A DNA stretch of 64,000 nt from Acidovorax sp. A79 (GTDB lineage Bacteria > Pseudomonadota > Gammaproteobacteria > Burkholderiales > Burkholderiaceae_C), in contig NZ_AP028672.1 of the NCBI RefSeq assembly GCF_041154505.1, forward strand, positions 1,935,001 through 1,999,000, in the 5' to 3' direction. The notes under the pieces were generated by a model that was not told the origin of the DNA, ran no database searches, and saw only the letters and a list, made by a program, of their open reading frames with translations. Of the stretch, positions 1-64,000 are shown piece by piece. A program made the position numbers and the translations under genes. The first letter of the stretch is position 1; every line of letters starts with the position of its first letter.

Positions 1-864
1 GCGTTGTGGAAGGACCCGAACGGCCTGACCGATGACGAGCGCCGCATCATCAAGCGCAATCTCGGCTTCTTCGTGACCGCCGACTCGCTGGCCGCCAACA
101 ACATCGTGCTGGGCACCTACCGCCACATCACGGCGCCCGAGTGCCGCCAGTTCCTGCTGCGCCAGGCCTTTGAAGAAGCCATCCACACGCACGCCTACCA
201 GTACATCGTGGAGTCGCTCGGACTGGACGAGTCCGAGATCTTCAACGCCTACAACGAAGTCCAGTCGATCCGTGACAAGGACCAGTTCCTGATCCCTTTC
301 ATCGAAGCGATCATGGACCCCAACTTCCACACCGGCACCCCCGAAAACGACCAGACGCTGCTCAAGTCGCTGATCGTTTTCGCCTGCCTGATGGAAGGCC
401 TGTTCTTCTATGTCGGCTTCACGCAGATCCTGGCGCTGGGCCGGCAAAACAAGATGACCGGCGCTGCCGAGCAATACCAGTACATCCTGCGCGACGAGTC
501 GATGCACTGCAACTTCGGCATCGACCTGATCAACCAGCTCAAGCTCGAGAACCCGCACCTCTGGACCGCCGAATTCAAGGCCGAGATCAAGGCGCTGTTC
601 CTCAAGGCGGTCGAGCTGGAATACCGCTACGCCGAAGACACCATGCCCCGCGGCGTGCTGGGCATGAACGCGTCCATGTTCAAGGGCTACCTGCGCTACA
701 TCGCCAATCGCCGTGCCACGCAGATCGGACTGGAAACGCTGTTCCCCAACGAAGAGAACCCGTTCCCGTGGATGAGCGAGATGATTGACCTCAAGAAGGA
801 ACGCAACTTCTTCGAGACCCGGGTTATTGAATACCAGTCCGGTGGTGCGCTGTCCTGGGACTAG
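1..864 (+). CDS. nrdB: Ribonucleoside-diphosphate reductase, beta subunit (5' end outside window)
   Basis: Class Ia ribonucleotide reductase small subunit, which houses the diiron-tyrosyl radical cofactor used with NrdA to make deoxyribonucleotides. The frame is open from the first base, so the N-terminus lies upstream of the window. The visible 287 residues contain the ligand/radical block EAIHTHAY (Glu, His and the radical Tyr), the CLMEGLFFY segment with a further Glu, and the [10 protein letters not shown] block with the last Glu and His ligands. The C-terminal tail is intact. It is followed by the histone-like gene, an order I associate with Comamonadaceae. Identification is firm; only the start is missing. 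Confidence 0.95.
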
Positions 865-955
865 CGCCTTTCGCATCACACCACCATGGATTTTTACACC
901 ACGCCCCACACAGACAGCGCCGCAGAGCGTTGCCGTGCGGGGCGTTCCCGTGTTC

Positions 956-1015
956 ATGGCGATGGGGGTTTTCTCCATCGCCATGGATCGCTTCGTGTCC
1001 ACTGCAGACACGAAG
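956..1015 (+). promoter_or_regulatory. Two consecutive perfect hairpins in the leader of the histone-like gene
   Basis: A 10-bp perfect stem (956-965 with 975-984, 9-nt loop) is followed by a 9-bp perfect stem (991-999 with 1007-1015, 7-nt loop). They sit between the nrdB stop and the AAGGAGA ribosome binding site at 1036-1042. Neither is followed by a T-run, so they are not ordinary terminators. They could stabilise the downstream mRNA, or separate expression of the abundant DNA-binding protein from nrdB. The role is inference. Confidence 0.4.
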
Positions 1016-1047
1016 TGCTCTTTGCAAATTGACCCAAGGAGAACATG

Positions 1048-1632
1048 ATGGCAACTGCGAAAAAAACGGCCGCCAAGAAGGCAGCCCCAGCGAAAAAGGC
1101 CGCATCGGCAAAGCCCGTAGCGGCAAAGAAGGCTGCACCGGCCAAGAAAGCCGCTCCCGCCAAGAAGGCAGTAGCAGCGAAGAAGGCTGCACCTGCCAAG
1201 AAGGCAGCAGCACCAGCCAAGAAGGCCGCTCCCGCCAAGAAGGCAGTAGCAGCGAAGAAGGCTGCGCCTGCCAAGAAGGCAGCAGCACCAGCCAAGAAGG
1301 CCGCTCCCGCCAAGAAGGCAGTAGCAGCGAAGAAGGCTGCGCCTGCCAAGAAGGCAGCAGCACCAGCCAAGAAGGCCGCTCCCGCCAAGAAGGCAGTAGC
1401 AGCAAAGAAGGCTGCGCCTGCCAAGAAGGCAGCAGCACCAGCCAAGAAGGCCGCTCCCGCCAAGAAGGCAGCAGCAGCAAAGAAGGCTGCACCCGCCAAG
1501 GCCGCCCCCGCGAAGAAAGCTGCACCGGCCAAGAAGGCCCCCAAGGCGCCTGCCCCCGCGGCCGCTCCTGCAGCACAGACGACCCTGAACCCTCAGGCAG
1601 CCTGGCCCTTCCCTACGGGCAACAAGCCGTAA
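1048..1632 (+). CDS. Lysine/alanine-rich histone-H1-like DNA-binding protein
   Basis: A 194-residue protein almost entirely built from AAPAKK, AVAAKK and AAAPAKK units, like the C-terminal tails of bacterial histone-H1-like (HC1/HC2, AlgP-type) nucleoid proteins. It is strongly basic, predicted disordered, and should bind DNA or other polyanions non-specifically in the cytoplasm. The last ~25 residues (APAAAPAAQTTLNPQAAWPF and following) are non-repetitive. Start choice: two ATGs lie in tandem at 1045 and 1048. The strong AAGGAGA site at 1036-1042 is better spaced for 1048, but 1045 remains possible. The coding DNA contains a 75-bp tandem repeat, so protein length may vary between strains. 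A terminator follows at once. Confidence 0.85.
   Translation: MATAKKTAAKKAAPAKKAASAKPVAAKKAAPAKKAAPAKKAVAAKKAAPAKKAAAPAKKAAPAKKAVAAKKAAPAKKAAAPAKKAAPAKKAVAAKKAAPAKKAAAPAKKAAPAKKAVAAKKAAPAKKAAAPAKKAAPAKKAAAAKKAAPAKAAPAKKAAPAKKAPKAPAPAAAPAAQTTLNPQAAWPFPTGNKP
1168..1467 (+). repeat. 75-bp coding tandem repeat, four full units
   Basis: Unit starts fall at 1168, 1243, 1318 and 1393, exactly 75 bp apart, each beginning with codons for Ala-Val-Ala-Ala-Lys-Lys. A partial, slightly diverged fifth unit follows from 1468. Units differ by only a few bases, which points to recent unequal recombination or slippage. Because 75 is a multiple of three, copy-number change alters length by 25 residues without a frameshift. 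Confidence 0.9.
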
Positions 1633-1652
1633 TCAGCACGTATTACGCGCTC

Positions 1653-1681
1653 AACCCGGTGCCGTTGCACCGGGTTTTTTT
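1653..1681 (+). terminator. Rho-independent terminator after the histone-like gene
   Basis: A perfect 8-bp GC-rich stem (1655-1662 with 1667-1674) with a 4-nt CGTT loop is followed by seven Ts. It is 20 bp past the stop codon of the histone-like gene and on its strand. Confidence 0.9.
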
Positions 1682-1766
1682 ATGCCTGCCGAGACACGCG
1701 CTTCGGGCAAAGCGGCATCTCGAACCGAAGCCGCCCCCACCCGCCTGCCCCGCAGGCACCGCACCC

Positions 1767-2663
1767 TCACGCGGGGGTGAAATCCAGCGTGTAGTTCTGC
1801 GGGCCGCGCTGCGCAATCTTGAGGGCCCCGACCCGGTTGCCCAATTCGGCACAGCGGGCCAACGGCCAGCCCTTTTCCAGGCCGAACAACAGCGCGCCAC
1901 GCCAGGCATCGCCACAACCCGTGGGCTCGACCACGGCGGCCGGCTTCGCGGCCGGCACATGCTCGCGCTCGCCGTCAATCCAGACTTCGCAGCCTTCCGC
2001 AGCCAGGGTCACGACCAGCCCGCGCACGCGCCGGGAGATGTCGGCCAGGCTCCAGCCCGTGCGCTGCGAGAGCATTTTCCCCTCGTAGTCGTTGACCACC
2101 ACCCAGCTGGCAAGATCCACGAAATGCGCAAGCTCCTTGCCGTCGAACATGGGCAGGCCCTGGCCAGGATCGAACACAAAGGGAATATCCGCCGCCTTGA
2201 ATTGCTCTGCATGCTGCAGCATCGCCTCACGCCCGTCGGGTGCGACGATGCCAAGGCGGATGTCTCCGCGCGCGGCAACGCGCGTGATGTGCGCCTGCTG
2301 CATCGCCCCGGGATGGAAAGCCGTGATCTGGTTGTTGTCACGGTCGTTCATGATCATGGCCTGGGCCGTGAAGCTGTCGTCCACTTGCCGCACAAATTCG
2401 GTGCTGATGCCCAGCGTTCGCAGCCGCTGCAAGTAGTCCGCTCCGTCGCTTCCCAATGTCGCCATGGGCAATGGTTCGCCGCCCAGCAGCTTGAGGCTGT
2501 ACGCGATGTTGCCCGCGCACCCCCCGAAATCACGGCGCAACGAAGGCACCAGGAAAGAGACATTCAGGATGTGCAGCTGGTCCGGCAGTATCTGCTCGGC
2601 GAAGCGGCCCTCGAAGGTCATGATGGTGTCGAATGCCAGGGAACCGCAAATAAGGGCAGCCAT
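1767..2663 (-). CDS. PfkB-family carbohydrate/adenosine-type kinase
   Basis: A 298-residue sugar or nucleoside kinase of the ribokinase (PfkB) fold. The N-terminal glycine-rich substrate-binding signature reads GGCAGNIAYSLKLLGG near residue 47. The C-terminal ATP/anion-hole signature reads PTGCGDAWRGALL near residue 248, with the catalytic Asp in GCGDA. Substrate specificity cannot be read from sequence; adenosine-kinase-like members of this size are one possibility. It lies 30 bp downstream of the DUF3426 gene on the same strand and is probably the last gene of the accBC-prmA transcription unit. No clear ribosome binding site precedes the ATG. Confidence 0.85.
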   Translation of the reverse strand: MAALICGSLAFDTIMTFEGRFAEQILPDQLHILNVSFLVPSLRRDFGGCAGNIAYSLKLLGGEPLPMATLGSDGADYLQRLRTLGISTEFVRQVDDSFTAQAMIMNDRDNNQITAFHPGAMQQAHITRVAARGDIRLGIVAPDGREAMLQHAEQFKAADIPFVFDPGQGLPMFDGKELAHFVDLASWVVVNDYEGKMLSQRTGWSLADISRRVRGLVVTLAAEGCEVWIDGEREHVPAAKPAAVVEPTGCGDAWRGALLFGLEKGWPLARCAELGNRVGALKIAQRGPQNYTLDFTPA

Positions 2664-2693
2664 ATCAGAAAAGTAGGTTGGTAGAAATCAGTA

Positions 2694-4133
2694 TCAGGGA
2701 TAGAACGCCAGCAGCCGATAGCCGGCCACACGCGCCCCGCCAGTGGTCACGATCACCGACACCGAGGCGCTCCATTCACCGCGCGCCGGCAGCTCCATCG
2801 GAGCCCCCAGATCGGCCGGCAGCAGGACACGCCGGAGAACGGGCTGGTCCTGCGCGTCCGTCAGGGTCAGCTCCACGGCGGGCATGGCCAGGGGTATCGA
2901 GGCCTTGCTCTTCATGGCCAGGGCCAGCTGATAGCTGTCACCCCGGGCCTTGTTGAAGGAGGAGCTGTCGATGACCACATCCGCAATCTGGCGTTGCGGC
3001 GCAATCTGGCATTGCAACGGAACGCACAACGCCATCAACCATGGCCTTGTGCGCGGATCCATCGCCGCCACGCGGTCACGCTCCTGAATGGCGACCTGCA
3101 GCGCGAGCGCCGCGACCGACAACAACAGCACGAGGGCAAGCCCCACGCGCACCATCGGCTTGCGCCAGAACGCCTTTCGCCGCGCCGCGACGACAAAGCT
3201 GACCTCCTGCCCAGCATCCACTCCCTCGTCTTCGTCGTCATCCAGGTCTGGCGCATCCCGGGGCGAATTGCGCGAGGGCGCCAGCAAGACGGCTGCGGGA
3301 GAACGGTCCTCCACGAGCGCCAAGGCTTCCGGCCCGGGCACCACGGACTCCCGCACAAACTCCACTGGCGGCAGGGGCTCTGCGGTGCCCTCCGGCGCGG
3401 CGGGTGCCACCTCGAAGCCACCGTCATCCTCCGGCGCGGAGGCGGCCGCCGGTTTCACAGGCAACTCGAGCGCTGGATAGCCCATGTCGGTCAGGGCCGC
3501 TGGCGAAACCGGTTCAGGCTCCTCCTCGGGGTCTCGCAACGCGGCGTACGGCAATTCATACCCGCCCGGCACGGACTCAACGGCCACATCCGGCCGTGCG
3601 GCAGGCAAGGGATCCGAGACCACGGCGGCGGGAGGCGGCACCGGAGCCGGTGCCGCGCCATCGGGACTGCCAGGCGACGAAGAATCTTCCGGACGCCACG
3701 CAAATCGCGTCAGGCGCGCCATGCGGGCGTCCTCGCCGTCAGCCACCTCCCCGCTTGCCGCGGCAAGAAAGGCAGGCACCGCCGGCTGAGGGACATCCAG
3801 GACAGGGGTCGCGGGCAATTGCGGAAGCGCGGCCGGCGCGGGCCCGCTTGCCGGCGACACCGCCGGAGACGGTGAAGCAGGCGGTGGAGAGAAAGGCTCG
3901 CCCCATGCGCGCTCGGCATCCGCCCTGCGCGCCACGGGCACCGGCGGCGGACGCACGTCGGTCAAGGACACATCCGGCAAAAGCGCGGGAGGGGCCGCTG
4001 GCAGCAGATGCGCCGACGCATCGAAAACCTCTTTGCATTGGCCGCAGCGCACCCATCCTTCGGAGATGCGCAATTGGTCTGCCACCACCTTGAAGGAGGT
4101 AAGACAGGACGGGCAGCGAGTGATCTGGCTCAT
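2694..4133 (-). CDS. Zinc-ribbon (MJ0042-type) and DUF3426 membrane protein
   Basis: A 479-residue protein of unknown function. Residues 1-40 form a zinc ribbon with two CxxC pairs (CPSC and CGQC), as in the MJ0042 finger-like family. A long Pro/Ala/Glu-rich low-complexity middle follows. One transmembrane helix (VRVGLALVLLLSVAALAL) lies near residue 330, then a ~130-residue conserved C-terminal DUF3426 domain. The topology implies a cytoplasmic zinc ribbon and a periplasmic C-terminal domain. The gene sits directly downstream of prmA, its usual place in Burkholderiales. A TACAAT hexamer at 4143-4148 lies 9 nt upstream of the ATG, so it may also have its own, nearly leaderless, promoter. Confidence 0.85.
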   Translation of the reverse strand: MSQITRCPSCLTSFKVVADQLRISEGWVRCGQCKEVFDASAHLLPAAPPALLPDVSLTDVRPPPVPVARRADAERAWGEPFSPPPASPSPAVSPASGPAPAALPQLPATPVLDVPQPAVPAFLAAASGEVADGEDARMARLTRFAWRPEDSSSPGSPDGAAPAPVPPPAAVVSDPLPAARPDVAVESVPGGYELPYAALRDPEEEPEPVSPAALTDMGYPALELPVKPAAASAPEDDGGFEVAPAAPEGTAEPLPPVEFVRESVVPGPEALALVEDRSPAAVLLAPSRNSPRDAPDLDDDEDEGVDAGQEVSFVVAARRKAFWRKPMVRVGLALVLLLSVAALALQVAIQERDRVAAMDPRTRPWLMALCVPLQCQIAPQRQIADVVIDSSSFNKARGDSYQLALAMKSKASIPLAMPAVELTLTDAQDQPVLRRVLLPADLGAPMELPARGEWSASVSVIVTTGGARVAGYRLLAFYP

Positions 4134-4188
4134 CAGCGATGGATTGTAGATAGCGGCGCACGCAACCCCGCCGAGCGTGTGGCTCTGC

Positions 4189-5103
4189 CTACGCCGCCTC
4201 GTCGCGCCGTGCGGTCATCAGGATCCAGCCGTCCTCCAGGTCGGCCACCTCGAGCCGAACCCAGGGTGCATAGGCTTCTTTCAGCTCATCGGCCTGGCGC
4301 TCCAGGATGCCCGCCAGCACCAGGTGCCCGCCCGGCATCACATGCCCGCACAGGAGGGGCGCGAGCACCCGCAAGGGGGTGGCAAGTATGTTCGCCAGCA
4401 CGGTCTGGTATGCGCCCCGGGCCTTGTCGGGCAAGCCGGCATGCAGCTGCACCTCATTGGCTTGCGCGTTCAGCGCCGTGGATTCCACGGCGGCAGGATC
4501 GATATCCACCGCATCAATGTCCGTGGCGCCAAACTTCGCCGCGCCAATCGCCAGGATGCCGGAGCCGCAGCCATAGTCCAGAACCCGGCCCAGCGGATTG
4601 CCCATGGACGACTCGGTGGCACCGTTGCGGGCAATCCAGCGCAGGCACATGCGTGTCGTGGGATGGGTGCCGGTGCCGAAGGCCAGGCCCGGGTCCAGCC
4701 GGATGCTGCGCTTCGCCTGCGCCGGCAGTTCATGCCAGGTGGGAACGATCCAGAAGTCCGGGGTGATGTCCACGGGTGCGAACTGCGATTGCGTCAGGCG
4801 CACCCAGTCCTGGTCGGCCACCTGGGACACACCCAGGACCTGGCAGCCGGCAAAGAAGTCCTGCACGGCCAGCAGCTGCTGCGCATCGCGCGCAGCCCCT
4901 TCGGAGGGGAAGAGCGCCGTCACCCGGCTGCGCTGCCAGCCATCCTTGGGCGGCGGCATGCCAGGCTCGCCGAACAGGGCCTGTTCGGCATCGGTCTGCG
5001 CATCGGCATCCTCCACCGACACGCTCAGTGCATCCAGTGCATCCAGGGCATCGCTGACCGCTTCGATCCGGTCCTCGGGGCACATCAGGCTCAGCTCAAA
5101 CAT
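4189..5103 (-). CDS. prmA: Ribosomal protein L11 methyltransferase
   Basis: A 304-residue S-adenosylmethionine-dependent enzyme that trimethylates ribosomal protein L11. Visible marks are the family block GLAFGTGTHPTTRMCL, the SAM-binding glycine motif DYGCGSGILAIGAAKFGA, the acidic ribose-binding loop VDIDPAAV, and the post-motif VLANILATPL. Length matches the family (about 290-300). It follows accC, with a terminator-like hairpin in the 79-bp gap, an order common in beta-proteobacteria. Confident call. Confidence 0.96.
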   Translation of the reverse strand: MFELSLMCPEDRIEAVSDALDALDALSVSVEDADAQTDAEQALFGEPGMPPPKDGWQRSRVTALFPSEGAARDAQQLLAVQDFFAGCQVLGVSQVADQDWVRLTQSQFAPVDITPDFWIVPTWHELPAQAKRSIRLDPGLAFGTGTHPTTRMCLRWIARNGATESSMGNPLGRVLDYGCGSGILAIGAAKFGATDIDAVDIDPAAVESTALNAQANEVQLHAGLPDKARGAYQTVLANILATPLRVLAPLLCGHVMPGGHLVLAGILERQADELKEAYAPWVRLEVADLEDGWILMTARRDEAA

Positions 5104-5111
5104 AGGCGCCT

Positions 5112-5156
5112 CTCAGAAAAAATGAAATGCTGGCACCCGTCGCCAGGAGCCAGCAT
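5112..5156 (-). terminator. Terminator/attenuator-like hairpin between accC and prmA
   Basis: On the minus strand an 8-bp perfect stem (5149-5156 with 5127-5134) closes a 14-nt loop. It is followed after a few bases by a T-rich run (six consecutive Ts). It lies within a putative operon, so it would act as a partial terminator that lowers prmA expression relative to accBC, or mark the operon end. Confidence 0.5.
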
Positions 5157-5182
5157 GCGAATGACCGTGCGCAGCCGCAATC

Positions 5183-6532
5183 TCAGCGCTTGTGCTGCGA
5201 CAGCCACTCTTCCAGATAGTGGATGTTGGTGCCGCCGGCCATGAACTTGGCGTCCACCATCAGCTCGCGGTGCAGCGGCACGTTGGTGTTGATGCCTTCG
5301 ATCACGGTCTCGTTCAGCGCCGTGCGCATGCGGGCCAGGGCCTGCTCGCGCGTGTCGCCGTGCACGATGATCTTGCCGATCATCGAGTCGTAGTTGGGCG
5401 GCACGAAGTAGTTGGTGTACGCATGTGAATCCACGCGCACGCCGGGGCCGCCCGGTGGGTGCCAGGTGGTGATGCGCCCGGGCGAGGGGATGAACTTGTA
5501 GGGGTCTTCCGCATTGATCCGGCACTCGATGGCATGGCCCCGGATCTCGATCTGGCGCTGGGTGAACGGCAGCTTCTCGCCCGCGGCGACCATGATCTGC
5601 GTCTTCACGATGTCCACGCCGGTGATCCACTCGGTCACGGGGTGCTCGACCTGCACGCGCGTGTTCATCTCGATGAAGTAGAACTCGCCGTTCTCATACA
5701 GGAACTCGAACGTGCCCGCGCCGCGGTAGCCGATCTTCTTGCAGGCCGCCACGCAGCGCTCGCCGATCTTTTCGATCAGCTTGCGGGGGATGCCGGGTGC
5801 CGGCGCCTCTTCGATGACCTTCTGGTGGCGGCGCTGCATGGAGCAATCGCGCTCGCCCAGGTAGACCGCGTTGCGGTGCTTGTCGGCCAGGATCTGGATC
5901 TCGATGTGGCGCGGGTTCTGGAGGAACTTCTCCATGTACACCGCAGGATTGCCGAAGGCGGCGCCCGCTTCGGCCTTGGTCATCTGCACGGCATTGACCA
6001 GGGCGGCTTCGGTGTGCACCACGCGCATGCCGCGGCCACCGCCGCCGCCGGCGGCCTTGATGATCACGGGGTAGCCCACGGCCTTGGCGATGCGGCGGAT
6101 CTGCACCGGGTCATCGGGCAACTCGCCCTCGGAGCCGGGCACGCAGGGCACGCCCGCGCGGATCATGGCCTGCTTGGCCGAGACCTTGTCGCCCATGATG
6201 CGGATGGACTCGGGCGTGGGGCCGATGAACTGGAACCCACTCTTTTCCACGCGCTCGGCGAAGTCCGCGTTCTCGGACAGGAAGCCGTAGCCGGGGTGGA
6301 TGGCCTCGGCATCGGTCACCTCGGCGGCCGAGATGATGGCGGGCATGTTGAGGTAGGACAGCGGGGACGGGGCGGGGCCGATGCACACCGCTTCTTCCGC
6401 CAGCTTGACGTACTTGGCGTCGCGGTCGGCCTCGGAGTAGACCATCACCGCCTTCACGCCCAGCTCATGGCAGGCGCGCTGGATGCGCAGCGCGATTTCG
6501 CCGCGATTGGCAACAAGAATCTTCTTGAACAT
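5183..6532 (-). CDS. accC: Acetyl-CoA carboxylase, biotin carboxylase subunit
   Basis: A 449-residue ATP-grasp enzyme that carboxylates the biotin on AccB, the first step of fatty-acid synthesis. It has the N-terminal pre-ATP-grasp fold ([18 protein letters not shown]), the glycine-rich ATP loop GGGGRGMR near residue 162, the [14 protein letters not shown] catalytic stretch with metal-binding Glu and Asn, and the biotin-carboxylase C-terminal domain (ECRINAEDP). Length equals E. coli AccC. It starts 7 bp downstream of accB, consistent with one accBC operon. Confidence 0.98.
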
Positions 6533-6539
6533 GAGCGCC

Positions 6540-6995
6540 TTATTCGATCACGAACAGCGGCTGTCCGTATTCCACGGCCTGGCCGTTTTCGCCCAGGATG
6601 CGGGTGACCGTGCCCGACTTGTCGGCCTCGATCTCGTTGAGGATCTTCATCGCCTCGATGATGCAGATGGTCTCGCCTTCCTTGACCTGGCTGCCCACTT
6701 CGACAAAAGCCTTCGCGCCGGGGCTGGAGGAGCGGTAGAACGTACCGACCATGGGCGACTTGACGATGTGGCCCGCAGGGGCTGCGGGTGCGGAAGGCGC
6801 AGGCAGCTCGGCCACCTGCGCGGCGGCGGGTGCGGGGGCGGCAGGCGCCTGCACCGGGGCGGGCACATACTGCTGAACCACGCCCCCCACGCTCTTGACG
6901 ATGCGGACTTTGCCCTCGGCCTCCGTGATTTCGAGTTCGGATACGTTCGACTCGGACACGAGATCGATGAGGGTTTTGAGTTTTCGCAGATCCAT
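6540..6995 (-). CDS. accB: Biotin carboxyl carrier protein of acetyl-CoA carboxylase
   Basis: A 151-residue carrier subunit of acetyl-CoA carboxylase. The N-terminal ~35 residues are followed by a flexible Pro/Ala linker (residues 44-75) and the biotinyl/lipoyl domain. That domain carries the biotinylation site EAMKIL, with the target lysine at residue 117. First gene of accBC. The ~150 bp upstream is AT-richer and ends the tlpA-like gene, so accB may have its own promoter there; I could not fix a -35/-10 pair with confidence. Confidence 0.97.
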
Positions 6996-7145
6996 GGGAG
7001 CTCCAACGGCTATAAAACTGAATAGGGCGCGAATTTACTCCAATTTCGGCCTATCACCGTCTTCCACGGGTATTTTTCATGAACTACATCATGCCAATAA
7101 CCCCCGGATATCCCAGCGGAACCGCCAGACGGCCGGTGCGAGGGG

Positions 7146-7730
7146 TCAGCGCAAGGCGGCCCAGCGCTGCAGGTCCTGCGGGGTGATCTGCCCCATTTTA
7201 CGATGCAGGACACGGCCGCTGCCGCCCAGGACCACGGTGAACGGCAAACCTCCCGTGAGATTGCCCAGCGATCTGCCCAGGTCCGTGCCGCCCAGGCCGG
7301 CCAGCCCCACAGGGAATTCCAGCGGGATGCGCTGCAGGAATTTGCGCACGGCGGACGGCTGGTCGATGGCCAATCCAAGAACTTGCCATCCGTTCGCTCC
7401 ATGTTCGCGGTAGAAGGCATTGAGCATGGGAAGCTCCTCCACGCAAGGCGGGCACCACGTCGCCCAGAAGTTCAGCAACAAGGGTTTGCCGGCCAGCGAC
7501 TTGAGCGCCACCGAGCCGCCTTCCGGTTTTTCGAATTCCATGGTCCAGAGCGCTTGCTCGGCCCCCTGCTCCATCGCGTGGGGCTGGAATTTCCACCAGG
7601 CCAGGCCCGCGCCGCCCAGCGCGGCGGCGCCCGCCACACCCGCATAGAGCAGGCGCCTGCGGGAGGCTGCGGGCGCAGTGCCAGGGACGGGGGCCGCAGA
7701 GGCAGGGTGATCGGAAGAAGGTGTCGTCAT
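7146..7730 (-). CDS. TlpA/ResA-like periplasmic thioredoxin-fold protein
   Basis: A 194-residue thiol-disulfide reductase of the TlpA/ResA family. Residues 24-46 (SRRRLLYAGVAGAAALGGAG and following) form an N-terminal signal/anchor with a twin-arginine-like start. The thioredoxin domain follows with the active site FWATWCPPCVEEL (CPPC at 93-96) and the cis-Pro region near FTVVLGG. Such proteins reduce disulfides in exported proteins, often in cytochrome c maturation; the partner here is unknown. Its 5' end overlaps the next upstream minus-strand gene by 4 bp (ATGA-type overlap at 7727-7730), so the two are translationally coupled. Confidence 0.87.
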   Translation of the reverse strand: MTTPSSDHPASAAPVPGTAPAASRRRLLYAGVAGAAALGGAGLAWWKFQPHAMEQGAEQALWTMEFEKPEGGSVALKSLAGKPLLLNFWATWCPPCVEELPMLNAFYREHGANGWQVLGLAIDQPSAVRKFLQRIPLEFPVGLAGLGGTDLGRSLGNLTGGLPFTVVLGGSGRVLHRKMGQITPQDLQRWAALR

Positions 7731-8326
7731 GGGGCTGGGGTTTCCTGGAGCAGGCGCCGTACGGCGGTCATGTCGCCCCGCGGCACACGTCCCTTCGCGT
7801 CCGGGCGCAAGGCGCCGCGCAGGTCGTCAAGGTCATAGATCAGCAGGTGCACCCCGATCATCTCATTGAGTTCGGGGGATTTGCTGCCCAGGCTCAATGC
7901 TTCGACCGACTCGCCATGGAAACCGGTCACCGTGCGCGGTTCATAGTCGACGTGGTGGTCGATCAGGGCTATTTCTGCCGATTTCGGGTCATCGCAGAAC
8001 AATTGCAGATAAATATCGGACAACCGCGTGGCCGTTCCATGCCAGACCGCGCCCGCCAGATGGGGGCGGAAGGCCGCCATGCGCTCCATCCACACCAGGG
8101 CGAGCTGGCGCAGCGCCCGCAACTCGCGCGGCTGGGTGTCGGCACAGAAAAGCTGGATGTACTCCCGCACCGCGGCCTCGACCTGGTCGTTGTCCGGCAG
8201 GGCGGTGCGGGCGGGCAGCCCCATCTGGCGCAGCGCCCGGCGCTTGGCCGGGCCCCATTCAAGCCCTTCCTCCACCACCAGCCGGGCCGTGGTGTGGGCG
8301 ATTTCGTCGCTCAAAGGTGTGTGCAT
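7727..8326 (-). CDS. Conserved protein of unknown function
   Basis: A 199-residue cytoplasmic protein with no signal peptide or membrane segment. I do not recognise a named family. It is charged and mostly helical-looking, with a central stretch around HGTATRLSDIYLQLFCDDPK that could be an active-site region; this is speculation. I chose the ATG at 8326 because residues upstream of it read as random Pro/Gly/Cys-rich sequence. It ends by overlapping the TlpA-like gene and is divergent from mpl, with one copy of the 44-bp element in the shared intergenic region. Confidence 0.65.
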   Translation of the reverse strand: MHTPLSDEIAHTTARLVVEEGLEWGPAKRRALRQMGLPARTALPDNDQVEAAVREYIQLFCADTQPRELRALRQLALVWMERMAAFRPHLAGAVWHGTATRLSDIYLQLFCDDPKSAEIALIDHHVDYEPRTVTGFHGESVEALSLGSKSPELNEMIGVHLLIYDLDDLRGALRPDAKGRVPRGDMTAVRRLLQETPAP

Positions 8327-8427
8327 GGCAGTGGGAAGGCAGCAAGGAACGAAACCGCATTGTGGCCCGAACCGCCCACCAGGACTACGGGTTGACCCTA
8401 GTCCCCACTCCGGCCACACCCGCATTT

Positions 8428-8471
8428 ACTATATTTTTCATAGCTTCTTGCGCTTGCCAGCCAAGCGCTGG
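8428..8471 (+). repeat. 44-bp palindromic element, copy 1
   Basis: Architecture shared with eight other copies: an AT-rich arm pair (xCTA ... TAGC, 17 bp), a 5-nt spacer, GCGCTTG, a 5-nt spacer, CAAGCGC, then TGG. A TTTT tract follows 8 nt later. It is intergenic, upstream of mpl. Confidence 0.85.
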
Positions 8472-8493
8472 AGCCCCGTTTTCTGTTGAACCT

Positions 8494-8499
8494 TAGAAT
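8494..8499 (+). promoter_or_regulatory. Candidate -10 hexamer of mpl (leaderless start)
   Basis: TAGAAT (5 of 6 to the -10 consensus) lies 8 nt before the mpl ATG, with no Shine-Dalgarno sequence in between. Transcription would begin at or next to the start codon. No convincing -35 is seen. Confidence 0.4.
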
Positions 8500-8507
8500 C
8501 TGCGCCC

Positions 8508-9932
8508 ATGCATATACACATACTGGGCATTTGCGGCACGTTCATGGGAGGCCTCGCCGCACTCGCACGCGAGGCGGGCCACAAGGTGACGGGCTGCGAT
8601 GCGGGGGTCTATCCGCCGATGAGCGACCAGCTCCGCGCGCTGGGCATCGACCTGATCGAAGGGTTCGGCGCCGACCAGCTTGCCCTGCAGCCCGATGTGT
8701 TTGTGGTCGGCAACGTGGTCAGCCGGGTTCGGCAGCCCGATGGATCGCCCAAGTTTCCCCTGATGGAAGCCATCCTGGACGCCGGCCTGCCCTACACCAG
8801 CGGCCCCCAGTGGCTGGCCGAACAGGTGCTGCAAGGCCGCCACGTGCTCGCGGTCGCGGGCACCCATGGCAAGACGACGACAACCTCGATGCTGGCCTGG
8901 ATCCTGGAAAGCGCGGGCCAGCAGCCGGGCTTTCTGATTGGCGGCGTACCCCTCAATTTCGGGTTGTCGGCCCGGCTGGGCGCACCCCGGCGCCCGGTGC
9001 CCGCGCCCTCGCCACTCGGTGCGGCGCCGCTGTTCGTGATCGAGGCGGACGAATACGACACCGCGTTCTTCGACAAGCGCAGCAAATTCGTGCACTACCG
9101 GCCCCGCACCGCCGTGCTGAACAACCTGGAGTTCGACCACGCGGACATCTTTGACGACCTGGGAGCCATCGAGCGGCAGTTCCACCACCTCGTGCGCACC
9201 GTGCCCCCGTCGGGCCGGGTGGTCGTCAACGGCCTCGAGGAAAGCCTCGCCCGCGTGCTGCACACGGGTTGCTGGAGCGAGGTGGCCAGCTTTGGGGAGG
9301 CCGTCAGCGACTTTTCGGCCGAGGGCGATCCCCAGGCGTTTGATGTGCTGCACCAGGGACGCAAGGTGGCCCGGGTGGAGTGGGCGCTGACCGGCGTGCA
9401 CAACCAGCTCAACGCGCTGGCGGCCATTGCCGCCGCGCACCATGTGGGCGTCAGCCCCCAGCAGGCGGCCACGGCACTGGCGGCCTTCCAGAATGTGAAG
9501 CGGCGCATGGAGCTGCGCGGGACCGTGCACGGGATTGCCGTGTATGACGACTTCGCGCACCACCCCACCGCCCTGAGAACCACCCTGGACGGCCTGCGCC
9601 GCAGCCTGGGCCACGGCGTGCGCATCCTCGCGGTGTTCGAGCCCCGCAGCAACACCATGAAGCTGGGCGCGATGAAGGCGCAGTTGCCGTGGGCGCTGGA
9701 ACCCGCCGATCTCGCGTTCTGCCACACGGCCGGGCTGGACTGGGATGCGGCCGAAGCCCTCGCCCCCCTGGGCGTGGGCCCCGGCCTGCGGGCACAGACT
9801 GCCGGCGACATCGCCACCCTGGTGCAGCAAGTCACCGCGGCAGCCCGCCCGGGTGACCACATCGTGTGCATGAGCAACGGCGGATTTGGCGGAATCCATG
9901 CGAAGCTGCTGGATTCGCTACAAAATAAATAG
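8508..9932 (+). CDS. mpl: UDP-N-acetylmuramate:L-alanyl-gamma-D-glutamyl-meso-diaminopimelate ligase
   Basis: A 474-residue Mur-ligase-fold enzyme that joins the recycled murein tripeptide to UDP-MurNAc in peptidoglycan recycling. It shows the family N-terminus MHIHILGICGTFMGGLAALA, the P-loop GTHGKTTTTSML near residue 118, the EADEYDTAFFDKRSKF block that distinguishes Mpl from MurC, and the C-terminal YDDFAHHPTA motif. Length fits Mpl (about 450-470). Its last codons (SLQNK and the TAG stop) are encoded inside a copy of the 44-bp element, so the native C-terminus may once have differed. Confidence 0.95.
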   Translation: MHIHILGICGTFMGGLAALAREAGHKVTGCDAGVYPPMSDQLRALGIDLIEGFGADQLALQPDVFVVGNVVSRVRQPDGSPKFPLMEAILDAGLPYTSGPQWLAEQVLQGRHVLAVAGTHGKTTTTSMLAWILESAGQQPGFLIGGVPLNFGLSARLGAPRRPVPAPSPLGAAPLFVIEADEYDTAFFDKRSKFVHYRPRTAVLNNLEFDHADIFDDLGAIERQFHHLVRTVPPSGRVVVNGLEESLARVLHTGCWSEVASFGEAVSDFSAEGDPQAFDVLHQGRKVARVEWALTGVHNQLNALAAIAAAHHVGVSPQQAATALAAFQNVKRRMELRGTVHGIAVYDDFAHHPTALRTTLDGLRRSLGHGVRILAVFEPRSNTMKLGAMKAQLPWALEPADLAFCHTAGLDWDAAEALAPLGVGPGLRAQTAGDIATLVQQVTAAARPGDHIVCMSNGGFGGIHAKLLDSLQNK

Positions 9933-9960
9933 CTGCCTGCGCTTGTATGACAAGCGCCAG
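9917..9960 (+). repeat. 44-bp palindromic element, copy 2 (supplies the mpl stop codon)
   Basis: GCTA ... TAGC arm, 5-nt spacer, GCGCTTG, 5-nt spacer, CAAGCGC, CAG, then a TTTT tract at the usual distance. The mpl stop TAG (9930-9932) lies in the AT-rich arm. Confidence 0.88.
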
Positions 9961-9982
9961 GACCCTGTTTTATTCAAAAGGG

Positions 9983-10294
9983 TCAGAACGACACGGCCAT
10001 GCCCGGCACGTCCACGCGCACCACCGGCTTGGCCAGGGCGGCGCTGGCGGCCCGCGCAAAGTCGCGTGACCATGCCGGATCGGCCAGGAGCGAGGCCCCT
10101 GCCGCGCGTGCGACGGTAAGCACCTTGTCGGCCAGCAGCACCTTGCCGCTGGCGCGCAGGGGTTCGCAATCGAGCGCGGTGAACTGGTCGTCGAGCCAGC
10201 GCCTTCCGGCCTCATGGCCCATGGGCTCGGCGCCCTCCAGATCGAAACGGAATTCCTGGTTTCCGGCCAGATGGACCGACACTTCGCTGTGCAT
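9983..10294 (-). CDS. Small conserved hypothetical protein
   Basis: A 103-residue soluble protein without a recognised domain. It begins MHSEVSVHLAG, is rich in Ala, and ends with a beta-like stretch (PVVRVDVPGMAVSF). The pattern and length are coherent, and a weak AGAAAGG ribosome site lies about 11 nt upstream of the ATG. It is convergent with mpl. Function cannot be inferred from context. Confidence 0.6.
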   Translation of the reverse strand: MHSEVSVHLAGNQEFRFDLEGAEPMGHEAGRRWLDDQFTALDCEPLRASGKVLLADKVLTVARAAGASLLADPAWSRDFARAASAALAKPVVRVDVPGMAVSF

Positions 10295-10410
10295 GATGGT
10301 TTGCCTTTCTTCTGAAGCCGTGGTGCTTCCCGTGCGTCATCGCGCGGGCCGCCACAGGCTTGCAGTTTAGGGCCTCCCGCCTGCGGCGCGGACCATCGGC
10401 CGGTCCGCCG

Positions 10411-11532
10411 TCAACGCGCGCGGCGCGCCTTGACCGCGTCGGACAGCTCGGCGAGCGACACCAGCGAGTCATCCCACCCCAGGCAGGCGTCCGTGATGCT
10501 CTTGCCGTACTCCAGCGCGCCGGGCTGGTCCTTGCCGGGCGAGAACTTCTGGGCACCGGCGATGAGATGGCTTTCGATCATGAGACCGAACACGCTGCGC
10601 GATCCGCCGGCAAGCTGCGCCGCGATGTCGCGTGCCACGTCCAGCTGCTTTTCATGCTGCTTGCTGCTGTTGGCATGGCTGCAGTCCACCATCAGCGTCG
10701 CGGGCAGCTTGGCGGCCTCGAGGTCCTTGCAGGCAGCGGCCACGCTGGCGGCGTCATAGTTGGGAGCCTTGCCACCCCGCAGGATCACATGGCAGTCCTT
10801 GTTGCCCTTGGTGTTGACGATGGCCACCTGGCCGTTCTTGTGCACCGACAGGAAGTGGTGGCCCCGGCTGGCCGACTGGATGGCATCGGTGGCGATGCGG
10901 ATGTTGCCGTCCGTGCCGTTCTTGAAGCCAATGGGCGCCGAGATGCCGGACGCCAGTTCGCGGTGCACCTGGCTCTCGGTGGTGCGGGCACCGATCGCGC
11001 CCCAGCTGATGAGATCGCCGATGTACTGGGGCGAGATCACGTCCAGGAACTCGCTGCCCGCCGGCATGCCCAGTCGGTTGATGTCGATCAGCAACTGCCG
11101 CGCGATGCGCAGCCCTTCGTCGATGCGGTAGGTCTCATCGAGGTAGGGATCGTTGATGAGGCCCTTCCACCCCACCGTGGTGCGCGGCTTCTCGAAGTAC
11201 ACGCGCATCACGATTTCCAGGGTGTCGGCGTACTGCGCGCGCACGGCCATCAGGCGGCGTGCATATTCCAGGGCAGCGGCCGGATCGTGGATGGAACACG
11301 GCCCGATGACGACCAGCAGGCGGTCGTCCTTGCCCGCCATGATGTTGTGGATGTTCTTGCGGGTCTGGGTGATCAGCGTCTCGACCGGCGTGCCGCGGAT
11401 CGGGAAAAAGCGGATCAGGTGCTCTGGAGGAGGCAACACGGTGATGTCCTTGATACGTTCGTCGTCGGTCTGGCTGGTTTTCTCGACGCTGCGGTACCAG
11501 GCATCGCTGGTGGGGGTGGTAGGGGCCGTCAT
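10411..11532 (-). CDS. aroG: 3-deoxy-7-phosphoheptulonate synthase (DAHP synthase, class I)
   Basis: A 373-residue enzyme condensing phosphoenolpyruvate and erythrose 4-phosphate, the first step of the shikimate pathway. Class I AroG/F/H motifs are visible: LVVIGPCSIHDP, FEKPRTTVGWKGLINDP (PEP-binding region), SVHKNGQ, and the metal-site block MVDCSHANSSKQ. The start has a good GAGGAAG ribosome site. Which aromatic amino acid inhibits the enzyme cannot be read safely, so the paralogue letter is uncertain. Transcription is very likely controlled by the attenuator at 11583-11715. A shikimate dehydrogenase (aroE) lies elsewhere in the window and is not linked. Confidence 0.93.
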   Translation of the reverse strand: MTAPTTPTSDAWYRSVEKTSQTDDERIKDITVLPPPEHLIRFFPIRGTPVETLITQTRKNIHNIMAGKDDRLLVVIGPCSIHDPAAALEYARRLMAVRAQYADTLEIVMRVYFEKPRTTVGWKGLINDPYLDETYRIDEGLRIARQLLIDINRLGMPAGSEFLDVISPQYIGDLISWGAIGARTTESQVHRELASGISAPIGFKNGTDGNIRIATDAIQSASRGHHFLSVHKNGQVAIVNTKGNKDCHVILRGGKAPNYDAASVAAACKDLEAAKLPATLMVDCSHANSSKQHEKQLDVARDIAAQLAGGSRSVFGLMIESHLIAGAQKFSPGKDQPGALEYGKSITDACLGWDDSLVSLAELSDAVKARRAR

Positions 11533-11582
11533 GGTTGCTTCCTCGTGGAGTCAGTTGAAGTGGATGGAAAAACGGGAGGGCG

Positions 11583-11621
11583 GAAAAACAAAAACCGCCG
11601 GGCTTTGCAGCGTCGGCGGTT
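11583..11621 (-). terminator. Attenuator terminator of the aroG leader
   Basis: On the minus strand an 8-bp perfect GC-rich stem (11614-11621 with 11593-11600) with a 13-nt loop is followed by TTTGTTTTT. It lies 50 bp before the aroG start and 38 bp after the leader peptide stop. The 5' arm of the stem can instead pair with the CGGCGG at the end of the leader coding sequence (11663-11668), giving a mutually exclusive antiterminator. Confidence 0.85.
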
Positions 11622-11658
11622 GGTATGGGAAGGTTGTGTCAGCTTGCGCGTTTTCCTC

Positions 11659-11715
11659 TCATCCGCCGGGGACCGAGATAAAAAACCAAAAATAAAACGC
11701 GCTGCGAACTTGCAT
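11659..11715 (-). CDS. aroG leader peptide rich in aromatic codons
   Basis: An 18-residue open frame, MQVRSAFYFWFFISVPGG then TGA. Residues 7-12 are six consecutive aromatic codons (Phe-Tyr-Phe-Trp-Phe-Phe). The stop falls immediately beside a CGGCGG segment complementary to the 5' arm of the terminator downstream. A ribosome stalled for lack of charged tRNA-Phe, -Tyr or -Trp leaves CGGCGG free to form the antiterminator; one that reaches the stop covers it and allows termination. This is the logic of trpL/pheL leaders. There is no Shine-Dalgarno sequence, and a -10-like hexamer 7 nt upstream suggests a leaderless start. Confidence 0.88.
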   Translation of the reverse strand: MQVRSAFYFWFFISVPGG

Positions 11716-11722
11716 GGCGACC

Positions 11723-11731
11723 AATGTAGCA
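11723..11731 (-). promoter_or_regulatory. Candidate extended -10 promoter of the aroG leader
   Basis: On the minus strand TGC TACATT forms an extended -10 (TGn plus a hexamer matching 4 of 6) placed 7 nt before the leader-peptide ATG. No good -35 is present. This would give an essentially leaderless leader transcript. Confidence 0.4.
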
Positions 11732-11820
11732 CAGGAGTGCGGCAAGTTTGGTGTGTTGCGATGGCGCTACAGCGCTGGTAGTCCGGATGCCTACCAGGCA
11801 TCCACTTCCCTCCCCCTGAT

Positions 11821-12489
11821 TCACCGCCTCCAGCAACGAAACCAAGCGCGCAAACGCTGCAGAGCTGACAGCTTACGCGGCGGCGCCGGATCCTGCTGGT
11901 CACTGAGGGGATCGCTCTGGTGCTCATACATGTCGATGAGCAGCAGTGCCTCGCCCAGCGTGCGCCAGGCCAAAAGCTCAAACTGGTCGAAGCTTGCACT
12001 CTCCTTCGGGCTACGGCGCTCCAGCATCTGCTGCCAGTCCGTGATCGCGTTGCGCAGCTCACGCAGCGCGCGCTGGTAGGCCTCAAACTCGTACAACGCC
12101 TGCCAGGCCGATCCCAGTCCCGTCAGGAACAGCCAGTGCTCGCGAGCGCAATGCGACAAAGCCAGCACTCGCCGGGTAATGACAGTGGTATCGGTGCTGG
12201 TGCGGCGGGTGCGCACCGCCTCGTCGATCTGCGTTGAGAGCGCACTCAAGCTATCACGCAACTGGCGAGATTCCTCGTCAGCCACGCCTTCACGCAGAAA
12301 GCGGCTGATGTCTCCAAATGATTGAAGGGTCAATAGCTGACTGGGGCGCGTAGCGGGCATAGATCCATTGTCCGCCATGTAGCCGATCACTCGCCGACTC
12401 GTTTGGCACTGGACTGTCTTAGCAAATTCGGGCACCGCCGGTGAGGTGCGGGCAAAAGCTCGGACCAGTCTTCCGGGATTAACCATCAT
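11821..12489 (-). CDS. Unknown protein, probably 5'-truncated by IS remnant
   Basis: A 222-residue soluble, helical-looking, Arg/Leu-rich protein beginning MMVNPGRLVRAFARTSP and ending in a cluster of Arg and Trp (LRAWFRCWRR). I do not recognise it. The open frame continues upstream into the IS5 remnant, where it is an out-of-frame read of transposase sequence. The true start is therefore either the ATG at 12489 or was removed by the insertion. No clear ribosome site precedes 12489. It may be a non-functional remnant. Confidence 0.4.
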   Translation of the reverse strand: MMVNPGRLVRAFARTSPAVPEFAKTVQCQTSRRVIGYMADNGSMPATRPSQLLTLQSFGDISRFLREGVADEESRQLRDSLSALSTQIDEAVRTRRTSTDTTVITRRVLALSHCAREHWLFLTGLGSAWQALYEFEAYQRALRELRNAITDWQQMLERRSPKESASFDQFELLAWRTLGEALLLIDMYEHQSDPLSDQQDPAPPRKLSALQRLRAWFRCWRR

Positions 12490-12599
12490 TTCGGCAACTA
12501 CCCTTGGGGCGTATTGCTCATCCAATTTCTCACAGTTATCCCCTGCGGGCGTACTTCTGTCCTTGAGGGCATGATCTTGCAAAAAGCACCCCCACCCTT

Positions 12600-13635
12600 T
12601 CATCCAAGAAATCGACCAGGCGCTGGAGGGTTGTAGCAAGTGGCCATCATTGTCATCGCCACTGTGGCGTGGGCCTGACCGATTTGCGGATGAGCTTGCC
12701 TCCCATGTGGCGCATCTGCGCAAAGGGGTGCTCCACCCGGGGGTCGGGTCTTCGCGGTGCGTTTGCTGCGCCCCTTCTTGCATTCGCTGAGCGCCTGGCC
12801 TGCCTTGGCCTTGCGCTGGATACGCTCTTTGTAGCCCCTGGGCCTTGGGCATCTGGCTGCGCTGTGCGCTGGGGGCGCCGCGGTCAGCATACAGATCGCG
12901 GCTGGTGTTGTGCTCATCGAGCACTTCATCGAAGTGCGCGCTGTCATGTTCGCAAACCGTGCCAGTGGTGATTTTTGCGGATAAATTTGTGGCGCATATC
13001 CACGCTGATCCTCTCAGCTTAAAGCCGTGGTAGCCCTTGCCATGCTTCTTGGTGTGGGAGCATCCAGATCTTTTAGCCTGCGCTTGGCCTCGCTCCAGTC
13101 GCTGGGGATGTTGCCTTGCTCAAGCTGGGTCTTGTCTTCTTTGGTGAAGTGCTGGATGGGTGCGGGCACTAGCGTGGCGTCGATGATCTGCCCGCAGCGA
13201 ACCAAGTAGCCGCGCTGCAGCAGTTGGCCGTCCAACGCCTGAAACAGTGCTGTCACTCCGTCGCCGCCCAAGCGCTGCTGGTGGTGCCAGAGGGTGTTGC
13301 GATCAGAGATCGTTGGCACTGTTGGCGAACAGGCAAAAGCGCTGATGCTCATGCGGTCAAGCAACTCGTACTCCATCTGCTCATCGCTGAGGTTCTACAA
13401 ACACTTCAGGATCAGGCTGCGCACCATGACCGCCGTGGGGCATGCGGGATGCCCCCCGGCGGGCGTCCCCCTCTGGGCAGCAGTTCATCAATGACCTGCG
13501 TGAGGTGGTCAAAGTCGATTTGCCGGGCGATGACCTGCAGTGGATCGCCCAAGTCTGGATCTTTTTCTTGCGCGCAGCATCTGCAAAGAGGTCCATCTGA
13601 AGGGCTCTGTGCGCTTGTATTTTGGGTTTGCTCAT
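12600..13635 (-). pseudogene. IS5-family transposase, multiply frameshifted
   Basis: Transposase homology runs along the minus strand but jumps between frames. The start is MSKPKIQAHRALQMDLFADA (13635). It continues as QVIARQIDFDHLTQVIDELLP, then EYELLDRMSISAFACSPTVP and CGQIIDATLVPAPIQHFTKE (13014-13376). The end reads LYADRGAPSAQRSQMPKAQG, with QRKAKAGQALSECKKG and IGQAHATVAMTMMATCYN in other frames. All are recognisable IS5-group segments, including the DDE-region QIIDATLV. At least four frameshifts make it non-functional. Terminal inverted repeats could not be paired with confidence. Confidence 0.85.
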
Positions 13636-13843
13636 GCGGCGATTGTCGCGTTGGCTGGTGTGGTCTCGGACAGGGGGTTTTAGAGATTCCCTTATTCAGG
13701 ACATCCCCGGGACTACGACTACCCTTAACTGCAAACCGTGAGCTACCTATTAACAGCTCACAGCACTCCAGCCTCATTCGATGAAATCCACAGTGTTGCA
13801 CTTCACTTCTGAGTTCACGGAATTTCCCTCTCGCTCACCGAGC

Positions 13844-14683
13844 TTAAAAACCTCCGTCAAACATCCACGCTTTTACCTTAGTTGGACTGTAAAAGTTGCT
13901 GCCGGGGCTAGATCTTGCCATTGTCCCAAAAATTGGGGCGTTGAGGGGAAAGTAAGAATCCGTTAAAAAATTAACACTCCCATGCTGCACGACCACAGCA
14001 CCAGAGGGTTTTTCTTGAATGAGTTCTCCTCGCATTTTAGTCCAATGCCGCCCTGAGACTACAAACCCTTGCATTGTCAACCGAACCCAGTAGTACTCCT
14101 CTTGGGCAAGGGTAAAGTCAGCCTCGGTGATATATGAATCCGACGTTGGGTTGTTTGACAAGCAATTGAGGGAAGTACCCCCGGTTACAGTGCTTTGCAT
14201 ACAGCGATTATTGGTCTGATCCCAAGCATATGCAGTTTTATCTCCATTCCACAACTCAAAACCCAGACCATTTGGAGTAATTATTAATCCAGCACCATAT
14301 TTAAAAAGCCATTGCCTGCTAGGATGTTCAGGCGAATTCAACATCTGCTGGACTGCATTGCCCTGAAAAGGACAAATAGCAGCTTCTCCTGCAAACTCCC
14401 CCTGGGTAAATGCCAGTATGCCATGCTCAGTCAGCGGTCTCGAATTATATCCTGGCACCTGCCACTGAAACCTAGCCTGCAGCTGCACAACACCCCCTTG
14501 CTCAAGAGTATGCTTTGATTTTTGCATATTATCTGGCTTATACCAATCAAAGTAACAAAAACCATTGACCTGCAAGGCAGGATGAATTACATCATCGGCA
14601 ATATAAGATTGGATCTGAGCGCCAACGCCACCACAAGCAGCAAGGCTTGCACTCACAATGCCAGAAAATATTTGCTTTATCAT
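13844..14683 (-). CDS. Predicted secreted lipoprotein of unknown function
   Basis: A 279-residue protein with an N-terminal signal MIKQIFSGIVSASLAAC. The LAAC is a plausible lipobox, which would anchor the protein to a membrane by Cys17. The mature part is rich in aromatic residues and beta-prone (YYWVRLTMQGFVVSGRHW) and contains several Cys. No family is recognised; a carbohydrate-binding or lyase-like fold would suit the neighbourhood but is speculation. The coding DNA is distinctly AT-rich compared with the flanking core genome, and it sits between two IS remnants, so recent acquisition is likely. Confidence 0.7.
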   Translation of the reverse strand: MIKQIFSGIVSASLAACGGVGAQIQSYIADDVIHPALQVNGFCYFDWYKPDNMQKSKHTLEQGGVVQLQARFQWQVPGYNSRPLTEHGILAFTQGEFAGEAAICPFQGNAVQQMLNSPEHPSRQWLFKYGAGLIITPNGLGFELWNGDKTAYAWDQTNNRCMQSTVTGGTSLNCLSNNPTSDSYITEADFTLAQEEYYWVRLTMQGFVVSGRHWTKMRGELIQEKPSGAVVVQHGSVNFLTDSYFPLNAPIFGTMARSSPGSNFYSPTKVKAWMFDGGF

Positions 14684-14715
14684 TTAGTATAATTTTACAA
14701 GAGCGAATTCAAAAC

Positions 14716-15718
14716 GACTTTGTCACACCAATCCAAAGCAAGCCAAGAAGCGATAGGTCAGAGCGGGCACGGGCGCCGCAATCGGACACTCAAGTGAGCG
14801 GGAAACGGTTGAGCAATGCCACATGTAATTTCCCTAGCGCTCAAATGTCCAGGCCATTTACCCCATGGCGCGTCCTCTTGAAGCAGTGCATCTTGGTCGC
14901 CACCAAGCCTCGTCATTTGCAGCCGCTCCACGTCTTCCAGATTTCCCCCTCTGCCTTTGACAGGCCCGCAGCGCACTATTGCCCACAGACGCTCCCACCA
15001 AGCGCTCTTTGCATGGGCTTTCCCTTCTTGCGCGGGAGAATGCGCCCCATTTTTGCGATTGCTGTGTGTAGCCCTTGGCGTCGTACGCCCCGTCGGTACT
15101 CACATTGGCTATTTGCTCATCAGGCGGCATTTGCTCCAGAAGTTCGGGCAGCCCCGGCGCATCGCCACGCTGTTGTCTGTGGCCCCAATAGCCCGTATCT
15201 CCGGCGTGCTCGCATCAATGCTCAGGTGCACATTGCGCCACTGCCGACTCGGCACTGTGCGTCTTTCGTTTCCACTCCCTTCATCCAGGAACTGGATGCC
15301 TATTCCGCCCATCAGTCGGTCCAGCGCTGTGCTGCTGAGTGGCAAGGCTGTCGCACTTACAGTGCCTCTTGGCAGCGGCTGATGACCGTGAAGCCTGAAG
15401 CGTTCCAATCAAGCTTGACCTGCGCTAACATGCTCTGCGCCAATTCCAGACTCTGGCGCAATGACATACCAAGCAGACACTCGATGCCCACGCAAAACCG
15501 GATGACCGTATCCGTGAAAATTTGCCGGCAGCCCCGTTTATGCTAACAGGTCCGTTCCAACGCATTTCTTTGTCGAACTAAATCGTCAACGCCCCTCGCG
15601 TGTTCAGTTCTGCGTTGGACGCAGTCCCATTGGTCGTCTTGTAGCGGGTCTTTGGACCTTTCGATTCACTCATGCCCGAGGTGCCCAGTGCAACGGGGTC
15701 GGTTTGCGCAACAGCGCC
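14716..15718 (-). mobile_element. Decayed IS5-family (IS903-like) insertion element
   Basis: About 1.0 kb, the usual size of IS903-group elements. The end near 15697-15718 carries a GCTGTTGCGCAAACC-type terminus on the minus strand, characteristic of this group. The opposite end near 14716-14733 has a diverged match (about 10 of 18 positions). The internal transposase is broken. Ends are inferred from weak inverted repeats. Confidence 0.6.
14755..15673 (-). pseudogene. IS903-like transposase pseudogene
   Basis: Begins MSESKGPKTRYKTTNGTASN at 15673 and hits an in-frame TAG at 15578-15580. Homology then continues in shifted frames: VIRFCVGIECLLGMSLRQSL, the GIQFLDEGSGNERRTVP to QWRNVHLSIDASTPEIRA stretch typical of this transposase group, NVSTDGAYDAKG (second catalytic region), and MAWTFER near the end. 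Several frameshifts and stops make it inactive. Confidence 0.85.
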
Positions 15719-15788
15719 GGCCATGAACAAAATTATCTGCAGTGGACAACCTCCTGAAAAGTCAAACTTCTACGACATTCCTTGGTAG

Positions 15789-16928
15789 CTACGGTTTGCG
15801 CACGCTGCCTTCTATTTGCGGAGCCAATGAAGCCAAAATGGCTTGCGCAATGACGGCATTACCCTTATCACCAAAGTGAAACTGGTCCAAAAACATGTCA
15901 TCCTCGGCCCTGTAGCGGTCGAAGACCCCAGAAATATCAACAAACTCGAAGTTCTTCAGCCTGATGGCTGACAGACTTGCGGCAATTGCCTGGTAGCTTT
16001 GCAAATAATATTCTTTAGAGTTAGAGAGAAAATCTTTTTCACGTGAGCTTAAAGATTTTTTCGTCACAGAAAGAGTAGGCTGTAGAAAGAACACCCAATT
16101 TACATCCTGAAGAGCATGCGCTCCTAATCGGACATTCTTTTCAAGCCGATAGGCAACCGTCTGCACGGGTACAGGCTGCGGCAGAGGACGTGTCTGCGGC
16201 AAATCCGATAGTTCCTTTCTACCAGCCGTCTTCAAACCTGTATTTGCCAGTGTTCTAAAATAATCATCCGAAAATGCACTAAACCAAAGAACATTCCGGC
16301 CTGCGTCTGCCCAAAAAACGTCATTGTTTCCAGACAGCGAAATCACCAGATCTGGCTGCAGCTCAGAAAGATAGTTCTCAATGGCAATCCGCTCGTGTGT
16401 AGAAGCCCAGGCTGGATTGGCAAAAGTAAAGACCTCATAGCGCACACCCGGCTTTGGCAAATTTTTATTGAGCAGTTCATTCAAGAGGCTGCCAATTGTC
16501 TGCTCCTGACTTGGAGCACCCGATCCATAAGCGGTGGAGCCCCCGGTGAGAAAAATGCGATAAACCCCCCGTGGCTTGGGCATCTGGAGTTCCTCGCGGT
16601 TGCGCATCTGCCAGGAGTTGATATGCGCATTTTGGTGCTGCCCCGGTGAAGGGGCAGTGCCCACAAAAGGAGTCGGTTGATTAGGGACCGACCAACTGAT
16701 GGAACGGATATCCGGCGCAGAACTGGTGTAAGCGCGCGCATATTGATTGCGCTGCTCATCCTTCAAAGGGGTCACTGCCAGCACTCCCGCCAAGGTCTCC
16801 CCTTGCTCCACCCACTGGATGACTTTGTCGAACCGTCCAGCGACCGTGTACAGCCCAACCCAGTACCCCAAAGCCACAAGTGAACACAGAACTAGCGAAG
16901 GAAAAAGAATGTATATGAATTTCTTCAT
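15789..16928 (-). CDS. SGNH/GDSL-type hydrolase or acyltransferase of a sxt-like operon
   Basis: A 379-residue protein starting with a membrane anchor (MKKFIYILFPSLVLCSLVAL). It contains the SGNH catalytic blocks: FLTGGSTAYGSG with the nucleophile Ser, VISLSGNNDVFW (the GND block), and DQFHFGDKGN with the Asp-x-x-His pair. Such proteins add or remove acyl groups on exported glycans. The start at 16928 lies 4 bp after the stop of the DUF5989 gene; the frame extends upstream only through that gene. It is the last gene of the carbamoyltransferase operon, so it probably acts on the same glycan or product. Confidence 0.75.
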   Translation of the reverse strand: MKKFIYILFPSLVLCSLVALGYWVGLYTVAGRFDKVIQWVEQGETLAGVLAVTPLKDEQRNQYARAYTSSAPDIRSISWSVPNQPTPFVGTAPSPGQHQNAHINSWQMRNREELQMPKPRGVYRIFLTGGSTAYGSGAPSQEQTIGSLLNELLNKNLPKPGVRYEVFTFANPAWASTHERIAIENYLSELQPDLVISLSGNNDVFWADAGRNVLWFSAFSDDYFRTLANTGLKTAGRKELSDLPQTRPLPQPVPVQTVAYRLEKNVRLGAHALQDVNWVFFLQPTLSVTKKSLSSREKDFLSNSKEYYLQSYQAIAASLSAIRLKNFEFVDISGVFDRYRAEDDMFLDQFHFGDKGNAVIAQAILASLAPQIEGSVRKP

Positions 16929-16932
16929 CGAT

Positions 16933-17085
16933 CTAGAACAGCGTATAGATAAAAGGCGCAAATACCGAGCCATGCCCGAACACGATGAGGGCTCCCAGCA
17001 GCAGCAAAACCAACAGCACCGGGATCAGTGCATAACGTTTGTGCTCTCGGAAGAACAGAATGAGTTCCTTGATCAGTTCCAACAT
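16933..17085 (-). CDS. DUF5989 (SxtK-like) single-span membrane peptide
   Basis: A 50-residue protein with an amphipathic N-terminus (MLELIKELILFFREHKRYAL), one strongly hydrophobic helix, and the family-typical ending GSVFAPFIYTLF. It matches the small DUF5989 proteins found beside SxtJ-family proteins and NodU/CmcH-type carbamoyltransferases. The start overlaps the stop of the SxtJ gene (TGATG at 17085), so translation is coupled. Function is unknown; the constant association suggests a membrane partner of SxtJ or the carbamoyltransferase. Confidence 0.85.
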   Translation of the reverse strand: MLELIKELILFFREHKRYALIPVLLVLLLLGALIVFGHGSVFAPFIYTLF

Positions 17086-17504
17086 CAGAATTGACGCTCC
17101 ATGTGATTTTCCTTCCTGGGTATTTTTTTGACTCGGTATGTCGCTGCCTGTTTATCCCAGTTTTTTTGCAGCGTATCTTTTCCAAGCAGTCGCATGATCA
17201 TCCCCAAGGGCATGAAGACCAAGAAGAAGACACCCCCCAGAACAATTCTGACATTCACCCACTCCAGCACCCGGCCCAACCGCATCCAGCCCTTGTACAC
17301 CAGACTCAAGGCCACCGGTTTCAGAACGGACAACACCAGAAATACTGCGGCGACACCCCAGGGCCAATAAGCCCATTTCAGAGACCACCACCAGGGCACA
17401 AACAGGCCAAAAACCACGGCAAAAAAACCTGCCATGACAAAGCCGAATTTCCGCAGCTCGCTGTCACTGGTGACGACTTCCGTATTATTTTTGATCATAT
17501 TCAT
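17085..17504 (-). CDS. SxtJ-family membrane protein
   Basis: A 139-residue protein with about three hydrophobic segments: GFVMAGFFAVVFGLFVP, YWPWGVAAVFLVLSVLKPVA, and VLGGVFFLVFMPLGMIM. The order and size match the SxtJ family of unknown function, named from the saxitoxin cluster. The start ATG at 17504 overlaps the carbamoyltransferase stop (TGATG). An in-frame TTG one codon upstream is less likely. The C-terminal tail is basic and cytoplasmic. It is coupled at both ends to its neighbours, indicating that the three proteins are made in fixed ratio. Confidence 0.85.
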   Translation of the reverse strand: MNMIKNNTEVVTSDSELRKFGFVMAGFFAVVFGLFVPWWWSLKWAYWPWGVAAVFLVLSVLKPVALSLVYKGWMRLGRVLEWVNVRIVLGGVFFLVFMPLGMIMRLLGKDTLQKNWDKQAATYRVKKIPRKENHMERQF

Positions 17505-19333
17505 CAATCCAGCGCCAGTGCACCCTTGCGGGCGGCAATCTTGACATCCTTTTGTGCACCTTTGGACAACAGAACATTGCCCAATACCAGGTAGTCCATA
17601 TCCGTGCCCATGAAACAGCGGAATGCGTCTTCCGGGGTGCAGACGATAGGCTCACCGCGCACATTGAACGAGGTGTTGACCAACACCGAACAACCGGTCT
17701 TGCGCTCAAAAGCGCTCAACAGGCGGTGGAATTCTGGATTGCTGCTTTTACTCACTGTCTGTACGCGTGCCGAATAATCCACATGGGTGACAGCGGGAAT
17801 CGTCGAGCGGACCTGATGCAGCTGTGCCAAGCCATGCAGGGGCTGATCCGGCCGGGCCTGGATGTCTTCATGGACCTGCGCCACCAACAGCATGTAGGGG
17901 CTCGGCCGGTCCAGATGGAAGTACCGGCCCACAGCCTCTTCCCTGACGGCGGGGGCAAAAGGCCTGAACGATTCGCGAAACTTGATTTTCAGGTTCAACT
18001 GCGACTGCATGGCACTCGAGCGCGGATCCGCAATGATCGACCGCGCGCCCAGCGCCCGGGGACCGAACTCCATCCGGTTCTGAAACCAGCCCACCACCTT
18101 CTCACGGGCCAGCAGGTCCGCCACCGTGTCAGACAGTTGGTCCGGCTCCACCACGGTGTAGTGCGCCCCCAGTTCATCGAGTTTCGCGACGATCTCGGCC
18201 TGTTCATAACGCGGCCCGAGCAAGGAACCCTGCATCTGATCGACACCCGGCACATACATGCGGTCTTGTTTGCGGTAGGTATGATAGACCGCGTAGGCGG
18301 CGCCCAATGCGCCCCCTGCGTCTCCGGCGGCGGGTTGAATCCAGATATCCTTGAAAATGTTCTCCCGCAAGAGGCGACCATTGGCCACGCAATTCAAGGC
18401 GACCCCGCCGGCCAGGCACAGAAACTCGGCTCCCGTGTCTTTCTGCAGCTGCCGGGCCAGTTTGAGGATGATGTCTTCTGTCACCACCTGGATGGATGCC
18501 GCCAGATCCATGTCCCGCTGGGTAGGCACGCTCTCCGGGTCTCGCGGCGGCCCACCGAACAGGTCAGAGAACTTCTGGTTGGTCATCCGCAATCCGGCGC
18601 AGTAATCAAAGTAGTCCAGATTCAGGCGGAAACTCCCATCCTCCTTGAGGTCAATCAGGTTATCCCAGATCAACTGGGTATAAATGGGTTTCCCATAGGG
18701 CGCGAGGCCCATGAGTTTGTACTCCCCCGAGTTCACCTTGAACCCGAGGTAATAGGTGAATGCCGAATACAACAACCCCAGCGAGTGCGGGAAGTCGATT
18801 TGCCACAAAGGAGTTAATTCCGAACCTCTCCCCAGCCAGGCCGATGTGGTCGCCCACTCACCTACTCCGTCCAGGCACAATACGGCCGCCGTTTCATACG
18901 GGCTCGGATAGAAGGCGGATGCCGCATGCGACTCATGGTGCTCGGCGAACAGGATGGGAGGAAGCTCCGACTCCTTGCAGGAAAGCAGACCGGCCAGTTC
19001 CTGCCGGAGTGTCCTTTTCAGATACAGCTTTTCCTTGAGCCAGACAGGCACGGCCATGACAAAAGAACGAAACCCACGGGGCGCATAGCTCAAATATGTA
19101 TCCAGCAAACGCTCGAACTTGAGGATGGGCTTGTCATAAAAAACAATGGAATCCAGTTCATGCACACCAACATTGGCCTCCGCCAAGCAGTACTGGATTG
19201 CATTTCTTGGAAATCGTTCATCATGCTTTTTTCGCGTGAAACGTTCTTCCTGAGCCGCAGCGATAATCCTGCCTGATCGCAATAGCGCTGCCGCGCTGTC
19301 ATGATAATACGCAGATATTCCCAGTATATTCAT
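17504..19333 (-). CDS. NodU/CmcH-family carbamoyltransferase
   Basis: A 609-residue enzyme that transfers a carbamoyl group from carbamoyl phosphate through carbamoyl-adenylate to a hydroxyl of a sugar or small molecule. The N-terminal Kae1-like domain begins MNILGISAYYHDSAAALL with EERFTRKKHDERFP. Further motifs are CLDGVGEW, CLAGGVALNCVANGRLL, and the C-terminal GPRALGARSI and RESFRPFAPAV blocks, all typical. It heads the operon with SxtJ, DUF5989 and an SGNH protein, the same set as sxtI-J-K plus an esterase. I infer decoration of an exported polysaccharide rather than toxin synthesis, because no toxin core genes are present. Confidence 0.9.
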   Translation of the reverse strand: MNILGISAYYHDSAAALLRSGRIIAAAQEERFTRKKHDERFPRNAIQYCLAEANVGVHELDSIVFYDKPILKFERLLDTYLSYAPRGFRSFVMAVPVWLKEKLYLKRTLRQELAGLLSCKESELPPILFAEHHESHAASAFYPSPYETAAVLCLDGVGEWATTSAWLGRGSELTPLWQIDFPHSLGLLYSAFTYYLGFKVNSGEYKLMGLAPYGKPIYTQLIWDNLIDLKEDGSFRLNLDYFDYCAGLRMTNQKFSDLFGGPPRDPESVPTQRDMDLAASIQVVTEDIILKLARQLQKDTGAEFLCLAGGVALNCVANGRLLRENIFKDIWIQPAAGDAGGALGAAYAVYHTYRKQDRMYVPGVDQMQGSLLGPRYEQAEIVAKLDELGAHYTVVEPDQLSDTVADLLAREKVVGWFQNRMEFGPRALGARSIIADPRSSAMQSQLNLKIKFRESFRPFAPAVREEAVGRYFHLDRPSPYMLLVAQVHEDIQARPDQPLHGLAQLHQVRSTIPAVTHVDYSARVQTVSKSSNPEFHRLLSAFERKTGCSVLVNTSFNVRGEPIVCTPEDAFRCFMGTDMDYLVLGNVLLSKGAQKDVKIAARKGALALD

Positions 19334-19354
19334 TGCAACCCACAAAAATAATCT

Positions 19355-19383
19355 TATCTACTCGTAAAATCGAAAAACATCAA
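19355..19383 (-). promoter_or_regulatory. Candidate promoter of the carbamoyltransferase operon
   Basis: On the minus strand TTGATG (19378-19383) and TAGATA (19355-19360) are separated by exactly 17 bp in an AT-rich region, ending about 20 bp before the ATG. Confidence 0.4.
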
Positions 19384-19415
19384 TCACACATGAATTTCTC
19401 GAATTTCCCGTTTAC

Positions 19416-20426
19416 TCAGAATTTTGACAAGGAAGAGAAAAAGGCTTGATAAACTCTCTTGCCGAGGATGGCCTGACCATACTCATTGAAGTGCAATCCA
19501 CTTTTGTCAAGCCATTCTGAAAAATCATCCGTATTTACGATACTGACATGCGGCACGCCTCGAGCCGCCTTTTGCTGGGCAAGCCGCACGATTTCTGCAT
19601 GCACCCACGCAGAATTTTTTTGAATTCTTCCAAGCACGACTGGGACATCTTTTGTCTCTGCACAGTTCATACTTTGAACATCTTCTCGGAAACGCCGGAT
19701 AAATTCCTTGAGATTTTTTTCATAATTTCTTGCCCATTCTTTATGCATTGCATCGGTTTCGCCTTGCATAAAAAAAACACCAGCCACCTTCAAATTCACT
19801 TCCGCCCTCTTGGAATTGTGAGCTTCGGCAATCATTTTCATAAGCTCTTTATATAATCGCCCCCCCGGAGACCAGCTGTCAGCATTGGCCGTTGGGTTTA
19901 GCGAAGTATTTGAAACAGCCAGTTTTACAATGTAGTGGTCCTTCGGAGGCCGATCATTCAGGTAGCGTGCAAAATACAGCTCAGGTCCAAACATGTCTTG
20001 TGCACCAGTACCCGGGGGGAAATACTGGGGCACATGGGCCACGTTTTTGTAACCGAAGCCCGGCCGCGCTAGCTGCCACGTCGCAAAACGGCTCCAATTT
20101 ACGGTGCTGGAATGTATTGCATCGTCCATGCCGGCAATTCCCGGCCCTGCATTGAAGATTCCGTAGATCTTCACGTTCGGAAAAACGCTATCTTCCTGAA
20201 CGTAATTATTGGGGCCACTGATGATGTCTCTGACTGACGCCAAGCCGACCGCGTTGGATTGTCCTGCGATGACAAAAAGCTTGCGAGTTGGAACCATTGG
20301 GTTGGCATCTACCGCCAGACATTGCTGAGCGAAACTGCTGCTGCTAGCGCATGCCAAACCCCACAGGCAGACCATACTGCCCAACAGGCGAAGAGTGAGT
20401 TGCCGGAATGCCACACCAACTTTCAC
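19416..20426 (-). CDS. Secreted sialate-O-acetylesterase-like (SASA/CE6) esterase
   Basis: A 336-residue exported esterase. It has an N-terminal signal peptide (about residues 1-34, ending SSSFAQ), the GQSN nucleophile block (FVIAGQSNAVG), a GVFFMQGETDAMH block, and a C-terminal D-x-x-x-LHFNEYG catalytic pair. This is the arrangement of SASA-domain (DUF303) carbohydrate O-acetylesterases. It probably removes acetyl groups from an extracellular glycan, fitting the neighbouring carbamoyltransferase and SGNH genes. Its start lies 11 bp after the tldD stop on the same strand, at the island border; a later in-frame ATG is possible. Confidence 0.8.
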   Translation of the reverse strand: MKVGVAFRQLTLRLLGSMVCLWGLACASSSSFAQQCLAVDANPMVPTRKLFVIAGQSNAVGLASVRDIISGPNNYVQEDSVFPNVKIYGIFNAGPGIAGMDDAIHSSTVNWSRFATWQLARPGFGYKNVAHVPQYFPPGTGAQDMFGPELYFARYLNDRPPKDHYIVKLAVSNTSLNPTANADSWSPGGRLYKELMKMIAEAHNSKRAEVNLKVAGVFFMQGETDAMHKEWARNYEKNLKEFIRRFREDVQSMNCAETKDVPVVLGRIQKNSAWVHAEIVRLAQQKAARGVPHVSIVNTDDFSEWLDKSGLHFNEYGQAILGKRVYQAFFSSLSKF

Positions 20427-20437
20427 ATCCGCCTTCT

Positions 20438-21922
20438 TCAGGCCGTGCCGCCCACCGTCAGCCCCTCGATGCGCAAGGTAGGCTGGCCGACGCCCACGGG
20501 TACGCTCTGGCCTTCCTTGCCGCAGGTGCCCACGCCGCTGTCCAGGCGCATGTCGTTGCCGATCATGGTCACCTTCTTGAGCGACTCGGGGCCGCTGCCG
20601 ATGATGGTGGCGCCCTTCACGGGGTAGAGGATCTTGCCGTTCTCGACCCAGTAGGCCTCGCTGGCGGAGAACACGAACTTGCCCGAAGTGATGTCCACCT
20701 GGCCGCCGCCGAAGTTGCTCGCGAACAGGCCTTTCTTGATACTGGCCACGATCTCCTGGGGATCCTTGTCGCCGCCCAGCATGTAGGTGTTGGTCATGCG
20801 CGGCATGGGGATGTGGGCGTAGCTCTCGCGACGGCCGTTGCCGGTGGGCGCCACGCCCATCAGGCGTGCGTTGAGGGAATCCTGGATGTAGCCCTTGAGG
20901 ATGCCGTCCTCGATGAGCACGTTGCGCTGGCTGGCGTGGCCTTCGTCGTCCACGTTGAGCGAGCCGCGGCGGTCGGCGATGGTGCCGTCGTCCAGCACCG
21001 TGACGCCCTTGGCCGCCACGCGCTGGCCGATCCGCCCGCTGAATGCGCTGGAGCCCTTGCGGTTGAAGTCGCCTTCCAGCCCATGGCCGATGGCCTCGTG
21101 CAGCAGGATGCCGGGCCAGCCAGGGCCCAGCACCACGGTCATTTCGCCAGCAGGCGCGGGGCGGGACTCCAGGTTCACCAGCGCGGCATGGACCGCTTCG
21201 TCCACGTAGCGGCCCATCTGCTCGTCGTCGAAGTAGGCCAGGCCGAAGCGGCCACCGCCGCCAGCGGACCCCATCTCGCGGCGGCCGTTCTGCTCGGCGA
21301 TCACCGTCACCGACAGGCGCACCAGGGGGCGCACATCGGCCGCCAGCGTACCGTCGGCCCGGGCCACCAGCACCACGTCGTATTCGCTGGCCAGGCCCGC
21401 CATCACCTGCGCCACGCGCGGGTCCTTCGCGCGCGCGCGCTGTTCCAGCTTCTCGAGCAGCGCCACCTTGGCGGTGCTGTCCAGGGAGGCGATCGGGTCC
21501 ACGCCGGGGTACAGGCTGCGGCCAGCAGCTATCTTTTTAGTAGCTACCCGCGCTTTCCCCGCCTGCGCTGCAGACGAAATGGATCGTACCGTGCGGGCCG
21601 CATCCATCAAGGAAGCCTGCGAGATGTCGTCCGAGTAGGCAAACGCCGTCTTTTCCCCGCTGACCGCCCGCACCCCCACCCCCTGGTCGATGCTGAAGGA
21701 GCCCGTCTTGACGATGCCCTCTTCCAGGCTCCAGCCCTCGCTGCGCGTGTACTGGAAGTACAGGTCCGCATCGTCCACCTGGTGGGTGCGGATCTCGGCC
21801 AATGCCCGTGCGAGATGGCTCTCATCGAGCCCGAAGGGGGTCAGCAGCAGTTCGCGAGCGACGTCGATGCGCTGGCTGGTGGCCGCGCGCTGGGGCGCGG
21901 CAGTGGTGGAGCGGGAAGTCAT
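20438..21922 (-). CDS. tldD: TldD metalloprotease
   Basis: A 494-residue zinc peptidase subunit that with TldE/PmbA degrades unfolded peptides and matures modified peptides such as microcin B17. The metal motif HEAIGH lies at residues 275-280, and the C-terminal half is strongly conserved (GKFVFSASEAYWVENGKILY region). Length is close to the E. coli protein (481). Residues ~115-135 (around AGKARVATKKIAAGR) are encoded by a copy of the 44-bp element in antisense orientation. A TAAAAT hexamer 6 nt before the ATG suggests a leaderless transcript. Confidence 0.94.
   Translation of the reverse strand: MTSRSTTAAPQRAATSQRIDVARELLLTPFGLDESHLARALAEIRTHQVDDADLYFQYTRSEGWSLEEGIVKTGSFSIDQGVGVRAVSGEKTAFAYSDDISQASLMDAARTVRSISSAAQAGKARVATKKIAAGRSLYPGVDPIASLDSTAKVALLEKLEQRARAKDPRVAQVMAGLASEYDVVLVARADGTLAADVRPLVRLSVTVIAEQNGRREMGSAGGGGRFGLAYFDDEQMGRYVDEAVHAALVNLESRPAPAGEMTVVLGPGWPGILLHEAIGHGLEGDFNRKGSSAFSGRIGQRVAAKGVTVLDDGTIADRRGSLNVDDEGHASQRNVLIEDGILKGYIQDSLNARLMGVAPTGNGRRESYAHIPMPRMTNTYMLGGDKDPQEIVASIKKGLFASNFGGGQVDITSGKFVFSASEAYWVENGKILYPVKGATIIGSGPESLKKVTMIGNDMRLDSGVGTCGKEGQSVPVGVGQPTLRIEGLTVGGTA
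21528..21571 (+). repeat. 44-bp palindromic element, copy 3 (inside tldD)
   Basis: GCTA ... TAGC arm, 5-nt spacer, GCGCTTT, 5-nt spacer, CCTGCGC, TGC. Diverged in the GC arms but with exact spacing. It lies in the tldD coding strand without interrupting the frame. Confidence 0.7.
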
Positions 21923-22005
21923 CGGGGCATTTTAGGCGCGCGGCCATGCCCGGCAGGGCACGAGGCGGTATGTCCCTATGCCGCATCACGCGGCCGCCCC
22001 GATGC

Positions 22006-22344
22006 TCAGGCTGCCGTCTGATCGTCCAGGCCGGCCTGCGGGGCGTGCGCCTGCACGGATTCGATGCCCGCATCCCGCGCCTTGGCGCCGGAGTACATCT
22101 GGCTTTGCCCGATGACCTGGCCATTGCCCGCCTTGAGCGTGAAGTAAGGGGATCCGTCCTTGGCGCTCAGGCGTCCGAACCGGCCGCCCTCGGGCGCGTT
22201 CTTGCGCACGGCCTCAATCCCGCCCAGCGCGCTGGCCCGGGATTCGTACAGCTCGCTGGTCAGGATCACCTGGCCGTTGGTGGCCAGCAGGTTGAAGACA
22301 AATTTATCGTTCTTCGACTTCTTCAGCTCGAACTTCGCCGCCAT
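22006..22344 (-). CDS. YegP/DUF1508 tandem-repeat protein
   Basis: A 112-residue protein made of two DUF1508 repeats: AKFELKKSKNDKFVFNLLAT with SELYESRASALGGIEAVRKN, then SPYFTLKAGNGQVIGQSQMY with a second helix. The family is small, cytoplasmic and widespread; a molecular role is not established. The start at 22344 is preceded by GAAGGGA. The frame is open further upstream, but that stretch does not look like the family. The gene lies between rodA and tldD on the same strand. Confidence 0.85.
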   Translation of the reverse strand: MAAKFELKKSKNDKFVFNLLATNGQVILTSELYESRASALGGIEAVRKNAPEGGRFGRLSAKDGSPYFTLKAGNGQVIGQSQMYSGAKARDAGIESVQAHAPQAGLDDQTAA

Positions 22345-22488
22345 GGGGAATCCCTTCGGTTGCTCTGAGGCCAAGGCACAGTTGGCCTGCCGGTTTGTAC
22401 CCTCTTGCGGCGGCCCACGCAACGCCCGGGCAGAGACCCTGGGCCTTGCCAAGATTCATCCGGGGCCACGCCGCCCCGGCGCGGTGCG

Positions 22489-23661
22489 CTACAGCGCGGG
22501 ACGCGCGTCCTTGGGTTCCTGCTTCTGGGCGCGGGCGACCGACATCAGGATGCCCAGTGCCAGGCCCAGCGTGACCATGGCGGTGCCGCCATAGCTGATG
22601 AAGGGCAGTGGCACGCCCACCACGGGCAGTATTCCGCTGACCATGCCCATGTTCACGAAGGCGTAGGTGAAGAAGATCATGGAGACCGCCCCGGCCATGA
22701 GGCGCCCGAACAGGCTCGTGGCCCCCGCGGCGATCGACAGCCCGCGCCAGACCAGCATCAGGAAGCAGACCAGCAGGAAAAGGTTGCCCGCCAGGCCGAA
22801 TTCCTCGGAAAACGCGGCAAAGATGAAGTCGGTGGTGCGCTCCGGGATGAACTCCAGGTGCGTCTGCGTGCCCGCCATGAAGCCCTTGCCCCACATGCCC
22901 CCGGAGCCGATGGCGATCATGCCTTGGATGATGTGGAATCCCTTGCCCAGCGGATCGCGCGTCGGGTCCAGCAGGGTGCAGATGCGCTGCTGCTGGTAGT
23001 CATGCAGCACCGACCAGCGCACGCCGTCCGCGCACAGCTGGTCGCCCAGGAGCACCAGCGCCAGCACGCCAATGCCTCCCAGCAGCACCGGCGGAAGCAC
23101 CAGTTTCCAGGACAGGCCCGCGAAGAAAATCACCGACAGCCCCGCCGCCAGCACCAGCAGCGAGGTGCCCAGGTCGGGCTGCTTCATGATCAGCCCCACG
23201 GGCAGGGCCAGCAGCAGCCCCGCAGCGGCAAAGTCGAGCGGGCGCAGGGTCCCTTCCCGCTTCTGGAACCACCACGCGAGCATCAGCGGCATGGCAATTT
23301 TCAGGATTTCGCTGGGCTGGATGACGATACCGACGTTGACCCAGCGCTGCGCGCCTTTTTTGGTGATGCCGAACAGCGCCACCGCCACGAGCAGCGCCAC
23401 GCCCGCCGCATACAGCGGCACGGCGAACACCATGATCTTCTGCGGCGGCACCTGGGCCACCATGAACAGGATCGCCCCCGCGATGAGCATGTTGCGCCCA
23501 TGGTCCATGAAGCGCGTGCCGTGGTCGTAGCCCGACGAATACATGGCCAGCAGCCCGGCGCATGCCAGCAGCACCACCACCAGGAGCAGCGGCAGGTCGA
23601 ACCCGCGAAACAGGGGAAGAAAACGCTGGGCGAGCGTGGGTTTCTCAAAAACAACGGCCAT
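22489..23661 (-). CDS. rodA: Rod-shape peptidoglycan polymerase RodA
   Basis: A 390-residue SEDS glycosyltransferase that polymerises lipid II during elongation, working with PBP2. About ten membrane helices are visible. SEDS hallmarks include the GAQRWVNVGIVIQPSEILKI stretch, MKQPDLGTSLLVL, the ERTTDFIFAAFSEEFGL block (with conserved Asp/Glu), and the C-terminal GVPLPFISYGGTAMV. Its usual partner mrdA is not adjacent; a kinase-HDOD fusion is immediately upstream instead. A GATAAT hexamer 6 nt before the ATG suggests its own leaderless promoter. Confidence 0.95.
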   Translation of the reverse strand: MAVVFEKPTLAQRFLPLFRGFDLPLLLVVVLLACAGLLAMYSSGYDHGTRFMDHGRNMLIAGAILFMVAQVPPQKIMVFAVPLYAAGVALLVAVALFGITKKGAQRWVNVGIVIQPSEILKIAMPLMLAWWFQKREGTLRPLDFAAAGLLLALPVGLIMKQPDLGTSLLVLAAGLSVIFFAGLSWKLVLPPVLLGGIGVLALVLLGDQLCADGVRWSVLHDYQQQRICTLLDPTRDPLGKGFHIIQGMIAIGSGGMWGKGFMAGTQTHLEFIPERTTDFIFAAFSEEFGLAGNLFLLVCFLMLVWRGLSIAAGATSLFGRLMAGAVSMIFFTYAFVNMGMVSGILPVVGVPLPFISYGGTAMVTLGLALGILMSVARAQKQEPKDARPAL

Positions 23662-23706
23662 CGCGGGATTATCGTGGCCCCGGGGCCCGCCCGCACCAGG
23701 CGGCGT

Positions 23707-26145
23707 TCACCCCGCCTGGCGAAAGGCCATCACCGCCTGGTTGCGCAGGGTGCGCAGCAGCCCGAGGGCCTTGTCGTCCACGACGATGCCCCCGGCCATG
23801 GACTGGTCGGCGTAGATGAGCGCGAAGGTCTGGCCCTTGATCTGCAGCGGAAGCAGCAGGAACGAGGGTGCGTTGAGCCCCGTGCGGTACCACTCGGGCA
23901 GGCGGGACTGCATCCTGGGCTCGGTCGCGTCGTTGATGAGCGTGTCGGCGCCGCGCAGGCAGACAGCGGCGAACAGATCTCCCTGGGCCTTGAGCGGCAC
24001 TTTCATGGCGCGCACGGCGGCCTCGCTGCCTTCGCCCAGGCCGAAGCGGCCGGTCAGCAGGTCGGTGCGCGCCTCGCGCAGGCAAAACACCATGCGCCGG
24101 AACCCCAGCGCGCGAAACATGGTCTCCAGGATCATGCGCAGCACGTCGTTGAGCTGAAAGCTCTCGACCATGGCGTTGGTGACATCCTGGATGCCCGCGG
24201 CCAGCACCTCGTTGACCTGCGCCACCGACACCGCGCCGCCGGCCTGGGACTCGAGCACCGCGGGCAGCGGCTGGGTTTCGCTGGCCCGCAGCTCGTGCGA
24301 GCCCAGGGGGTCGTCCTGCGGCATGGCGGCACCCGTCGGGGGCGGCAGCTTCAGCAGCCGCGCGGCGGGCGTGCCCGGGTCCACGCGCAGGTCCAGCGCC
24401 TCGGCCAGCGCCACCAGCTTGTGGCGGGCACGCAGGGTGGCATCGGAGATCGCGTCGGCGGACAACGCCAGCGTGCGCGAATAGCGCGTGCCGATCTGGC
24501 CAAGGCGCCCTTCCAGCGCGGCCGGCTCGCTCAGCAGCAGCGTGCTGGCCACCTCGTTGGCCGCCATGGCCACCCACCGCAGGCGCTCCACCCCCTGCTC
24601 CGGGGCGCGCTGCATCGGCGAGCCCAGGGGCTTTCGCATGCAACGCTGCAGGCTCTCGGGCAGCCCCCAGACGCGGGCCACGCCCACACCCAGGTCCTCG
24701 AACCCCAGGCCCAGCACCTGCAGCGCGGCGGCTTCTTCGCCGCCTTCCACGCGGCCCGACGCCAGCAGGCTGCGCACCTGCCGCGCCTCTTCCGGAAAAT
24801 AGAACTCGCACAGCATGCGCCCCAGGTTCTGGAACATGGCCCCGATGAAAGCCTCCTCGGCCGCCTGGGCCGATGCGCACAGTTCGGCCGCCACCGAGCC
24901 GGCCATCATGGCGCGCAGGAACTCCTCGCGCATCTGGCTCGCATGGGCCTTGTCCTGCATGTGGTCCAGCAGCACCAGGCTGAGCGCCATGTTGCGCACG
25001 GCGTTGAAACCCACCAGGCTCACCGCCCGCGACACGGTGCTGATCGTGCCGCGCCCCGCATGGGCGTAGTGCACGCTGTTGACCAGGCGCAGCAGCTTGT
25101 TGGTGAGCGCCACATCCTTCAGGATCTCGTGCGTGAGGTCGCTGATGCTGTCGTCCTCGGAGTTGGCGACGCGCTGGATGCGCGCCACCGAATCGGAGAG
25201 CGCCGGGAAATCGCTCTTGTGGCGCATGCGCCGCAGCAGGAAGTCGAGCGTGGCGTTGCTGGCCGCCGTGGGCGCGCTCGCGGGCGCGGCCCAGGCGCGC
25301 AGGGCATCGCGAAACTCCGCCGCCGAGGCGTAGCGCCCGCCCGGCTCGCGGGCCATGGCGCGCTGCAGGATGGCCCGCAGCCCATCGTCCACGCCCGGGC
25401 CCAGGTCCTGCGGCAGCTGCAGGGCTTCATTGGCGATGTGGTACAGCGCCTGCCAGGTGTCCTTCTGGTGGACCAGCGGATGGCCGGTGAGCATCTCCAC
25501 CAGCACCAGCGCCGCGGAATACACATCCATGGCGGGCGCGGGCGCCGCGCCCGCCGCGGCCTCGGGCGCCAGGTAGGCCGGGGTGCCGCTGGCCATCTGG
25601 GCATCCGGCGTGGCCTGCATGGGCGCCGCCATGCCGAAGTCCATGACCCGGGCGTGGCGCTGGGCGTCGATCATGATGTTGGACGGCTTGAGGTCGCGGT
25701 GCACGATGCCCGCCTGGTGCGCAGCCTGCAGGCCGTCGAGCACGTCCACCATCAGGGCCACGGCATCGTGGGGCGTGCAGCGCCCCTGCTGCGCCATGTG
25801 TTCGGCCAGTGTCCTGCCCGGCACGTACTCGAAGACGATGTAGGGCTGGCGGCCCTGCACGTCCGCCTCGAACACCGGCACGATGAAGGGGTGCGCGAGG
25901 CGCCCCACGTGCCGGGCCTCGCGCAGCCAGTGTTCGAGCACCGACGGGTCCTGGTCCTGCACGGGGCGCATGAGCTTGATGGCCACCTCGCGCTGCAGGC
26001 GCGGGTCCAGCGCCAGCCACACCGTGGCCTGGGCGCCCCGGCCCAGAAGCCTTTTCAGCTCGAACCTCCCCAATGAAGCGGGCGGCTTCTCGGCGGATCC
26101 CAGGGCCCAGCGTTTGGCGGTGGAAAGCGGGGCAAAATCAGTCAT
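23707..26145 (-). CDS. Ser/Thr protein kinase fused to HDOD and GAF-like domains
   Basis: An 812-residue cytoplasmic signalling protein. Residues ~27-280 form a Hanks-type kinase: G-loop LGRGAQATVW (34-43), VAIK lysine 57, HRDLKPSN (149-156), DFG (169-171), APE (193-195). Residues ~295-500 match an HDOD domain (DLTHEILKDVALTNKLLRLV and ALSLVLLDHM). The C-terminal ~190 residues look GAF-like (FRRMVFCLREARTDLLTGRF and FALIYADQSMAGG). All kinase catalytic residues are present, so it should be active. I chose the ATG at 26145 because nine upstream codons look unrelated. Substrates are unknown; adjacency to rodA raises a link to elongation. Confidence 0.88.
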   Translation of the reverse strand: MTDFAPLSTAKRWALGSAEKPPASLGRFELKRLLGRGAQATVWLALDPRLQREVAIKLMRPVQDQDPSVLEHWLREARHVGRLAHPFIVPVFEADVQGRQPYIVFEYVPGRTLAEHMAQQGRCTPHDAVALMVDVLDGLQAAHQAGIVHRDLKPSNIMIDAQRHARVMDFGMAAPMQATPDAQMASGTPAYLAPEAAAGAAPAPAMDVYSAALVLVEMLTGHPLVHQKDTWQALYHIANEALQLPQDLGPGVDDGLRAILQRAMAREPGGRYASAAEFRDALRAWAAPASAPTAASNATLDFLLRRMRHKSDFPALSDSVARIQRVANSEDDSISDLTHEILKDVALTNKLLRLVNSVHYAHAGRGTISTVSRAVSLVGFNAVRNMALSLVLLDHMQDKAHASQMREEFLRAMMAGSVAAELCASAQAAEEAFIGAMFQNLGRMLCEFYFPEEARQVRSLLASGRVEGGEEAAALQVLGLGFEDLGVGVARVWGLPESLQRCMRKPLGSPMQRAPEQGVERLRWVAMAANEVASTLLLSEPAALEGRLGQIGTRYSRTLALSADAISDATLRARHKLVALAEALDLRVDPGTPAARLLKLPPPTGAAMPQDDPLGSHELRASETQPLPAVLESQAGGAVSVAQVNEVLAAGIQDVTNAMVESFQLNDVLRMILETMFRALGFRRMVFCLREARTDLLTGRFGLGEGSEAAVRAMKVPLKAQGDLFAAVCLRGADTLINDATEPRMQSRLPEWYRTGLNAPSFLLLPLQIKGQTFALIYADQSMAGGIVVDDKALGLLRTLRNQAVMAFRQAG

Positions 26146-26257
26146 GGTGGGGATCAAGGCTGCGGGCTCCACCGTGTGGCGCCCATGCCACGCATCTTAT
26201 GTCTGGGCCACCGCCCTTTGCAGCAGTGATTCCCCTGCCTTGTCGTTTTCCCCCTCC

Positions 26258-26842
26258 ATGACCACCACCCACCTCCTGTACCTGCACGGCTTTCGCTCCT
26301 CTCCCCAGTCCGCCAAGGCCCGGCAGATGGCGGCGTACGTGGCGCTGCACCATCCGGGCGTCACCTTCTGGTGCCCCCAGCTGCCGCCGTCGCCCCGGGC
26401 GGCGATGGCGCTGGTGGCGCAGGGCATCGCCCACTGGCCCGGCGCGGCCATGGCGGTGGTCGGCTCGTCGCTCGGCGGTTTCTATGCCAGCTGGGTGGCG
26501 CACCACAAGGGCTGCCCCAGCGTGATGCTCAACCCCGCCGTCCACCCGGCGCGCGACCTGGAGCGCCACATCGGCGAGCAGACCTCCTGGCACGACCCGG
26601 CACAGCGGTTCTACTTCCAGCCGGAGTACATCGGCGAGCTGCGGGCGCTGGACACTTCGGACCAGCCCCCCGCCGCCCCGGAGATGGCCATCATCGCCAA
26701 GGGCGACGAAGTGCTGGACTGGCGGGAAATGGCGGCGCGCTACCCGCATGCGCGGCGGATCGTGCAGGAGGGGGGCGAACACGCCCTCGCCAATTTCAGC
26801 GACCACCTGCCCCAGGTGGCCCAGTTCCTGCGCCTGGCCTGA
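26258..26842 (+). CDS. YqiA-like alpha/beta-hydrolase esterase
   Basis: A 194-residue alpha/beta hydrolase resembling the E. coli esterase YqiA. Marks are LLYLHGFRSSPQSAKARQMA at the N-terminus (oxyanion loop), the nucleophile elbow VVGSSLGGFYASWVA, an Asp in AKGDEVLDW, and the catalytic His in EGGEHALANF. Likely cytoplasmic; its natural substrate is not known. It is divergent from the kinase gene. No obvious ribosome binding site is visible. Confidence 0.85.
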   Translation: MTTTHLLYLHGFRSSPQSAKARQMAAYVALHHPGVTFWCPQLPPSPRAAMALVAQGIAHWPGAAMAVVGSSLGGFYASWVAHHKGCPSVMLNPAVHPARDLERHIGEQTSWHDPAQRFYFQPEYIGELRALDTSDQPPAAPEMAIIAKGDEVLDWREMAARYPHARRIVQEGGEHALANFSDHLPQVAQFLRLA

Positions 26843-26869
26843 CCACCAGCGCCACGCGGGCGCCTGTGC

Positions 26870-28447
26870 TCAGCGGGCGCGGGACGCCCCGGCGCCACCC
26901 GCCCCCATCCAGCGGGCATGGTCGTCCGGGTAGGCGATGCGGTAGCGCTTCATGTGGAACGCGGCTTCATCGTCCTTGCCCAGCATCACGGCGCTTTCGA
27001 TCAGTGCCTCGATGACGCGGGGCTCGGGAGAGTAATGGAGCAGCTCGTGGGCCAGGGCATTCATCTGCTGCGCGTTGTCCCGCGAGAGCGCCATCGTGGT
27101 GAGGCGCGCGAAGTCCAGCTGGCTCGCAAACATCACGGAAGAGGACACCCGGCCAGGCAGGTCATCCCGGTACGCCGGGGCCCTTTGCGCGCTGGGCTTG
27201 TAGAACTGGCTCACGCGGTGGTAGTCCCAGGCGGCAACGCCGCACACGGCGAGGACCGCCACGGCCCCCACCAGCCCCGCAAGCCCCGCCCCCCGCGCGG
27301 GGCCGCCCGCCGCCCGCCGCGGCCAGGCCAGCAGCGCCACCGACAGCAGGGCCACCAGCTGAAAAGGCCCGTACCACAGCGGGTACTCCAGCATGCTGTG
27401 CAGCCCGATGATCGCCAGGGCACCCCAGGCCAGCTGGCGCGCGGGATCGGTCTCGCGCCAAGGCCGGGCGTGCACGCACCAGGCCACGAACGCCCCGCAC
27501 AGCGCCAGGGCCGCCGGCAGGCCCAGCTCCACGGCCAGGTGCAGGGGCAGGTTGTGCGCGTTGTCCAGCAGCACGCAAAAGCGCTCGCCGGGGAACAGCG
27601 TGATGTAGTGCGCATAGTCCAGCTCCCCCCAGCCCCAGCCCAGCCAGGGCTTTTGCGCGATCAGGGTGAACATGTTGGACCACAGCACCCGGCGGCTGGT
27701 GCACGCGTGCGCGCCATCGGTGAAGCGATGGAACAGCGCATCTGCACGGACGCCCTGGAACTGCCAGAGCAGCTCGGGCAGCAGCCATGCGGCCGCGAGA
27801 AAAATCGAAAGCCCGACCGCGCCCATGCGCAGCGCGCTGCCCCTGCCGGGCCCCCGCCACAGCACCAGCAGCCCCAGGATGAGCAGCCACTGCACGGCGA
27901 CTGTCCGCGACGCCGTGGCGGCCTCGCCCACGGCGATCCCCGCCAGCGCTGCCGCAGCAAGCACGTTCGAGAGCGCGGTGGATGGCGGCCACCGCCCCGG
28001 GCCCGGCGCTTCCCCGCCGCGTTCCCCTGCGTGGGACGGCCGGGCATGCAGCGCCCACCACAGCCAGGCCCATGTGCCCAGGCTGAGCAAGGTCGCCTGC
28101 TGGTTGCGCTGGCGCAGATTGCCCACGGCCTGCCCGGGCACGGAGGCGTGGATCCAGGGGCCCAGGCCCACATCGCCCGCCACGTACTGGACAAGTCCGA
28201 TGGCGCTGGCCACGACCGCGGCCGCGCCCAGCCCGCCCGCCAGCAGCATTCCCCACCAGGCGCGCCCTCCGCGCCGGGGTGCCTCCGCGTGCACCGACCA
28301 GGCCCCCAGCAGCAGGAGCACGGCCACGCACACCCACGACACCAGCACGGGCCAGAAATTGGAGATCGGGGAGTCGGTGAAGGCGAAGAGGAACGGCAAG
28401 ACCACTGCGAGCAACGCCAGCGGTGCGGCAATGGCATCAAAAAGCAT
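26870..28447 (-). CDS. O-antigen ligase / PglL-type polymerase-ligase (Wzy_C family)
   Basis: A 525-residue inner-membrane protein with about a dozen hydrophobic helices. It has the Wzy/WaaL periplasmic loop region (QKPWLGWGWGELDYAHY and LLDNAHNLPLHLAVELGLPA). The C-terminal soluble tail follows the last helix, as in PglL-type O-oligosaccharyltransferases. It transfers lipid-linked glycans to protein or lipid A; which one is undetermined, since neither a pilin nor LPS genes are adjacent. It is convergent with the YqiA-like gene, the two ends being 27 bp apart. Confidence 0.8.
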   Translation of the reverse strand: MLFDAIAAPLALLAVVLPFLFAFTDSPISNFWPVLVSWVCVAVLLLLGAWSVHAEAPRRGGRAWWGMLLAGGLGAAAVVASAIGLVQYVAGDVGLGPWIHASVPGQAVGNLRQRNQQATLLSLGTWAWLWWALHARPSHAGERGGEAPGPGRWPPSTALSNVLAAAALAGIAVGEAATASRTVAVQWLLILGLLVLWRGPGRGSALRMGAVGLSIFLAAAWLLPELLWQFQGVRADALFHRFTDGAHACTSRRVLWSNMFTLIAQKPWLGWGWGELDYAHYITLFPGERFCVLLDNAHNLPLHLAVELGLPAALALCGAFVAWCVHARPWRETDPARQLAWGALAIIGLHSMLEYPLWYGPFQLVALLSVALLAWPRRAAGGPARGAGLAGLVGAVAVLAVCGVAAWDYHRVSQFYKPSAQRAPAYRDDLPGRVSSSVMFASQLDFARLTTMALSRDNAQQMNALAHELLHYSPEPRVIEALIESAVMLGKDDEAAFHMKRYRIAYPDDHARWMGAGGAGASRAR

Positions 28448-28499
28448 GTCGATAGAACCGTGCCATCATGAAGGACCCTGGATCATAGGGGCTGGTTTC

Positions 28500-28521
28500 G
28501 CACCCCGCACCCCGCACCCCG
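28500..28521 (+). repeat. Short GCACCCC tandem repeat
   Basis: Three consecutive copies of the 7-mer GCACCCC in the 175-bp divergent region between the ligase-like gene and the phosphoesterase. It may sit in a promoter; no function can be assigned. Confidence 0.6.
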
Positions 28522-28622
28522 CGCGCCGCCGCCTGCCCGCACCTGCCCTGCCGTCCTCCCGCCTGGCGGGCGCTCCCGGGCCGCCGGTAACATCTCCACC
28601 AGGCAACTTCCTCGCACACCCC

Positions 28623-29384
28623 ATGAGAATCGCCCTGCTTTCCGACCTGCACCTGTCCGTGCAGCCCCTGGCCCTTGCCGTGCCCGACGCCGACGTGGTG
28701 GTGCTGGCCGGAGACCTGCAGCGGCCCGCGCAGGCCATGGCGTGGGCACGGCAGCTGGGACTGCCCACGGTCTTCGTGGCGGGCAACCACGAGTTCTACG
28801 GCTCGGACCTCGTGACCACCATGGCGCAGCTGCGCGCGCATGCCGAGGGCAGCGGCGTGCGGGTGCTCGAACGTGGCGAGTGGCGCCACGGCGGCGTGCG
28901 TTTCCTGGGGTGCACGCTGTGGTCGGACTACCGGCTTTTTGACTCGCCGCAGCAACGCGACGAGACCCTGGCCAAGGCCGTGGAGCTGGTGCGCGACTTC
29001 ACCCGCATCCGCGTGGCGCCCGAATTTCCCCAGCCGTTCACCCCCGCGGTGTCGCAGATGCTCTTCGACCAGTCCGTCGCCTGGCTGGAAGAGCGTTTTG
29101 CCGAGCCGTTTGACGGCCCCAGCGTGGTCGTCACGCACTTCGCGCCGGCGCGCGGCAGCATTGCCAGCCAGTTCGCCGGCTCGCCGCTCAATGCCTGCTT
29201 CGTCTCCGACCTGGAGGAGCGCATCCTGCGCTGGCAACCCCGCCTGTGGCTGCACGGCCACGTGCACGACAGCTTCGACTACACCATCGGCGCCACGCGC
29301 GTCGTCGCCAATCCACGGGGCTACGCGCCCCAGGGCGTGGTGGAAAACAAGGCGTTCGCTCCCGGACTGGTCCTGGAGATCTGA
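28623..29384 (+). CDS. Calcineurin-like metallophosphoesterase
   Basis: A 253-residue phosphoesterase with all five metal-binding blocks: LLSDLHLS, VVLAGDLQ, FVAGNHEFYG, VVTHFAPA, and LHGHVHDSFDY. Cytoplasmic; the substrate (cyclic nucleotide, nucleotide or phosphoprotein) cannot be predicted. It starts 36 bp before the RNB nuclease gene begins after its end, so the two may form a short operon. Confidence 0.88.
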   Translation: MRIALLSDLHLSVQPLALAVPDADVVVLAGDLQRPAQAMAWARQLGLPTVFVAGNHEFYGSDLVTTMAQLRAHAEGSGVRVLERGEWRHGGVRFLGCTLWSDYRLFDSPQQRDETLAKAVELVRDFTRIRVAPEFPQPFTPAVSQMLFDQSVAWLEERFAEPFDGPSVVVTHFAPARGSIASQFAGSPLNACFVSDLEERILRWQPRLWLHGHVHDSFDYTIGATRVVANPRGYAPQGVVENKAFAPGLVLEI

Positions 29385-29420
29385 CAATCGGCGCCCGGCA
29401 CCCATGGGAGAATGCCGGCC

Positions 29421-31496
29421 ATGCATGCATTGTTTGAAGAAGCCGGCAAGTTCATGGCCGGCCGTATCCTGTCCGAAGCCGACACCTCCGCCCAGGTCGA
29501 GCTCGACTCGGGCAAACGGGTCAAGGTCAAGGCCGCCAACCTCCTCCTGAAATTCGAGAAACCTGCTCCCGCCGAGCTGGTCGCCCAGGCCCAGGCCGTG
29601 GCCGAGACCATCGAGCTGGACCTGGCCTGGGAATTCGCGCCCGAGGACGAATTCGGCTTTGCCGACCTGGCGCGCGACTATTTCTCCGACAACGCCACGC
29701 TGGCCCAGCAGGCCGGTGCGCTGTTCCGCCTATACGACGCGCCCCACTATTTCCGCCGCGCGGGCAAGGGCCGGTTCAAGAAGGCATCGGCCGAGATCCT
29801 GCAGCAGGCGCTGGCGGCCATCGAGAAGAAAAAGGCCGTCCTCGCGCAGATCGACGAATGGGCCGCAGCGCTCGGGCGCGGTGAGTGCCCCCAGCCCATC
29901 CGCGACCAGCTTTACAAGATTCTGTTCAAGCCGGACAAGAACGCGCCCGAATACAAGGCCGTGGTGGACGCCAGCCGCGCCACGCACACCGCGCCGCTCG
30001 ACCTGCTGCAAAAGGCCGGCGCCATCGACTCGGCCTACCAGTTCCACTGGAAGCGCTTTCTGTTCGAGAACTTCCCCAAGGGCACGGGCTTTCCGGCCGT
30101 CACGGCGCCCGCCATTGCGGACGAGCTGCCGCTGTCGCCCGCGCAGGCGTATTCCATCGACGATTCGCAGACCACCGAAATCGACGATGCGCTGTCGGTG
30201 CAGGGCCTGGGTACGGGCACCGTGGTGCTGGGCATCCACATCGCGGCGCCCGGCCTGGCGATCCAGCCGGGCAGCGCCATCGACCAGCTCGGCCGCGCGC
30301 GCCTGTCCACGGTGTACATGCCGGGCTACAAGATCACCATGCTGCCCGACGACGTGGTGCAGACCTACACGCTGGACGAGGGCCGCGCCAACCCGGCCGT
30401 GTCGCTGTACGTGACCATCGACGAGGCCACGCTGGAGTTCAAGAGCTCCGAGACCAAGCTCGAGCGCGTGCACGTGGTCGCCAACCTGCGCCACGACCAG
30501 CTCGATGCGGTGGTGACCGAAGAATGGCTGTCCAACCCGGCGTTCGAGCATCAAAACGACCCACAGCGCTTGTCCGACCTGCGCCCCCAGCTATCATTTT
30601 TGCACCGCCTGGCCAAGGAACTCAAGGCCCGCCGCGAAGTCGTGCGCGGCAAGCCCGAGAACTTCAACCGGCCGGACTACAACTTCCGCCTGGTCGGCAA
30701 CAACGGGGCCGAGCCCACGGGTGATGAACAAGTGCAGATCAGCGTGCGCCAGCGCGGCGCGCCGCTCGACCTCATCGTGGCCGAGGCCATGATCGTGGCC
30801 AACAGCACCTGGGGCAGCTGGATGGCCGAGCTGGGCGTGCCCGGCATCTACCGCAGCCAGGCCAGCATGGCGCCGGGCGTGAAGGTGCGCATGGGCACCA
30901 AGGCACTGCCGCATGCGGGCATCGGCGTGAAGGCGTATTCATGGGCCACATCGCCCCTGCGCCGCTACACCGACCTGGTCAACCAGTGGCAGATCATTGC
31001 CTGCGCCCGCCACGGCAAGACCGCCGCGCTGGCCGCGCCCTTCAAGCCCAAGGACGCCGACCTGTTCTCCATCATCAGCAGCTTCGACGGCGCCTACAGC
31101 GCCTACAACGGCTACCAGGCCGGCATGGAACGCTTCTGGACGCTCAAATATGTAGAGCAGCACGGCATCACCGAACTGAACGCCACCGTCTTCAAGGAAG
31201 GCCCGGGCGGCAGCTTTTTGGTGCGGGCGGACGACATTCCGCTGGTCTTCCCGGTGCTGGGCGCGCAGAACCTGCCGCGCGGCGCGCGCCTCCTGGTGAA
31301 GCTGGGCGAGGTGGACGAGATCACCCTGGACATCCACGGCACCGTGATCGAGCGCCTGGACGACCCGGCCGATAGCAGCGACGACGGCCCGGTGGAGGAC
31401 GCCGAGGAAGAAGACGACACCGTGGCGGGGCCCATCGCCATCGCCGTGGATGTGAACGAGGCCGAACCCGCCACCGCTGATAATCCCACCCCGTGA
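29421..31496 (+). CDS. RNB-domain exoribonuclease (RNase II/R family)
   Basis: A 691-residue 3'-5' exoribonuclease. The catalytic RNB domain shows SIDDSQTTEIDDALSV (metal-binding Asp cluster), HIAAPGLAI, and SPLRRYTDLVNQWQ. The C-terminal ~100 residues include an S1-like region and an acidic tail. It lacks the long N-terminal cold-shock domains of RNase R and resembles the shorter beta-proteobacterial RNB proteins. Codons ~381-394 (around NDPQRLSDLRPQLSF) derive from a 44-bp element. An ATG nine bases upstream (29412) is possible, but GAGAAT 7 nt before 29421 suggests this is a leaderless start. Confidence 0.9.
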   Translation: MHALFEEAGKFMAGRILSEADTSAQVELDSGKRVKVKAANLLLKFEKPAPAELVAQAQAVAETIELDLAWEFAPEDEFGFADLARDYFSDNATLAQQAGALFRLYDAPHYFRRAGKGRFKKASAEILQQALAAIEKKKAVLAQIDEWAAALGRGECPQPIRDQLYKILFKPDKNAPEYKAVVDASRATHTAPLDLLQKAGAIDSAYQFHWKRFLFENFPKGTGFPAVTAPAIADELPLSPAQAYSIDDSQTTEIDDALSVQGLGTGTVVLGIHIAAPGLAIQPGSAIDQLGRARLSTVYMPGYKITMLPDDVVQTYTLDEGRANPAVSLYVTIDEATLEFKSSETKLERVHVVANLRHDQLDAVVTEEWLSNPAFEHQNDPQRLSDLRPQLSFLHRLAKELKARREVVRGKPENFNRPDYNFRLVGNNGAEPTGDEQVQISVRQRGAPLDLIVAEAMIVANSTWGSWMAELGVPGIYRSQASMAPGVKVRMGTKALPHAGIGVKAYSWATSPLRRYTDLVNQWQIIACARHGKTAALAAPFKPKDADLFSIISSFDGAYSAYNGYQAGMERFWTLKYVEQHGITELNATVFKEGPGGSFLVRADDIPLVFPVLGAQNLPRGARLLVKLGEVDEITLDIHGTVIERLDDPADSSDDGPVEDAEEEDDTVAGPIAIAVDVNEAEPATADNPTP
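30563..30603 (-). repeat. 44-bp palindromic element, copy 4 (inside the RNB nuclease gene, 41 bp)
   Basis: Reverse orientation: GCAA ... TAGC arm shortened by 3 bp, 5-nt spacer, GCGCAGG, 5-nt spacer, CAAGCGC, TGT, then GGGTCGTTTT. The reading frame runs through it. Confidence 0.7.
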
Positions 31497-31575
31497 ACAT
31501 GGCCCCCACGCTCCCCGGCCCCGTCTGGCCCCGGTCCCCCGAGGGGGCCGCGTTGGATTCGGGGGCATCCCTGAA

Positions 31576-32436
31576 ATGAAACTGCCCGCCTTCCTTCGCA
31601 CCTTCAGCACGCTGCAGCTGGCGCTGGGCGTGTCCATCGCCGTGCACGCCGCTCTGATCTCGGTGCGCTTCATCGACCCCGAAGGCTTCAACCGCGTGTT
31701 CCAGGACACGCCGCTCGAAGTCATCCTGGTCAACGCCAAGTCCAACGAGCGCCCCGACAAGGCCCAGGCCATCGCCCAGACCAACCTGGCGGGCGGCGGC
31801 GATGCCGACAAGGGCCGCGCCACCAGCCCCCTGCCGTATTCGGCGCTCACGGCCATTGGCGACGATTTCGAGGAAGCGCAGCGCAAGATGGATGCGATGC
31901 AGGAGCAGCAGGCGCAGCTGCTGGCCCAGCTGCGCAAGCAGCTGGCCACCCTGCCCGAGCCCGACCCGCGCAAGCCCAGCCAGAGCGCCGAGCAGGCCAA
32001 CGAGCAGGAAAAGCGGCGCCAGCTCGTCAAGCTGCTGGCCGAGATCGAAAAGCGCATCAACGAAGAAAACTCGCGCCCCAAGAAGCGCTACATCAGCCCC
32101 GCCACGCGCGAGGAAGCCTACGCCGCCTACTACGACACGCTGCGCCGCAAGGTGGAAGACAAGGGCACCGAGAACTTCCCCGAACAGGGCGGGCGCAAGC
32201 TGTACGGCGAGCTCACGATGATCGTCACCGTCAACCACGACGGCCGCGTGCTGGAGACCGAGGTGGTGCAAGGCTCGGGCAACACCACACTCGACCGGCG
32301 CGCCGAGGCCATTGCCCGCGCCGCAGGGCCCTTTGGCGCCTTTGGCACCGACATGCGCAAGAAGGCCGACCAGATCGCCATGGTGGCGCGCTTCAAGTTC
32401 ACGCGGGACCAAACCCTGGAAACCAGTGTTCGGTAA
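31576..32436 (+). CDS. TonB-like energy-transducing protein
   Basis: A 286-residue protein with an N-terminal membrane anchor (LQLALGVSIAVHAALISV), a long charged periplasmic coiled-coil-like stretch (EAQRKMDAMQEQQAQLLAQL and following), and a C-terminal TonB domain (GELTMIVTVNHDGRVLETEV with KADQIAMVARFKF). It probably couples proton-motive force to outer-membrane transport. It lacks the usual long Pro-rich linker and has no exbBD beside it. It starts 79 bp after the RNB gene, on the same strand as aroE and mtgA. Confidence 0.82.
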   Translation: MKLPAFLRTFSTLQLALGVSIAVHAALISVRFIDPEGFNRVFQDTPLEVILVNAKSNERPDKAQAIAQTNLAGGGDADKGRATSPLPYSALTAIGDDFEEAQRKMDAMQEQQAQLLAQLRKQLATLPEPDPRKPSQSAEQANEQEKRRQLVKLLAEIEKRINEENSRPKKRYISPATREEAYAAYYDTLRRKVEDKGTENFPEQGGRKLYGELTMIVTVNHDGRVLETEVVQGSGNTTLDRRAEAIARAAGPFGAFGTDMRKKADQIAMVARFKFTRDQTLETSVR

Positions 32437-32556
32437 CCCCCCTGAGTCGCCTGCGGCGCCTTCCCCCCAGGACGACGCCGCCAGCCGCCTGGCAAAGCCA
32501 GTTCCGCGGCAGCCCCGGCCTGACCCCGCTCCCTGCATGCAGCCCTTGTTGTTCCC

Positions 32557-33405
32557 ATGACACCTTCGCCTCTCGCCCCCGACCTGTACTGCGTGATGGG
32601 CAACCCGGTGGCGCACAGCCGCTCGCCCGCCATCCACGCCCGCTTCGCCGAACTGACGGGCGAGCACATCGCCTACGAGCGCCGCCTGGTGCCCAGGGAT
32701 GGTTTTGCGCAGGGCGTGCGCGACTTCGCGGCCCAGGGCGGGCGCGGCTGCAATGTCACCGTGCCTTTCAAGACCGAGGCGCCCGGTCTCGCCACCGAAT
32801 GCAGCGAACGCGTGCAACTGGCCGGTGCGGCCAACACCCTGACCTTCCGCGCCGACGGCGGCATCTATGCCGACAACACCGACGGCCTGGGCCTGGTGGC
32901 CGACATCACGCGCAACGCGGGCATCTCGCTGGCGGGGCGCGATGTGCTGCTGGTGGGCGCCGGTGGCGCCGCTGCGGGCGTGCTGGGCCCGCTGCTGCGG
33001 GCCGGTGCGCGCCACATCACCGTGGCCAACCGCACGCTGGCCAAGGCACAGGCCCTGGTGCAATCGCACAGCGCGCTCGCATCGCTACAAAAATCGGAGC
33101 TGCTAGCGCTTATCCCACAAGCGCTAGATGCCAATTTTGATGTCATCATCAATGCCACGGCCAGCAGCCTTGCCGGTGCCGAGGTGCCGGTGCCCGCCCA
33201 CGTGCTGCGCCCGGGCTGCCTGGCCTACGACATGATGTACGGCCCCGCAGCGCAGGGTTTTCTGGACTGGGCCCGGCGCCACGGCGCCGTGCCGCGCGAC
33301 GGCCTGGGCATGCTGGTGGAGCAGGCCGCCGAAGCGTTCCTGCTGTGGCGCGGCGTGCGCCCGCCCTCGGCGCAGGTGCTGGCCGAACTCCAATCCGCCC
33401 TCTGA
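32557..33405 (+). CDS. aroE: Shikimate dehydrogenase
   Basis: A 282-residue NADP-dependent enzyme reducing 3-dehydroshikimate. It has the shikimate site VMGNPVAHSRSPAIH, the catalytic lysine in NVTVPFKTEA, the Asp in ADNTDGLG, the nucleotide-binding GAGGAAAGV, and the NRTLAKA loop selecting NADP. Residues ~176-190 (LQKSELLALIPQALD) are encoded by a 44-bp element, in the surface loop/helix between the NADP loop and the INATAS strand. All catalytic residues are outside the insertion, so activity is expected to be retained. Confidence 0.95.
   Translation: MTPSPLAPDLYCVMGNPVAHSRSPAIHARFAELTGEHIAYERRLVPRDGFAQGVRDFAAQGGRGCNVTVPFKTEAPGLATECSERVQLAGAANTLTFRADGGIYADNTDGLGLVADITRNAGISLAGRDVLLVGAGGAAAGVLGPLLRAGARHITVANRTLAKAQALVQSHSALASLQKSELLALIPQALDANFDVIINATASSLAGAEVPVPAHVLRPGCLAYDMMYGPAAQGFLDWARRHGAVPRDGLGMLVEQAAEAFLLWRGVRPPSAQVLAELQSAL
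33084..33127 (+). repeat. 44-bp palindromic element, copy 5 (inside aroE)
   Basis: GCTA ... GGAGC arm, 5-nt spacer, GCGCTTA, 5-nt spacer, CAAGCGC, TAG, then AATTTTGAT at the usual place. The ATAGC of the canonical arm, which would give an in-frame stop as it does in mpl, is changed to GGAGC here, keeping aroE open. Confidence 0.85.
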
Positions 33406-33434
33406 CTGAACCCACGGAACAAGGACACGCTGCG

Positions 33435-34169
33435 ATGAAAGCCGTGCTGCGCTGGCTGGGACTGGTGGTGCTCGCCTTCGTGGCGCTGCAGCTGTTCTTC
33501 GTGGTCCGCATCGCGGCCATGGTGGCCATCGACCCGGAATCCACCAGCTTCCAGCGCTCCGAGGCCTGGGCGCAGCTGTCCAGCACGGGCCAGGTGCGCT
33601 GGCGCCAGCAATGGGTGCCCTACGCGAGCATCTCGGACTCGCTCAAGCGCGCCGTGATCGCGTCGGAAGACGATGGCTTCGTGAGCCACGACGGCGTGGA
33701 CTGGACGGCCATCGAGAAGGCCTGGGAGCGCAACGCCAAGGCCGAGGCCCAGGCCAGCAAGGCGCAGGCCCGCGCCCCCGACCGCCCCGTGCGCGCCCCG
33801 AAGATCCGGGGCGGCTCGACCATCACGCAGCAACTGGCCAAGAACCTGCTGCTCTCGGGCGAGCGCACGCTGCTGCGCAAGGGGCAGGAGTTCGTGCTGA
33901 CGCTGCTGCTGGAGCAACTGCTCTCCAAGCAGCGCATCCTGGAGATCTACCTCAACAGCGTGGAGTGGGGCGAAGGCGTGTTCGGCGCCGAGGCGGCCGC
34001 GCAGCACTACTTTCGCAAGAGCGCCAGCAAACTCACCGCCGGCGAGGCCGCGCGCCTGGCGGTGATGCTCCCGGCCCCCAAGCGCTTCGAGAAAACACCC
34101 GGGTCCGCGTATCTGGCGGGCCGGTCGCGGACGATTCTGGCGCGCATGGGCAGCGCGGAGCTGCCGTGA
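33435..34169 (+). CDS. mtgA: Monofunctional biosynthetic peptidoglycan transglycosylase
   Basis: A 244-residue GT51 glycosyltransferase that polymerises lipid II. An N-terminal membrane anchor (LGLVVLAFVALQLFFVV) precedes the catalytic domain with the motifs IASEDDGFVSHDGVDW (catalytic Glu), RGGSTITQQLAKNLLL, RKGQEFVLTLLLE, and LNSVEWGEGVFG. A ~25-residue Ala/Glu-rich insertion lies between the first and second motifs (NAKAEAQASKAQARA). It starts 29 bp after aroE and is probably co-transcribed. Confidence 0.94.
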   Translation: MKAVLRWLGLVVLAFVALQLFFVVRIAAMVAIDPESTSFQRSEAWAQLSSTGQVRWRQQWVPYASISDSLKRAVIASEDDGFVSHDGVDWTAIEKAWERNAKAEAQASKAQARAPDRPVRAPKIRGGSTITQQLAKNLLLSGERTLLRKGQEFVLTLLLEQLLSKQRILEIYLNSVEWGEGVFGAEAAAQHYFRKSASKLTAGEAARLAVMLPAPKRFEKTPGSAYLAGRSRTILARMGSAELP

Positions 34170-34176
34170 CGGGGCG

Positions 34177-34198
34177 GGCCCTGCGCCACCGCAGGGCC
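34177..34198. terminator. GC-rich hairpin between convergent mtgA and P450 genes
   Basis: A perfect 9-bp stem (34177-34185 with 34190-34198) with a 4-nt loop starts 8 bp past the mtgA stop. There is no T-run on either strand, so efficient intrinsic termination is doubtful. Confidence 0.4.
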
Positions 34199-34236
34199 TG
34201 GGGGCACCTGGCCCTGCACCCGCCCGGGCGGCGCGC

Positions 34237-35670
34237 CTAGCGCCGCCGCGCCAGCCGCACCATCACCGGCCCGTCAGGCCGCAAGGTCACGTGCAGCCTC
34301 GGCGCGCACGCGGGCGCCCCACCCGGCAACCGCAGCTGATAGCGCTGCAGCAGCATGGCCGCGAGCAGCGTCATCTCCAGCATCGCGAAGTGCTGGCCAA
34401 TGCACACGCGCGGGCCCACGCCGAACGGTATCCATGCACCCTTGGGGATGGCCGGGGCATCGTCCAGAAAACGCTCGGGCACGAACCGGTCGGCCTGGGC
34501 AAACCAGCGTTCATCCCGGTGCAGCACCCAAGGCGTGATGCGCAGCATCGCGCCCTGGGGCACGGCCAAGCCCCCCAGCGTGATGGGCGCGGTGGTGCGC
34601 CGGGTCATCAGCGCGGCAATCGGCGGGTACAGGCGCAGCGCCTCCTTGAGCGTGGCGGCCAGAAAGGGCAGCCGGGCCAGATGCTCGGGGCCGGGCGTCT
34701 GGCCCGGGGGCAGCACGCTGTCCACCTCGGCCTGCGCGCGCTGCGCGGCCTCGGGGTGTTCGGCCATCAGGCGGCTCCACCACAGCAGCGTGGTGGCGCT
34801 GGTTTCGTGCCCGGCCTGGAAGCTGACCATGCACTGGTCGAAGACCTCCTGCGGCGACAGCGGCTCGCCCGTGGATTCGTCGCGCAGCGCCAGCAGCATG
34901 TGCAGCAGGTCGGTGCGCGGCGGAGCGCCCGCCGGGCCGCCCTCTTCCCGCCTGCGCGCATCGATGTGGCGCTGCACCAGCCCCCGGAGCGCCTTGAGCG
35001 CGCGCCGCTTGGCGGACTTGCCGGGCAGGGGCAGCCAGTCGGGCAGCGTGAAGGGCATGAACATTTCGCGGAACGCCGTCTCCGACAGCGTCTGCGTGGC
35101 CCAGGCGGCGTCGCGCGCATCGGCCTTTGCCGACTCGCTGAACAGCGTGCGCAGGATCACGTCCATCGCCACGCCGGTCCACAGTGTGTCCATGGGCACC
35201 AGCGCCTCGGCCTGGCCGGCGGGCACGGCGGCATCGAGCGCGCTGCGGGCGGCATCGGTCATCAGTTGCGCATAGCCCGCCACGCGCCTGGGGCTGAACG
35301 CGGGCATCAGCATGCGGCGCTGGCGCTGCCAGGTGTCGCCCTCGGTGACCAGCACGCTCTGGCCGAACACCTGCTCGAACACGGCAATGCCGCGCTCCCA
35401 GCGGATCAGCTGGTCGGCATGGGTGACCAGCGCCTCGCGCACCAGCTCGGGCGACATGAGGTCCCATGCATCCTCATGAACCAGGCGCATGCGGGTGAGG
35501 TCGCCATGGCGGCGCTGCAGCCGCACGACAAAGCCCAGGTAGTCGGCGCGCATGTCGCGCAGCAGGGGCAGCCCCCACCAGCGGCGGGCAGGGCCGCCAG
35601 GCCGTGCGGCCTGGGCGGTGGCGGGGGGTATCGGAGCGGTCGCGGCGGGAGTGGTGGTCGTGGTGTTCAT
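34237..35670 (-). CDS. Cytochrome P450
   Basis: A 477-residue soluble heme monooxygenase. It has the I-helix oxygen-activation motif AGHETSAT, the K-helix ExxR (LKEALRLYP), the PERF meander, and the heme loop FGVGPRVCIGQHF with the proximal Cys. It resembles the bacterial CYP102/CYP4-like group acting on fatty acids or terpenes, but no reductase domain is fused and no ferredoxin gene is nearby. Start: ATG at 35670, with another ATG three codons upstream; the Thr/Ala/Pro-rich first 25 residues look dispensable. It is divergent from an AraC-type regulator, 76 bp away, which probably controls it. Confidence 0.9.
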   Translation of the reverse strand: MNTTTTTPAATAPIPPATAQAARPGGPARRWWGLPLLRDMRADYLGFVVRLQRRHGDLTRMRLVHEDAWDLMSPELVREALVTHADQLIRWERGIAVFEQVFGQSVLVTEGDTWQRQRRMLMPAFSPRRVAGYAQLMTDAARSALDAAVPAGQAEALVPMDTLWTGVAMDVILRTLFSESAKADARDAAWATQTLSETAFREMFMPFTLPDWLPLPGKSAKRRALKALRGLVQRHIDARRREEGGPAGAPPRTDLLHMLLALRDESTGEPLSPQEVFDQCMVSFQAGHETSATTLLWWSRLMAEHPEAAQRAQAEVDSVLPPGQTPGPEHLARLPFLAATLKEALRLYPPIAALMTRRTTAPITLGGLAVPQGAMLRITPWVLHRDERWFAQADRFVPERFLDDAPAIPKGAWIPFGVGPRVCIGQHFAMLEMTLLAAMLLQRYQLRLPGGAPACAPRLHVTLRPDGPVMVRLARRR

Positions 35671-35746
35671 GCCGTGCATGGTGCAATGCAGCAGCCGCCG
35701 GGTATTGAACGAATTCGACATCGCCCCTGGCCTACACTCGCGCCCC

Positions 35747-36658
35747 ATGGCAACCCTGGTCCCACCTTCCGCACGGCATCCACAGGGGCTGATCCCCTCG
35801 GGCCAGCTGTGGCTGCCGCGCGCCAGCCTGTCGGCCTGCCTGCGCGGTGCCATGGTGCGCAGCACGCTGGGCTACGCGCTCCGTGACGAGCAACGCATCA
35901 ACCGCTTTCCGGCCACGCCCCTGTGCAGTCTGAGCTGGTGGTTTGAGGGTCGCAGCGAATGCCTGGTGCCCGAGCGCCCCGACACCATGCCCGGCCTGCA
36001 CAGCCCGCGCGAGGCCTACCCCGGTCGCTGGGTGCTGACGGGCCCGCACACTCGGCCCAGCACCAGCTATTGCGCCCATCCCACCCACGCCATGATGGTG
36101 ATGTTCATGCCCGATGCGCTGCACCAGCTCATCGGCCTGGAGCCCGAGACGCTGACCGACCGCATGGTGGACGCGCAAACCGTGCTGCCGTCCGACTGGA
36201 TCGCGATGTGCGAAGCCGTGCAGCACCAGCCCGACGACGCGGCCCGCATGGCGTGCCTGGAAGCATTTCTGGAGCCCCGCTGGCAAGCCTGCCGCCCCGC
36301 CCAAGCGCTGCAGGCGCAGCGCTATGGCGACTGGGCCATGCACCTCGCGCAACGCGCCGCCGTGTCCGCCCCAGGCCGCAGCCTGCGCCAGCTGGAGCGC
36401 CGCATCAAGCGCTGGGCAGGGCTGCCGCTGCGCGAGCTGCGCGGCTTCGGCAAGGCCGAGCAGGCGTTCTTCGACACCATCGCGGCCGAGGCTGTCCACG
36501 GCACGGTGAAATGGGCCGATGTGGCGGCGGGCGCAGGTTTCTCGGACCAGTCGCACCTGTGCCGCGTCACCCGGCGCGTCACCGGCTACGCACCGCAGGC
36601 ACTGTATGACGGCATCTACGGCGACGAAGCGTTCTGGGCGTACCGCATCTGGGTGTAG
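35747..36658 (+). CDS. AraC-family transcriptional regulator
   Basis: A 303-residue regulator. The C-terminal ~100 residues are an AraC-type double helix-turn-helix (RSLRQLERRIKRWAGLPLRE, then WADVAAGAGFSDQSHLCRVT and RRVTGYAPQALYDG). The N-terminal ~190 residues form an uncharacterised sensor domain with a Trp/Cys/Pro-rich stretch. Its position, 76 bp from the divergent P450, suggests it activates that gene in response to the P450 substrate. TACACT lies 8 nt before the ATG with no ribosome site, consistent with leaderless transcription. Confidence 0.88.
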   Translation: MATLVPPSARHPQGLIPSGQLWLPRASLSACLRGAMVRSTLGYALRDEQRINRFPATPLCSLSWWFEGRSECLVPERPDTMPGLHSPREAYPGRWVLTGPHTRPSTSYCAHPTHAMMVMFMPDALHQLIGLEPETLTDRMVDAQTVLPSDWIAMCEAVQHQPDDAARMACLEAFLEPRWQACRPAQALQAQRYGDWAMHLAQRAAVSAPGRSLRQLERRIKRWAGLPLRELRGFGKAEQAFFDTIAAEAVHGTVKWADVAAGAGFSDQSHLCRVTRRVTGYAPQALYDGIYGDEAFWAYRIWV

Positions 36659-36738
36659 GTGCAGCGGGGGTGGCCGCCCGCCCGCAGTCCGCCACGGCGG
36701 CGCACGCCGCAGGGCGCACGCCACGTATCATCCCCGCC

Positions 36739-37500
36739 ATGCTTGCCAAGTTGATGAGTCTTTTTCTGCTGGGGATCGTGCGGTTTCTCACCGGCTCCCA
36801 GGCCCGCTGGTATGGCTGCCCGCCCAAGGCCGAACAGCGTATCTACTTCGCCAACCACCAGAGCCATGCCGACATGGTGCTGATCTGGGCCGCGCTGCCC
36901 GAGGAGCTGCGCAGCATCACCCGCCCCATCGCGGCCAAGGACTACTGGACCAAGACGCCCTTGCGGCAATGGATCACCACGGCCGTGTTCAACGCCGTCT
37001 ATGTGGACCGGCAGGCCACGCCCGCGCGGCCGACCGCGGCTGTGGCGGCGGAGCCCGGGGGCGCGCCCGCGGCCCCGGCCGATGCCGACACCGCCATGGC
37101 CGGCGGCCCCGACCCCTCGCCCGAAGCCCCGCCCCGCCCGCCCAGCCCCGAGGCGCTGCGCGCCGCGCTGCCCGAGTCGGACCCGCTGGCGCCGCTGGTG
37201 CGCGCGCTGGAGAGCGGCGACTCCATCGTGATCTTCCCCGAGGGCACGCGCGGCCATGGCGACGAGCCGCAGCCGTTCAAGTCGGGCCTGTTCAAGCTGG
37301 CGCAGATGTTCCCGCAGGTGGTGCTGGTGCCCGCCTGGATCAACAACGTGCAGCGCGTGATGCCCAAGGGCGAAGTGGTGCCCGTGCCCATCCTGTGTTC
37401 CGTGACCTTTGGCGCACCCGTCCAGCTCGAAGCGGGTGAAGAACGCCGTCCGTTCCTGGACCGCGCACGCCGCGCCGTGATCGCGCTGCGGGAAGTCTGA
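36739..37500 (+). CDS. PlsC-type 1-acylglycerol-3-phosphate acyltransferase
   Basis: A 253-residue acyltransferase of phospholipid synthesis. It has the catalytic NHQSHAD (NHx4D) near residue 39 and the FPEGTRG substrate motif near residue 170. Between them is an unusual ~50-residue Ala/Pro/Asp-rich insertion (residues ~94-145) absent from typical PlsC proteins. It is followed 61 bp later by a cdsA-like gene, forming a two-step pathway to CDP-diacylglycerol or a related lipid, as in YnbB-type pairs. TATCAT lies 7 nt before the ATG. Confidence 0.85.
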   Translation: MLAKLMSLFLLGIVRFLTGSQARWYGCPPKAEQRIYFANHQSHADMVLIWAALPEELRSITRPIAAKDYWTKTPLRQWITTAVFNAVYVDRQATPARPTAAVAAEPGGAPAAPADADTAMAGGPDPSPEAPPRPPSPEALRAALPESDPLAPLVRALESGDSIVIFPEGTRGHGDEPQPFKSGLFKLAQMFPQVVLVPAWINNVQRVMPKGEVVPVPILCSVTFGAPVQLEAGEERRPFLDRARRAVIALREV

Positions 37501-37561
37501 CCATGACGATCCCCAAGCCCCTGCCCTCGCCTATCGCCGCGCCCCCGGGGGCGGCACGGAC

Positions 37562-38554
37562 ATGAACAACTTCCTGCGCAACCTCACCGCCACCCAGCAG
37601 ATCGGGGCCCTGTTCCTGGTCGTGTTCGGCATCCTGTCCATCGTCACCGTCTGGGCCTTCGTGCGCAACCTGCGCGAGCACGCGGGCGACGATCCCGAAT
37701 CCGAGGCGCGCGCGCTGGAGGCCAAGCGCTTCTGGGGCCTGCTCAAGACCTCGTGGATGATGGCCACCGTGTTCTGGGTGGGCTGGGTGCTGGGCGACAC
37801 CGTGGCCACCGTGCTCTTCGCGATCGTGGGCTTTTTCGCGCTGCGCGAGTTCATCACGCTCTCGCCCACGCGCCGGGGCGACCACCGCAGCCTGGTGCTG
37901 GCCTTCTTCGTGGTGCTGCCGCTGCAGTTCTGGATCGTGGGCAGCAAGCACTTCGACCTGTTCACGGTGTTCATCCCCGTCTACGTGTTCCTGGCCCTGC
38001 CCGTGGTGAGCGCGCTGGCCAACGACCCGCAGCGGTTCCTGGAGCGCAACGCCAAGCTGCAGTGGGGCATCATGGTCTGCGTGTACGGCATGAGCCATGT
38101 GCCCGCGCTGCTGCTGCTCGACTTTCCGGGCTACCGCGACAAGGGCGCTTTCCTGGTGTTCTTCCTCGTCTTCGTGGTGCAGACCTGCATGGTGGTGCAG
38201 CATCTCCTGGGCCGGCGCTTTCCGCACAAGCCCGTGGCGCCGCAGGTCAGCCAGAGCTTCCAGTGGGCGAGCTGGCTGGCGGGCGTGGGCGTGGGCGGGC
38301 TGGTGGGCACGCTGCTCACCTTCATCACGCCCTTCAAGCCCGGGCAGGCGCTGGGCATGGCGCTGCTGGCCTGCGTGGCGGGCAGCCTGGGGCACCTGGT
38401 GATGAAGGCGCTCAAGCGCGACCGTGGCATCACGAGCTGGGGCATGCAGGGCATGTCCGTCACCGGCGCGGGCGGCCTGCTCGACCGGGTGGACGCCCTG
38501 TGCTTCGCGGCGCCGGTGTTCTTCCATTCGGTGCGCTGGTACTTCGGCCTCTGA
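37562..38554 (+). CDS. CdsA-family phosphatidate cytidylyltransferase
   Basis: A 330-residue inner-membrane enzyme with about eight helices. The C-terminal CDP-diglyceride synthase signature is recognisable (SLGHLVMKALKRDRGITSWG followed by GGLLDRVDALCFAAPVFF), including the metal-binding LDRxDAL Asp residues. It makes CDP-diacylglycerol from phosphatidate and CTP. Pairing with the PlsC-like gene suggests a dedicated or second copy rather than the essential cdsA of the ispU-dxr region. The gap before it contains a perfect 12-bp GC palindrome (37541-37552). Confidence 0.88.
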   Translation: MNNFLRNLTATQQIGALFLVVFGILSIVTVWAFVRNLREHAGDDPESEARALEAKRFWGLLKTSWMMATVFWVGWVLGDTVATVLFAIVGFFALREFITLSPTRRGDHRSLVLAFFVVLPLQFWIVGSKHFDLFTVFIPVYVFLALPVVSALANDPQRFLERNAKLQWGIMVCVYGMSHVPALLLLDFPGYRDKGAFLVFFLVFVVQTCMVVQHLLGRRFPHKPVAPQVSQSFQWASWLAGVGVGGLVGTLLTFITPFKPGQALGMALLACVAGSLGHLVMKALKRDRGITSWGMQGMSVTGAGGLLDRVDALCFAAPVFFHSVRWYFGL

Positions 38555-38569
38555 CAATAAAATCGGCCG

Positions 38570-38613
38570 CCAGCATTTTACCAACAAGCGCTGGTAGCTA
38601 TCAAATAAATAGC
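38570..38613 (-). repeat. 44-bp palindromic element, copy 6
   Basis: Reverse orientation: GCTA ... TAGC arm, 5-nt spacer, GCGCTTG, 5-nt spacer, AAAATGC, TGG, then TTTT. It lies between cdsA and ruvC, its AT-rich arm ending 3 bp before the ruvC start, so it replaces the normal translation initiation region. Confidence 0.85.
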
Positions 38614-38615
38614 AA

Positions 38616-39164
38616 ATGCGCATTCTCGGCATCGACCCCGGCCTGCAGACCACCGGCTTCGGCGTGGTGGACATGGACGGCCACCAGCTCAGCTACGTGG
38701 CCAGCGGCACCATCCGCACCACCACGCTGGCGCTGGGTGACCTGCCCGGGCGCCTGAAGATCCTGTTCGACGGCATCACCGAAGTGGCCGCGCGCTACGA
38801 GCCCGATGTGGCCTCGGTCGAGATCGTGTTCGTCAACGTCAATCCGCAGTCCACCCTGCTGCTGGGCCAGGCGCGCGGCGCCTGCATCACGGCCCTGGTG
38901 GCCAGCAACCTGCCCGTGGCCGAATACACCGCGCTGCAGATGAAGAAGGCCGTGGTCGGCCATGGCCGCGCGGCCAAGAGCCAGGTGCAGGAGATGGTGC
39001 GCCGCCTGCTGTGCCTGCCCGGCCTGCCGGGCACCGATGCGGCCGACGGCCTGGGCATGGCCATCACCCACGCGCATGCCGGTGCGGCCATGGGGCGGCT
39101 GGGGGAAGCGGCCACGCTCAACCGGCGCCAGCATGCGATGTACAAGGGCGGGCGCAGCTACTGA
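38616..39164 (+). CDS. ruvC: Holliday junction resolvase RuvC
   Basis: A 182-residue endonuclease that resolves Holliday junctions with RuvAB. It has the N-terminal catalytic Asp in RILGIDPG, the Glu in [10 protein letters not shown], and the C-terminal acidic pair in [15 protein letters not shown]. Length is standard (~173-182). ruvAB are not visible next to it. No ribosome binding site is seen: the region just before the ATG is the AT-rich arm of a 44-bp element. Confidence 0.95.
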
Positions 39165-39239
39165 CCCCCGGGCGCCCGCAAGACGGCGCCCCGCTGCGGC
39201 TTCGCCCGGCCACCCGCCGGAATGCCGGCGTGCCACAGG

Positions 39240-39270
39240 CAAAAAAATACCGCGCCCGAAGGCGCGGTAT
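39240..39270 (-). terminator. Rho-independent terminator of the M48 protease gene
   Basis: A perfect 10-bp stem (39247-39256 with 39261-39270) with a CGAA tetraloop is followed on the minus strand by seven Ts. It is 34 bp past the stop of the protease gene. Confidence 0.9.
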
Positions 39271-39303
39271 AGCCCCACCAGGGTTTCTGCGGCAATGACA
39301 GGG

Positions 39304-40056
39304 TCAGGCCACCTGGGTCTTGAGCCGGTCGGCACGCTCCTTGGGCGAAGGGTGCGTGGACAGGAAGCTGGTGGAATCCCCGCCCGACATGGCGGCGAGC
39401 TTTTCCAGGGCCGTCACGCAGGCCGCGGGCTGGTAGCGCTTGGCCTTCATGAAGCCCATGGCGTAGTCATCGGCCTCGCGCTCGTTGCCTTGCGAGTGCT
39501 GGGCGCGTACCACCTTCTCGAACAGGTCACCCAGCTGCGAGCTGGCGATGGCACCGGCCTTGCCGTTGCTCGACGCCACGGCGTTGCGCAGCGCGCTGGT
39601 GCGCAGGGCGGTCTGGATGCGGGCCTTGGTGTGGCCGGCCTTGACGTGGCCGATCTCGTGGCCGATCACGTAGCGCACCTCGTCGTCGGTGAACTTGTCC
39701 ATGAGGCCCGAATACACGCGGATCGTGCCGTTGGCCATGGCGAAGGCGTTGATCTCGGGCGTGAGGTAGACCTTGAAATTCATCTTGAGGCCGTCGTGCG
39801 TGCCCAGGCCCGAGGTGAGTTTGGTGAGGCGGGTCGCGTAGGGGTTGCCTGCGGGGGCCACCTTGTTCTGGCGGTCCATCTCGGCGGACATCTGGTCGAA
39901 CGTGCTCTTGAGTTCCTCGTCCGACAGGCTTTCGGACTTGGCGAGGTCCTTGCCCGCATCCAGCATCTTGCCCAGGTCGAACTGCGCCCACACGGGCGAT
40001 ACGGCGCTCACGCCGGAAGCCAGGGTCACGAGCGTCAACAATTTACGGCGGTCCAT
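39304..40056 (-). CDS. M48-family zinc metalloprotease, exported
   Basis: A 250-residue periplasmic protease. A signal peptide (MDRRKLLTLVTLASGVSAVS to VWA) precedes the mature chain. The zinc motif HEIGH lies in RYVIGHEIGHVKAGH, with a downstream Glu ligand in NEREADDYAMGFM. It is related to YggG/LoiP-like peptidases, which tend to act on damaged outer-membrane or periplasmic proteins. The ATG at 40056 has an AGAGGGA ribosome site. The ~340 bp upstream shows no gene; it contains a perfect CTGACGTCAG palindrome (40070-40079) just before the ribosome site. Confidence 0.9.
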   Translation of the reverse strand: MDRRKLLTLVTLASGVSAVSPVWAQFDLGKMLDAGKDLAKSESLSDEELKSTFDQMSAEMDRQNKVAPAGNPYATRLTKLTSGLGTHDGLKMNFKVYLTPEINAFAMANGTIRVYSGLMDKFTDDEVRYVIGHEIGHVKAGHTKARIQTALRTSALRNAVASSNGKAGAIASSQLGDLFEKVVRAQHSQGNEREADDYAMGFMKAKRYQPAACVTALEKLAAMSGGDSTSFLSTHPSPKERADRLKTQVA

Positions 40057-40397
40057 CGGGGTTCCCTCTCTGACGTCAGTCAGTTGATTGATCTTGGTCT
40101 GATTGTTTTTTTGCGCAACCAACCGCAAGCAGTGGTGGGCGCGCGCCGAAGGATAGCCACGCCAGTGCCGTTTCCGGCCCCTGGCGATGTCTGCAGATGT
40201 AAGAACTGTGTGCCGATGCTGGCGGCGGGCGCGGCGGCGCTGATGGCCGCAGCCATTGCCGTGCCAGAACAGCCGGGAATGTGAAAAAAACGCTCCAGGC
40301 GCTTACTGGTCAATCACATCACGCTGCACAAAACATAGCATTCGACGGTATTGGTCAGCCGCTGTGCCGCGCCCAGTCATGCGGCTGCCCCCGGGAT
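40057..40397. other. Intergenic region without a recognisable gene
   Basis: This 341-bp stretch holds the promoter region of the M48 gene on the minus strand, a 10-bp palindrome at 40070-40079 and the trailer of the CZB gene. No credible coding frame, RNA gene or repeat was seen. Confidence 0.6.
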
Positions 40398-40883
40398 TCA
40401 GCGCCCCAGGCCCCGCTTGAGCTCCTTGAGCAGCAGCAGCACCTGGTTGGATGCGTGGCGGCAGCTTCCGTTGAGCAACTGCACGGCCTTTTGCTGCTCC
40501 CCCGCCTGGAACAGGGTCACGACATCGGCCGCCTGCTGGTGGAAGTATTTGTGCCGCGCCACCAGCATGTCGAACGCCGGAAAGTGCCCCAACCGCACGC
40601 GCCCCGTGCCGTAGAGCCAGCGGCCCAGGTCGCAGCGGTCGTCCTGGCAGATGCGGTCGGGCCGCATGACCTCCTGCGAGCGGCCATTGACCATGTCCTG
40701 CAGCTGCAGGCGCCAGCGCTCGTGGCTGGCGATGGCCGCGTCGATGTCGATCTCGGTCATCAGCATGGAGGCGTATTCGGCGTCCAGCACCAGCTCGCTG
40801 CCGTTGTCTTCCATGGCCCAGGTGGTGTCGGGGCTGGCAGGGTCTTGCTCCCGGATCTTGAACAGGCGGCTGAAAAAACCCAT
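40398..40883 (-). CDS. Stand-alone CZB (chemoreceptor zinc-binding) domain protein
   Basis: A 161-residue cytoplasmic protein whose residues ~50-140 form a CZB domain: SHERW (His ligand), [10 protein letters not shown] (Cys ligand), ARHKYFHQQ (two His). CZB domains bind zinc tightly and modulate chemoreceptors, diguanylate cyclases and other partners; zinc and HOCl sensing have been described for the family. Here it is not fused to a receptor or GGDEF domain, and no chemotaxis gene is adjacent, so its partner is unknown. The first 45 residues have no recognised domain. Confidence 0.82.
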
Positions 40884-41082
40884 GCTTGGTCCCAGTAAAG
40901 GCCTCGTGCGGGAAACCGGAAATCGTCCCGGCAGAAATGCCTTGAAACATTTTGTGGGTGCGGCGCATTTTTGGCTACCAAAAAATCGCCTCTCCGCGCA
41001 CGCGGCCCAGGGCAACCCTTCAGCCGCTGCCAGCTCTGGCACCCGGCCTGCACGAATGTGGTGGCCGCCGGACAATGCACCC

Positions 41083-42117
<1,035 letters not shown>

Positions 42118-42147
42118 ATCACCACACACCCCCCTGTCGCCCAGGCT

Positions 42148-42897
42148 TCACCGCGCCAGATATCCGCCATCCACCGGGTAATACGCCCCGGTCACAAATG
42201 ACGCCTTGGCGGATGCCAGCCAAGCCACCAGCTCGGCCACCTCTTCGGGCTGCCCCAGGCGGCCGATGGGGTGCGCGCCCACCAGCATGGCATTGACGCC
42301 TGCGTCCTGCTCCAGACCGCTGATCATCGGCGTGTGGATAAAGGCGGGCCCCACGGCATTGATGCGCACGCCATGGGCACCGTACTCAATGGCTGCCGCC
42401 TTGGTCAACCCCACCACACCGTGTTTGGCGGCCGTATAGGCCGGCGCCGTGGCAAACCCCACGGAGCCCAGGATGGACGCCATGTTGATGATGGCGCCAC
42501 CGCCATTCTTGAGCATGGCCGCGATCTGGTACTTCATGCCGTAGAACACGCCCGACAGGTTGATGTTGATGACCTGCGCCCAGCCCTCCAGCGGATAGTC
42601 GGCCGTGGGTGCCTGCGGGCCGCCGATGCCAGCGTTGTTGCAGGCAACGTCCAGACGGCCATAGTGGGCAACCGTGCGGTTGACCAGAGTTTCGCAGTCT
42701 GCGGGCTTGCCCACGTCGGCGGCCACAAAAATGGCGTCGCCGCCCGCCGCACGCACCAGCGCAGCCGTTTCCTCGCCCGCTGGCACGTTCACATCCGACA
42801 CCACGACCTTGGCGCCTTCGCGCGCCCACACGAGCGCAATGGCACGCCCGATGCCCGACGATGCCCCCGTGACCAACGCCACCTTGTTCTTCAGCAT
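42148..42897 (-). CDS. Short-chain dehydrogenase/reductase
   Basis: A 249-residue classical SDR. It has the cofactor motif VTGASSGIGRAIA, an Asp after strand 2 (VVVSDVNV) indicating NAD(H) preference, NNAG in the core, catalytic Ser in NMASILGSVG, and the active-site YTAAKHGV. The C-terminus VTGAYYPVDGGYLA is typical. The substrate is unknown. I chose the ATG at 42897, which starts the first strand directly; another ATG lies six codons upstream. Confidence 0.9.
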   Translation of the reverse strand: MLKNKVALVTGASSGIGRAIALVWAREGAKVVVSDVNVPAGEETAALVRAAGGDAIFVAADVGKPADCETLVNRTVAHYGRLDVACNNAGIGGPQAPTADYPLEGWAQVININLSGVFYGMKYQIAAMLKNGGGAIINMASILGSVGFATAPAYTAAKHGVVGLTKAAAIEYGAHGVRINAVGPAFIHTPMISGLEQDAGVNAMLVGAHPIGRLGQPEEVAELVAWLASAKASFVTGAYYPVDGGYLAR

Positions 42898-43130
42898 GAA
42901 AGACTCCTGGTTCATTCAGAACACCTGCAACCCGATGCCACAGGTCCGTTTTTTTCATTCTGCGCGCCCGGGGTGCCGGCGCCTTGACCTGGATCACGCC
43001 TCCGACAGCGGGACCCACGGCGCGGCAAGTGGCCTCGGGTAGCGGCTACCATCTCGGACTGCAGGGCATTTCTGCCTCCACCCACCGTTGTGTGATTTCC
43101 TGACGCCCACGCCTTACCACCCACGCCCGC

Positions 43131-44363
43131 ATGCCCGCTTTTTCCTTTGAAGCCCTGGACGCCCAGGGCCAGACCCGCAAGGGCCTCATGGAGGCCGACA
43201 CCGCCAAGGCGGCGCGCAGCCTGCTGCGGGCCCAGGCCCTGGTGCCGCTGGCCGTGGAACTGGTGCAGACCGGACAGTCGCTGGACGGGAGCGCCGCCAG
43301 CCTCGGCCAGCGGCTGTTCACCCGGCCGGTGTTCGGTGCCACCGCGCTGGCCATCTGGACGCGCCAGATCGCCGGGCTGGTGTCGTCCGGGCTGCCGCTC
43401 GAACGCGCCCTCACCGCCTTGTCGGAAGAGGCCGACGACGAGCGCCAGCGCCACCTGGTGGCCGCGCTGCGCGCCGAGGTGAATGCCGGCGCCACGTTCG
43501 CCCGCGCGCTGTCGCAGCACCCGCGCGAGTTCTCGGACATCTACTGCGCCGTGATCGGCGCGGGCGAACACAGCGGCAACCTGGGCCTGGTGCTGGAGCG
43601 CCTGGCCGACGACCTGGAAGAGCGCCAGGCGATCAAGGCCAAGCTGGTGGGCGCTGCGCTGTACCCGGCCATCGTGACCATCGTGGCCATCGTGATCGTG
43701 CTCTTCCTCGTCGGCTACGTGGTGCCCCAGGTGGCCAGCGTGTTCGCGGGCACCAAGCGGGCGCTGCCGTTCCTCACGGTGGCCATGCTGGGTATCAGCG
43801 CTTTTGTGCGCAGCTATGGCTTGATGGTGCTGATTGCTTTTGTCTTGATGGTTTTTGGCGCACGCTGGGCACTGACCATTGGGCATATCCGTGAAAAATT
43901 CGATGCCGCCTGGCTCAACCTGCCCCTCGTGGGCAAGCTGGCGCGCGGCTACAACGCGGCGCGCTTTGCCGGCACGCTGGCCATGCTGGCGGGCGCGGGC
44001 GTGCCCATCCTGAAAGCCCTGCAGGCCGCCGCCGAAACCCTGAACAACCGCGCGCTGCGCGCCGACGCGCTGGACGCGCTGGTGCTGGTGCGCGAAGGGG
44101 CGCCCCTGGCCTCGGCGCTGGCACAGAAAAAGCGTTTTCCCGGCCTGCTGTCGATGTTCGCGCGCCTGGGCGAGCAGACCGGGCAGTTACCGGTGATGCT
44201 GCAGCGCGCCGCACGGCAGCTTTCCACCGAGGTGCAGCGCCGCGCGATGGCGCTGGCCACCATCCTGGAGCCTTTGCTCATCGTCGGCATGGGCATGATC
44301 GTGATGCTGATCGTGCTGGCCGTGTTGCTGCCCATCATCCAGCTGAATCAGTTTGTGAAGTGA
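43131..44363 (+). CDS. gspF: GspF/PilC-type secretion inner-membrane platform protein
   Basis: A 410-residue polytopic protein with two T2SSF domains (residues ~70-195 and ~275-395) separated by hydrophobic helices, as in the inner-membrane platform of type II secretion and type IV pili. Visible family marks are WTRQIAGLVSSGLPLERALT, AGEHSGNLGLVLERLADDLE, and the second-copy LGEQTGQLPVMLQRAA. Its start (MPAFSFEALDAQGQTRKG) is typical of GspF rather than PilC. No other gsp genes are adjacent, so it is an orphan in this window. The next gene starts 4 bp after its stop. Confidence 0.88.
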   Translation: MPAFSFEALDAQGQTRKGLMEADTAKAARSLLRAQALVPLAVELVQTGQSLDGSAASLGQRLFTRPVFGATALAIWTRQIAGLVSSGLPLERALTALSEEADDERQRHLVAALRAEVNAGATFARALSQHPREFSDIYCAVIGAGEHSGNLGLVLERLADDLEERQAIKAKLVGAALYPAIVTIVAIVIVLFLVGYVVPQVASVFAGTKRALPFLTVAMLGISAFVRSYGLMVLIAFVLMVFGARWALTIGHIREKFDAAWLNLPLVGKLARGYNAARFAGTLAMLAGAGVPILKALQAAAETLNNRALRADALDALVLVREGAPLASALAQKKRFPGLLSMFARLGEQTGQLPVMLQRAARQLSTEVQRRAMALATILEPLLIVGMGMIVMLIVLAVLLPIIQLNQFVK

Positions 44364-44367
44364 CTTT

Positions 44368-45300
44368 ATGGCCGTGACCCTGGACGACAAGCTGGTGGTG
44401 GCGATCTCCTCGCGCGCGCTGTTCAACTTCGAGGAAGAAAACCGCGTCTTCGAACACGAGAGCGATGACCGCGCCTACGTGGAGCTGCAGCGCCAGCGCC
44501 TGGATGTGCCCGCCGCGCCCGGCGTGGCGTTTTCCCTGGTGCGCAAGCTGCTCGCGTTCAACACCTCCGAGCACCAGCGGGTGGAGGTGGTGCTGCTCTC
44601 GCGCAATGACCCGGTCAGTGGCATGCGCGTGTTCCGCTCATGCAATGCCCATGGCCTGCCGACCATCCAGCGCGGCGTGTTCACCCAGGGGCGCGACCCG
44701 TTCCGCTACCTGCGGCCGCTGGGCGCGCACCTGTTCCTGTCGGCGAATGAGGCCGATGTGCGCGAGGCCCTGCACCTGGGCTACCCCGCCGCGCGGGTGA
44801 TCACCGAGTCGGTGCGGGCCGGCGACGCGAACCCGCAGGAAGTGCGCATTGCCTTTGACGGCGACGCCGTGCTGTTCTCCGACGAGGCCGAGCGGGTGTA
44901 CCAGGCCGAGGGCCTGGCCGCGTTCCAGCAGCACGAGACCGACAAGGCGGCCCTGCCCCTGCCCGACGGCCCCTTCAAGCCCCTGCTCGCGGCGCTGCAC
45001 CGGCTGCAATCCGCCGGAGAATCCGGCGGCGCCACCGGCATGCGCATCCGCACGGCCCTGGTCACGGCGCGCAGCGCACCCGCGCACGAACGCGCGATCC
45101 GCACGCTGATGGACTGGAACATCGACGTGGACGAAGCCATGTTCCTAGGCGGCCTGCCCAAGGGCGAGTTCCTGCGCGAGTTCGAGCCGGACTTCTTCTT
45201 CGACGACCAGACGGGCCACGTGACGTCGGCAGCGCGCCATGTGCCCGCGGGACATGTGAACAGCGGCATCTCCAACCCCCTGCGTGCCGGGGGCGGCTGA
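44368..45300 (+). CDS. 5'-nucleotidase (PF06189-type)
   Basis: A 310-residue cytoplasmic nucleotidase family protein. It begins with VTLDDKLVVAISSRALFNFE and shows HQRVEVVLLSRNDPVSGMRV, IAFDGDAVLFSDEAE (HAD-like Asp motif), and the C-terminal FLGGLPKGEFLREFEPDFFF with nearby Asp pair. It should hydrolyse nucleoside 5'-monophosphates. It lies immediately downstream of gspF (4 bp) and is probably co-transcribed, although no functional link is evident. Confidence 0.88.
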   Translation: MAVTLDDKLVVAISSRALFNFEEENRVFEHESDDRAYVELQRQRLDVPAAPGVAFSLVRKLLAFNTSEHQRVEVVLLSRNDPVSGMRVFRSCNAHGLPTIQRGVFTQGRDPFRYLRPLGAHLFLSANEADVREALHLGYPAARVITESVRAGDANPQEVRIAFDGDAVLFSDEAERVYQAEGLAAFQQHETDKAALPLPDGPFKPLLAALHRLQSAGESGGATGMRIRTALVTARSAPAHERAIRTLMDWNIDVDEAMFLGGLPKGEFLREFEPDFFFDDQTGHVTSAARHVPAGHVNSGISNPLRAGGG

Positions 45301-45454
45301 GTCAGGGGGTGGCGATGGTCCGGGCCCTTGCCGCGAAAAGTTCTGCAAAGTCCTGCAACGCCGGGTGAAAGCCTGCAAAGCCCCGGTTGCAATCCGCCGG
45401 CGGCCCACCAACTGTGCCAACATCGTCCCCCGAACCCCACCGAAGGAAGATGTG

Positions 45455-45844
45455 TTGCGCAAGAGAATTTCCCTGGCCGCCTGCCTGATGGGCGCCGTGC
45501 TGGCCACCATGGGCTCCGCCGCGCTGGCCCAGGCCCCTGCCGCACCGCCGCCAGAGCCTGCGGCGAGCGCGCCCGCCGAGCCCGGCACGGGGCAGACCAA
45601 GGGCGAGATCAAGGCCATGCGCGATTTCAAGATGCTGGACTTCAACGGCGACGGCAAGCTCAGCCGCACCGAGGTCAAGCTCTTTCCCCGCCTGGCGGCC
45701 GCGTTTGACGAGGCGGACACGGACGGCGACGGCTACGTGTCGTACGAAGAGGTTCGCGTCTTCGCCGCCAAATACCGCGCGGAGCGGGACCGCAACAAGG
45801 CAGCCCAGGCCGCCCGCCAGCCCGCCTCCGGCAGCCAGCCCTGA
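45455..45844 (+). CDS. Secreted EF-hand protein
   Basis: A 129-residue exported protein. A signal peptide (residues 1-26, LAACLMGAVLATMGSAALAQ) is followed by a Pro/Ala-rich spacer and two canonical EF-hand loops, DFNGDGKLSRTE and DTDGDGYVSYEE, so calcium binding is likely. The C-terminal tail is basic. Start choice: an AAGGAAG ribosome site at 45443-45449 favours the TTG at 45455 over the GTG one codon earlier; there is no ATG in a suitable place. Function beyond calcium binding is unknown. Confidence 0.8.
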   Translation: MRKRISLAACLMGAVLATMGSAALAQAPAAPPPEPAASAPAEPGTGQTKGEIKAMRDFKMLDFNGDGKLSRTEVKLFPRLAAAFDEADTDGDGYVSYEEVRVFAAKYRAERDRNKAAQAARQPASGSQP

Positions 45845-45928
45845 GCCCGCCCGGGTGGACGGCTGCCCATCCCTCTCCCGCAGGCAAGCGCGCAGCGCGG
45901 GCAGCCAGATCCGGGGTCAAATAGGTGT

Positions 45929-45972
45929 TTTGCGCTTGCTGGACAATTGCCTCCAGCTATATTTTTAGGAGC
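45929..45972 (-). repeat. 44-bp palindromic element, copy 7
   Basis: Reverse orientation: GCTC ... TAGC arm, 5-nt spacer, GCAATTG, 5-nt spacer, CAAGCGC, AAA. It lies in the 300-bp region between the EF-hand gene and the convergent minus-strand gene; nothing else was recognised in that gap. Confidence 0.75.
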
Positions 45973-46144
45973 ATCACCCCGCAGGCGCCGCTGGGGATGG
46001 GAAGCCGATCCGCACAAGGGACGGGCTGCGGGCGGCAGCATTGCGCGCCACCGGCCAAAAAATGCAAAAGAAGCAAGGACCAGCCACTGCGGGCAGCGCG
46101 GTACCGGTGCCACCGGCCCAGCACGCAGCGCAGGCGGCGGCGGG

Positions 46145-46576
46145 CTAGAGGCCGCCCGTGCGCTTGATCTTGGGGTCCGAGTACGTCAGCGGCTCGTTCT
46201 TGACCTGCTGGGCCAGGCGCTCCTGCAAGGTCATCCGGTTGATGTCCTGCGCCACTTCCACCGCACTGCCGCTGGCCCGCCACATCGACTGGATGAGCTC
46301 CAGCAGCTGCTTGTAGATTGGCTCCTTGGGCGGCTCTGGCGGTTCTTCCACGGTGTCCTTTTTTTTCACCTCGGTCCAGTCCCGGTTCGCCACGTCGGGC
46401 GCCGACGGCTTGTCGGGCTCGCGCACGATCGCGCCCTCGCCCATCCGGTCCATGGACTCGACGGGGTTGGATGCGTTGATGGGACGCACCGGTGGCGCGC
46501 CAGAGGCGCCAGTGGAATACAAATCAGCGCCCTGAGGACGCCAACTCGGCGATCGATCGACAGGTGGCATTTGCAT
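46145..46576 (-). CDS. Conserved hypothetical protein, proline-rich
   Basis: A 143-residue soluble protein with no signal peptide. The N-terminal ~60 residues are Pro/Ser/Ala-rich and likely disordered. A charged middle follows (REPDKPSAPDVANRDWTEVK), then a more ordered C-terminus (EPIYKQLLELIQSMWRASGS) with helical character. No family is recognised. The ATG at 46576 is chosen because the preceding codons look random. The upstream ~120 bp is strongly AT-rich, typical of a promoter. Confidence 0.6.
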   Translation of the reverse strand: MQMPPVDRSPSWRPQGADLYSTGASGAPPVRPINASNPVESMDRMGEGAIVREPDKPSAPDVANRDWTEVKKKDTVEEPPEPPKEPIYKQLLELIQSMWRASGSAVEVAQDINRMTLQERLAQQVKNEPLTYSDPKIKRTGGL

Positions 46577-46762
46577 GGCAATGGCCCGTAGTTGAGATGA
46601 ATGACAGAGGGTCTTTTGGCCTCTTCGTACATTCATTACGGCAAAAAGAAGGGGAAATTTAGGTCTTTTTCAGCGATTGCCTAAAATTAAGGGTTTTCAC
46701 CTACCTTTGTCGCGATTTTCAGGCCGCCAAAGGGCCTGATGAATGGCCGGGCACGCGGATTG

Positions 46763-46806
46763 AACACGCAGGCGGTGGCAACCACGCGGGTTGCGTGTTG
46801 CTTTTT
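46763..46806 (+). terminator. Terminator-like inverted repeat
   Basis: A perfect 8-bp repeat (46763-46770 with 46792-46799) closes a 21-nt loop that itself contains a 6-bp stem, and is followed by CTTTTT. No plus-strand gene ends nearby; it may terminate an unannotated transcript from the AT-rich segment at 46640-46720. Confidence 0.35.
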
Positions 46807-46911
46807 GGGGTGGAATGCCGCCGGCAGGCGCCAGCGGCGGGCCCGAAACGCCCACCATGGGCTACCGGCGATCCTGTGCGGGAAGGGCCCCGGCATGGCG
46901 GGGCTGGCGCG

Positions 46912-47409
46912 TCAGAGGAAGCGTTCGAGCAGCCGGCGCGAATGCCGGTCCAGCGCGGTGGTGTCCTGGACCCGGAACTGGACCCCGTCCCCGCCCGCGA
47001 TCAGCAGCCGGGTGCGCCCCCCCAGCCTGCGGATGTCTTCCTCGGCCTTGAGCACCAGCTTGGCGGGTCCGCGATCGGTCTCCACATCCCAGGTGCTGGG
47101 GGTCGAAAAGCTCGACACGGCAACGATTTTTTCAATAGTGGGCACAAACTCGCGCACTTCCAGCTCTTCTTCGATGAGCTGGCGCGCGGTGGCCTCCCGC
47201 TGGTCGAGCCGGTCGATCCACAGCAGCTCGTGGCCATCCGAACCGATCAAGGAGAGCCCGTGCGCCGGCGCGGCAATGGGGAAGGCCCGCACGGGGGTGA
47301 TGCCTTCGTGGACGGTGCCATCGGGCAGGGTCAGGACCAGCCGGCCGTGCGGGTTGCGGGCCAGGGTGAATTCAGGCTGCGACACCAGGGTGAAGGTGGT
47401 TGTGTTCAT
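46912..47409 (-). CDS. DUF1854 cyanophycin-associated protein
   Basis: A 165-residue soluble protein of the DUF1854 family, found next to cyanophycin synthetase genes in beta-proteobacteria. It is acidic and beta-rich, with blocks such as [34 protein letters not shown] and [16 protein letters not shown]. No catalytic motif is evident. The frame is open eight codons further upstream and overlaps the ABC transporter stop by 4 bp there. The ATG at 47409 is favoured by the family-like start MNTTTFTL. The context indicates a role in cyanophycin metabolism, unknown in detail. Confidence 0.85.
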
Positions 47410-47429
47410 GGCGGTTCCCACGGTGGCGG

Positions 47430-49736
47430 TCACGAATTGCCGGCCGGGTGGGCCGGGTGCAGCAGGCTGCTGTCGATGATGACGCCGGCGGCCTGCGCGT
47501 CTTCCTCGGCGCGGCGGGCCTGGGCTTCGTACAGCCGCCAGTAGGCGCCCTGTTTCTCCATGAGTTCGTCGTGCGGCCCCACTTCCACCACCTCGCCGCG
47601 GTCCATCACCACCAGGCGGTCGGCCTTGCGCAGGGTGGACAGGCGGTGGGCGATGGCGATGGTGGTGCGGCCCTGGACCAGGTTGTCCAGCGCCTTCTGG
47701 ATCTCCTTCTCGGTCTCGGTGTCCACGGCCGAGGTGGCCTCGTCCAGAATCAGGATGCGCGGGTCGATCAGGAGCGCACGCGCGATGCTGATGCGCTGGC
47801 GCTCGCCGCCCGACAGGCCCTGGCCGCGCTCGCCCACTAGCGAGTCGTAGCCGTGCGGCAGGCGCAGGATGAATTCATGCGCATGGGCGGCGCGGGCGGC
47901 TGCCACGATCTCCTCGCGCGTGGCCTCGGGCTTGCCGTAGGCGATGTTCTCGGCGATGGTGCCGAAGAAAAGGAAGGGCTCCTGCAACACCAGGCCGATG
48001 TGGCGCCGGTAGTCGGCCACGGCGAAGCGGCGGATGTCCACGCCATCGACCTGGATGGAGCCGTCGCTCACGTCGTAGAAGCGGCTGATCAGGTTCACCA
48101 GGGTGCTCTTGCCCGAACCGCTGTGTCCCACCAGGCCGATCATCTCGCCAGGGCGGATGTCCAGGTCCAGCCCCTTGATCACCGCGCGGCTGCCGTAGCG
48201 GAAGCCCACGTTGCGCATGGCGATGGCGCCCTGCACCTTGTCCACCTTCACCGGCTGGGCCGGGTCGGGCACATTGCTCACGTGGTCCAGGATGTCGAAG
48301 ATGCGCTTGGCGCCGGCCGCCGCCTTCTGCGTGACCGAGACGATGCGGCTCATGGAGTCGAGCCGGCTGTAGAAGCGCCCGATGTAGGCGATGAAGGCCG
48401 TGAGCACGCCCACCGTGATCTGGTTGCGCGACACCAGCCAGATGCCGAAGGCCCAGACCACGAGCAGGCCGATTTCGGTGAGCAGCGACACCGTGGGGGT
48501 GAACAGCGACCAGGTCTTGTTGAGCTTGTCGTTGACCTCCAGGTTGTGCTGGTTGGCGTCGCGAAAGCGCTGGGCCTCGCGCTTTTCCTGGGCGAAGGCC
48601 TTGACCACGCGGATGCCGGGGATGGTGTCGGCCAGCACATTGGTCACCTCGGACCAGACCCGGTCGATCTTCTCGAAACCGGTGCGCAGGCGGTCGCGCA
48701 CGGTATGGATCATCCAGGCGATGAAGGGCAGCGGCACCAGGGTGACCAGCGCCAGCCAGGGGTTGATGGAGAACAGGATGGCCGCCGTCATCATGATCAT
48801 GAGCACATCGGTCACGAAATCCAGGGCATGCAAGGAAAGGAAAACGTTGATGCGGTCTGTCTCCGAGCCGATGCGCGCCATCAGGTCACCGGTGCGCTTG
48901 CCCCCGAAATAGTCGAGCGACAGGCGCAGCAGGTGCTCGTAGGTGGTGGTGCGCAGGTCGGCGCCGATGCGCTCGGACACCAGCGCCAGGATGTAGGTGC
49001 GCGCCCAGGACAGGCCCCAGGCCGCCAGGGCGGACAGCAGCAGGCCGCTCAGGTACAGCAGCACCAGGCCCGGTTCGATCTGCTTGCCGTTCTGGAACGG
49101 GATGAGGATGTCATCCATCAGCGGGATGGTGAGGTACGGCGGCACCAGGGTGGCGGCGGTGGAGGCCAGCGTCAGCCCGAAGCCGGCCGCCAGCTGCTTG
49201 CGGTAGGGCCGGGCAAAGCGCCACAGGCGCAGCAGCACCCAGGTGGAGGTCTGGGGCGGCTGGGCGCGGGCACAGGCCGGGCACTCCTCCGTATCGGGGG
49301 GCAGCGGCGTGTGGCAGGTGGGACAGGTGGGCTCGTCGGCCTCCTCGGCGGCGTCCGCCTCGCCCCGCGCGCTTTGCTGCTCGAAACGCTGCACCAGGCG
49401 CAGTGCCTGGGCATGCTGTGACAGGGTGAAGCGCCACAGGGCCAGGCGCGCCCGCGCATCGTGCAGTTCCAGCGAACCCACGCCCCCGTGGTCCTGCAGG
49501 CGCAGGGCCAGGCCGTCGCCCAGGGGCCAGCCGCGCCAGGCGGTGGTACCCGGATCGCAGGCCAGCAGGCGCTCGGACGTCACCACCACCCAGCCCGCCG
49601 CGAAACGCAGGGCCGTGCTCAGGTCAACCTGGAGCGCTGCCAGTACGTTCTCTTTGGGAGCGAGCATGGCCCGCAAATCGGCCCCCACGGGGCCGGAAAA
49701 GACACCCGAGGCGTCCACAGAATGGTGATGTTGCAT
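47430..49736 (-). CDS. Cyanophycin-associated ABC exporter with N-terminal zinc ribbon
   Basis: A 768-residue fused ABC half-transporter. Residues 1-130 form an extra cytoplasmic domain (ATP-independent, PH/DUF-like). A zinc ribbon follows at 138-155 (CPTC and CPAC). Residues ~165-490 are a six-helix type IV exporter domain, and 500-768 an ATPase with Walker [10 protein letters not shown] (537-545), signature LSGGE (641-645) and Walker [13 protein letters not shown] (661-672). All catalytic residues are present, so it is a working ATPase. Its constant place beside cphA and DUF1854 implies a part in cyanophycin metabolism, but the cargo is unknown. Confidence 0.9.
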
Positions 49737-49965
49737 TTTTGGTTGGTATTTCCGCCCCCGGCAGCCTGCGGTGACCGATCTCGCGAAAGCGCGAATTCTC
49801 CCCCATACTGCGCCCCACGGCGCGGCGGCGTCCCGCTGTAACGTGTGCGGCAGTCATCTGGCTGACACCGCATCCCGGCTCCAGTCTGGCGCACAATCAT
49901 CGTCCACAAAGTCACCTTTTCCCAGCAAGGCCCGCAAAAGGCCGGAAACACACCCGCTGCAATCC
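49737..49965. promoter_or_regulatory. Divergent promoter region of the cyanophycin locus
   Basis: A 229-bp gap separates the minus-strand transporter operon from the plus-strand cphA genes. It is AT-richer than its surroundings (49736-49760 and 49900-49930), so both units probably start here. No operator or consensus promoter could be fixed. Confidence 0.5.
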
Positions 49966-52170
49966 ATGGCGAAACTCAACGATATCCAACTGCTTCGCAT
50001 CAACTACCTGCGCGGCCCCAATATCTGGACCTACCGGCCCGTGCTGGAGGTCTGGCTGGACCTGGGGGAACTGGAGGACCATCCCTCCAACCTCCTCCCC
50101 GGCTTCAACGAGCGCCTCACCGCCTGGCTGCCCGCGCTGATCGAGCACCACTGCGGCGTGGGCGAGCGCGGCGGGTTCCTGCAGCGCCTGCAGGAAGGCA
50201 CCTGGTGCGGCCACGTGCTGGAGCACATCGTGATCGAGCTGCTGAACCTGGCGGGCATGCCCACCGGCTTCGGCCAGACCCGCAGCACCTCGCAGCGCGG
50301 CGTGTACCGCATGGTGTTCCGCGCCCGCGACGAGCAGGTGGCGCGCATGGCCCTGGCCCAGGGCCATGGCCTGATCATGGCGGCGATCAACGACGAGCCC
50401 TTTGACGTGCAGGCCGCCGTGGCCCGCGTGCGCACCGAGGTCGATGACCAGTACCTGGGCCCCAGCACCGCATGCATCGTGACGGCCGCCACCGACCGGG
50501 GCATCCCGCACATCCGCCTGAACGACGGCAACCTCGTGCAGCTGGGCTATGGCGCCAGCCAGCGCCGAATCTGGACGGCCGAGACCGAATTCACCAGCGC
50601 CATCGCCGAGGGCATCGCGAGCGACAAGGACCTGACCAAGAGCCTGCTCAAGTCCTGCGGCGTGCCCATTCCCGAAGGCCGCGTGGTCAACAGCCCCGAG
50701 GAAGCCTGGGAAGCGGCCGAGGACATCGGCCTGCCCGTGGTGGTCAAGCCCTCCGACGGCAACCACGGCCGGGGCGTGACGCTGGACCTGCGCAAGAAGG
50801 AAGACATCGAGGCGGCCTACCACGTGGCCTACCCCGAGGGCAGCGACGTGATGGTCGAGAGCTTCATCCCCGGCGACGAGCACCGCCTGCTGGTGGTGGG
50901 CGGCAAGGTGGTGGCCGCGGCGCGCGGCGAGGTGGTCAGCATCACCGGCAACGGGCGCTCCACAGTCAAGGAACTGATCGACACCCAGCTCAACTCCGAC
51001 CCGCGCCGGGGCTATGAGGAAGAGTACCCGCTCGAAATCATCGACCTGGCGACCGACACCAAGGTGCAGCTCGAGCTCAAGCGCCAGGACCTCGACGCCA
51101 GCTCCGTGCCCGCCGCCGGCCGCCAGGTGGTGGTGCAGCGCAACGGCAACGTGGCCGTGGACTGCACCGACGACGTGCACCCCGAGGTGGCCTACATCGC
51201 CCAGCTGGCCGCCAAGGTGGTGGGCCTCGACATCGCCGGCATCGACATGGTGGCCAGGGACATTTCCAAGCCCCTGCATGCCCAGGGCGGCGCCATTGTC
51301 GAGGTCAATGCGGGCCCGGGCCTGCTGATGCACCTCAAGCCCGCCGTGGGCGCGCCGCGCCCGGTGGGGCAGGCGATCGCGGAACACCTGTTCCCGTCCG
51401 AGGACGGCGATGGCCAGGCCGGCCGCATTCCGGTGGTGGGCGTGGCCGGCACGCGCAGCACCTCGACCATCGCACGCGTGGTGGCGTGGCTGCTGCACCT
51501 GGGTGGGCACCACACGGGCCTGGCCTGCCGCGAAGGCCTGTTCCTGGACCGCCGCTGCGTCGAGACCACGGACTGCGCCCACTGGGAAGCCGCCCACCGC
51601 CTGCTCATGAACCAGATGGTGCAGGCCGCCGTGATCGAAAGCGACGCGCGCACCATCCTGCGCGACGGCCTCGCCTACGACCGCTGCCAGGTGGGCGTGG
51701 TGACCGACATGGACGGCGTGGAAACCCTGGCCGAATTCGACGTGCACGAGCAGGACCAGATGACCAAGGTGATGCGCACCCAGGTCGACGTGGTGCTGGC
51801 CGAGGGCGCCGCCGTGCTGAACGCGGCCATCCCCCAGGTGGCAGACCTCGCCCCGCTGTCGGATGGCGCCGTGGTGCTGTACGCCCAGGACGCCACGCTG
51901 CCCGTGATCGTGGAGCACCGCGCCACGGACAACGGCCGCGCCGTGATCGTGAAGAACGGCCGCGTGGTGCTGGCCACCGGCAGCGCCGAGCACGTGCTGG
52001 GCTCGCTGTCGGACCTCACCTTCGGGCGCAACGCCGTGGTGCCGGACACCGATGCCCTGCTGGCCGCCATCGGCGCGGCGTGGGCGCTCAACATCGCCCC
52101 CGACCTGATCGGCGCGGGCATCAAGACCTTCGAGCCTGACCTGCCGGCGCCGGTGGGCCTGCCTTCCTGA
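49966..52170 (+). CDS. cphA': Cyanophycin synthetase-like protein CphA' with degenerate ligase P-loop
   Basis: A 734-residue paralogue of cyanophycin synthetase. The N-terminal domain and the ATP-grasp domain (~160-475) are well kept (VVVKPSDGNHGRGVTLDL, EVNAGPGLLMHLKP). The C-terminal Mur-ligase-like domain has lost its P-loop: the position of GTNGKTTT reads GTRSTSTI (495-502). It probably cannot add arginine by the usual Mur-ligase route. It is also ~120 residues shorter than its neighbour. Beta-proteobacteria such as Cupriavidus carry a comparable cphA/cphA' pair. It begins the operon, 75 bp before cphA. Confidence 0.9.
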   Translation: MAKLNDIQLLRINYLRGPNIWTYRPVLEVWLDLGELEDHPSNLLPGFNERLTAWLPALIEHHCGVGERGGFLQRLQEGTWCGHVLEHIVIELLNLAGMPTGFGQTRSTSQRGVYRMVFRARDEQVARMALAQGHGLIMAAINDEPFDVQAAVARVRTEVDDQYLGPSTACIVTAATDRGIPHIRLNDGNLVQLGYGASQRRIWTAETEFTSAIAEGIASDKDLTKSLLKSCGVPIPEGRVVNSPEEAWEAAEDIGLPVVVKPSDGNHGRGVTLDLRKKEDIEAAYHVAYPEGSDVMVESFIPGDEHRLLVVGGKVVAAARGEVVSITGNGRSTVKELIDTQLNSDPRRGYEEEYPLEIIDLATDTKVQLELKRQDLDASSVPAAGRQVVVQRNGNVAVDCTDDVHPEVAYIAQLAAKVVGLDIAGIDMVARDISKPLHAQGGAIVEVNAGPGLLMHLKPAVGAPRPVGQAIAEHLFPSEDGDGQAGRIPVVGVAGTRSTSTIARVVAWLLHLGGHHTGLACREGLFLDRRCVETTDCAHWEAAHRLLMNQMVQAAVIESDARTILRDGLAYDRCQVGVVTDMDGVETLAEFDVHEQDQMTKVMRTQVDVVLAEGAAVLNAAIPQVADLAPLSDGAVVLYAQDATLPVIVEHRATDNGRAVIVKNGRVVLATGSAEHVLGSLSDLTFGRNAVVPDTDALLAAIGAAWALNIAPDLIGAGIKTFEPDLPAPVGLPS

Positions 52171-52245
52171 TCCGCCCGTAGAGAACCGAACGCCCGCGAC
52201 TTGAACGGGGCCCGCGAGCCCCGAACGATTACTGAAAGAGACCCC

Positions 52246-54822
52246 ATGGATGTATCCCGCACCCGGGCCCTGCGCGGCCCCAACCTCTGGAGCCGCCACA
52301 TGGCCATCGAGGCCGTGGTTGCCTGCACCGAAGCCGAACGCGCCGTTGGCCAGATGCCCGGATTCGAAGCGCGGCTGCGGGCCCTGTTCCCCGCCATCGG
52401 CGTCCTTCATGCCGAAGGGAGCACCGACATTTCCCTGGCGCACGTGCTGCAGACGGCCGCGCTGAACCTGCAGGCCCAGGCCGGCTGCCCCGTGACCTTC
52501 GCGCGCACCACCGCCACCACCGACGCGGGCGTGTACCAGGTCGTGGTCGAGTACAGCGAAGAGGCCGTGGGCCGCCAGGCGTTCGAAGACGCCCAGCAGC
52601 TCATCCAGGCCGCGCTCGGCCACGGCGGCTTCGATGCCGACGCGGTGATCGCCAAGCTGCGCGAGCTCGACGAAGACGAGCGCCTGGGCCCGAGCACCGG
52701 CTCCATCGTGGATGCGGCCGTGGCGCGCGGCATCCCCTACCGGCGCCTCACGCGCGGCAGCCTGGTGCAGTTCGGCTGGGGCTCCAAGCAGCGCCGCATC
52801 CAGGCCGCCGAGGTCGACTCGACCAGCGCCGTGGCCGAATCCATCGGCCAGGACAAGGACCTGACCAAGCGCCTGCTGCATGCGGCCGGCGTGCCGGTGC
52901 CGCTGGGCAAGCCGGTCGAGACGCTCGACGAGGCCTGGGAAGTGGCCCAGAAGGTGGGCCTGCCCGTGGTCGTGAAGCCGCAGGACGGCAACCAGGGCAA
53001 GGGCGTGACGGTGAACATCACCGACCGCGCGCAGCTCGAGGAAGCCTTCCGCACCGCGGCCGAATACGGCACGGTGATGGTCGAGCGCTTCCTGCCGGGC
53101 CACGATTTCCGCCTGCTCGTGGTGGGCGACCAGCTCGTGGCCGCCGCACGCCGCGAGCCGCCCCAGGTGCTGGGCGACGGCCAGCACACGGTGCGCGAAC
53201 TGGTCCACCAGGTCAACCTGGACCCGCGCCGCGGCGAAGGCCACGCGACCTCGCTCACCAAGATCCGCCTGGATGACATCGCCGTGGCCCGCCTGGCCAT
53301 GCAGGGCCTGACGCCCGACTCGGTGCCGCCCAAGGGCCAGCGCGTCATCCTGCGCAACAACGCCAACCTGTCCACCGGCGGCACCGCCACCGACGTGACC
53401 GACGACGTGCACCCCGAGGTCGCCGCGCGCGCCGTGGCCGCGGCGCAGATGGTGGGCCTGCACATCTGCGGCGTCGACATGGTGGCAGAAACCGTGCTGC
53501 GCCCGCTCGAAGAACAGGGCGGCGGTTTCGTCGAGGTGAATGCCGCCCCCGGCCTGCGCATGCACCTGGCACCCAGCTACGGCAAGCCGCGCAACGTGGG
53601 CCAGGCCATGGTTGACAAGCTGTACGCCCATGGCGACGACGGCCGCATTCCGGTCGTGGCCGTCACGGGCACCAATGGCAAGACCACCACGGCGCGCCTG
53701 ATCGCCCACCTGTTCACGGCCCAGGGCCTGCGCGTGGGCATGACCAACACCGACGGCGTGTACGTGAACGGCCGCCAGATCGACAGCGGCGACTGCAGCG
53801 GCCCCAAGAGCGCGCGCAACGTGCTGCTGCACCCCGAGGTGGACGCGGCCGTGTTCGAGACGGCGCGCGGCGGCATCCTGCGCGAAGGCCTGGGTTTCGA
53901 TCGCTGCCAGGTGGCCGTGGTCACCAACATCGGCGCGGGCGACCACCTGGGCCTGAACTACATCACCACGGTGGAAGACCTGGCCGTGCTCAAGCGCGTG
54001 ATCGTGCAGAACGTGGCCACCACGGGCTATGGCGTGCTCAACGCCGCCGACCCCATCGTGGCGGCCATGGCGCCCGCCTGCCCCGGCAAGATCATCTTCT
54101 TTGCGAGCGACCGCCACCACCCCGTGATGGCCACGCACCGCGCGCAGGGCCACCGCACCGTGTACGTGGACGGCGACTCCATCGTGGCCTCGGAAGGCTC
54201 GTGGCGCGAGACCATCCACCTGCGCGACGTGCCCATCACGCGCAACGGCAAGATCGGCTTCCAGGTCGAGAACGTCATGGCCTCCGTGGCCGCCGCCTGG
54301 GGCGTGGGCATGCCCTGGCAGACCATCCGCCGCGGCCTGTCGGGCTTCGTGAACGACAGCGACAACGCGCCCGGCCGCTTCAACATCATGGACTACCGGG
54401 GCGCCACCGTGATCGCCGACTACGGCCACAACCCCGACGCCATGCGCGCCCTGGTGGGTGCCGTGGACGCGCTGCCCGCCAAGCGCCGCAGCGTGGTCAT
54501 CAGCGGCGCGGGCGACCGCCGCGACGAGGACATCCGCGACCAGACCGTGATCCTGGGTGCCGCGTTCGACGACGTGATCCTGTACCAGGACGCCGCGCAG
54601 CGCGGCCGTGCCGACGGCGAAGTGATGGCCCTGCTGCGCGAAGGCCTGGTGGGCGCATCGCGCACCACGCACGTGGAAGAGATCCGCGGCGAATTCATCG
54701 CCATCGACGCCGCCCTGGCGCGCCTGCAGCCCGGCGACCTGTGCCTGGTGCTGGTGGACCAGGTGGAGGAAGCGCTGGCCCATCTGGCACAGCGCTGCGC
54801 CGACGCCGGGGCCACGGCGTGA
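52246..54822 (+). CDS. cphA: Cyanophycin synthetase
   Basis: An 858-residue enzyme that builds cyanophycin, the Asp-Arg nitrogen storage polymer, without a template. It has the N-terminal domain, an ATP-grasp domain (KPQDGNQGKGVTV, residues ~244-256; EVNAAPGLRMHL) adding Asp, and an intact Mur-ligase-type domain adding Arg (P-loop VTGTNGKTTTARL at 473-485; DYGHNPDAMRALVGAV near the C-terminus). Length is standard. The start at 52246 is set by AAAGAG upstream and by homology to its paralogue. Its stop overlaps the GTG start of creA. Confidence 0.95.
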   Translation: MDVSRTRALRGPNLWSRHMAIEAVVACTEAERAVGQMPGFEARLRALFPAIGVLHAEGSTDISLAHVLQTAALNLQAQAGCPVTFARTTATTDAGVYQVVVEYSEEAVGRQAFEDAQQLIQAALGHGGFDADAVIAKLRELDEDERLGPSTGSIVDAAVARGIPYRRLTRGSLVQFGWGSKQRRIQAAEVDSTSAVAESIGQDKDLTKRLLHAAGVPVPLGKPVETLDEAWEVAQKVGLPVVVKPQDGNQGKGVTVNITDRAQLEEAFRTAAEYGTVMVERFLPGHDFRLLVVGDQLVAAARREPPQVLGDGQHTVRELVHQVNLDPRRGEGHATSLTKIRLDDIAVARLAMQGLTPDSVPPKGQRVILRNNANLSTGGTATDVTDDVHPEVAARAVAAAQMVGLHICGVDMVAETVLRPLEEQGGGFVEVNAAPGLRMHLAPSYGKPRNVGQAMVDKLYAHGDDGRIPVVAVTGTNGKTTTARLIAHLFTAQGLRVGMTNTDGVYVNGRQIDSGDCSGPKSARNVLLHPEVDAAVFETARGGILREGLGFDRCQVAVVTNIGAGDHLGLNYITTVEDLAVLKRVIVQNVATTGYGVLNAADPIVAAMAPACPGKIIFFASDRHHPVMATHRAQGHRTVYVDGDSIVASEGSWRETIHLRDVPITRNGKIGFQVENVMASVAAAWGVGMPWQTIRRGLSGFVNDSDNAPGRFNIMDYRGATVIADYGHNPDAMRALVGAVDALPAKRRSVVISGAGDRRDEDIRDQTVILGAAFDDVILYQDAAQRGRADGEVMALLREGLVGASRTTHVEEIRGEFIAIDAALARLQPGDLCLVLVDQVEEALAHLAQRCADAGATA

Positions 54823-55337
54823 CGAAATCATCCACCGCCACCAGCCTGCGCCGTGCCCGCCGCTGGGCCATGGCGGCGGCGTGCGCACTGGCCGTGGTGC
54901 TGCCGGCGCTGGCGGCCACGGGCGAGAAGATCGGCACGGTGGACACCGCCTTCCAGTGGCTGGGCCGCGACCACGACATCATCGTGGAGGCCTACGACGA
55001 CCCCGGCGTGCAGGGCGTGACCTGCTACGTCTCGCGCGCGCGCACCGGCGGCATCAAGGGATCGCTGGGCCTGGCCGAGGACCGGGCCGAGGCCTCCATC
55101 GCCTGCCGCCAGGTCGGGCCCATCAGCTTCCCCGAGCCGCTCAAGAAGCAGGAAGAAGTCTTCAGCGAACGCATGTCCATCCTGTTCAAGCGCCTGCGCA
55201 TCGTGCGCATGGTGGACGCCCCGCGCAACACGCTGGTGTACCTGACGTATTCAGAAAAGCTGGTGGACGGATCGCCCCAGAACAGCGTGACCGCCGTGCC
55301 CGTGGACCGCGCCACGGCCATCCCGCTGCGGAAGTGA
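54819..55337 (+). CDS. creA: CreA-family exported protein
   Basis: A 172-residue periplasmic protein of the CreA family (unknown function). A signal peptide (about residues 8-32, RRARRWAMAAACALAVVLPA) precedes the conserved core with IVEAYDDPGVQGVTCYVSRA and ACRQVGPISF. The start is a GTG overlapping the cphA stop (GTGA at 54819-54822), so it is translationally coupled to cyanophycin synthetase. Coupling of CreA to cphA is a lead on its role. A later ATG in the signal peptide is a weaker alternative. Confidence 0.87.
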   Translation: MTKSSTATSLRRARRWAMAAACALAVVLPALAATGEKIGTVDTAFQWLGRDHDIIVEAYDDPGVQGVTCYVSRARTGGIKGSLGLAEDRAEASIACRQVGPISFPEPLKKQEEVFSERMSILFKRLRIVRMVDAPRNTLVYLTYSEKLVDGSPQNSVTAVPVDRATAIPLRK

Positions 55338-55381
55338 CACGCAGTCACCGTCCGTCGCCGTAGCGGGACGTACGTCACCAC

Positions 55382-55416
55382 CAACAGAAAAGGGGCCTTG
55401 AGCCCCTTTTCTGTTG
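55382..55416. terminator. Bidirectional terminator between creA and the FrnE-like gene
   Basis: A perfect 15-bp stem (55382-55396 with 55402-55416) with a 5-nt loop contains A4 and T4 tracts, so that either strand ends in GCCCC plus Ts. It lies between the two convergent genes. Confidence 0.88.
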
Positions 55417-55429
55417 ATAAAAACAGCCT

Positions 55430-55473
55430 CTACCGCTTGACTGGCAAGCGCGAACAGCTATTAATCCAATAGC
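55430..55473 (-). repeat. 44-bp palindromic element, copy 8
   Basis: Reverse orientation: GCTA ... TAGC arm, 5-nt spacer, GCGCTTG, 5-nt spacer, CAAGCGG, TAG, then TTTTT. It ends 6 bp before the end of the FrnE-like gene. Confidence 0.88.
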
Positions 55474-55479
55474 ATCACC

Positions 55480-56139
55480 TCATCCAGCCTGCTGCGCCGC
55501 AATTTGCCGCAGCGCCTGCTCGAACACCTCCACCGGCTGGCCGCCCTGGATCAGGTGCCGCTCGTTGATGATGATCGCCGGCACCGAATGGATGCCGCTT
55601 TGCAGGTACAACTGCTCCCGCTCGCGCACCTCGTCCGCGAAGCGATCAGATGCGAGCAGCGCACGCGCCTCGGCCACGTCCATCCCCACCTCGCCCGCCA
55701 CACGCGCCAGCACCTCGTGGTTGCTCGGGTCCTGTCCGTCGGTGAAGTAGGCCTTGAACAGCGCCTTCTTCAGCGCGGGCTGCACGCCCTTCTCTTCGGC
55801 CCAGTGCAGCAGCCGGTGCGCATCGAAGGTGTTGTAGATGCGGCTGCGCTTGTCCATGCTGAAGGTAAAGCCCAGCTCCGCGCCGCGCGCCGCGATGGCC
55901 TCGCGGTTCTTCTGGCTCTGCGCGGGTGTGGCGCCGTACTTTTCTTGCAGGTGCTCGCCGATGTCCTGCCCCTCGGGGCCCATCTGCGGGTTCAGCTCGA
56001 ATGGCTGAAAGTGCAGGTCCAGCGCCACCTCGTCCTTGAGGCGGTCCGCCGCCTGCTCCAGCGACCGCAGGCCGATGATGCACCAGGGGCAGGAGACATC
56101 GGAGACGAAATCGATCTTGAGGGTGGTGGGGTTGGGCAT
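55480..56139 (-). CDS. FrnE-like DsbA-family oxidoreductase
   Basis: A 219-residue cytoplasmic thioredoxin-fold protein, without a signal peptide. The active site SCPWC (residues 16-20) is followed by the long helical insertion of the FrnE/DsbA-like group and the cis-Pro loop GIHSVPAIIIN. Family members act as disulfide isomerases or in polyketide and stress metabolism. It is convergent with creA. The ~285 bp upstream (56140-56425) holds no recognisable gene. Confidence 0.87.
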   Translation of the reverse strand: MPNPTTLKIDFVSDVSCPWCIIGLRSLEQAADRLKDEVALDLHFQPFELNPQMGPEGQDIGEHLQEKYGATPAQSQKNREAIAARGAELGFTFSMDKRSRIYNTFDAHRLLHWAEEKGVQPALKKALFKAYFTDGQDPSNHEVLARVAGEVGMDVAEARALLASDRFADEVREREQLYLQSGIHSVPAIIINERHLIQGGQPVEVFEQALRQIAAQQAG

Positions 56140-56425
56140 GGGAGGGCCTTGGGAAGGGAAGAAGGACGGGATGGTAGGCGGGGTGGGATAACCGTGGTGG
56201 GAGGGGGTTTACTGAGCAGGTCGGCGCCGCCGACTGCGAAGCGGCCAGTGATGTCGGCCCCCTGAGCTCACGGTCCAGGTCACGCGGCGGTCATGCATGC
56301 GCCAGTGACTTCTCGGACCCAGCGGCCGGTTGCAAAGGGCTGCAGGCCCTGCCATCCAGCCGGTACGTTCACCACGCCTGAACGTCCGCTGACCCGGGCC
56401 AATCCGGCGTGAACCTGCATGCGGC

Positions 56426-56908
56426 CTATTGAACCCGCAGCACCTCAAACTGCTGTCGGATTGGAGCGACCTGTATCGACACCTCATCCCCCTCGCATTT
56501 GCCCAGCATGGCCCTGCCCAGTGGGGCTTCGCTGCTGATGACCTGAACGGGCTGGGCGCCGTTGACCAGCTTCATGCTGCCCCCATCCGGACCGAGAAAG
56601 AGCTGCTGCCGCTTGTCGTCGGAGTCGACCAGGCAAACCAGTGCGCCGAGCTGTATACCTTTGCTGGCGTCGTAGGGTCGCGGGCGGAATTGGCGCCAAT
56701 TGGCCATCGCCTGGCGGATGGCTTCGGCGCGCCGGGCTTGGCCGGTGGCCAGGTAGGCGGCTTCGAGTCCCAATGTGTCGTATTTGTTTTCGGCGATGTT
56801 TTCTTCGTGGGTCGCCGTTTCATGGGCCGCACGCACTGCCTGTTCGGCTTGCAGCAGGTCTTCGGCGAGCCGTTCCAGCACCTGCTGCCGCAGCAAGAAT
56901 TTATCCAT
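56426..56908 (-). CDS. GreA/GreB-like transcription elongation factor
   Basis: A 160-residue protein with the two-part Gre architecture. The N-terminal coiled-coil half has the family-like stretch EENIAENKYDTLGLEAAYLA, and the C-terminal FKBP-like domain has EAPLGRAMLGKCEGDEVSIQ. It is shorter and more diverged than GreA/GreB and matches the GreAB-like accessory group. It would bind RNA polymerase's secondary channel; whether it stimulates transcript cleavage depends on acidic tip residues that I cannot assign. The ATG at 56908 fits the family start; the upstream open frame looks random. Confidence 0.82.
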   Translation of the reverse strand: MDKFLLRQQVLERLAEDLLQAEQAVRAAHETATHEENIAENKYDTLGLEAAYLATGQARRAEAIRQAMANWRQFRPRPYDASKGIQLGALVCLVDSDDKRQQLFLGPDGGSMKLVNGAQPVQVISSEAPLGRAMLGKCEGDEVSIQVAPIRQQFEVLRVQ

Positions 56909-57143
56909 GATGAAGGGCCGGCATCTCGAACAAGCGGGGGTGGGTCTTGATTGCGAAGGGCTCCGGGCTCCATCAGCCTTGGACGCTTCTGTTGGCTGCG
57001 GGTTGACTTCAGCCCTGGGCACTGTCGTGTCGTCCATTTCGGTGCATCGAACGGCAGGAACTGGCCGATGGTACCCATTCGCGAAAGTGGGGCGCATGCC
57101 CGCAACCCGCCTGAAGCTGCGGCCCGCCAAAGCCGCGCGATCT

Positions 57144-58661
57144 CTAGGCGCGTCCCCTCAACTCCGTCTTCAACACCTTCCCATAACTATTCTTGGGCAA
57201 CCCCTCCACCCACCGATACACCTTCGGCCGCTTGAACCGCGCAATGTGCTCTCCGCACAGCCCATCCAGCACCGCATCCCCCACCGGCCCGCCCTCGCCC
57301 GCCACAAGATACGCCACCACCACCTCGCCCCACTCGGCATCGCGCTGGCCCACCACGGCCACCTCGCGGACCTGGGGGTGCAGCAGCAAAACCTCTTCCA
57401 CCTCGCGCGGGTAGATGTTGCTGCCGCCGGAGATGATCACGTCCTTCGACCGGTCCTTCAGCGTCAGGAAGCCATCCGCATCCAGCGCGCCCAGGTCGCC
57501 GGTGTGCAGCCAGCCGCCCTGCAGCGTGCGCGCGGTGGCGTCGGGGTTGTTCCAGTAGCCGGGCATGACGGTGTCGCCGCGCACCAGCACCTCGCCGGTC
57601 TCGCCCGTGGGCAGGGGCTGGCCTTGGGCGTCGGCCACGCGCACCTCCACCAGCGACTGCGCCACGCCGACCGAGGCCATACGTTCGGCCCAGCGGGGGT
57701 GGGTGGTGTCGGCCAGGTGCGCGCGTGACAGCGCGGTGATGGTCATGGGGCTTTCCCCCTGGCCGTAGATCTGCACGAAGCGATCGTCGCCCATCACGGC
57801 CATGGCGGCGCGCAGGTCGTCGGCATACATGGGGCCGCCGCCGTAGATGATCGTTTTGAAGCCCGATACGTCGGCACCCGCAGCGCGCACGTGGTCCACC
57901 AGGCGGTGCACCATGGTGGGCGCGGCAAACAGGGTGAGCTGGCCCACCGATGTGGCCAGCTGCACCAGCTCGGCGGGGTCGAAGCCGCCGGACACCGGCA
58001 CCACGTGCCGCCCGCCGCGCAGCACCTGGGCGTAGTTGTACAGACCCGCGCCGTGCGACATGGGCGCGGCGTAGACCATGGCGTCGCCGGGCAGCACGTC
58101 GTCCACGTCGGTGAAGTAGCAGGCCGTCATGGCCAGCAGGTTGCGGTGCGTCTGCATCACGCCCTTGGGCCGGCCGGTGGTGCCGGATGTGTAGAACAGC
58201 GATGCGATGTCCTCCGGGGCGCGGTCGTGCACGTGCATGGGCGCATCGTGCTGCACGGCGGCATCGTAGGCGGCGCAGCCCAGCACCAGGGTGGCTGCGG
58301 GGTCTGCGCCCGCCTCGCGCGCGGCGGGGTGCAGGGCCTCGGACACCAGCGCCACGCGCGCACCGGAGTCGGCCAGCACGTAGGCCAGCTCCTTGGCGTG
58401 CAGCTTATAGTTGACGGGCACGGACACGGCGCCGGCCCACACGATGGCGTGCAGCGCCTCCAGGTACTCGGGCGCATTGGCGGCGTAGATGGCCACGCGG
58501 TCGCCGGGCAACACGCCGTAGCGTGTACGCAGGCTGGCGGCCAGCGCGGCGGTGCGTGCGCCCAGCGTTTGGTAGTCGAAGAGCACACGGTCGCCGTGCA
58601 GCACGGCGGGCTGGTGGGCATGCAGTTGCGCGCTGCGGCGCAGCAGGTGGGCGATGTTCAT
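57144..58661 (-). CDS. Class I acyl-CoA synthetase (AMP-binding)
   Basis: A 505-residue adenylate-forming enzyme activating a carboxylic acid to its acyl-CoA. It has the AMP-binding motif LFYTSGTTGRPKGVMQTH near residue 160, the substrate motif QIYGQGESPM, the hinge LHTGDLGALDADGFL with LKDRSKDVIISGG, and the C-terminal lysine region LPKNSYGKVLKTEL. Specificity (fatty or aromatic acid) cannot be read. The start at 58661 fits the family; the frame extends upstream through a Gln/Tyr-rich stretch that is unlikely to be translated. Confidence 0.92.
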   Translation of the reverse strand: MNIAHLLRRSAQLHAHQPAVLHGDRVLFDYQTLGARTAALAASLRTRYGVLPGDRVAIYAANAPEYLEALHAIVWAGAVSVPVNYKLHAKELAYVLADSGARVALVSEALHPAAREAGADPAATLVLGCAAYDAAVQHDAPMHVHDRAPEDIASLFYTSGTTGRPKGVMQTHRNLLAMTACYFTDVDDVLPGDAMVYAAPMSHGAGLYNYAQVLRGGRHVVPVSGGFDPAELVQLATSVGQLTLFAAPTMVHRLVDHVRAAGADVSGFKTIIYGGGPMYADDLRAAMAVMGDDRFVQIYGQGESPMTITALSRAHLADTTHPRWAERMASVGVAQSLVEVRVADAQGQPLPTGETGEVLVRGDTVMPGYWNNPDATARTLQGGWLHTGDLGALDADGFLTLKDRSKDVIISGGSNIYPREVEEVLLLHPQVREVAVVGQRDAEWGEVVVAYLVAGEGGPVGDAVLDGLCGEHIARFKRPKVYRWVEGLPKNSYGKVLKTELRGRA

Positions 58662-59042
58662 CGGACGCCCCGCGCGCCGGGGATGGCGGTGCCTGCCCTG
58701 CTGGTACTGCCCGTACTGCCCGTACTGTTTGTATTGCTTGCCCTGCTGGTCGTCGCCGCTTGCCGCATGCCTTGCCTCCTTGCCATGAGACAGCCACTGT
58801 ACGCAAGAGAGGCCCGGGCGCACAGTCGCTCCACTACGCAAGGGGAAACCCGGGTGGGCCGCAGGGCTGGCAGCCGGCGCCGCGATGCACCTGGTTACCA
58901 GATGCCCGCAATTCCCCACAAGCCGTGGCGTTGAAAGCGCGCACCCTAGACTGCACCTGACTCCGCACGCCGCCCCACCGCCTTCTGGCACGGGCAGCGT
59001 GCCAGCCCCCCTCCATTTCACGGCCTTGCAGGCCCGCACCCC
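58662..59042. other. Divergent intergenic region with a small tandem repeat
   Basis: This 381-bp region lies between the acyl-CoA synthetase and the TerB-like gene. It holds a 9-bp tandem repeat (ACTGCCCGT, about 2.3 copies near 58704-58727). No ribosome site or credible start was seen, although one short hydrophobic frame exists. Confidence 0.5.
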
Positions 59043-60077
59043 ATGACTCCAGAACAGCAAAAATCCATTCTCACCATCGCCTTGCTGGCCGCGTTTGCGG
59101 ACGGCACCAAGGACGACGCCGAGCGTGAAGAGATCCGCCGCATCGCCCAGTCGCTGGCGGGCGACAGCGGCATGGCCGACCTGCCGCGCATCTACCAGGA
59201 CGTGCTGCTCAAGCGCACCACGGTGCAGGCCGCCGCCGCCGCGCTGACCGACCCCGGCCACCGCCAGCTGGCCTACGAGATGGCGGTGTGCGTGTGCGAC
59301 GTGGACGGCCGCCAGACGCCGGCGGAGGCGCAGTTCCTGGCCACGCTCAAGTCCGCGCTGCAGCTGGGCGCGCAGCAGACCGCCGCCTTCGAGCACGAGG
59401 CCGATGCGCTGGTGGACGCGGCCGAGAAGACGGCCCCCTCGGCCGTGCCCTGGGGGGTGGCGGGTGCTGCCACTGGTGCTGCGGCCTATGCAGCAGCCGC
59501 CGCGTCGGCGCCTTCTTCTTCGTCGTCTGCATCCGTGCCGGTGCCCGCACCCGCAGGCCCGGGCGATGCCGAGCTGGACAAGTCCATCCTGAACTACGCG
59601 ATGCTCAACGGCGCTCTGGAGCTGCTGCCGCAGTCGTGGGCGTCGATGGCCATCATCCCGATGCAGGTGAAGATGGTCTACGGCATCGGCAAGGCGCACG
59701 GCGTGGAGCTGGACCAGGGCCACATCAAGGAGTTCATCGCCGCGGCGGGCGTGGGCATGACGTCGCAGTACCTGGAGCAGTTTGGCCGCAAGCTGCTCGG
59801 CGGCCTGCTGGGCAAGGTGGCGGGCCGCACCATTGGAGGCGTAGGCAGCGCGGCCACCGGCATGGCGTTTTCGTTTGCCACCACGTATGCGCTGGGCCAG
59901 GTGGCCAAGCGCTACTACGCGGGCGGCCGGGTGATGAGCACCGCCATGCTGCGCGACAGCTTTCAGAACCTGCTGGGCCCGGCCAAGCAGATGCAGTCGC
60001 AGTACCTGCCGCAGATCCAGCAGAAGGCCGCCACGCTGGATGCGGGCAAGATCATGGCCATGGTGCGCGGCGCCTGA
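59043..60077 (+). CDS. TerB-like protein with C-terminal DUF697-like membrane region
   Basis: A 344-residue protein. Residues 1-120 resemble TerB/DjlA-type helical domains (TIALLAAFADGTKDDAEREE and CDVDGRQTPAEAQFLATLKS with acidic metal-like positions). A low-complexity Ala/Ser/Pro linker (~145-175) follows, then a C-terminal region with Gly-rich hydrophobic segments (SMAIIPMQVKMVYGIGK and LGGLLGKVAGRTIGGVGSA) like DUF697/YcjF proteins. It probably sits at the inner membrane and may sense stress. Function is unknown. The 44-bp element follows 21 bp after the stop. Confidence 0.75.
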   Translation: MTPEQQKSILTIALLAAFADGTKDDAEREEIRRIAQSLAGDSGMADLPRIYQDVLLKRTTVQAAAAALTDPGHRQLAYEMAVCVCDVDGRQTPAEAQFLATLKSALQLGAQQTAAFEHEADALVDAAEKTAPSAVPWGVAGAATGAAAYAAAAASAPSSSSSASVPVPAPAGPGDAELDKSILNYAMLNGALELLPQSWASMAIIPMQVKMVYGIGKAHGVELDQGHIKEFIAAAGVGMTSQYLEQFGRKLLGGLLGKVAGRTIGGVGSAATGMAFSFATTYALGQVAKRYYAGGRVMSTAMLRDSFQNLLGPAKQMQSQYLPQIQQKAATLDAGKIMAMVRGA

Positions 60078-60098
60078 CCCACGGGGCCCGGCAAGATT

Positions 60099-60142
60099 GC
60101 TATATTTTAAATAGCTTCCAGCGCTTGACAGAAAAGCGCTAG
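60099..60142 (+). repeat. 44-bp palindromic element, copy 9
   Basis: A near-canonical copy: GCTA ... TAGC arm, 5-nt spacer, GCGCTTG, 5-nt spacer, AAAGCGC, TAG. It is intergenic, 21 bp after the TerB-like gene. Confidence 0.9.
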
Positions 60143-60286
60143 CGGCTCATTCAAGGCCCGATCCCGGGGCCCGCCGCATGCGAGCAGGGGCGCCGGCGCG
60201 CGGCGCGGGCCCGGCGGCGCTGCAGCCGCGCCACGCGCGCGCGCAGGCCCTGTGGCGCCAACACCGGCCCATGACAGAATCGGCCC

Positions 60287-61669
60287 ATGCTCGACCACAC
60301 GGATCCTGTCGCCTCCATCATCCCGGCCATGTCGCTCGATTCACCGTCCGACAACGCCATGACGGCGCTCTCCCGGCTGGCGCTGGGGCCCGTGAACACC
60401 GCGTACTACCTGGCCGTCTTCGAGCGCTTTGACAACACCGGCCGCACCACCACCACCTGGAACTGGGCCGCGTGCCTGGCCACGCTCAACTGGATGCTGT
60501 TTCGCCAGTTGTGGAGCGCCGCGCTGGTCTACGTGGCGGCCGCCGAGGGGCTGGCGCTGATCGTGTTCGGCGTCGGCCGCTCCTTCCTGCAGTGGCCGCC
60601 GGGCGTGGAACTGGGGGTGCTGGGCGCCTTCGCCGTCCTGGCCTTCGCGGTGCCCGGCCTGTATGGCAACGCCATCCTGTATGCCGACATCCGCAAGCGG
60701 GTGGCGCGCGCGCTGGCCGCCTCCCGCACCCTGCCCGAGGCCAGCGCGCTGCTGGAGAAGCAGGCCAGCTCGCGCAAGCGGCTGCAGGCGCTGGTGCTGG
60801 CCAACCTGGTGCTGGCGGCCGCGGCGGCGCTGGCCTACCTGGCCTGGGCCCCTTCGGCCGCCAGGCCCCTGGCACTGGAACCGGCGGTGACCGTCGCCCA
60901 GGCCACCGCGACAGCCGCGTCCAGGCCCGGCGCGGCGGCGTCTTCTGCACCAGCACCAGCACCAGCACCAGCACCAGCACCAGCACCAGCGCCCGCCCCC
61001 GCACCGGCACCGGTACCTGCATCCACGCCCGCTGCCTCGGCCCCCATGGCGAGCACCTCCGCCGCCGCGGCGACGGCGGCGCCCCCCGCCACCGGTGCCG
61101 CGTCCACGGCGGCGGCACCGCCCGGGGCACCAGCGGCCGCGCCGGCAGGCAAAACCCCGCCACCGGCCACCCAGGCAGCGCCCGCCACCGCGAGCCCTTC
61201 CGTACCCACGGCCCCCACGGCGCCGCCGGCCGCCAGCGCGCCAGTCTCCGCGCCGGCCACCAAGGCCACCTCCAAATCCCCGGCCAAGGCAGCACCCGGC
61301 GCGGCCAGCACACCGGCGCCCGCCGCCGAGCCAGCAAGCCGCGCGGCCTCCACCGCGAAGCCTTCCAAGGCGGCCAAGGCACCACCCGCCCCAACCGCTG
61401 CCCCAGCGGCCTCCACCATCCTGCCCACCGTGGGCACCGCGGCGGGCTACTACATCAACGTGGGGCTCTTTGCCGACGAAGCCAACGCCCGCAAGGCCCA
61501 GGCCCGGCTGCTCAACGAAGGGCTGCCGGCCTTCCGCCAGGAGCTGAACAGCGCCAAGGGCCGCCGCATCCGTGTCCGCGTGGGGCCCTACGAAAGCCGC
61601 GCGCAGGCCGACGCGGCGGCCGGGTCGATCCGGGCGATGGCGCTGGAAGCCGTGGTCTTCAGGCAATAG
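60287..61669 (+). CDS. SPOR-domain membrane protein
   Basis: A 460-residue inner-membrane protein. Three hydrophobic segments lie in the first ~200 residues (around 87-100, 107-127, 165-180). A ~200-residue Ala/Pro/Thr-rich periplasmic linker follows, then a C-terminal SPOR domain of ~75 residues (GYYINVGLFADEANARKAQA ... VRVGPYESRAQADAAA). SPOR domains bind denuded septal glycan, so a role at the division site is likely. The linker contains an in-frame GCACCA repeat. CAGAAT lies 6 nt before the ATG with no ribosome site. Confidence 0.85.
   Translation: MLDHTDPVASIIPAMSLDSPSDNAMTALSRLALGPVNTAYYLAVFERFDNTGRTTTTWNWAACLATLNWMLFRQLWSAALVYVAAAEGLALIVFGVGRSFLQWPPGVELGVLGAFAVLAFAVPGLYGNAILYADIRKRVARALAASRTLPEASALLEKQASSRKRLQALVLANLVLAAAAALAYLAWAPSAARPLALEPAVTVAQATATAASRPGAAASSAPAPAPAPAPAPAPAPAPAPAPVPASTPAASAPMASTSAAAATAAPPATGAASTAAAPPGAPAAAPAGKTPPPATQAAPATASPSVPTAPTAPPAASAPVSAPATKATSKSPAKAAPGAASTPAPAAEPASRAASTAKPSKAAKAPPAPTAAPAASTILPTVGTAAGYYINVGLFADEANARKAQARLLNEGLPAFRQELNSAKGRRIRVRVGPYESRAQADAAAGSIRAMALEAVVFRQ
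60947..60988 (+). repeat. GCACCA hexanucleotide repeat, seven copies, in the SPOR protein linker
   Basis: Seven exact tandem copies encode (Ala-Pro)7. Slippage would change the linker by two residues per unit without a frameshift. Confidence 0.95.
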
Positions 61670-61806
61670 ACAAATAAATAGGCGCGGGCCCGCGCGCAGC
61701 GGCCCACCCCGGCGCCGGGCGCGCCGTCCTACGCACCGGGCACGCTGGCGCCGACGCCCGCAACCCAGGCGCACCGGTAGGCTGCATGCACCACACCGCC
61801 GCCGCC

Positions 61807-62556
61807 ATGAACCGCACGCTCCGCCCTGCCCTGCATCTCTCCACGCGCCGCCTGGCCACCATCGCGGCCGTGGCCGCGGGCGCGTTGCTGGCCACCGCCT
61901 GTGCGCCATGGCGCATCTGGACGGTGGCGGAGCTGGCCCGTGGCGCGCGGCCCTTCACCGCACACCCCGCCCAGCCGGACAAACGCCTGCTGGTCGTGGG
62001 CGACAGCACCGCCGTCGGCACCGGGGCCAGCACGCCCGCGCAAAGCCTGCCGGGCCTGATCGGCCAGCAGCACCCGCGGTGGCGCATCGACAACCTGGCG
62101 GCCAATGGCGCACGGTTTGCCGACGTGGCCGCGCAGCTGGAGCGCGCGGACGGTGGCTACGACATGGTGCTCGTGCTCGCGGGTGGGAACGACGTGATCC
62201 GCTTCACGCCCGCGGACACGCTGCGCGCCGAGCTGCAAAGGACCATGTCGCTGGCCCTGCAGAAAGGGCGCCGCGTGGTGCTCATGCCCTGCGGCGACGT
62301 GGGCCATGCACCGTTCTTCGCGCCGCCGCTGTCCTGGGTCATGTCGCGCCGTTCGAAGCGCCTGCACGCCCTGGCGCAGGAGGCCGCCGCGGACCACGGC
62401 GCGCACTACGTGCGCCTGCTCAGGCCCCGGGACCAGGACCCCTTCGTGTCCCGGCGGAACACCTTGAATGCCGCCGACGGACTGCACCCCAGCAGCGCGG
62501 GGTACCAGGAGTGGTACCGCGCGCTGGTGGCCCAGGGCGGACTGCCCGCGCCCTGA
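61807..62556 (+). CDS. Exported SGNH/GDSL hydrolase
   Basis: A 249-residue exported esterase/lipase-like protein. An N-terminal signal (LATIAAVAAGALLATAC) precedes the SGNH blocks: LVVGDSTAVGTG (nucleophile Ser), LAGGNDVIRF (GND block), and AADGLHPSSAGY (catalytic Asp-x-x-His). A weak lipobox at LATAC makes lipid anchoring possible. The substrate is unknown. The ATG at 61807 is preferred over one seven codons upstream because it starts the signal directly. Confidence 0.84.
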   Translation: MNRTLRPALHLSTRRLATIAAVAAGALLATACAPWRIWTVAELARGARPFTAHPAQPDKRLLVVGDSTAVGTGASTPAQSLPGLIGQQHPRWRIDNLAANGARFADVAAQLERADGGYDMVLVLAGGNDVIRFTPADTLRAELQRTMSLALQKGRRVVLMPCGDVGHAPFFAPPLSWVMSRRSKRLHALAQEAAADHGAHYVRLLRPRDQDPFVSRRNTLNAADGLHPSSAGYQEWYRALVAQGGLPAP

Positions 62557-62615
62557 CGGCACGCGCGGGCGCCGCGCACACCGGATGCAGGCCGCGCCCG
62601 CCAGGGCGGCCCGCG

Positions 62616-63380
62616 TCAGCGCGCCCCGTCGATTTCCGCCAGCCAGTCCTGGACCTGCCGGATGACCCAGCGCGGGTCGTCCAGCGGCAGATCGTGCCCT
62701 GCGCGGGGGTGCAGCACCACGGGCACCCGCCACGCGCTGGCCACGGCCTGCGAGCACTGGCTGCGCACCAGGCCGTCCCCGTGGCTCGCCAGCAACAGGA
62801 TGCGCGCCACGGGCCCCACCCGGGGCGCACGGTAGCGGGCCGCCGCCACCAGCTGGCGCAGCGCATTGGCGGCCCGCACCGGGCGGCGCGCGCGCACGGC
62901 GGCCCAGTCCCGCACCACCTGCTGGCGCTCAGGCGCGCTGTTGCTGGTCAGGCGCAAGACCACCTGCTCGATCTGTTGCGGCGCGCCGCCCCACAGCGCC
63001 AGGCGCAGCAGCGCCGCGTAGTTGCGCGGCCGCAGGCGGTGATAGAAGGGGCTGAAAGGGCGAAAGCTCGTGTTGATCAGCACGCAGCCCGCCACCTCCG
63101 CGGGGGCCACCCGCGCCCATTCGGTCGCCACCATGGCTCCCAGCGACACGGCCAGCAGGTGGTAGGGCGGCGCGATGCCGCGCCCGGCCAGCGCCTCGCG
63201 GCATGCCCGCACCATGGCGGGCACCGACAGCGGCGAAGGCTGGCGGTGGAGCTGGCCGTTGCCGGGCAGGTCGAGCGGCAGCACCCGGTCCCGGGGCAAG
63301 GCTCGCTCGAAATCCGCCAGGAAGTCCCCCCAGTGGGCGGACTCCCGCGCCAGGCCCCTGAGCAAGATCCACTGGCGCAT
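62616..63380 (-). CDS. Alpha/beta-fold hydrolase
   Basis: A 254-residue alpha/beta hydrolase. It has the strand-3 HG-equivalent LRGLARESAHWG, the nucleophile elbow AVSLGAMVATEW (Ser in VSLGA), and the catalytic His in HPRAGHDLPLDDPRW. Its substrate is unknown. It lies 12 bp downstream of the M14-like peptidase gene on the same strand, so the two are probably co-transcribed. Confidence 0.83.
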   Translation of the reverse strand: MRQWILLRGLARESAHWGDFLADFERALPRDRVLPLDLPGNGQLHRQPSPLSVPAMVRACREALAGRGIAPPYHLLAVSLGAMVATEWARVAPAEVAGCVLINTSFRPFSPFYHRLRPRNYAALLRLALWGGAPQQIEQVVLRLTSNSAPERQQVVRDWAAVRARRPVRAANALRQLVAAARYRAPRVGPVARILLLASHGDGLVRSQCSQAVASAWRVPVVLHPRAGHDLPLDDPRWVIRQVQDWLAEIDGAR

Positions 63381-63392
63381 GGGCGCAGGCCT

Positions 63393-64000
63393 TCAGTACC
63401 ACGCGGCCAGGGCGTCCGCCCTGCGCTGCGCGCGCTGCCCCGGTGCGGGCACCCAGCGCCCGTGGCTGCAGGCCGCGCGGGCCAGGAAATCGAGCAGCGA
63501 CAGATGGCGCCGCAGCACGCGCTGCTGCCGGTGGTCGATGAGCGGGTTGAAGATGCCGTTGCGCGAGAACAGCTGGCGCGGGTTCTTCTTGATCCACAGC
63601 CAGGAGCCCATCTCCAGCGTCAGCGGCAGGAACGTGTGCGCGGGCACGTCGCGGCAGGCCTGCAGGTACAGGTGGTCCCACAGGTCGCCGTGCGCCAGGT
63701 ACTGCGCGCTCTGCGGCTCGATGACGTACGGGTGGTGGCTGTGGGCCTGCAGGAAGATCTCCTGCAGCGCGTGCAACTCGGCCAGGTGCGGGATGGGCTT
63801 GCGCGTGTGGGCAAATGGGAACCACAGGCGGTCCCGGGCGCCAAATCCCGAATGGCAGTCGATGGCGATGCTGAAAGGCCGCGCCAGCAGCTCCTCGGAC
63901 GCCACCTCGCACAGGGCCTGGCTTTCCGGCTCCATGGCATCGCCCGCGCGCCCCCGGTACCAGGGAAGCCCCGCGCTCACCCGCTGCCCGCCGATCCACG
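63393..64000 (-). CDS. M14-like zinc peptidase (5' end outside window)
   Basis: The C-terminal part (at least 202 residues) of a zinc carboxypeptidase-like protein; the frame is open to the window edge and the start lies beyond it. Visible are FSIAIDCHSGFGARDRLW, whose His fits the third zinc ligand region of M14/DUF2817 enzymes, and the C-terminal LPLTLEMGSWLW, with a Glu that fits the catalytic base. Possible roles are peptide or amidated-polymer hydrolysis. The alpha/beta hydrolase gene follows 12 bp later. Confidence 0.75.
   Translation of the reverse strand, partial: WIGGQRVSAGLPWYRGRAGDAMEPESQALCEVASEELLARPFSIAIDCHSGFGARDRLWFPFAHTRKPIPHLAELHALQEIFLQAHSHHPYVIEPQSAQYLAHGDLWDHLYLQACRDVPAHTFLPLTLEMGSWLWIKKNPRQLFSRNGIFNPLIDHRQQRVLRRHLSLLDFLARAACSHGRWVPAPGQRAQRRADALAAWY

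Follow-up and report, generated by a model that had tools for sequence, protein, structure and literature searches.

The gene for a type I DAHP synthase in Acidovorax sp. A79 is most probably (we put the probability at about 0.93) controlled by a ribosome-mediated transcription attenuator of the trp/phe type (Table 1). The assignment is carried by the parts of the element identified in the window (the whole analyzed stretch of 64,000 nucleotides), their conservation among relatives, compensatory changes in both of two mutually exclusive helices, and a modelled switch that falls at the end of a run of aromatic codons. The locus combines a leader ORF containing sensor codons, an intrinsic terminator, an exclusive antiterminator and, in the folding model, a stall-dependent release of the segment that provides the 5' strand of the antiterminator (segment 2).

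Table 1. Predicted elements of the attenuator and the downstream gene, with coordinates in the window
Feature	Coordinates	Strand	Basis
Extended -10 promoter element TGTGCTACATT, 7 nt 5' of the leader ATG	11723..11733	minus	sequence
Leader ORF MQVRSAFYFWFFISVPGG, 18 codons, no Shine-Dalgarno	11659..11715	minus	sequence and relatives
Sensor, six aromatic codons TTT TAT TTT TGG TTT TTT (Phe-Tyr-Phe-Trp-Phe-Phe)	11680..11697	minus	sequence
Segment 1 core AUCUC (UUCUC in most relatives)	11675..11679	minus	folding and alignment
Segment 2, antiterminator 5' strand CGGCGG	11663..11668	minus	compensatory changes with the terminator 5' arm
GAGAG, possible partner of segment 1	11656..11660	minus	each base kept in 197-200 of 203 leaders
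Segment 3, terminator 5' arm AACCGCCG, common to terminator and antiterminator	11614..11621	minus	alignment and helix tests
Segment 4, terminator 3' arm CGGCGGTT and U-rich tract	11584..11600	minus	terminator scan and alignment
Type I DAHP synthase gene (aroG type), 373 aa	10411..11532	minus	profile matches
Shine-Dalgarno-like AGGAAG of the DAHP synthase gene	11543-11538	minus	by eye

Under the proposed mechanism, the transcript would start at the leader ATG or no more than about 1-2 nt away from it, and its leaderless 5' end would be loaded with a ribosome that trails RNA polymerase. When charged tRNA-Phe, tRNA-Tyr or tRNA-Trp is scarce, this ribosome would stall in the aromatic run and cover segment 1, so that the free CGGCGG could pair with CCGCCG of the terminator 5' arm and allow read-through into the DAHP synthase gene. 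When all three aromatic amino acids are ample, the ribosome would pass the run and cover CGGCGG, and the CCGCCG..CGGCGG-U hairpin would stop transcription. Segment 1 can pair with GAGAG, which leaves CGGCGG in a hairpin loop, and an untranslated leader in the host species is accordingly predicted by the model to terminate by default.

The leader (codons ATG CAA GTT CGC AGC GCG TTT TAT TTT TGG TTT TTT ATC TCG GTC CCC GGC GGA TGA; ATG at 11715 and stop at 11661-11659 of the minus strand) contains the six consecutive aromatic codons within 18 codons that the preliminary description reported, and no other run of at least four aromatic codons exists in any of the six frames of the window; a run of six or more was likewise absent from 30 first-order Markov sequences of 64 kb. 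The T-tailed terminator proposed to lie just 5' of the aroG-type gene is present as well, in the form AACCGCCG-13 nt-CGGCGGTT followed by a U-tract (11621-11584, between the leader and the gene start at 11532). CGGCGG lies exactly at the position given for it, although the abutment of the leader stop codon on this motif, which was part of the same claim, is not general among the 203 distinct leaders of the host family. Elsewhere in the window, positions 12600-13640 of the minus strand contain broken short frames that, by eye, resemble remnants of an insertion-sequence transposase.

The downstream gene is recognised by Pfam DAHP_synth_1 and scores above the cut-off of TIGR00034 (type I DAHP synthase), but its score with the AroG-specific NCBIfam model is 548.7 bits, below the cut-off of 568 bits, so the gene name aroG is slightly uncertain. 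By this protein, A. facilis (97%) and A. delafieldii (95%) come closest among the named relatives. The host genome has a second DAHP synthase gene (57% identical), which was checked upstream and has no aromatic leader there. Genome G140 encodes two DAHP synthase genes in tandem (L347 and L348), with an aromatic leader before the first only, which suggests that one attenuator may control both. A search of the host genome for prephenate dehydratase (PF00800) gave no match at E 1e-3, and 14 of 14 control genomes did match.

Upstream DNA of orthologs was retrieved for 79 of 80 named loci (L013, the contig of which ends 31 nt upstream, was dropped) and, at first, for 130 of 150 genomes of an unnamed set drawn from 141 genera of the host family; the two sets overlap and together comprise 209 loci, i.e., 203 distinct sequences. 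Each of the 209 loci has a short ORF in which a stretch of 8 residues includes 4-8 aromatic ones (at least 6 at 200 loci), whereas the controls (five shuffles per locus, and the reverse strands) reach a maximum of 5 per 8, a level that is likewise not exceeded at 9 of the 209 real loci. Thirteen further family genomes added 11 leaders; in G083 a contig end cuts the locus just before the terminator, and G093 (L345) has no leader in the 109 nt readable before the match, with the DAHP synthase gene (62% identical) located 4 nt after the stop codon of another ORF. Altogether, the aromatic run anticipated by the preliminary description upstream of the DAHP synthase genes of relatives is kept in 141 of 143 family genomes, a count that leans to the closer orthologs because genomes with weaker matches (G040, G043, G068, G074, G112 and G115) are, together with G055 (no match), the 7 of the 150 that stand outside it. 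In all 203 distinct family loci, the ORF ends 51-90 nt from the ATG and the terminator starts at 86-113 nt.

Family leaders contain 4-9 aromatic codons each. The proposal that one leader reads all three aromatic amino acids holds for the family, with Phe, Tyr and Trp all present in 191 of the 203 distinct leaders (Trp in 194), but not throughout the leaders found elsewhere, where Trp is absent from 13 of 33 distinct sequences. Aromatic identity is kept under synonymous turnover between TTT and TTC and between TAT and TAC (TTT 557, TTC 323, TAC 221 and TAT 113 over the 203 leaders), a pattern indicating that the amino acid, and not a U-rich RNA, is under selection. The third positions of the run are mostly T or C, as Phe and Tyr require.

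The distribution beyond the family was explored with a covariance model built from 60 diverse leaders. In the host genome, the model has one strong full-length match, the aroG leader (E 7e-23), and one weak full-length match (19.8 bits, E 0.14), which is the leader of leuA (see below); sites that match only the 3' end of the model look like plain terminators (one of these, L213, was read) and were discarded. Among 250 Burkholderiales genomes, 69 match; in 60 the match spans all or almost all of the model (7 in the host family and 53 in 13 other families), and in 9 it is confined to the 3' part. The 30 matched loci that were fetched, 23 of them outside the host family, are all located 5' of a DAHP synthase gene, and a survey of 229 genomes of the class detected the leader before a DAHP synthase gene in 2 genomes, both from a single additional family that does not belong to the order. 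Given that 17 of the 52 upstream regions read outside the family contain the leader and 35 do not, its distribution there is patchy; these 52 loci come from 51 of the 63 matched outside genomes, the 12 with the weakest best matches having been left out. The 17 positives consist of 16 loci with at least 5 aromatics per 8 residues and L298 (4 per 8, terminator present). L302, with 5 aromatics per 8, was rejected as it looks like an ordinary membrane ORF and has no terminator.

These comparisons bear on the possibility that the leader encodes an arrest peptide similar to TnaC, the sequence of which would stall the ribosome in response to a free aromatic amino acid or another ligand and not to tRNA charging. 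The FWFS stretch is indeed highly conserved within the family (154 of 203 distinct leaders have TGG at -1, and 159 of 203 have TTC as the last aromatic codon), as would be expected of such a peptide. Nevertheless, we consider this scenario very unlikely: outside the family, the order of residues is free and the aromatic content stays (e.g., FYFYFYGF, FFFFFYFP, WFFFGFF and FYFWYYF), the codons turn over synonymously, the conservation of TTTTGGTTCTC could lie at the RNA level, via UUCUC:GAGAG pairing, and an arrest triggered by a ligand, if it opens the switch, would increase the amount of enzyme at times when the end products are plentiful.

For the attenuator, the evidence from RNA structure is comparative and not energetic because, in single-sequence folding, the whole leader is no more stable than its shuffles (z -0.23). 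In the 60-sequence alignment, the terminator is 97.5% paired and shows double changes at 2 pairs, compared with 0.2 in shuffles (3 of 500 reach this value), and its covariation score does not exceed that of the shuffles (85 of 500 reach it). The antiterminator helix GGCGG:CCGCC is paired in 88.8% of the alignment cells and contains 5 double-changed cells, compared with 0.6 in shuffles (0 of 500 reach this), spread over 3 pairs, compared with 0.6 (1 of 500), pair changes being counted per sequence and not as independent events. Accordingly, the competing stems that were proposed at the outset are conserved in relatives, with compensatory changes between segment 2 and the terminator 5' arm. In L205, the change is three-way (G to A in the leader, C to U in the terminator 5' arm and G to A in the 3' arm), and L036 carries U-A-U in place of C-G-C (leader CUGGCGG, 5' arm CCGCCAG, 3' arm CUGGCGG), a triplet replacement across the leader and both arms that recurs outside the family, in 12 of the 30 loci scored there. 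Eight family leaders have CCGACG opposite CCGUCGG, with the terminator kept by a G-U pair; these eight compensated cases (CCGTC type) may represent one or two lineages. L346 combines AGCGG with CCGCU, an A-U replacement.

At the unanchored flanking position, leader-to-arm pairing was found in 168 of 208 loci, compared with 158.9 after shuffling (2 of 5000 shuffles reach the real value), with 150 of 178 in the family and only 18 of 30 outside it; arm-to-arm pairing was found in 194 of 208, compared with 174.0 (0 of 5000). This count set aside 28 of 236 loci in which the anchor GGCGG or CCGCC is absent, several of the compensated ones among them. The exact GGCGG occurs in all three frames relative to the ORF (152, 25 and 2 of 179 in frames 0, 2 and 1, respectively; an exact match is absent in 24 of the 203 leaders), and therefore it is the RNA, not the peptide, that is conserved there. 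The hairpin between segment 1 and GAGAG is paired in 91% of cells and has 4 double-changed cells (1 of 500 shuffles), and slid versions of it score alike. GAGAG itself, which follows GGCGG at a distance of 2-3 nt, hardly varies within the family (columns 94-98 of alignment A1), a conservation that exceeds the weak evidence of its pairing; the motif is similar to the core of a Shine-Dalgarno sequence and may serve a separate function. Unbiased column-pair covariation over the 203 sequences was abandoned as its signal is dominated by shared ancestry (96:149 is the only one of the top 60 pairs that can be placed in a proposed helix), and for this reason the named helices were tested with shuffle controls. 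RNAalifold recovers the terminator only, as expected for mutually exclusive helices.

The ribosome switch was modelled by folding the transcript, cut before the terminator 3' arm, under the assumption that a ribosome covers positions -14 to +15 relative to the P site. For the leader of the host, the predicted probability of the antiterminator is 0.98-0.99 with each of the aromatic codons in the A site, 0.20 at the next codon past the run, 0.01 at the one after, 0.03 with the ribosome at the stop codon and 0.07 without a ribosome; when the leading edge of the footprint is varied from +12 to +17, the position of this switch changes by roughly one codon. For a ribosome on the last aromatic codon, the mean predicted probability over 102 of the 203 distinct leaders is 0.57, compared with 0.80 at the preceding codon and with 0.19 and 0.07 at the first and second codons that follow, whereas with segment 2 shuffled the values drift from 0.38 to 0.15-0.22 without a step. 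Stalling on Phe, Tyr and Trp codons gives 0.85, 0.91 and 0.90, respectively (98-102 of these leaders each), and a ribosome stalled on the codons before the aromatic run opens the modelled switch too. Averaged over all 203 leaders, the probability is 0.46 for the free transcript and 0.52 when a ribosome occupies the stop codon, and stalling is not above the stop state in 21% and not above the free state in 23%. These high means imply that masking by a terminating ribosome is not the whole story in the longer ORFs, and for relatives with such ORFs the idea that CGGCGG is invariably covered by the terminating ribosome was discarded; there, the closed state would need either a ribosome that is still moving across segment 2 or the 1:2 hairpin, for which support is weak.

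Another alternative is that the element is a constitutive premature terminator, or the source of a short RNA or peptide that acts in trans, with leader codons that sense nothing. An attenuator leader peptide, peTrpL, acts in trans in Sinorhizobium meliloti, as reported in PMC7298713, and the terminated RNA would here be about 130 nt long. However, such a function has no need for codons that match the pathway, for covariation of the antiterminator or for the modelled switch, so we consider it even less probable than an arrest peptide, although a role in trans could exist on top of attenuation. A chance open frame in T-rich promoter-proximal DNA, for which the T-rich run and nothing further speaks, is refuted by the conservation of the leader across the family (141 of 143 genomes), and the uniqueness of the run in the window and the predominance of T or C at its third positions also leave it a negligible probability.

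The attenuator leader appears to be translated from a leaderless mRNA; this had been a guess of the preliminary description and is now well supported by the spacing of the promoter and the lack of a Shine-Dalgarno sequence. Of the 203 distinct family leaders, 194 have an extended -10 element, and in 183 the gap to the ATG is 6-8 nt, compared with 56 of 4060 shuffled sequences (1.4%), a spacing consistent with the predicted transcription start. Given that a promoter scan of the locus yielded no sigma-70 site with a -35 element, the assignment of the -10 is based on conservation. An anti-Shine-Dalgarno pairing energy of -4 kcal/mol or lower was obtained for 2% of the 203 leaders, 9% of the shuffles and 84% of 201 DAHP synthase starts. 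In related bacteria, passages of the respective articles report leaderless mRNAs for Burkholderia cenocepacia (PMC4603805) and Cupriavidus metallidurans (PMC7563307); neither "attenuat-" nor "leader peptide" nor "deoxyheptonate" occurs in the main text of either article.

The pattern TGTGCTACATT-N5-9-ATG occurs at exactly two sites in the host genome, namely the aroG leader and a site upstream of leuA (2-isopropylmalate synthase, named from its sequence). The leuA leader, MNTFALALLLPPHGRRQ (G000:C1:770534, minus strand; L218 and L305), would belong to a second leaderless attenuator of similar construction, with Leu codons and its own terminator, GGCCCGTATGCACCCGCAACGGGCC-TTTTGTTTT; it is also observed in relatives from the genus (L307, L310, L312-L314, L320, L324, L326, L328 and L332-L335). 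Among 31 genomes, the pattern matches in 19 of 19 from the genus (twice in 17) and in 0 of 12 from other families. The 30 loci read from 36 pattern sites comprise 15 leuA and 15 aromatic leaders, with a DAHP synthase motif detected at 12 of the latter and 3 unlabelled by the script. The promoter element common to the aroG and leuA leaders lends support to leaderless translation and is a hint that a cassette has been reused. Upstream of trpE, locus L303 (G000:C1:2489737-2491134, minus strand) contains TTTGCTACACTTTGGGCC-ATG followed by the ORF MFIHHVFITGCSDRGAWPWRQPVSLNA (Trp-Pro-Trp), a possible leaderless trp leader judging from its sequence, with no obvious U-tailed terminator by eye. It is conceivable, if in our view rather doubtful, that these loci represent a Burkholderiales cassette in which one promoter type and a leaderless sensor peptide have been refitted with pathway codons (aromatic for aroG, leucine for leuA and perhaps Trp for trpE), and that the switch reads both the charging of aromatic tRNAs and the capacity for leaderless initiation. 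The latter would become a second input since leaderless loading has to come first and, in the model for the host species, an untranslated aroG leader defaults to termination; if true, this is an input that the trp/phe attenuators of E. coli lack.

Rfam 15, with its leader families (Trp, Phe, His, Leu and others), T-boxes and riboswitches, has no match at gathering cut-offs in the window, in the leaders of six relatives or at the host's own paralog locus, and a search of 11480-11800 at E up to 1 produced only a chance match to the lncRNA SOX2OT_exon3 (9.7 bits vs. a cut-off of 70). No such leader in Burkholderiales was recognised among the papers listed by our open-access searches or by word searches in PMC2965389, PMC8632094, PMC1262725, PMC4603805 and PMC7563307. 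What appears to be new is the combination of three amino acids on one leaderless leader and its near-universal presence in the host family; the mode of action would be that of the trp/phe attenuators. In E. coli, entry into the shikimate pathway is controlled through three isozymes, one for each amino acid, together with TyrR and TrpR; here, one cis-acting RNA element should integrate all three aromatics on one DAHP synthase gene. The element would offer a ready explanation for the control of aromatic supply in the host family, a natural three-input sensor and a conserved system for the study of attenuation with a leaderless leader.

The trpL and pheL attenuators of E. coli each respond to a single amino acid, and their leaders are translated from a Shine-Dalgarno sequence. 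The leader described here is similar to these in its sensor codons, in the four-segment logic and in the terminator and antiterminator with one common arm, and differs from them in the three amino acids, the lack of a Shine-Dalgarno sequence and the lack of a match to an Rfam leader family. The trpL leader of S. meliloti is leaderless. The ilvBNC leader of Corynebacterium glutamicum has no RBS, according to the title of a reference in PMC4046766. Both of these leaders, as far as the descriptions go, resemble the present one in being translated without a Shine-Dalgarno sequence but belong to other genes, amino acids and clades. The uORFC-13-1 motif of Acholeplasma, located upstream of aroF and tentatively described from 24 sequences in PMC8632094, similarly consists of a small upstream ORF with at least one Phe codon and a terminator before a DAHP synthase gene, but has an RBS and comes from a different phylum with a different consensus. 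The closest functional precedent is the aroR leader of aroF in C. glutamicum (Neshat et al., 2014), an aromatic-codon leader peptide (Phe-Tyr-Phe) 5' of a DAHP synthase gene, for which passages of PMC11802643 (where E. coli trpL and pheL are also named) and PMC4046766 describe ribosome-mediated attenuation and enhancement under Phe limitation. By these descriptions, in which no Trp is mentioned, the aroR leader of this actinobacterium is set apart from the leader described here, which belongs to a proteobacterial order and contains Trp in 194 of 203 family sequences.
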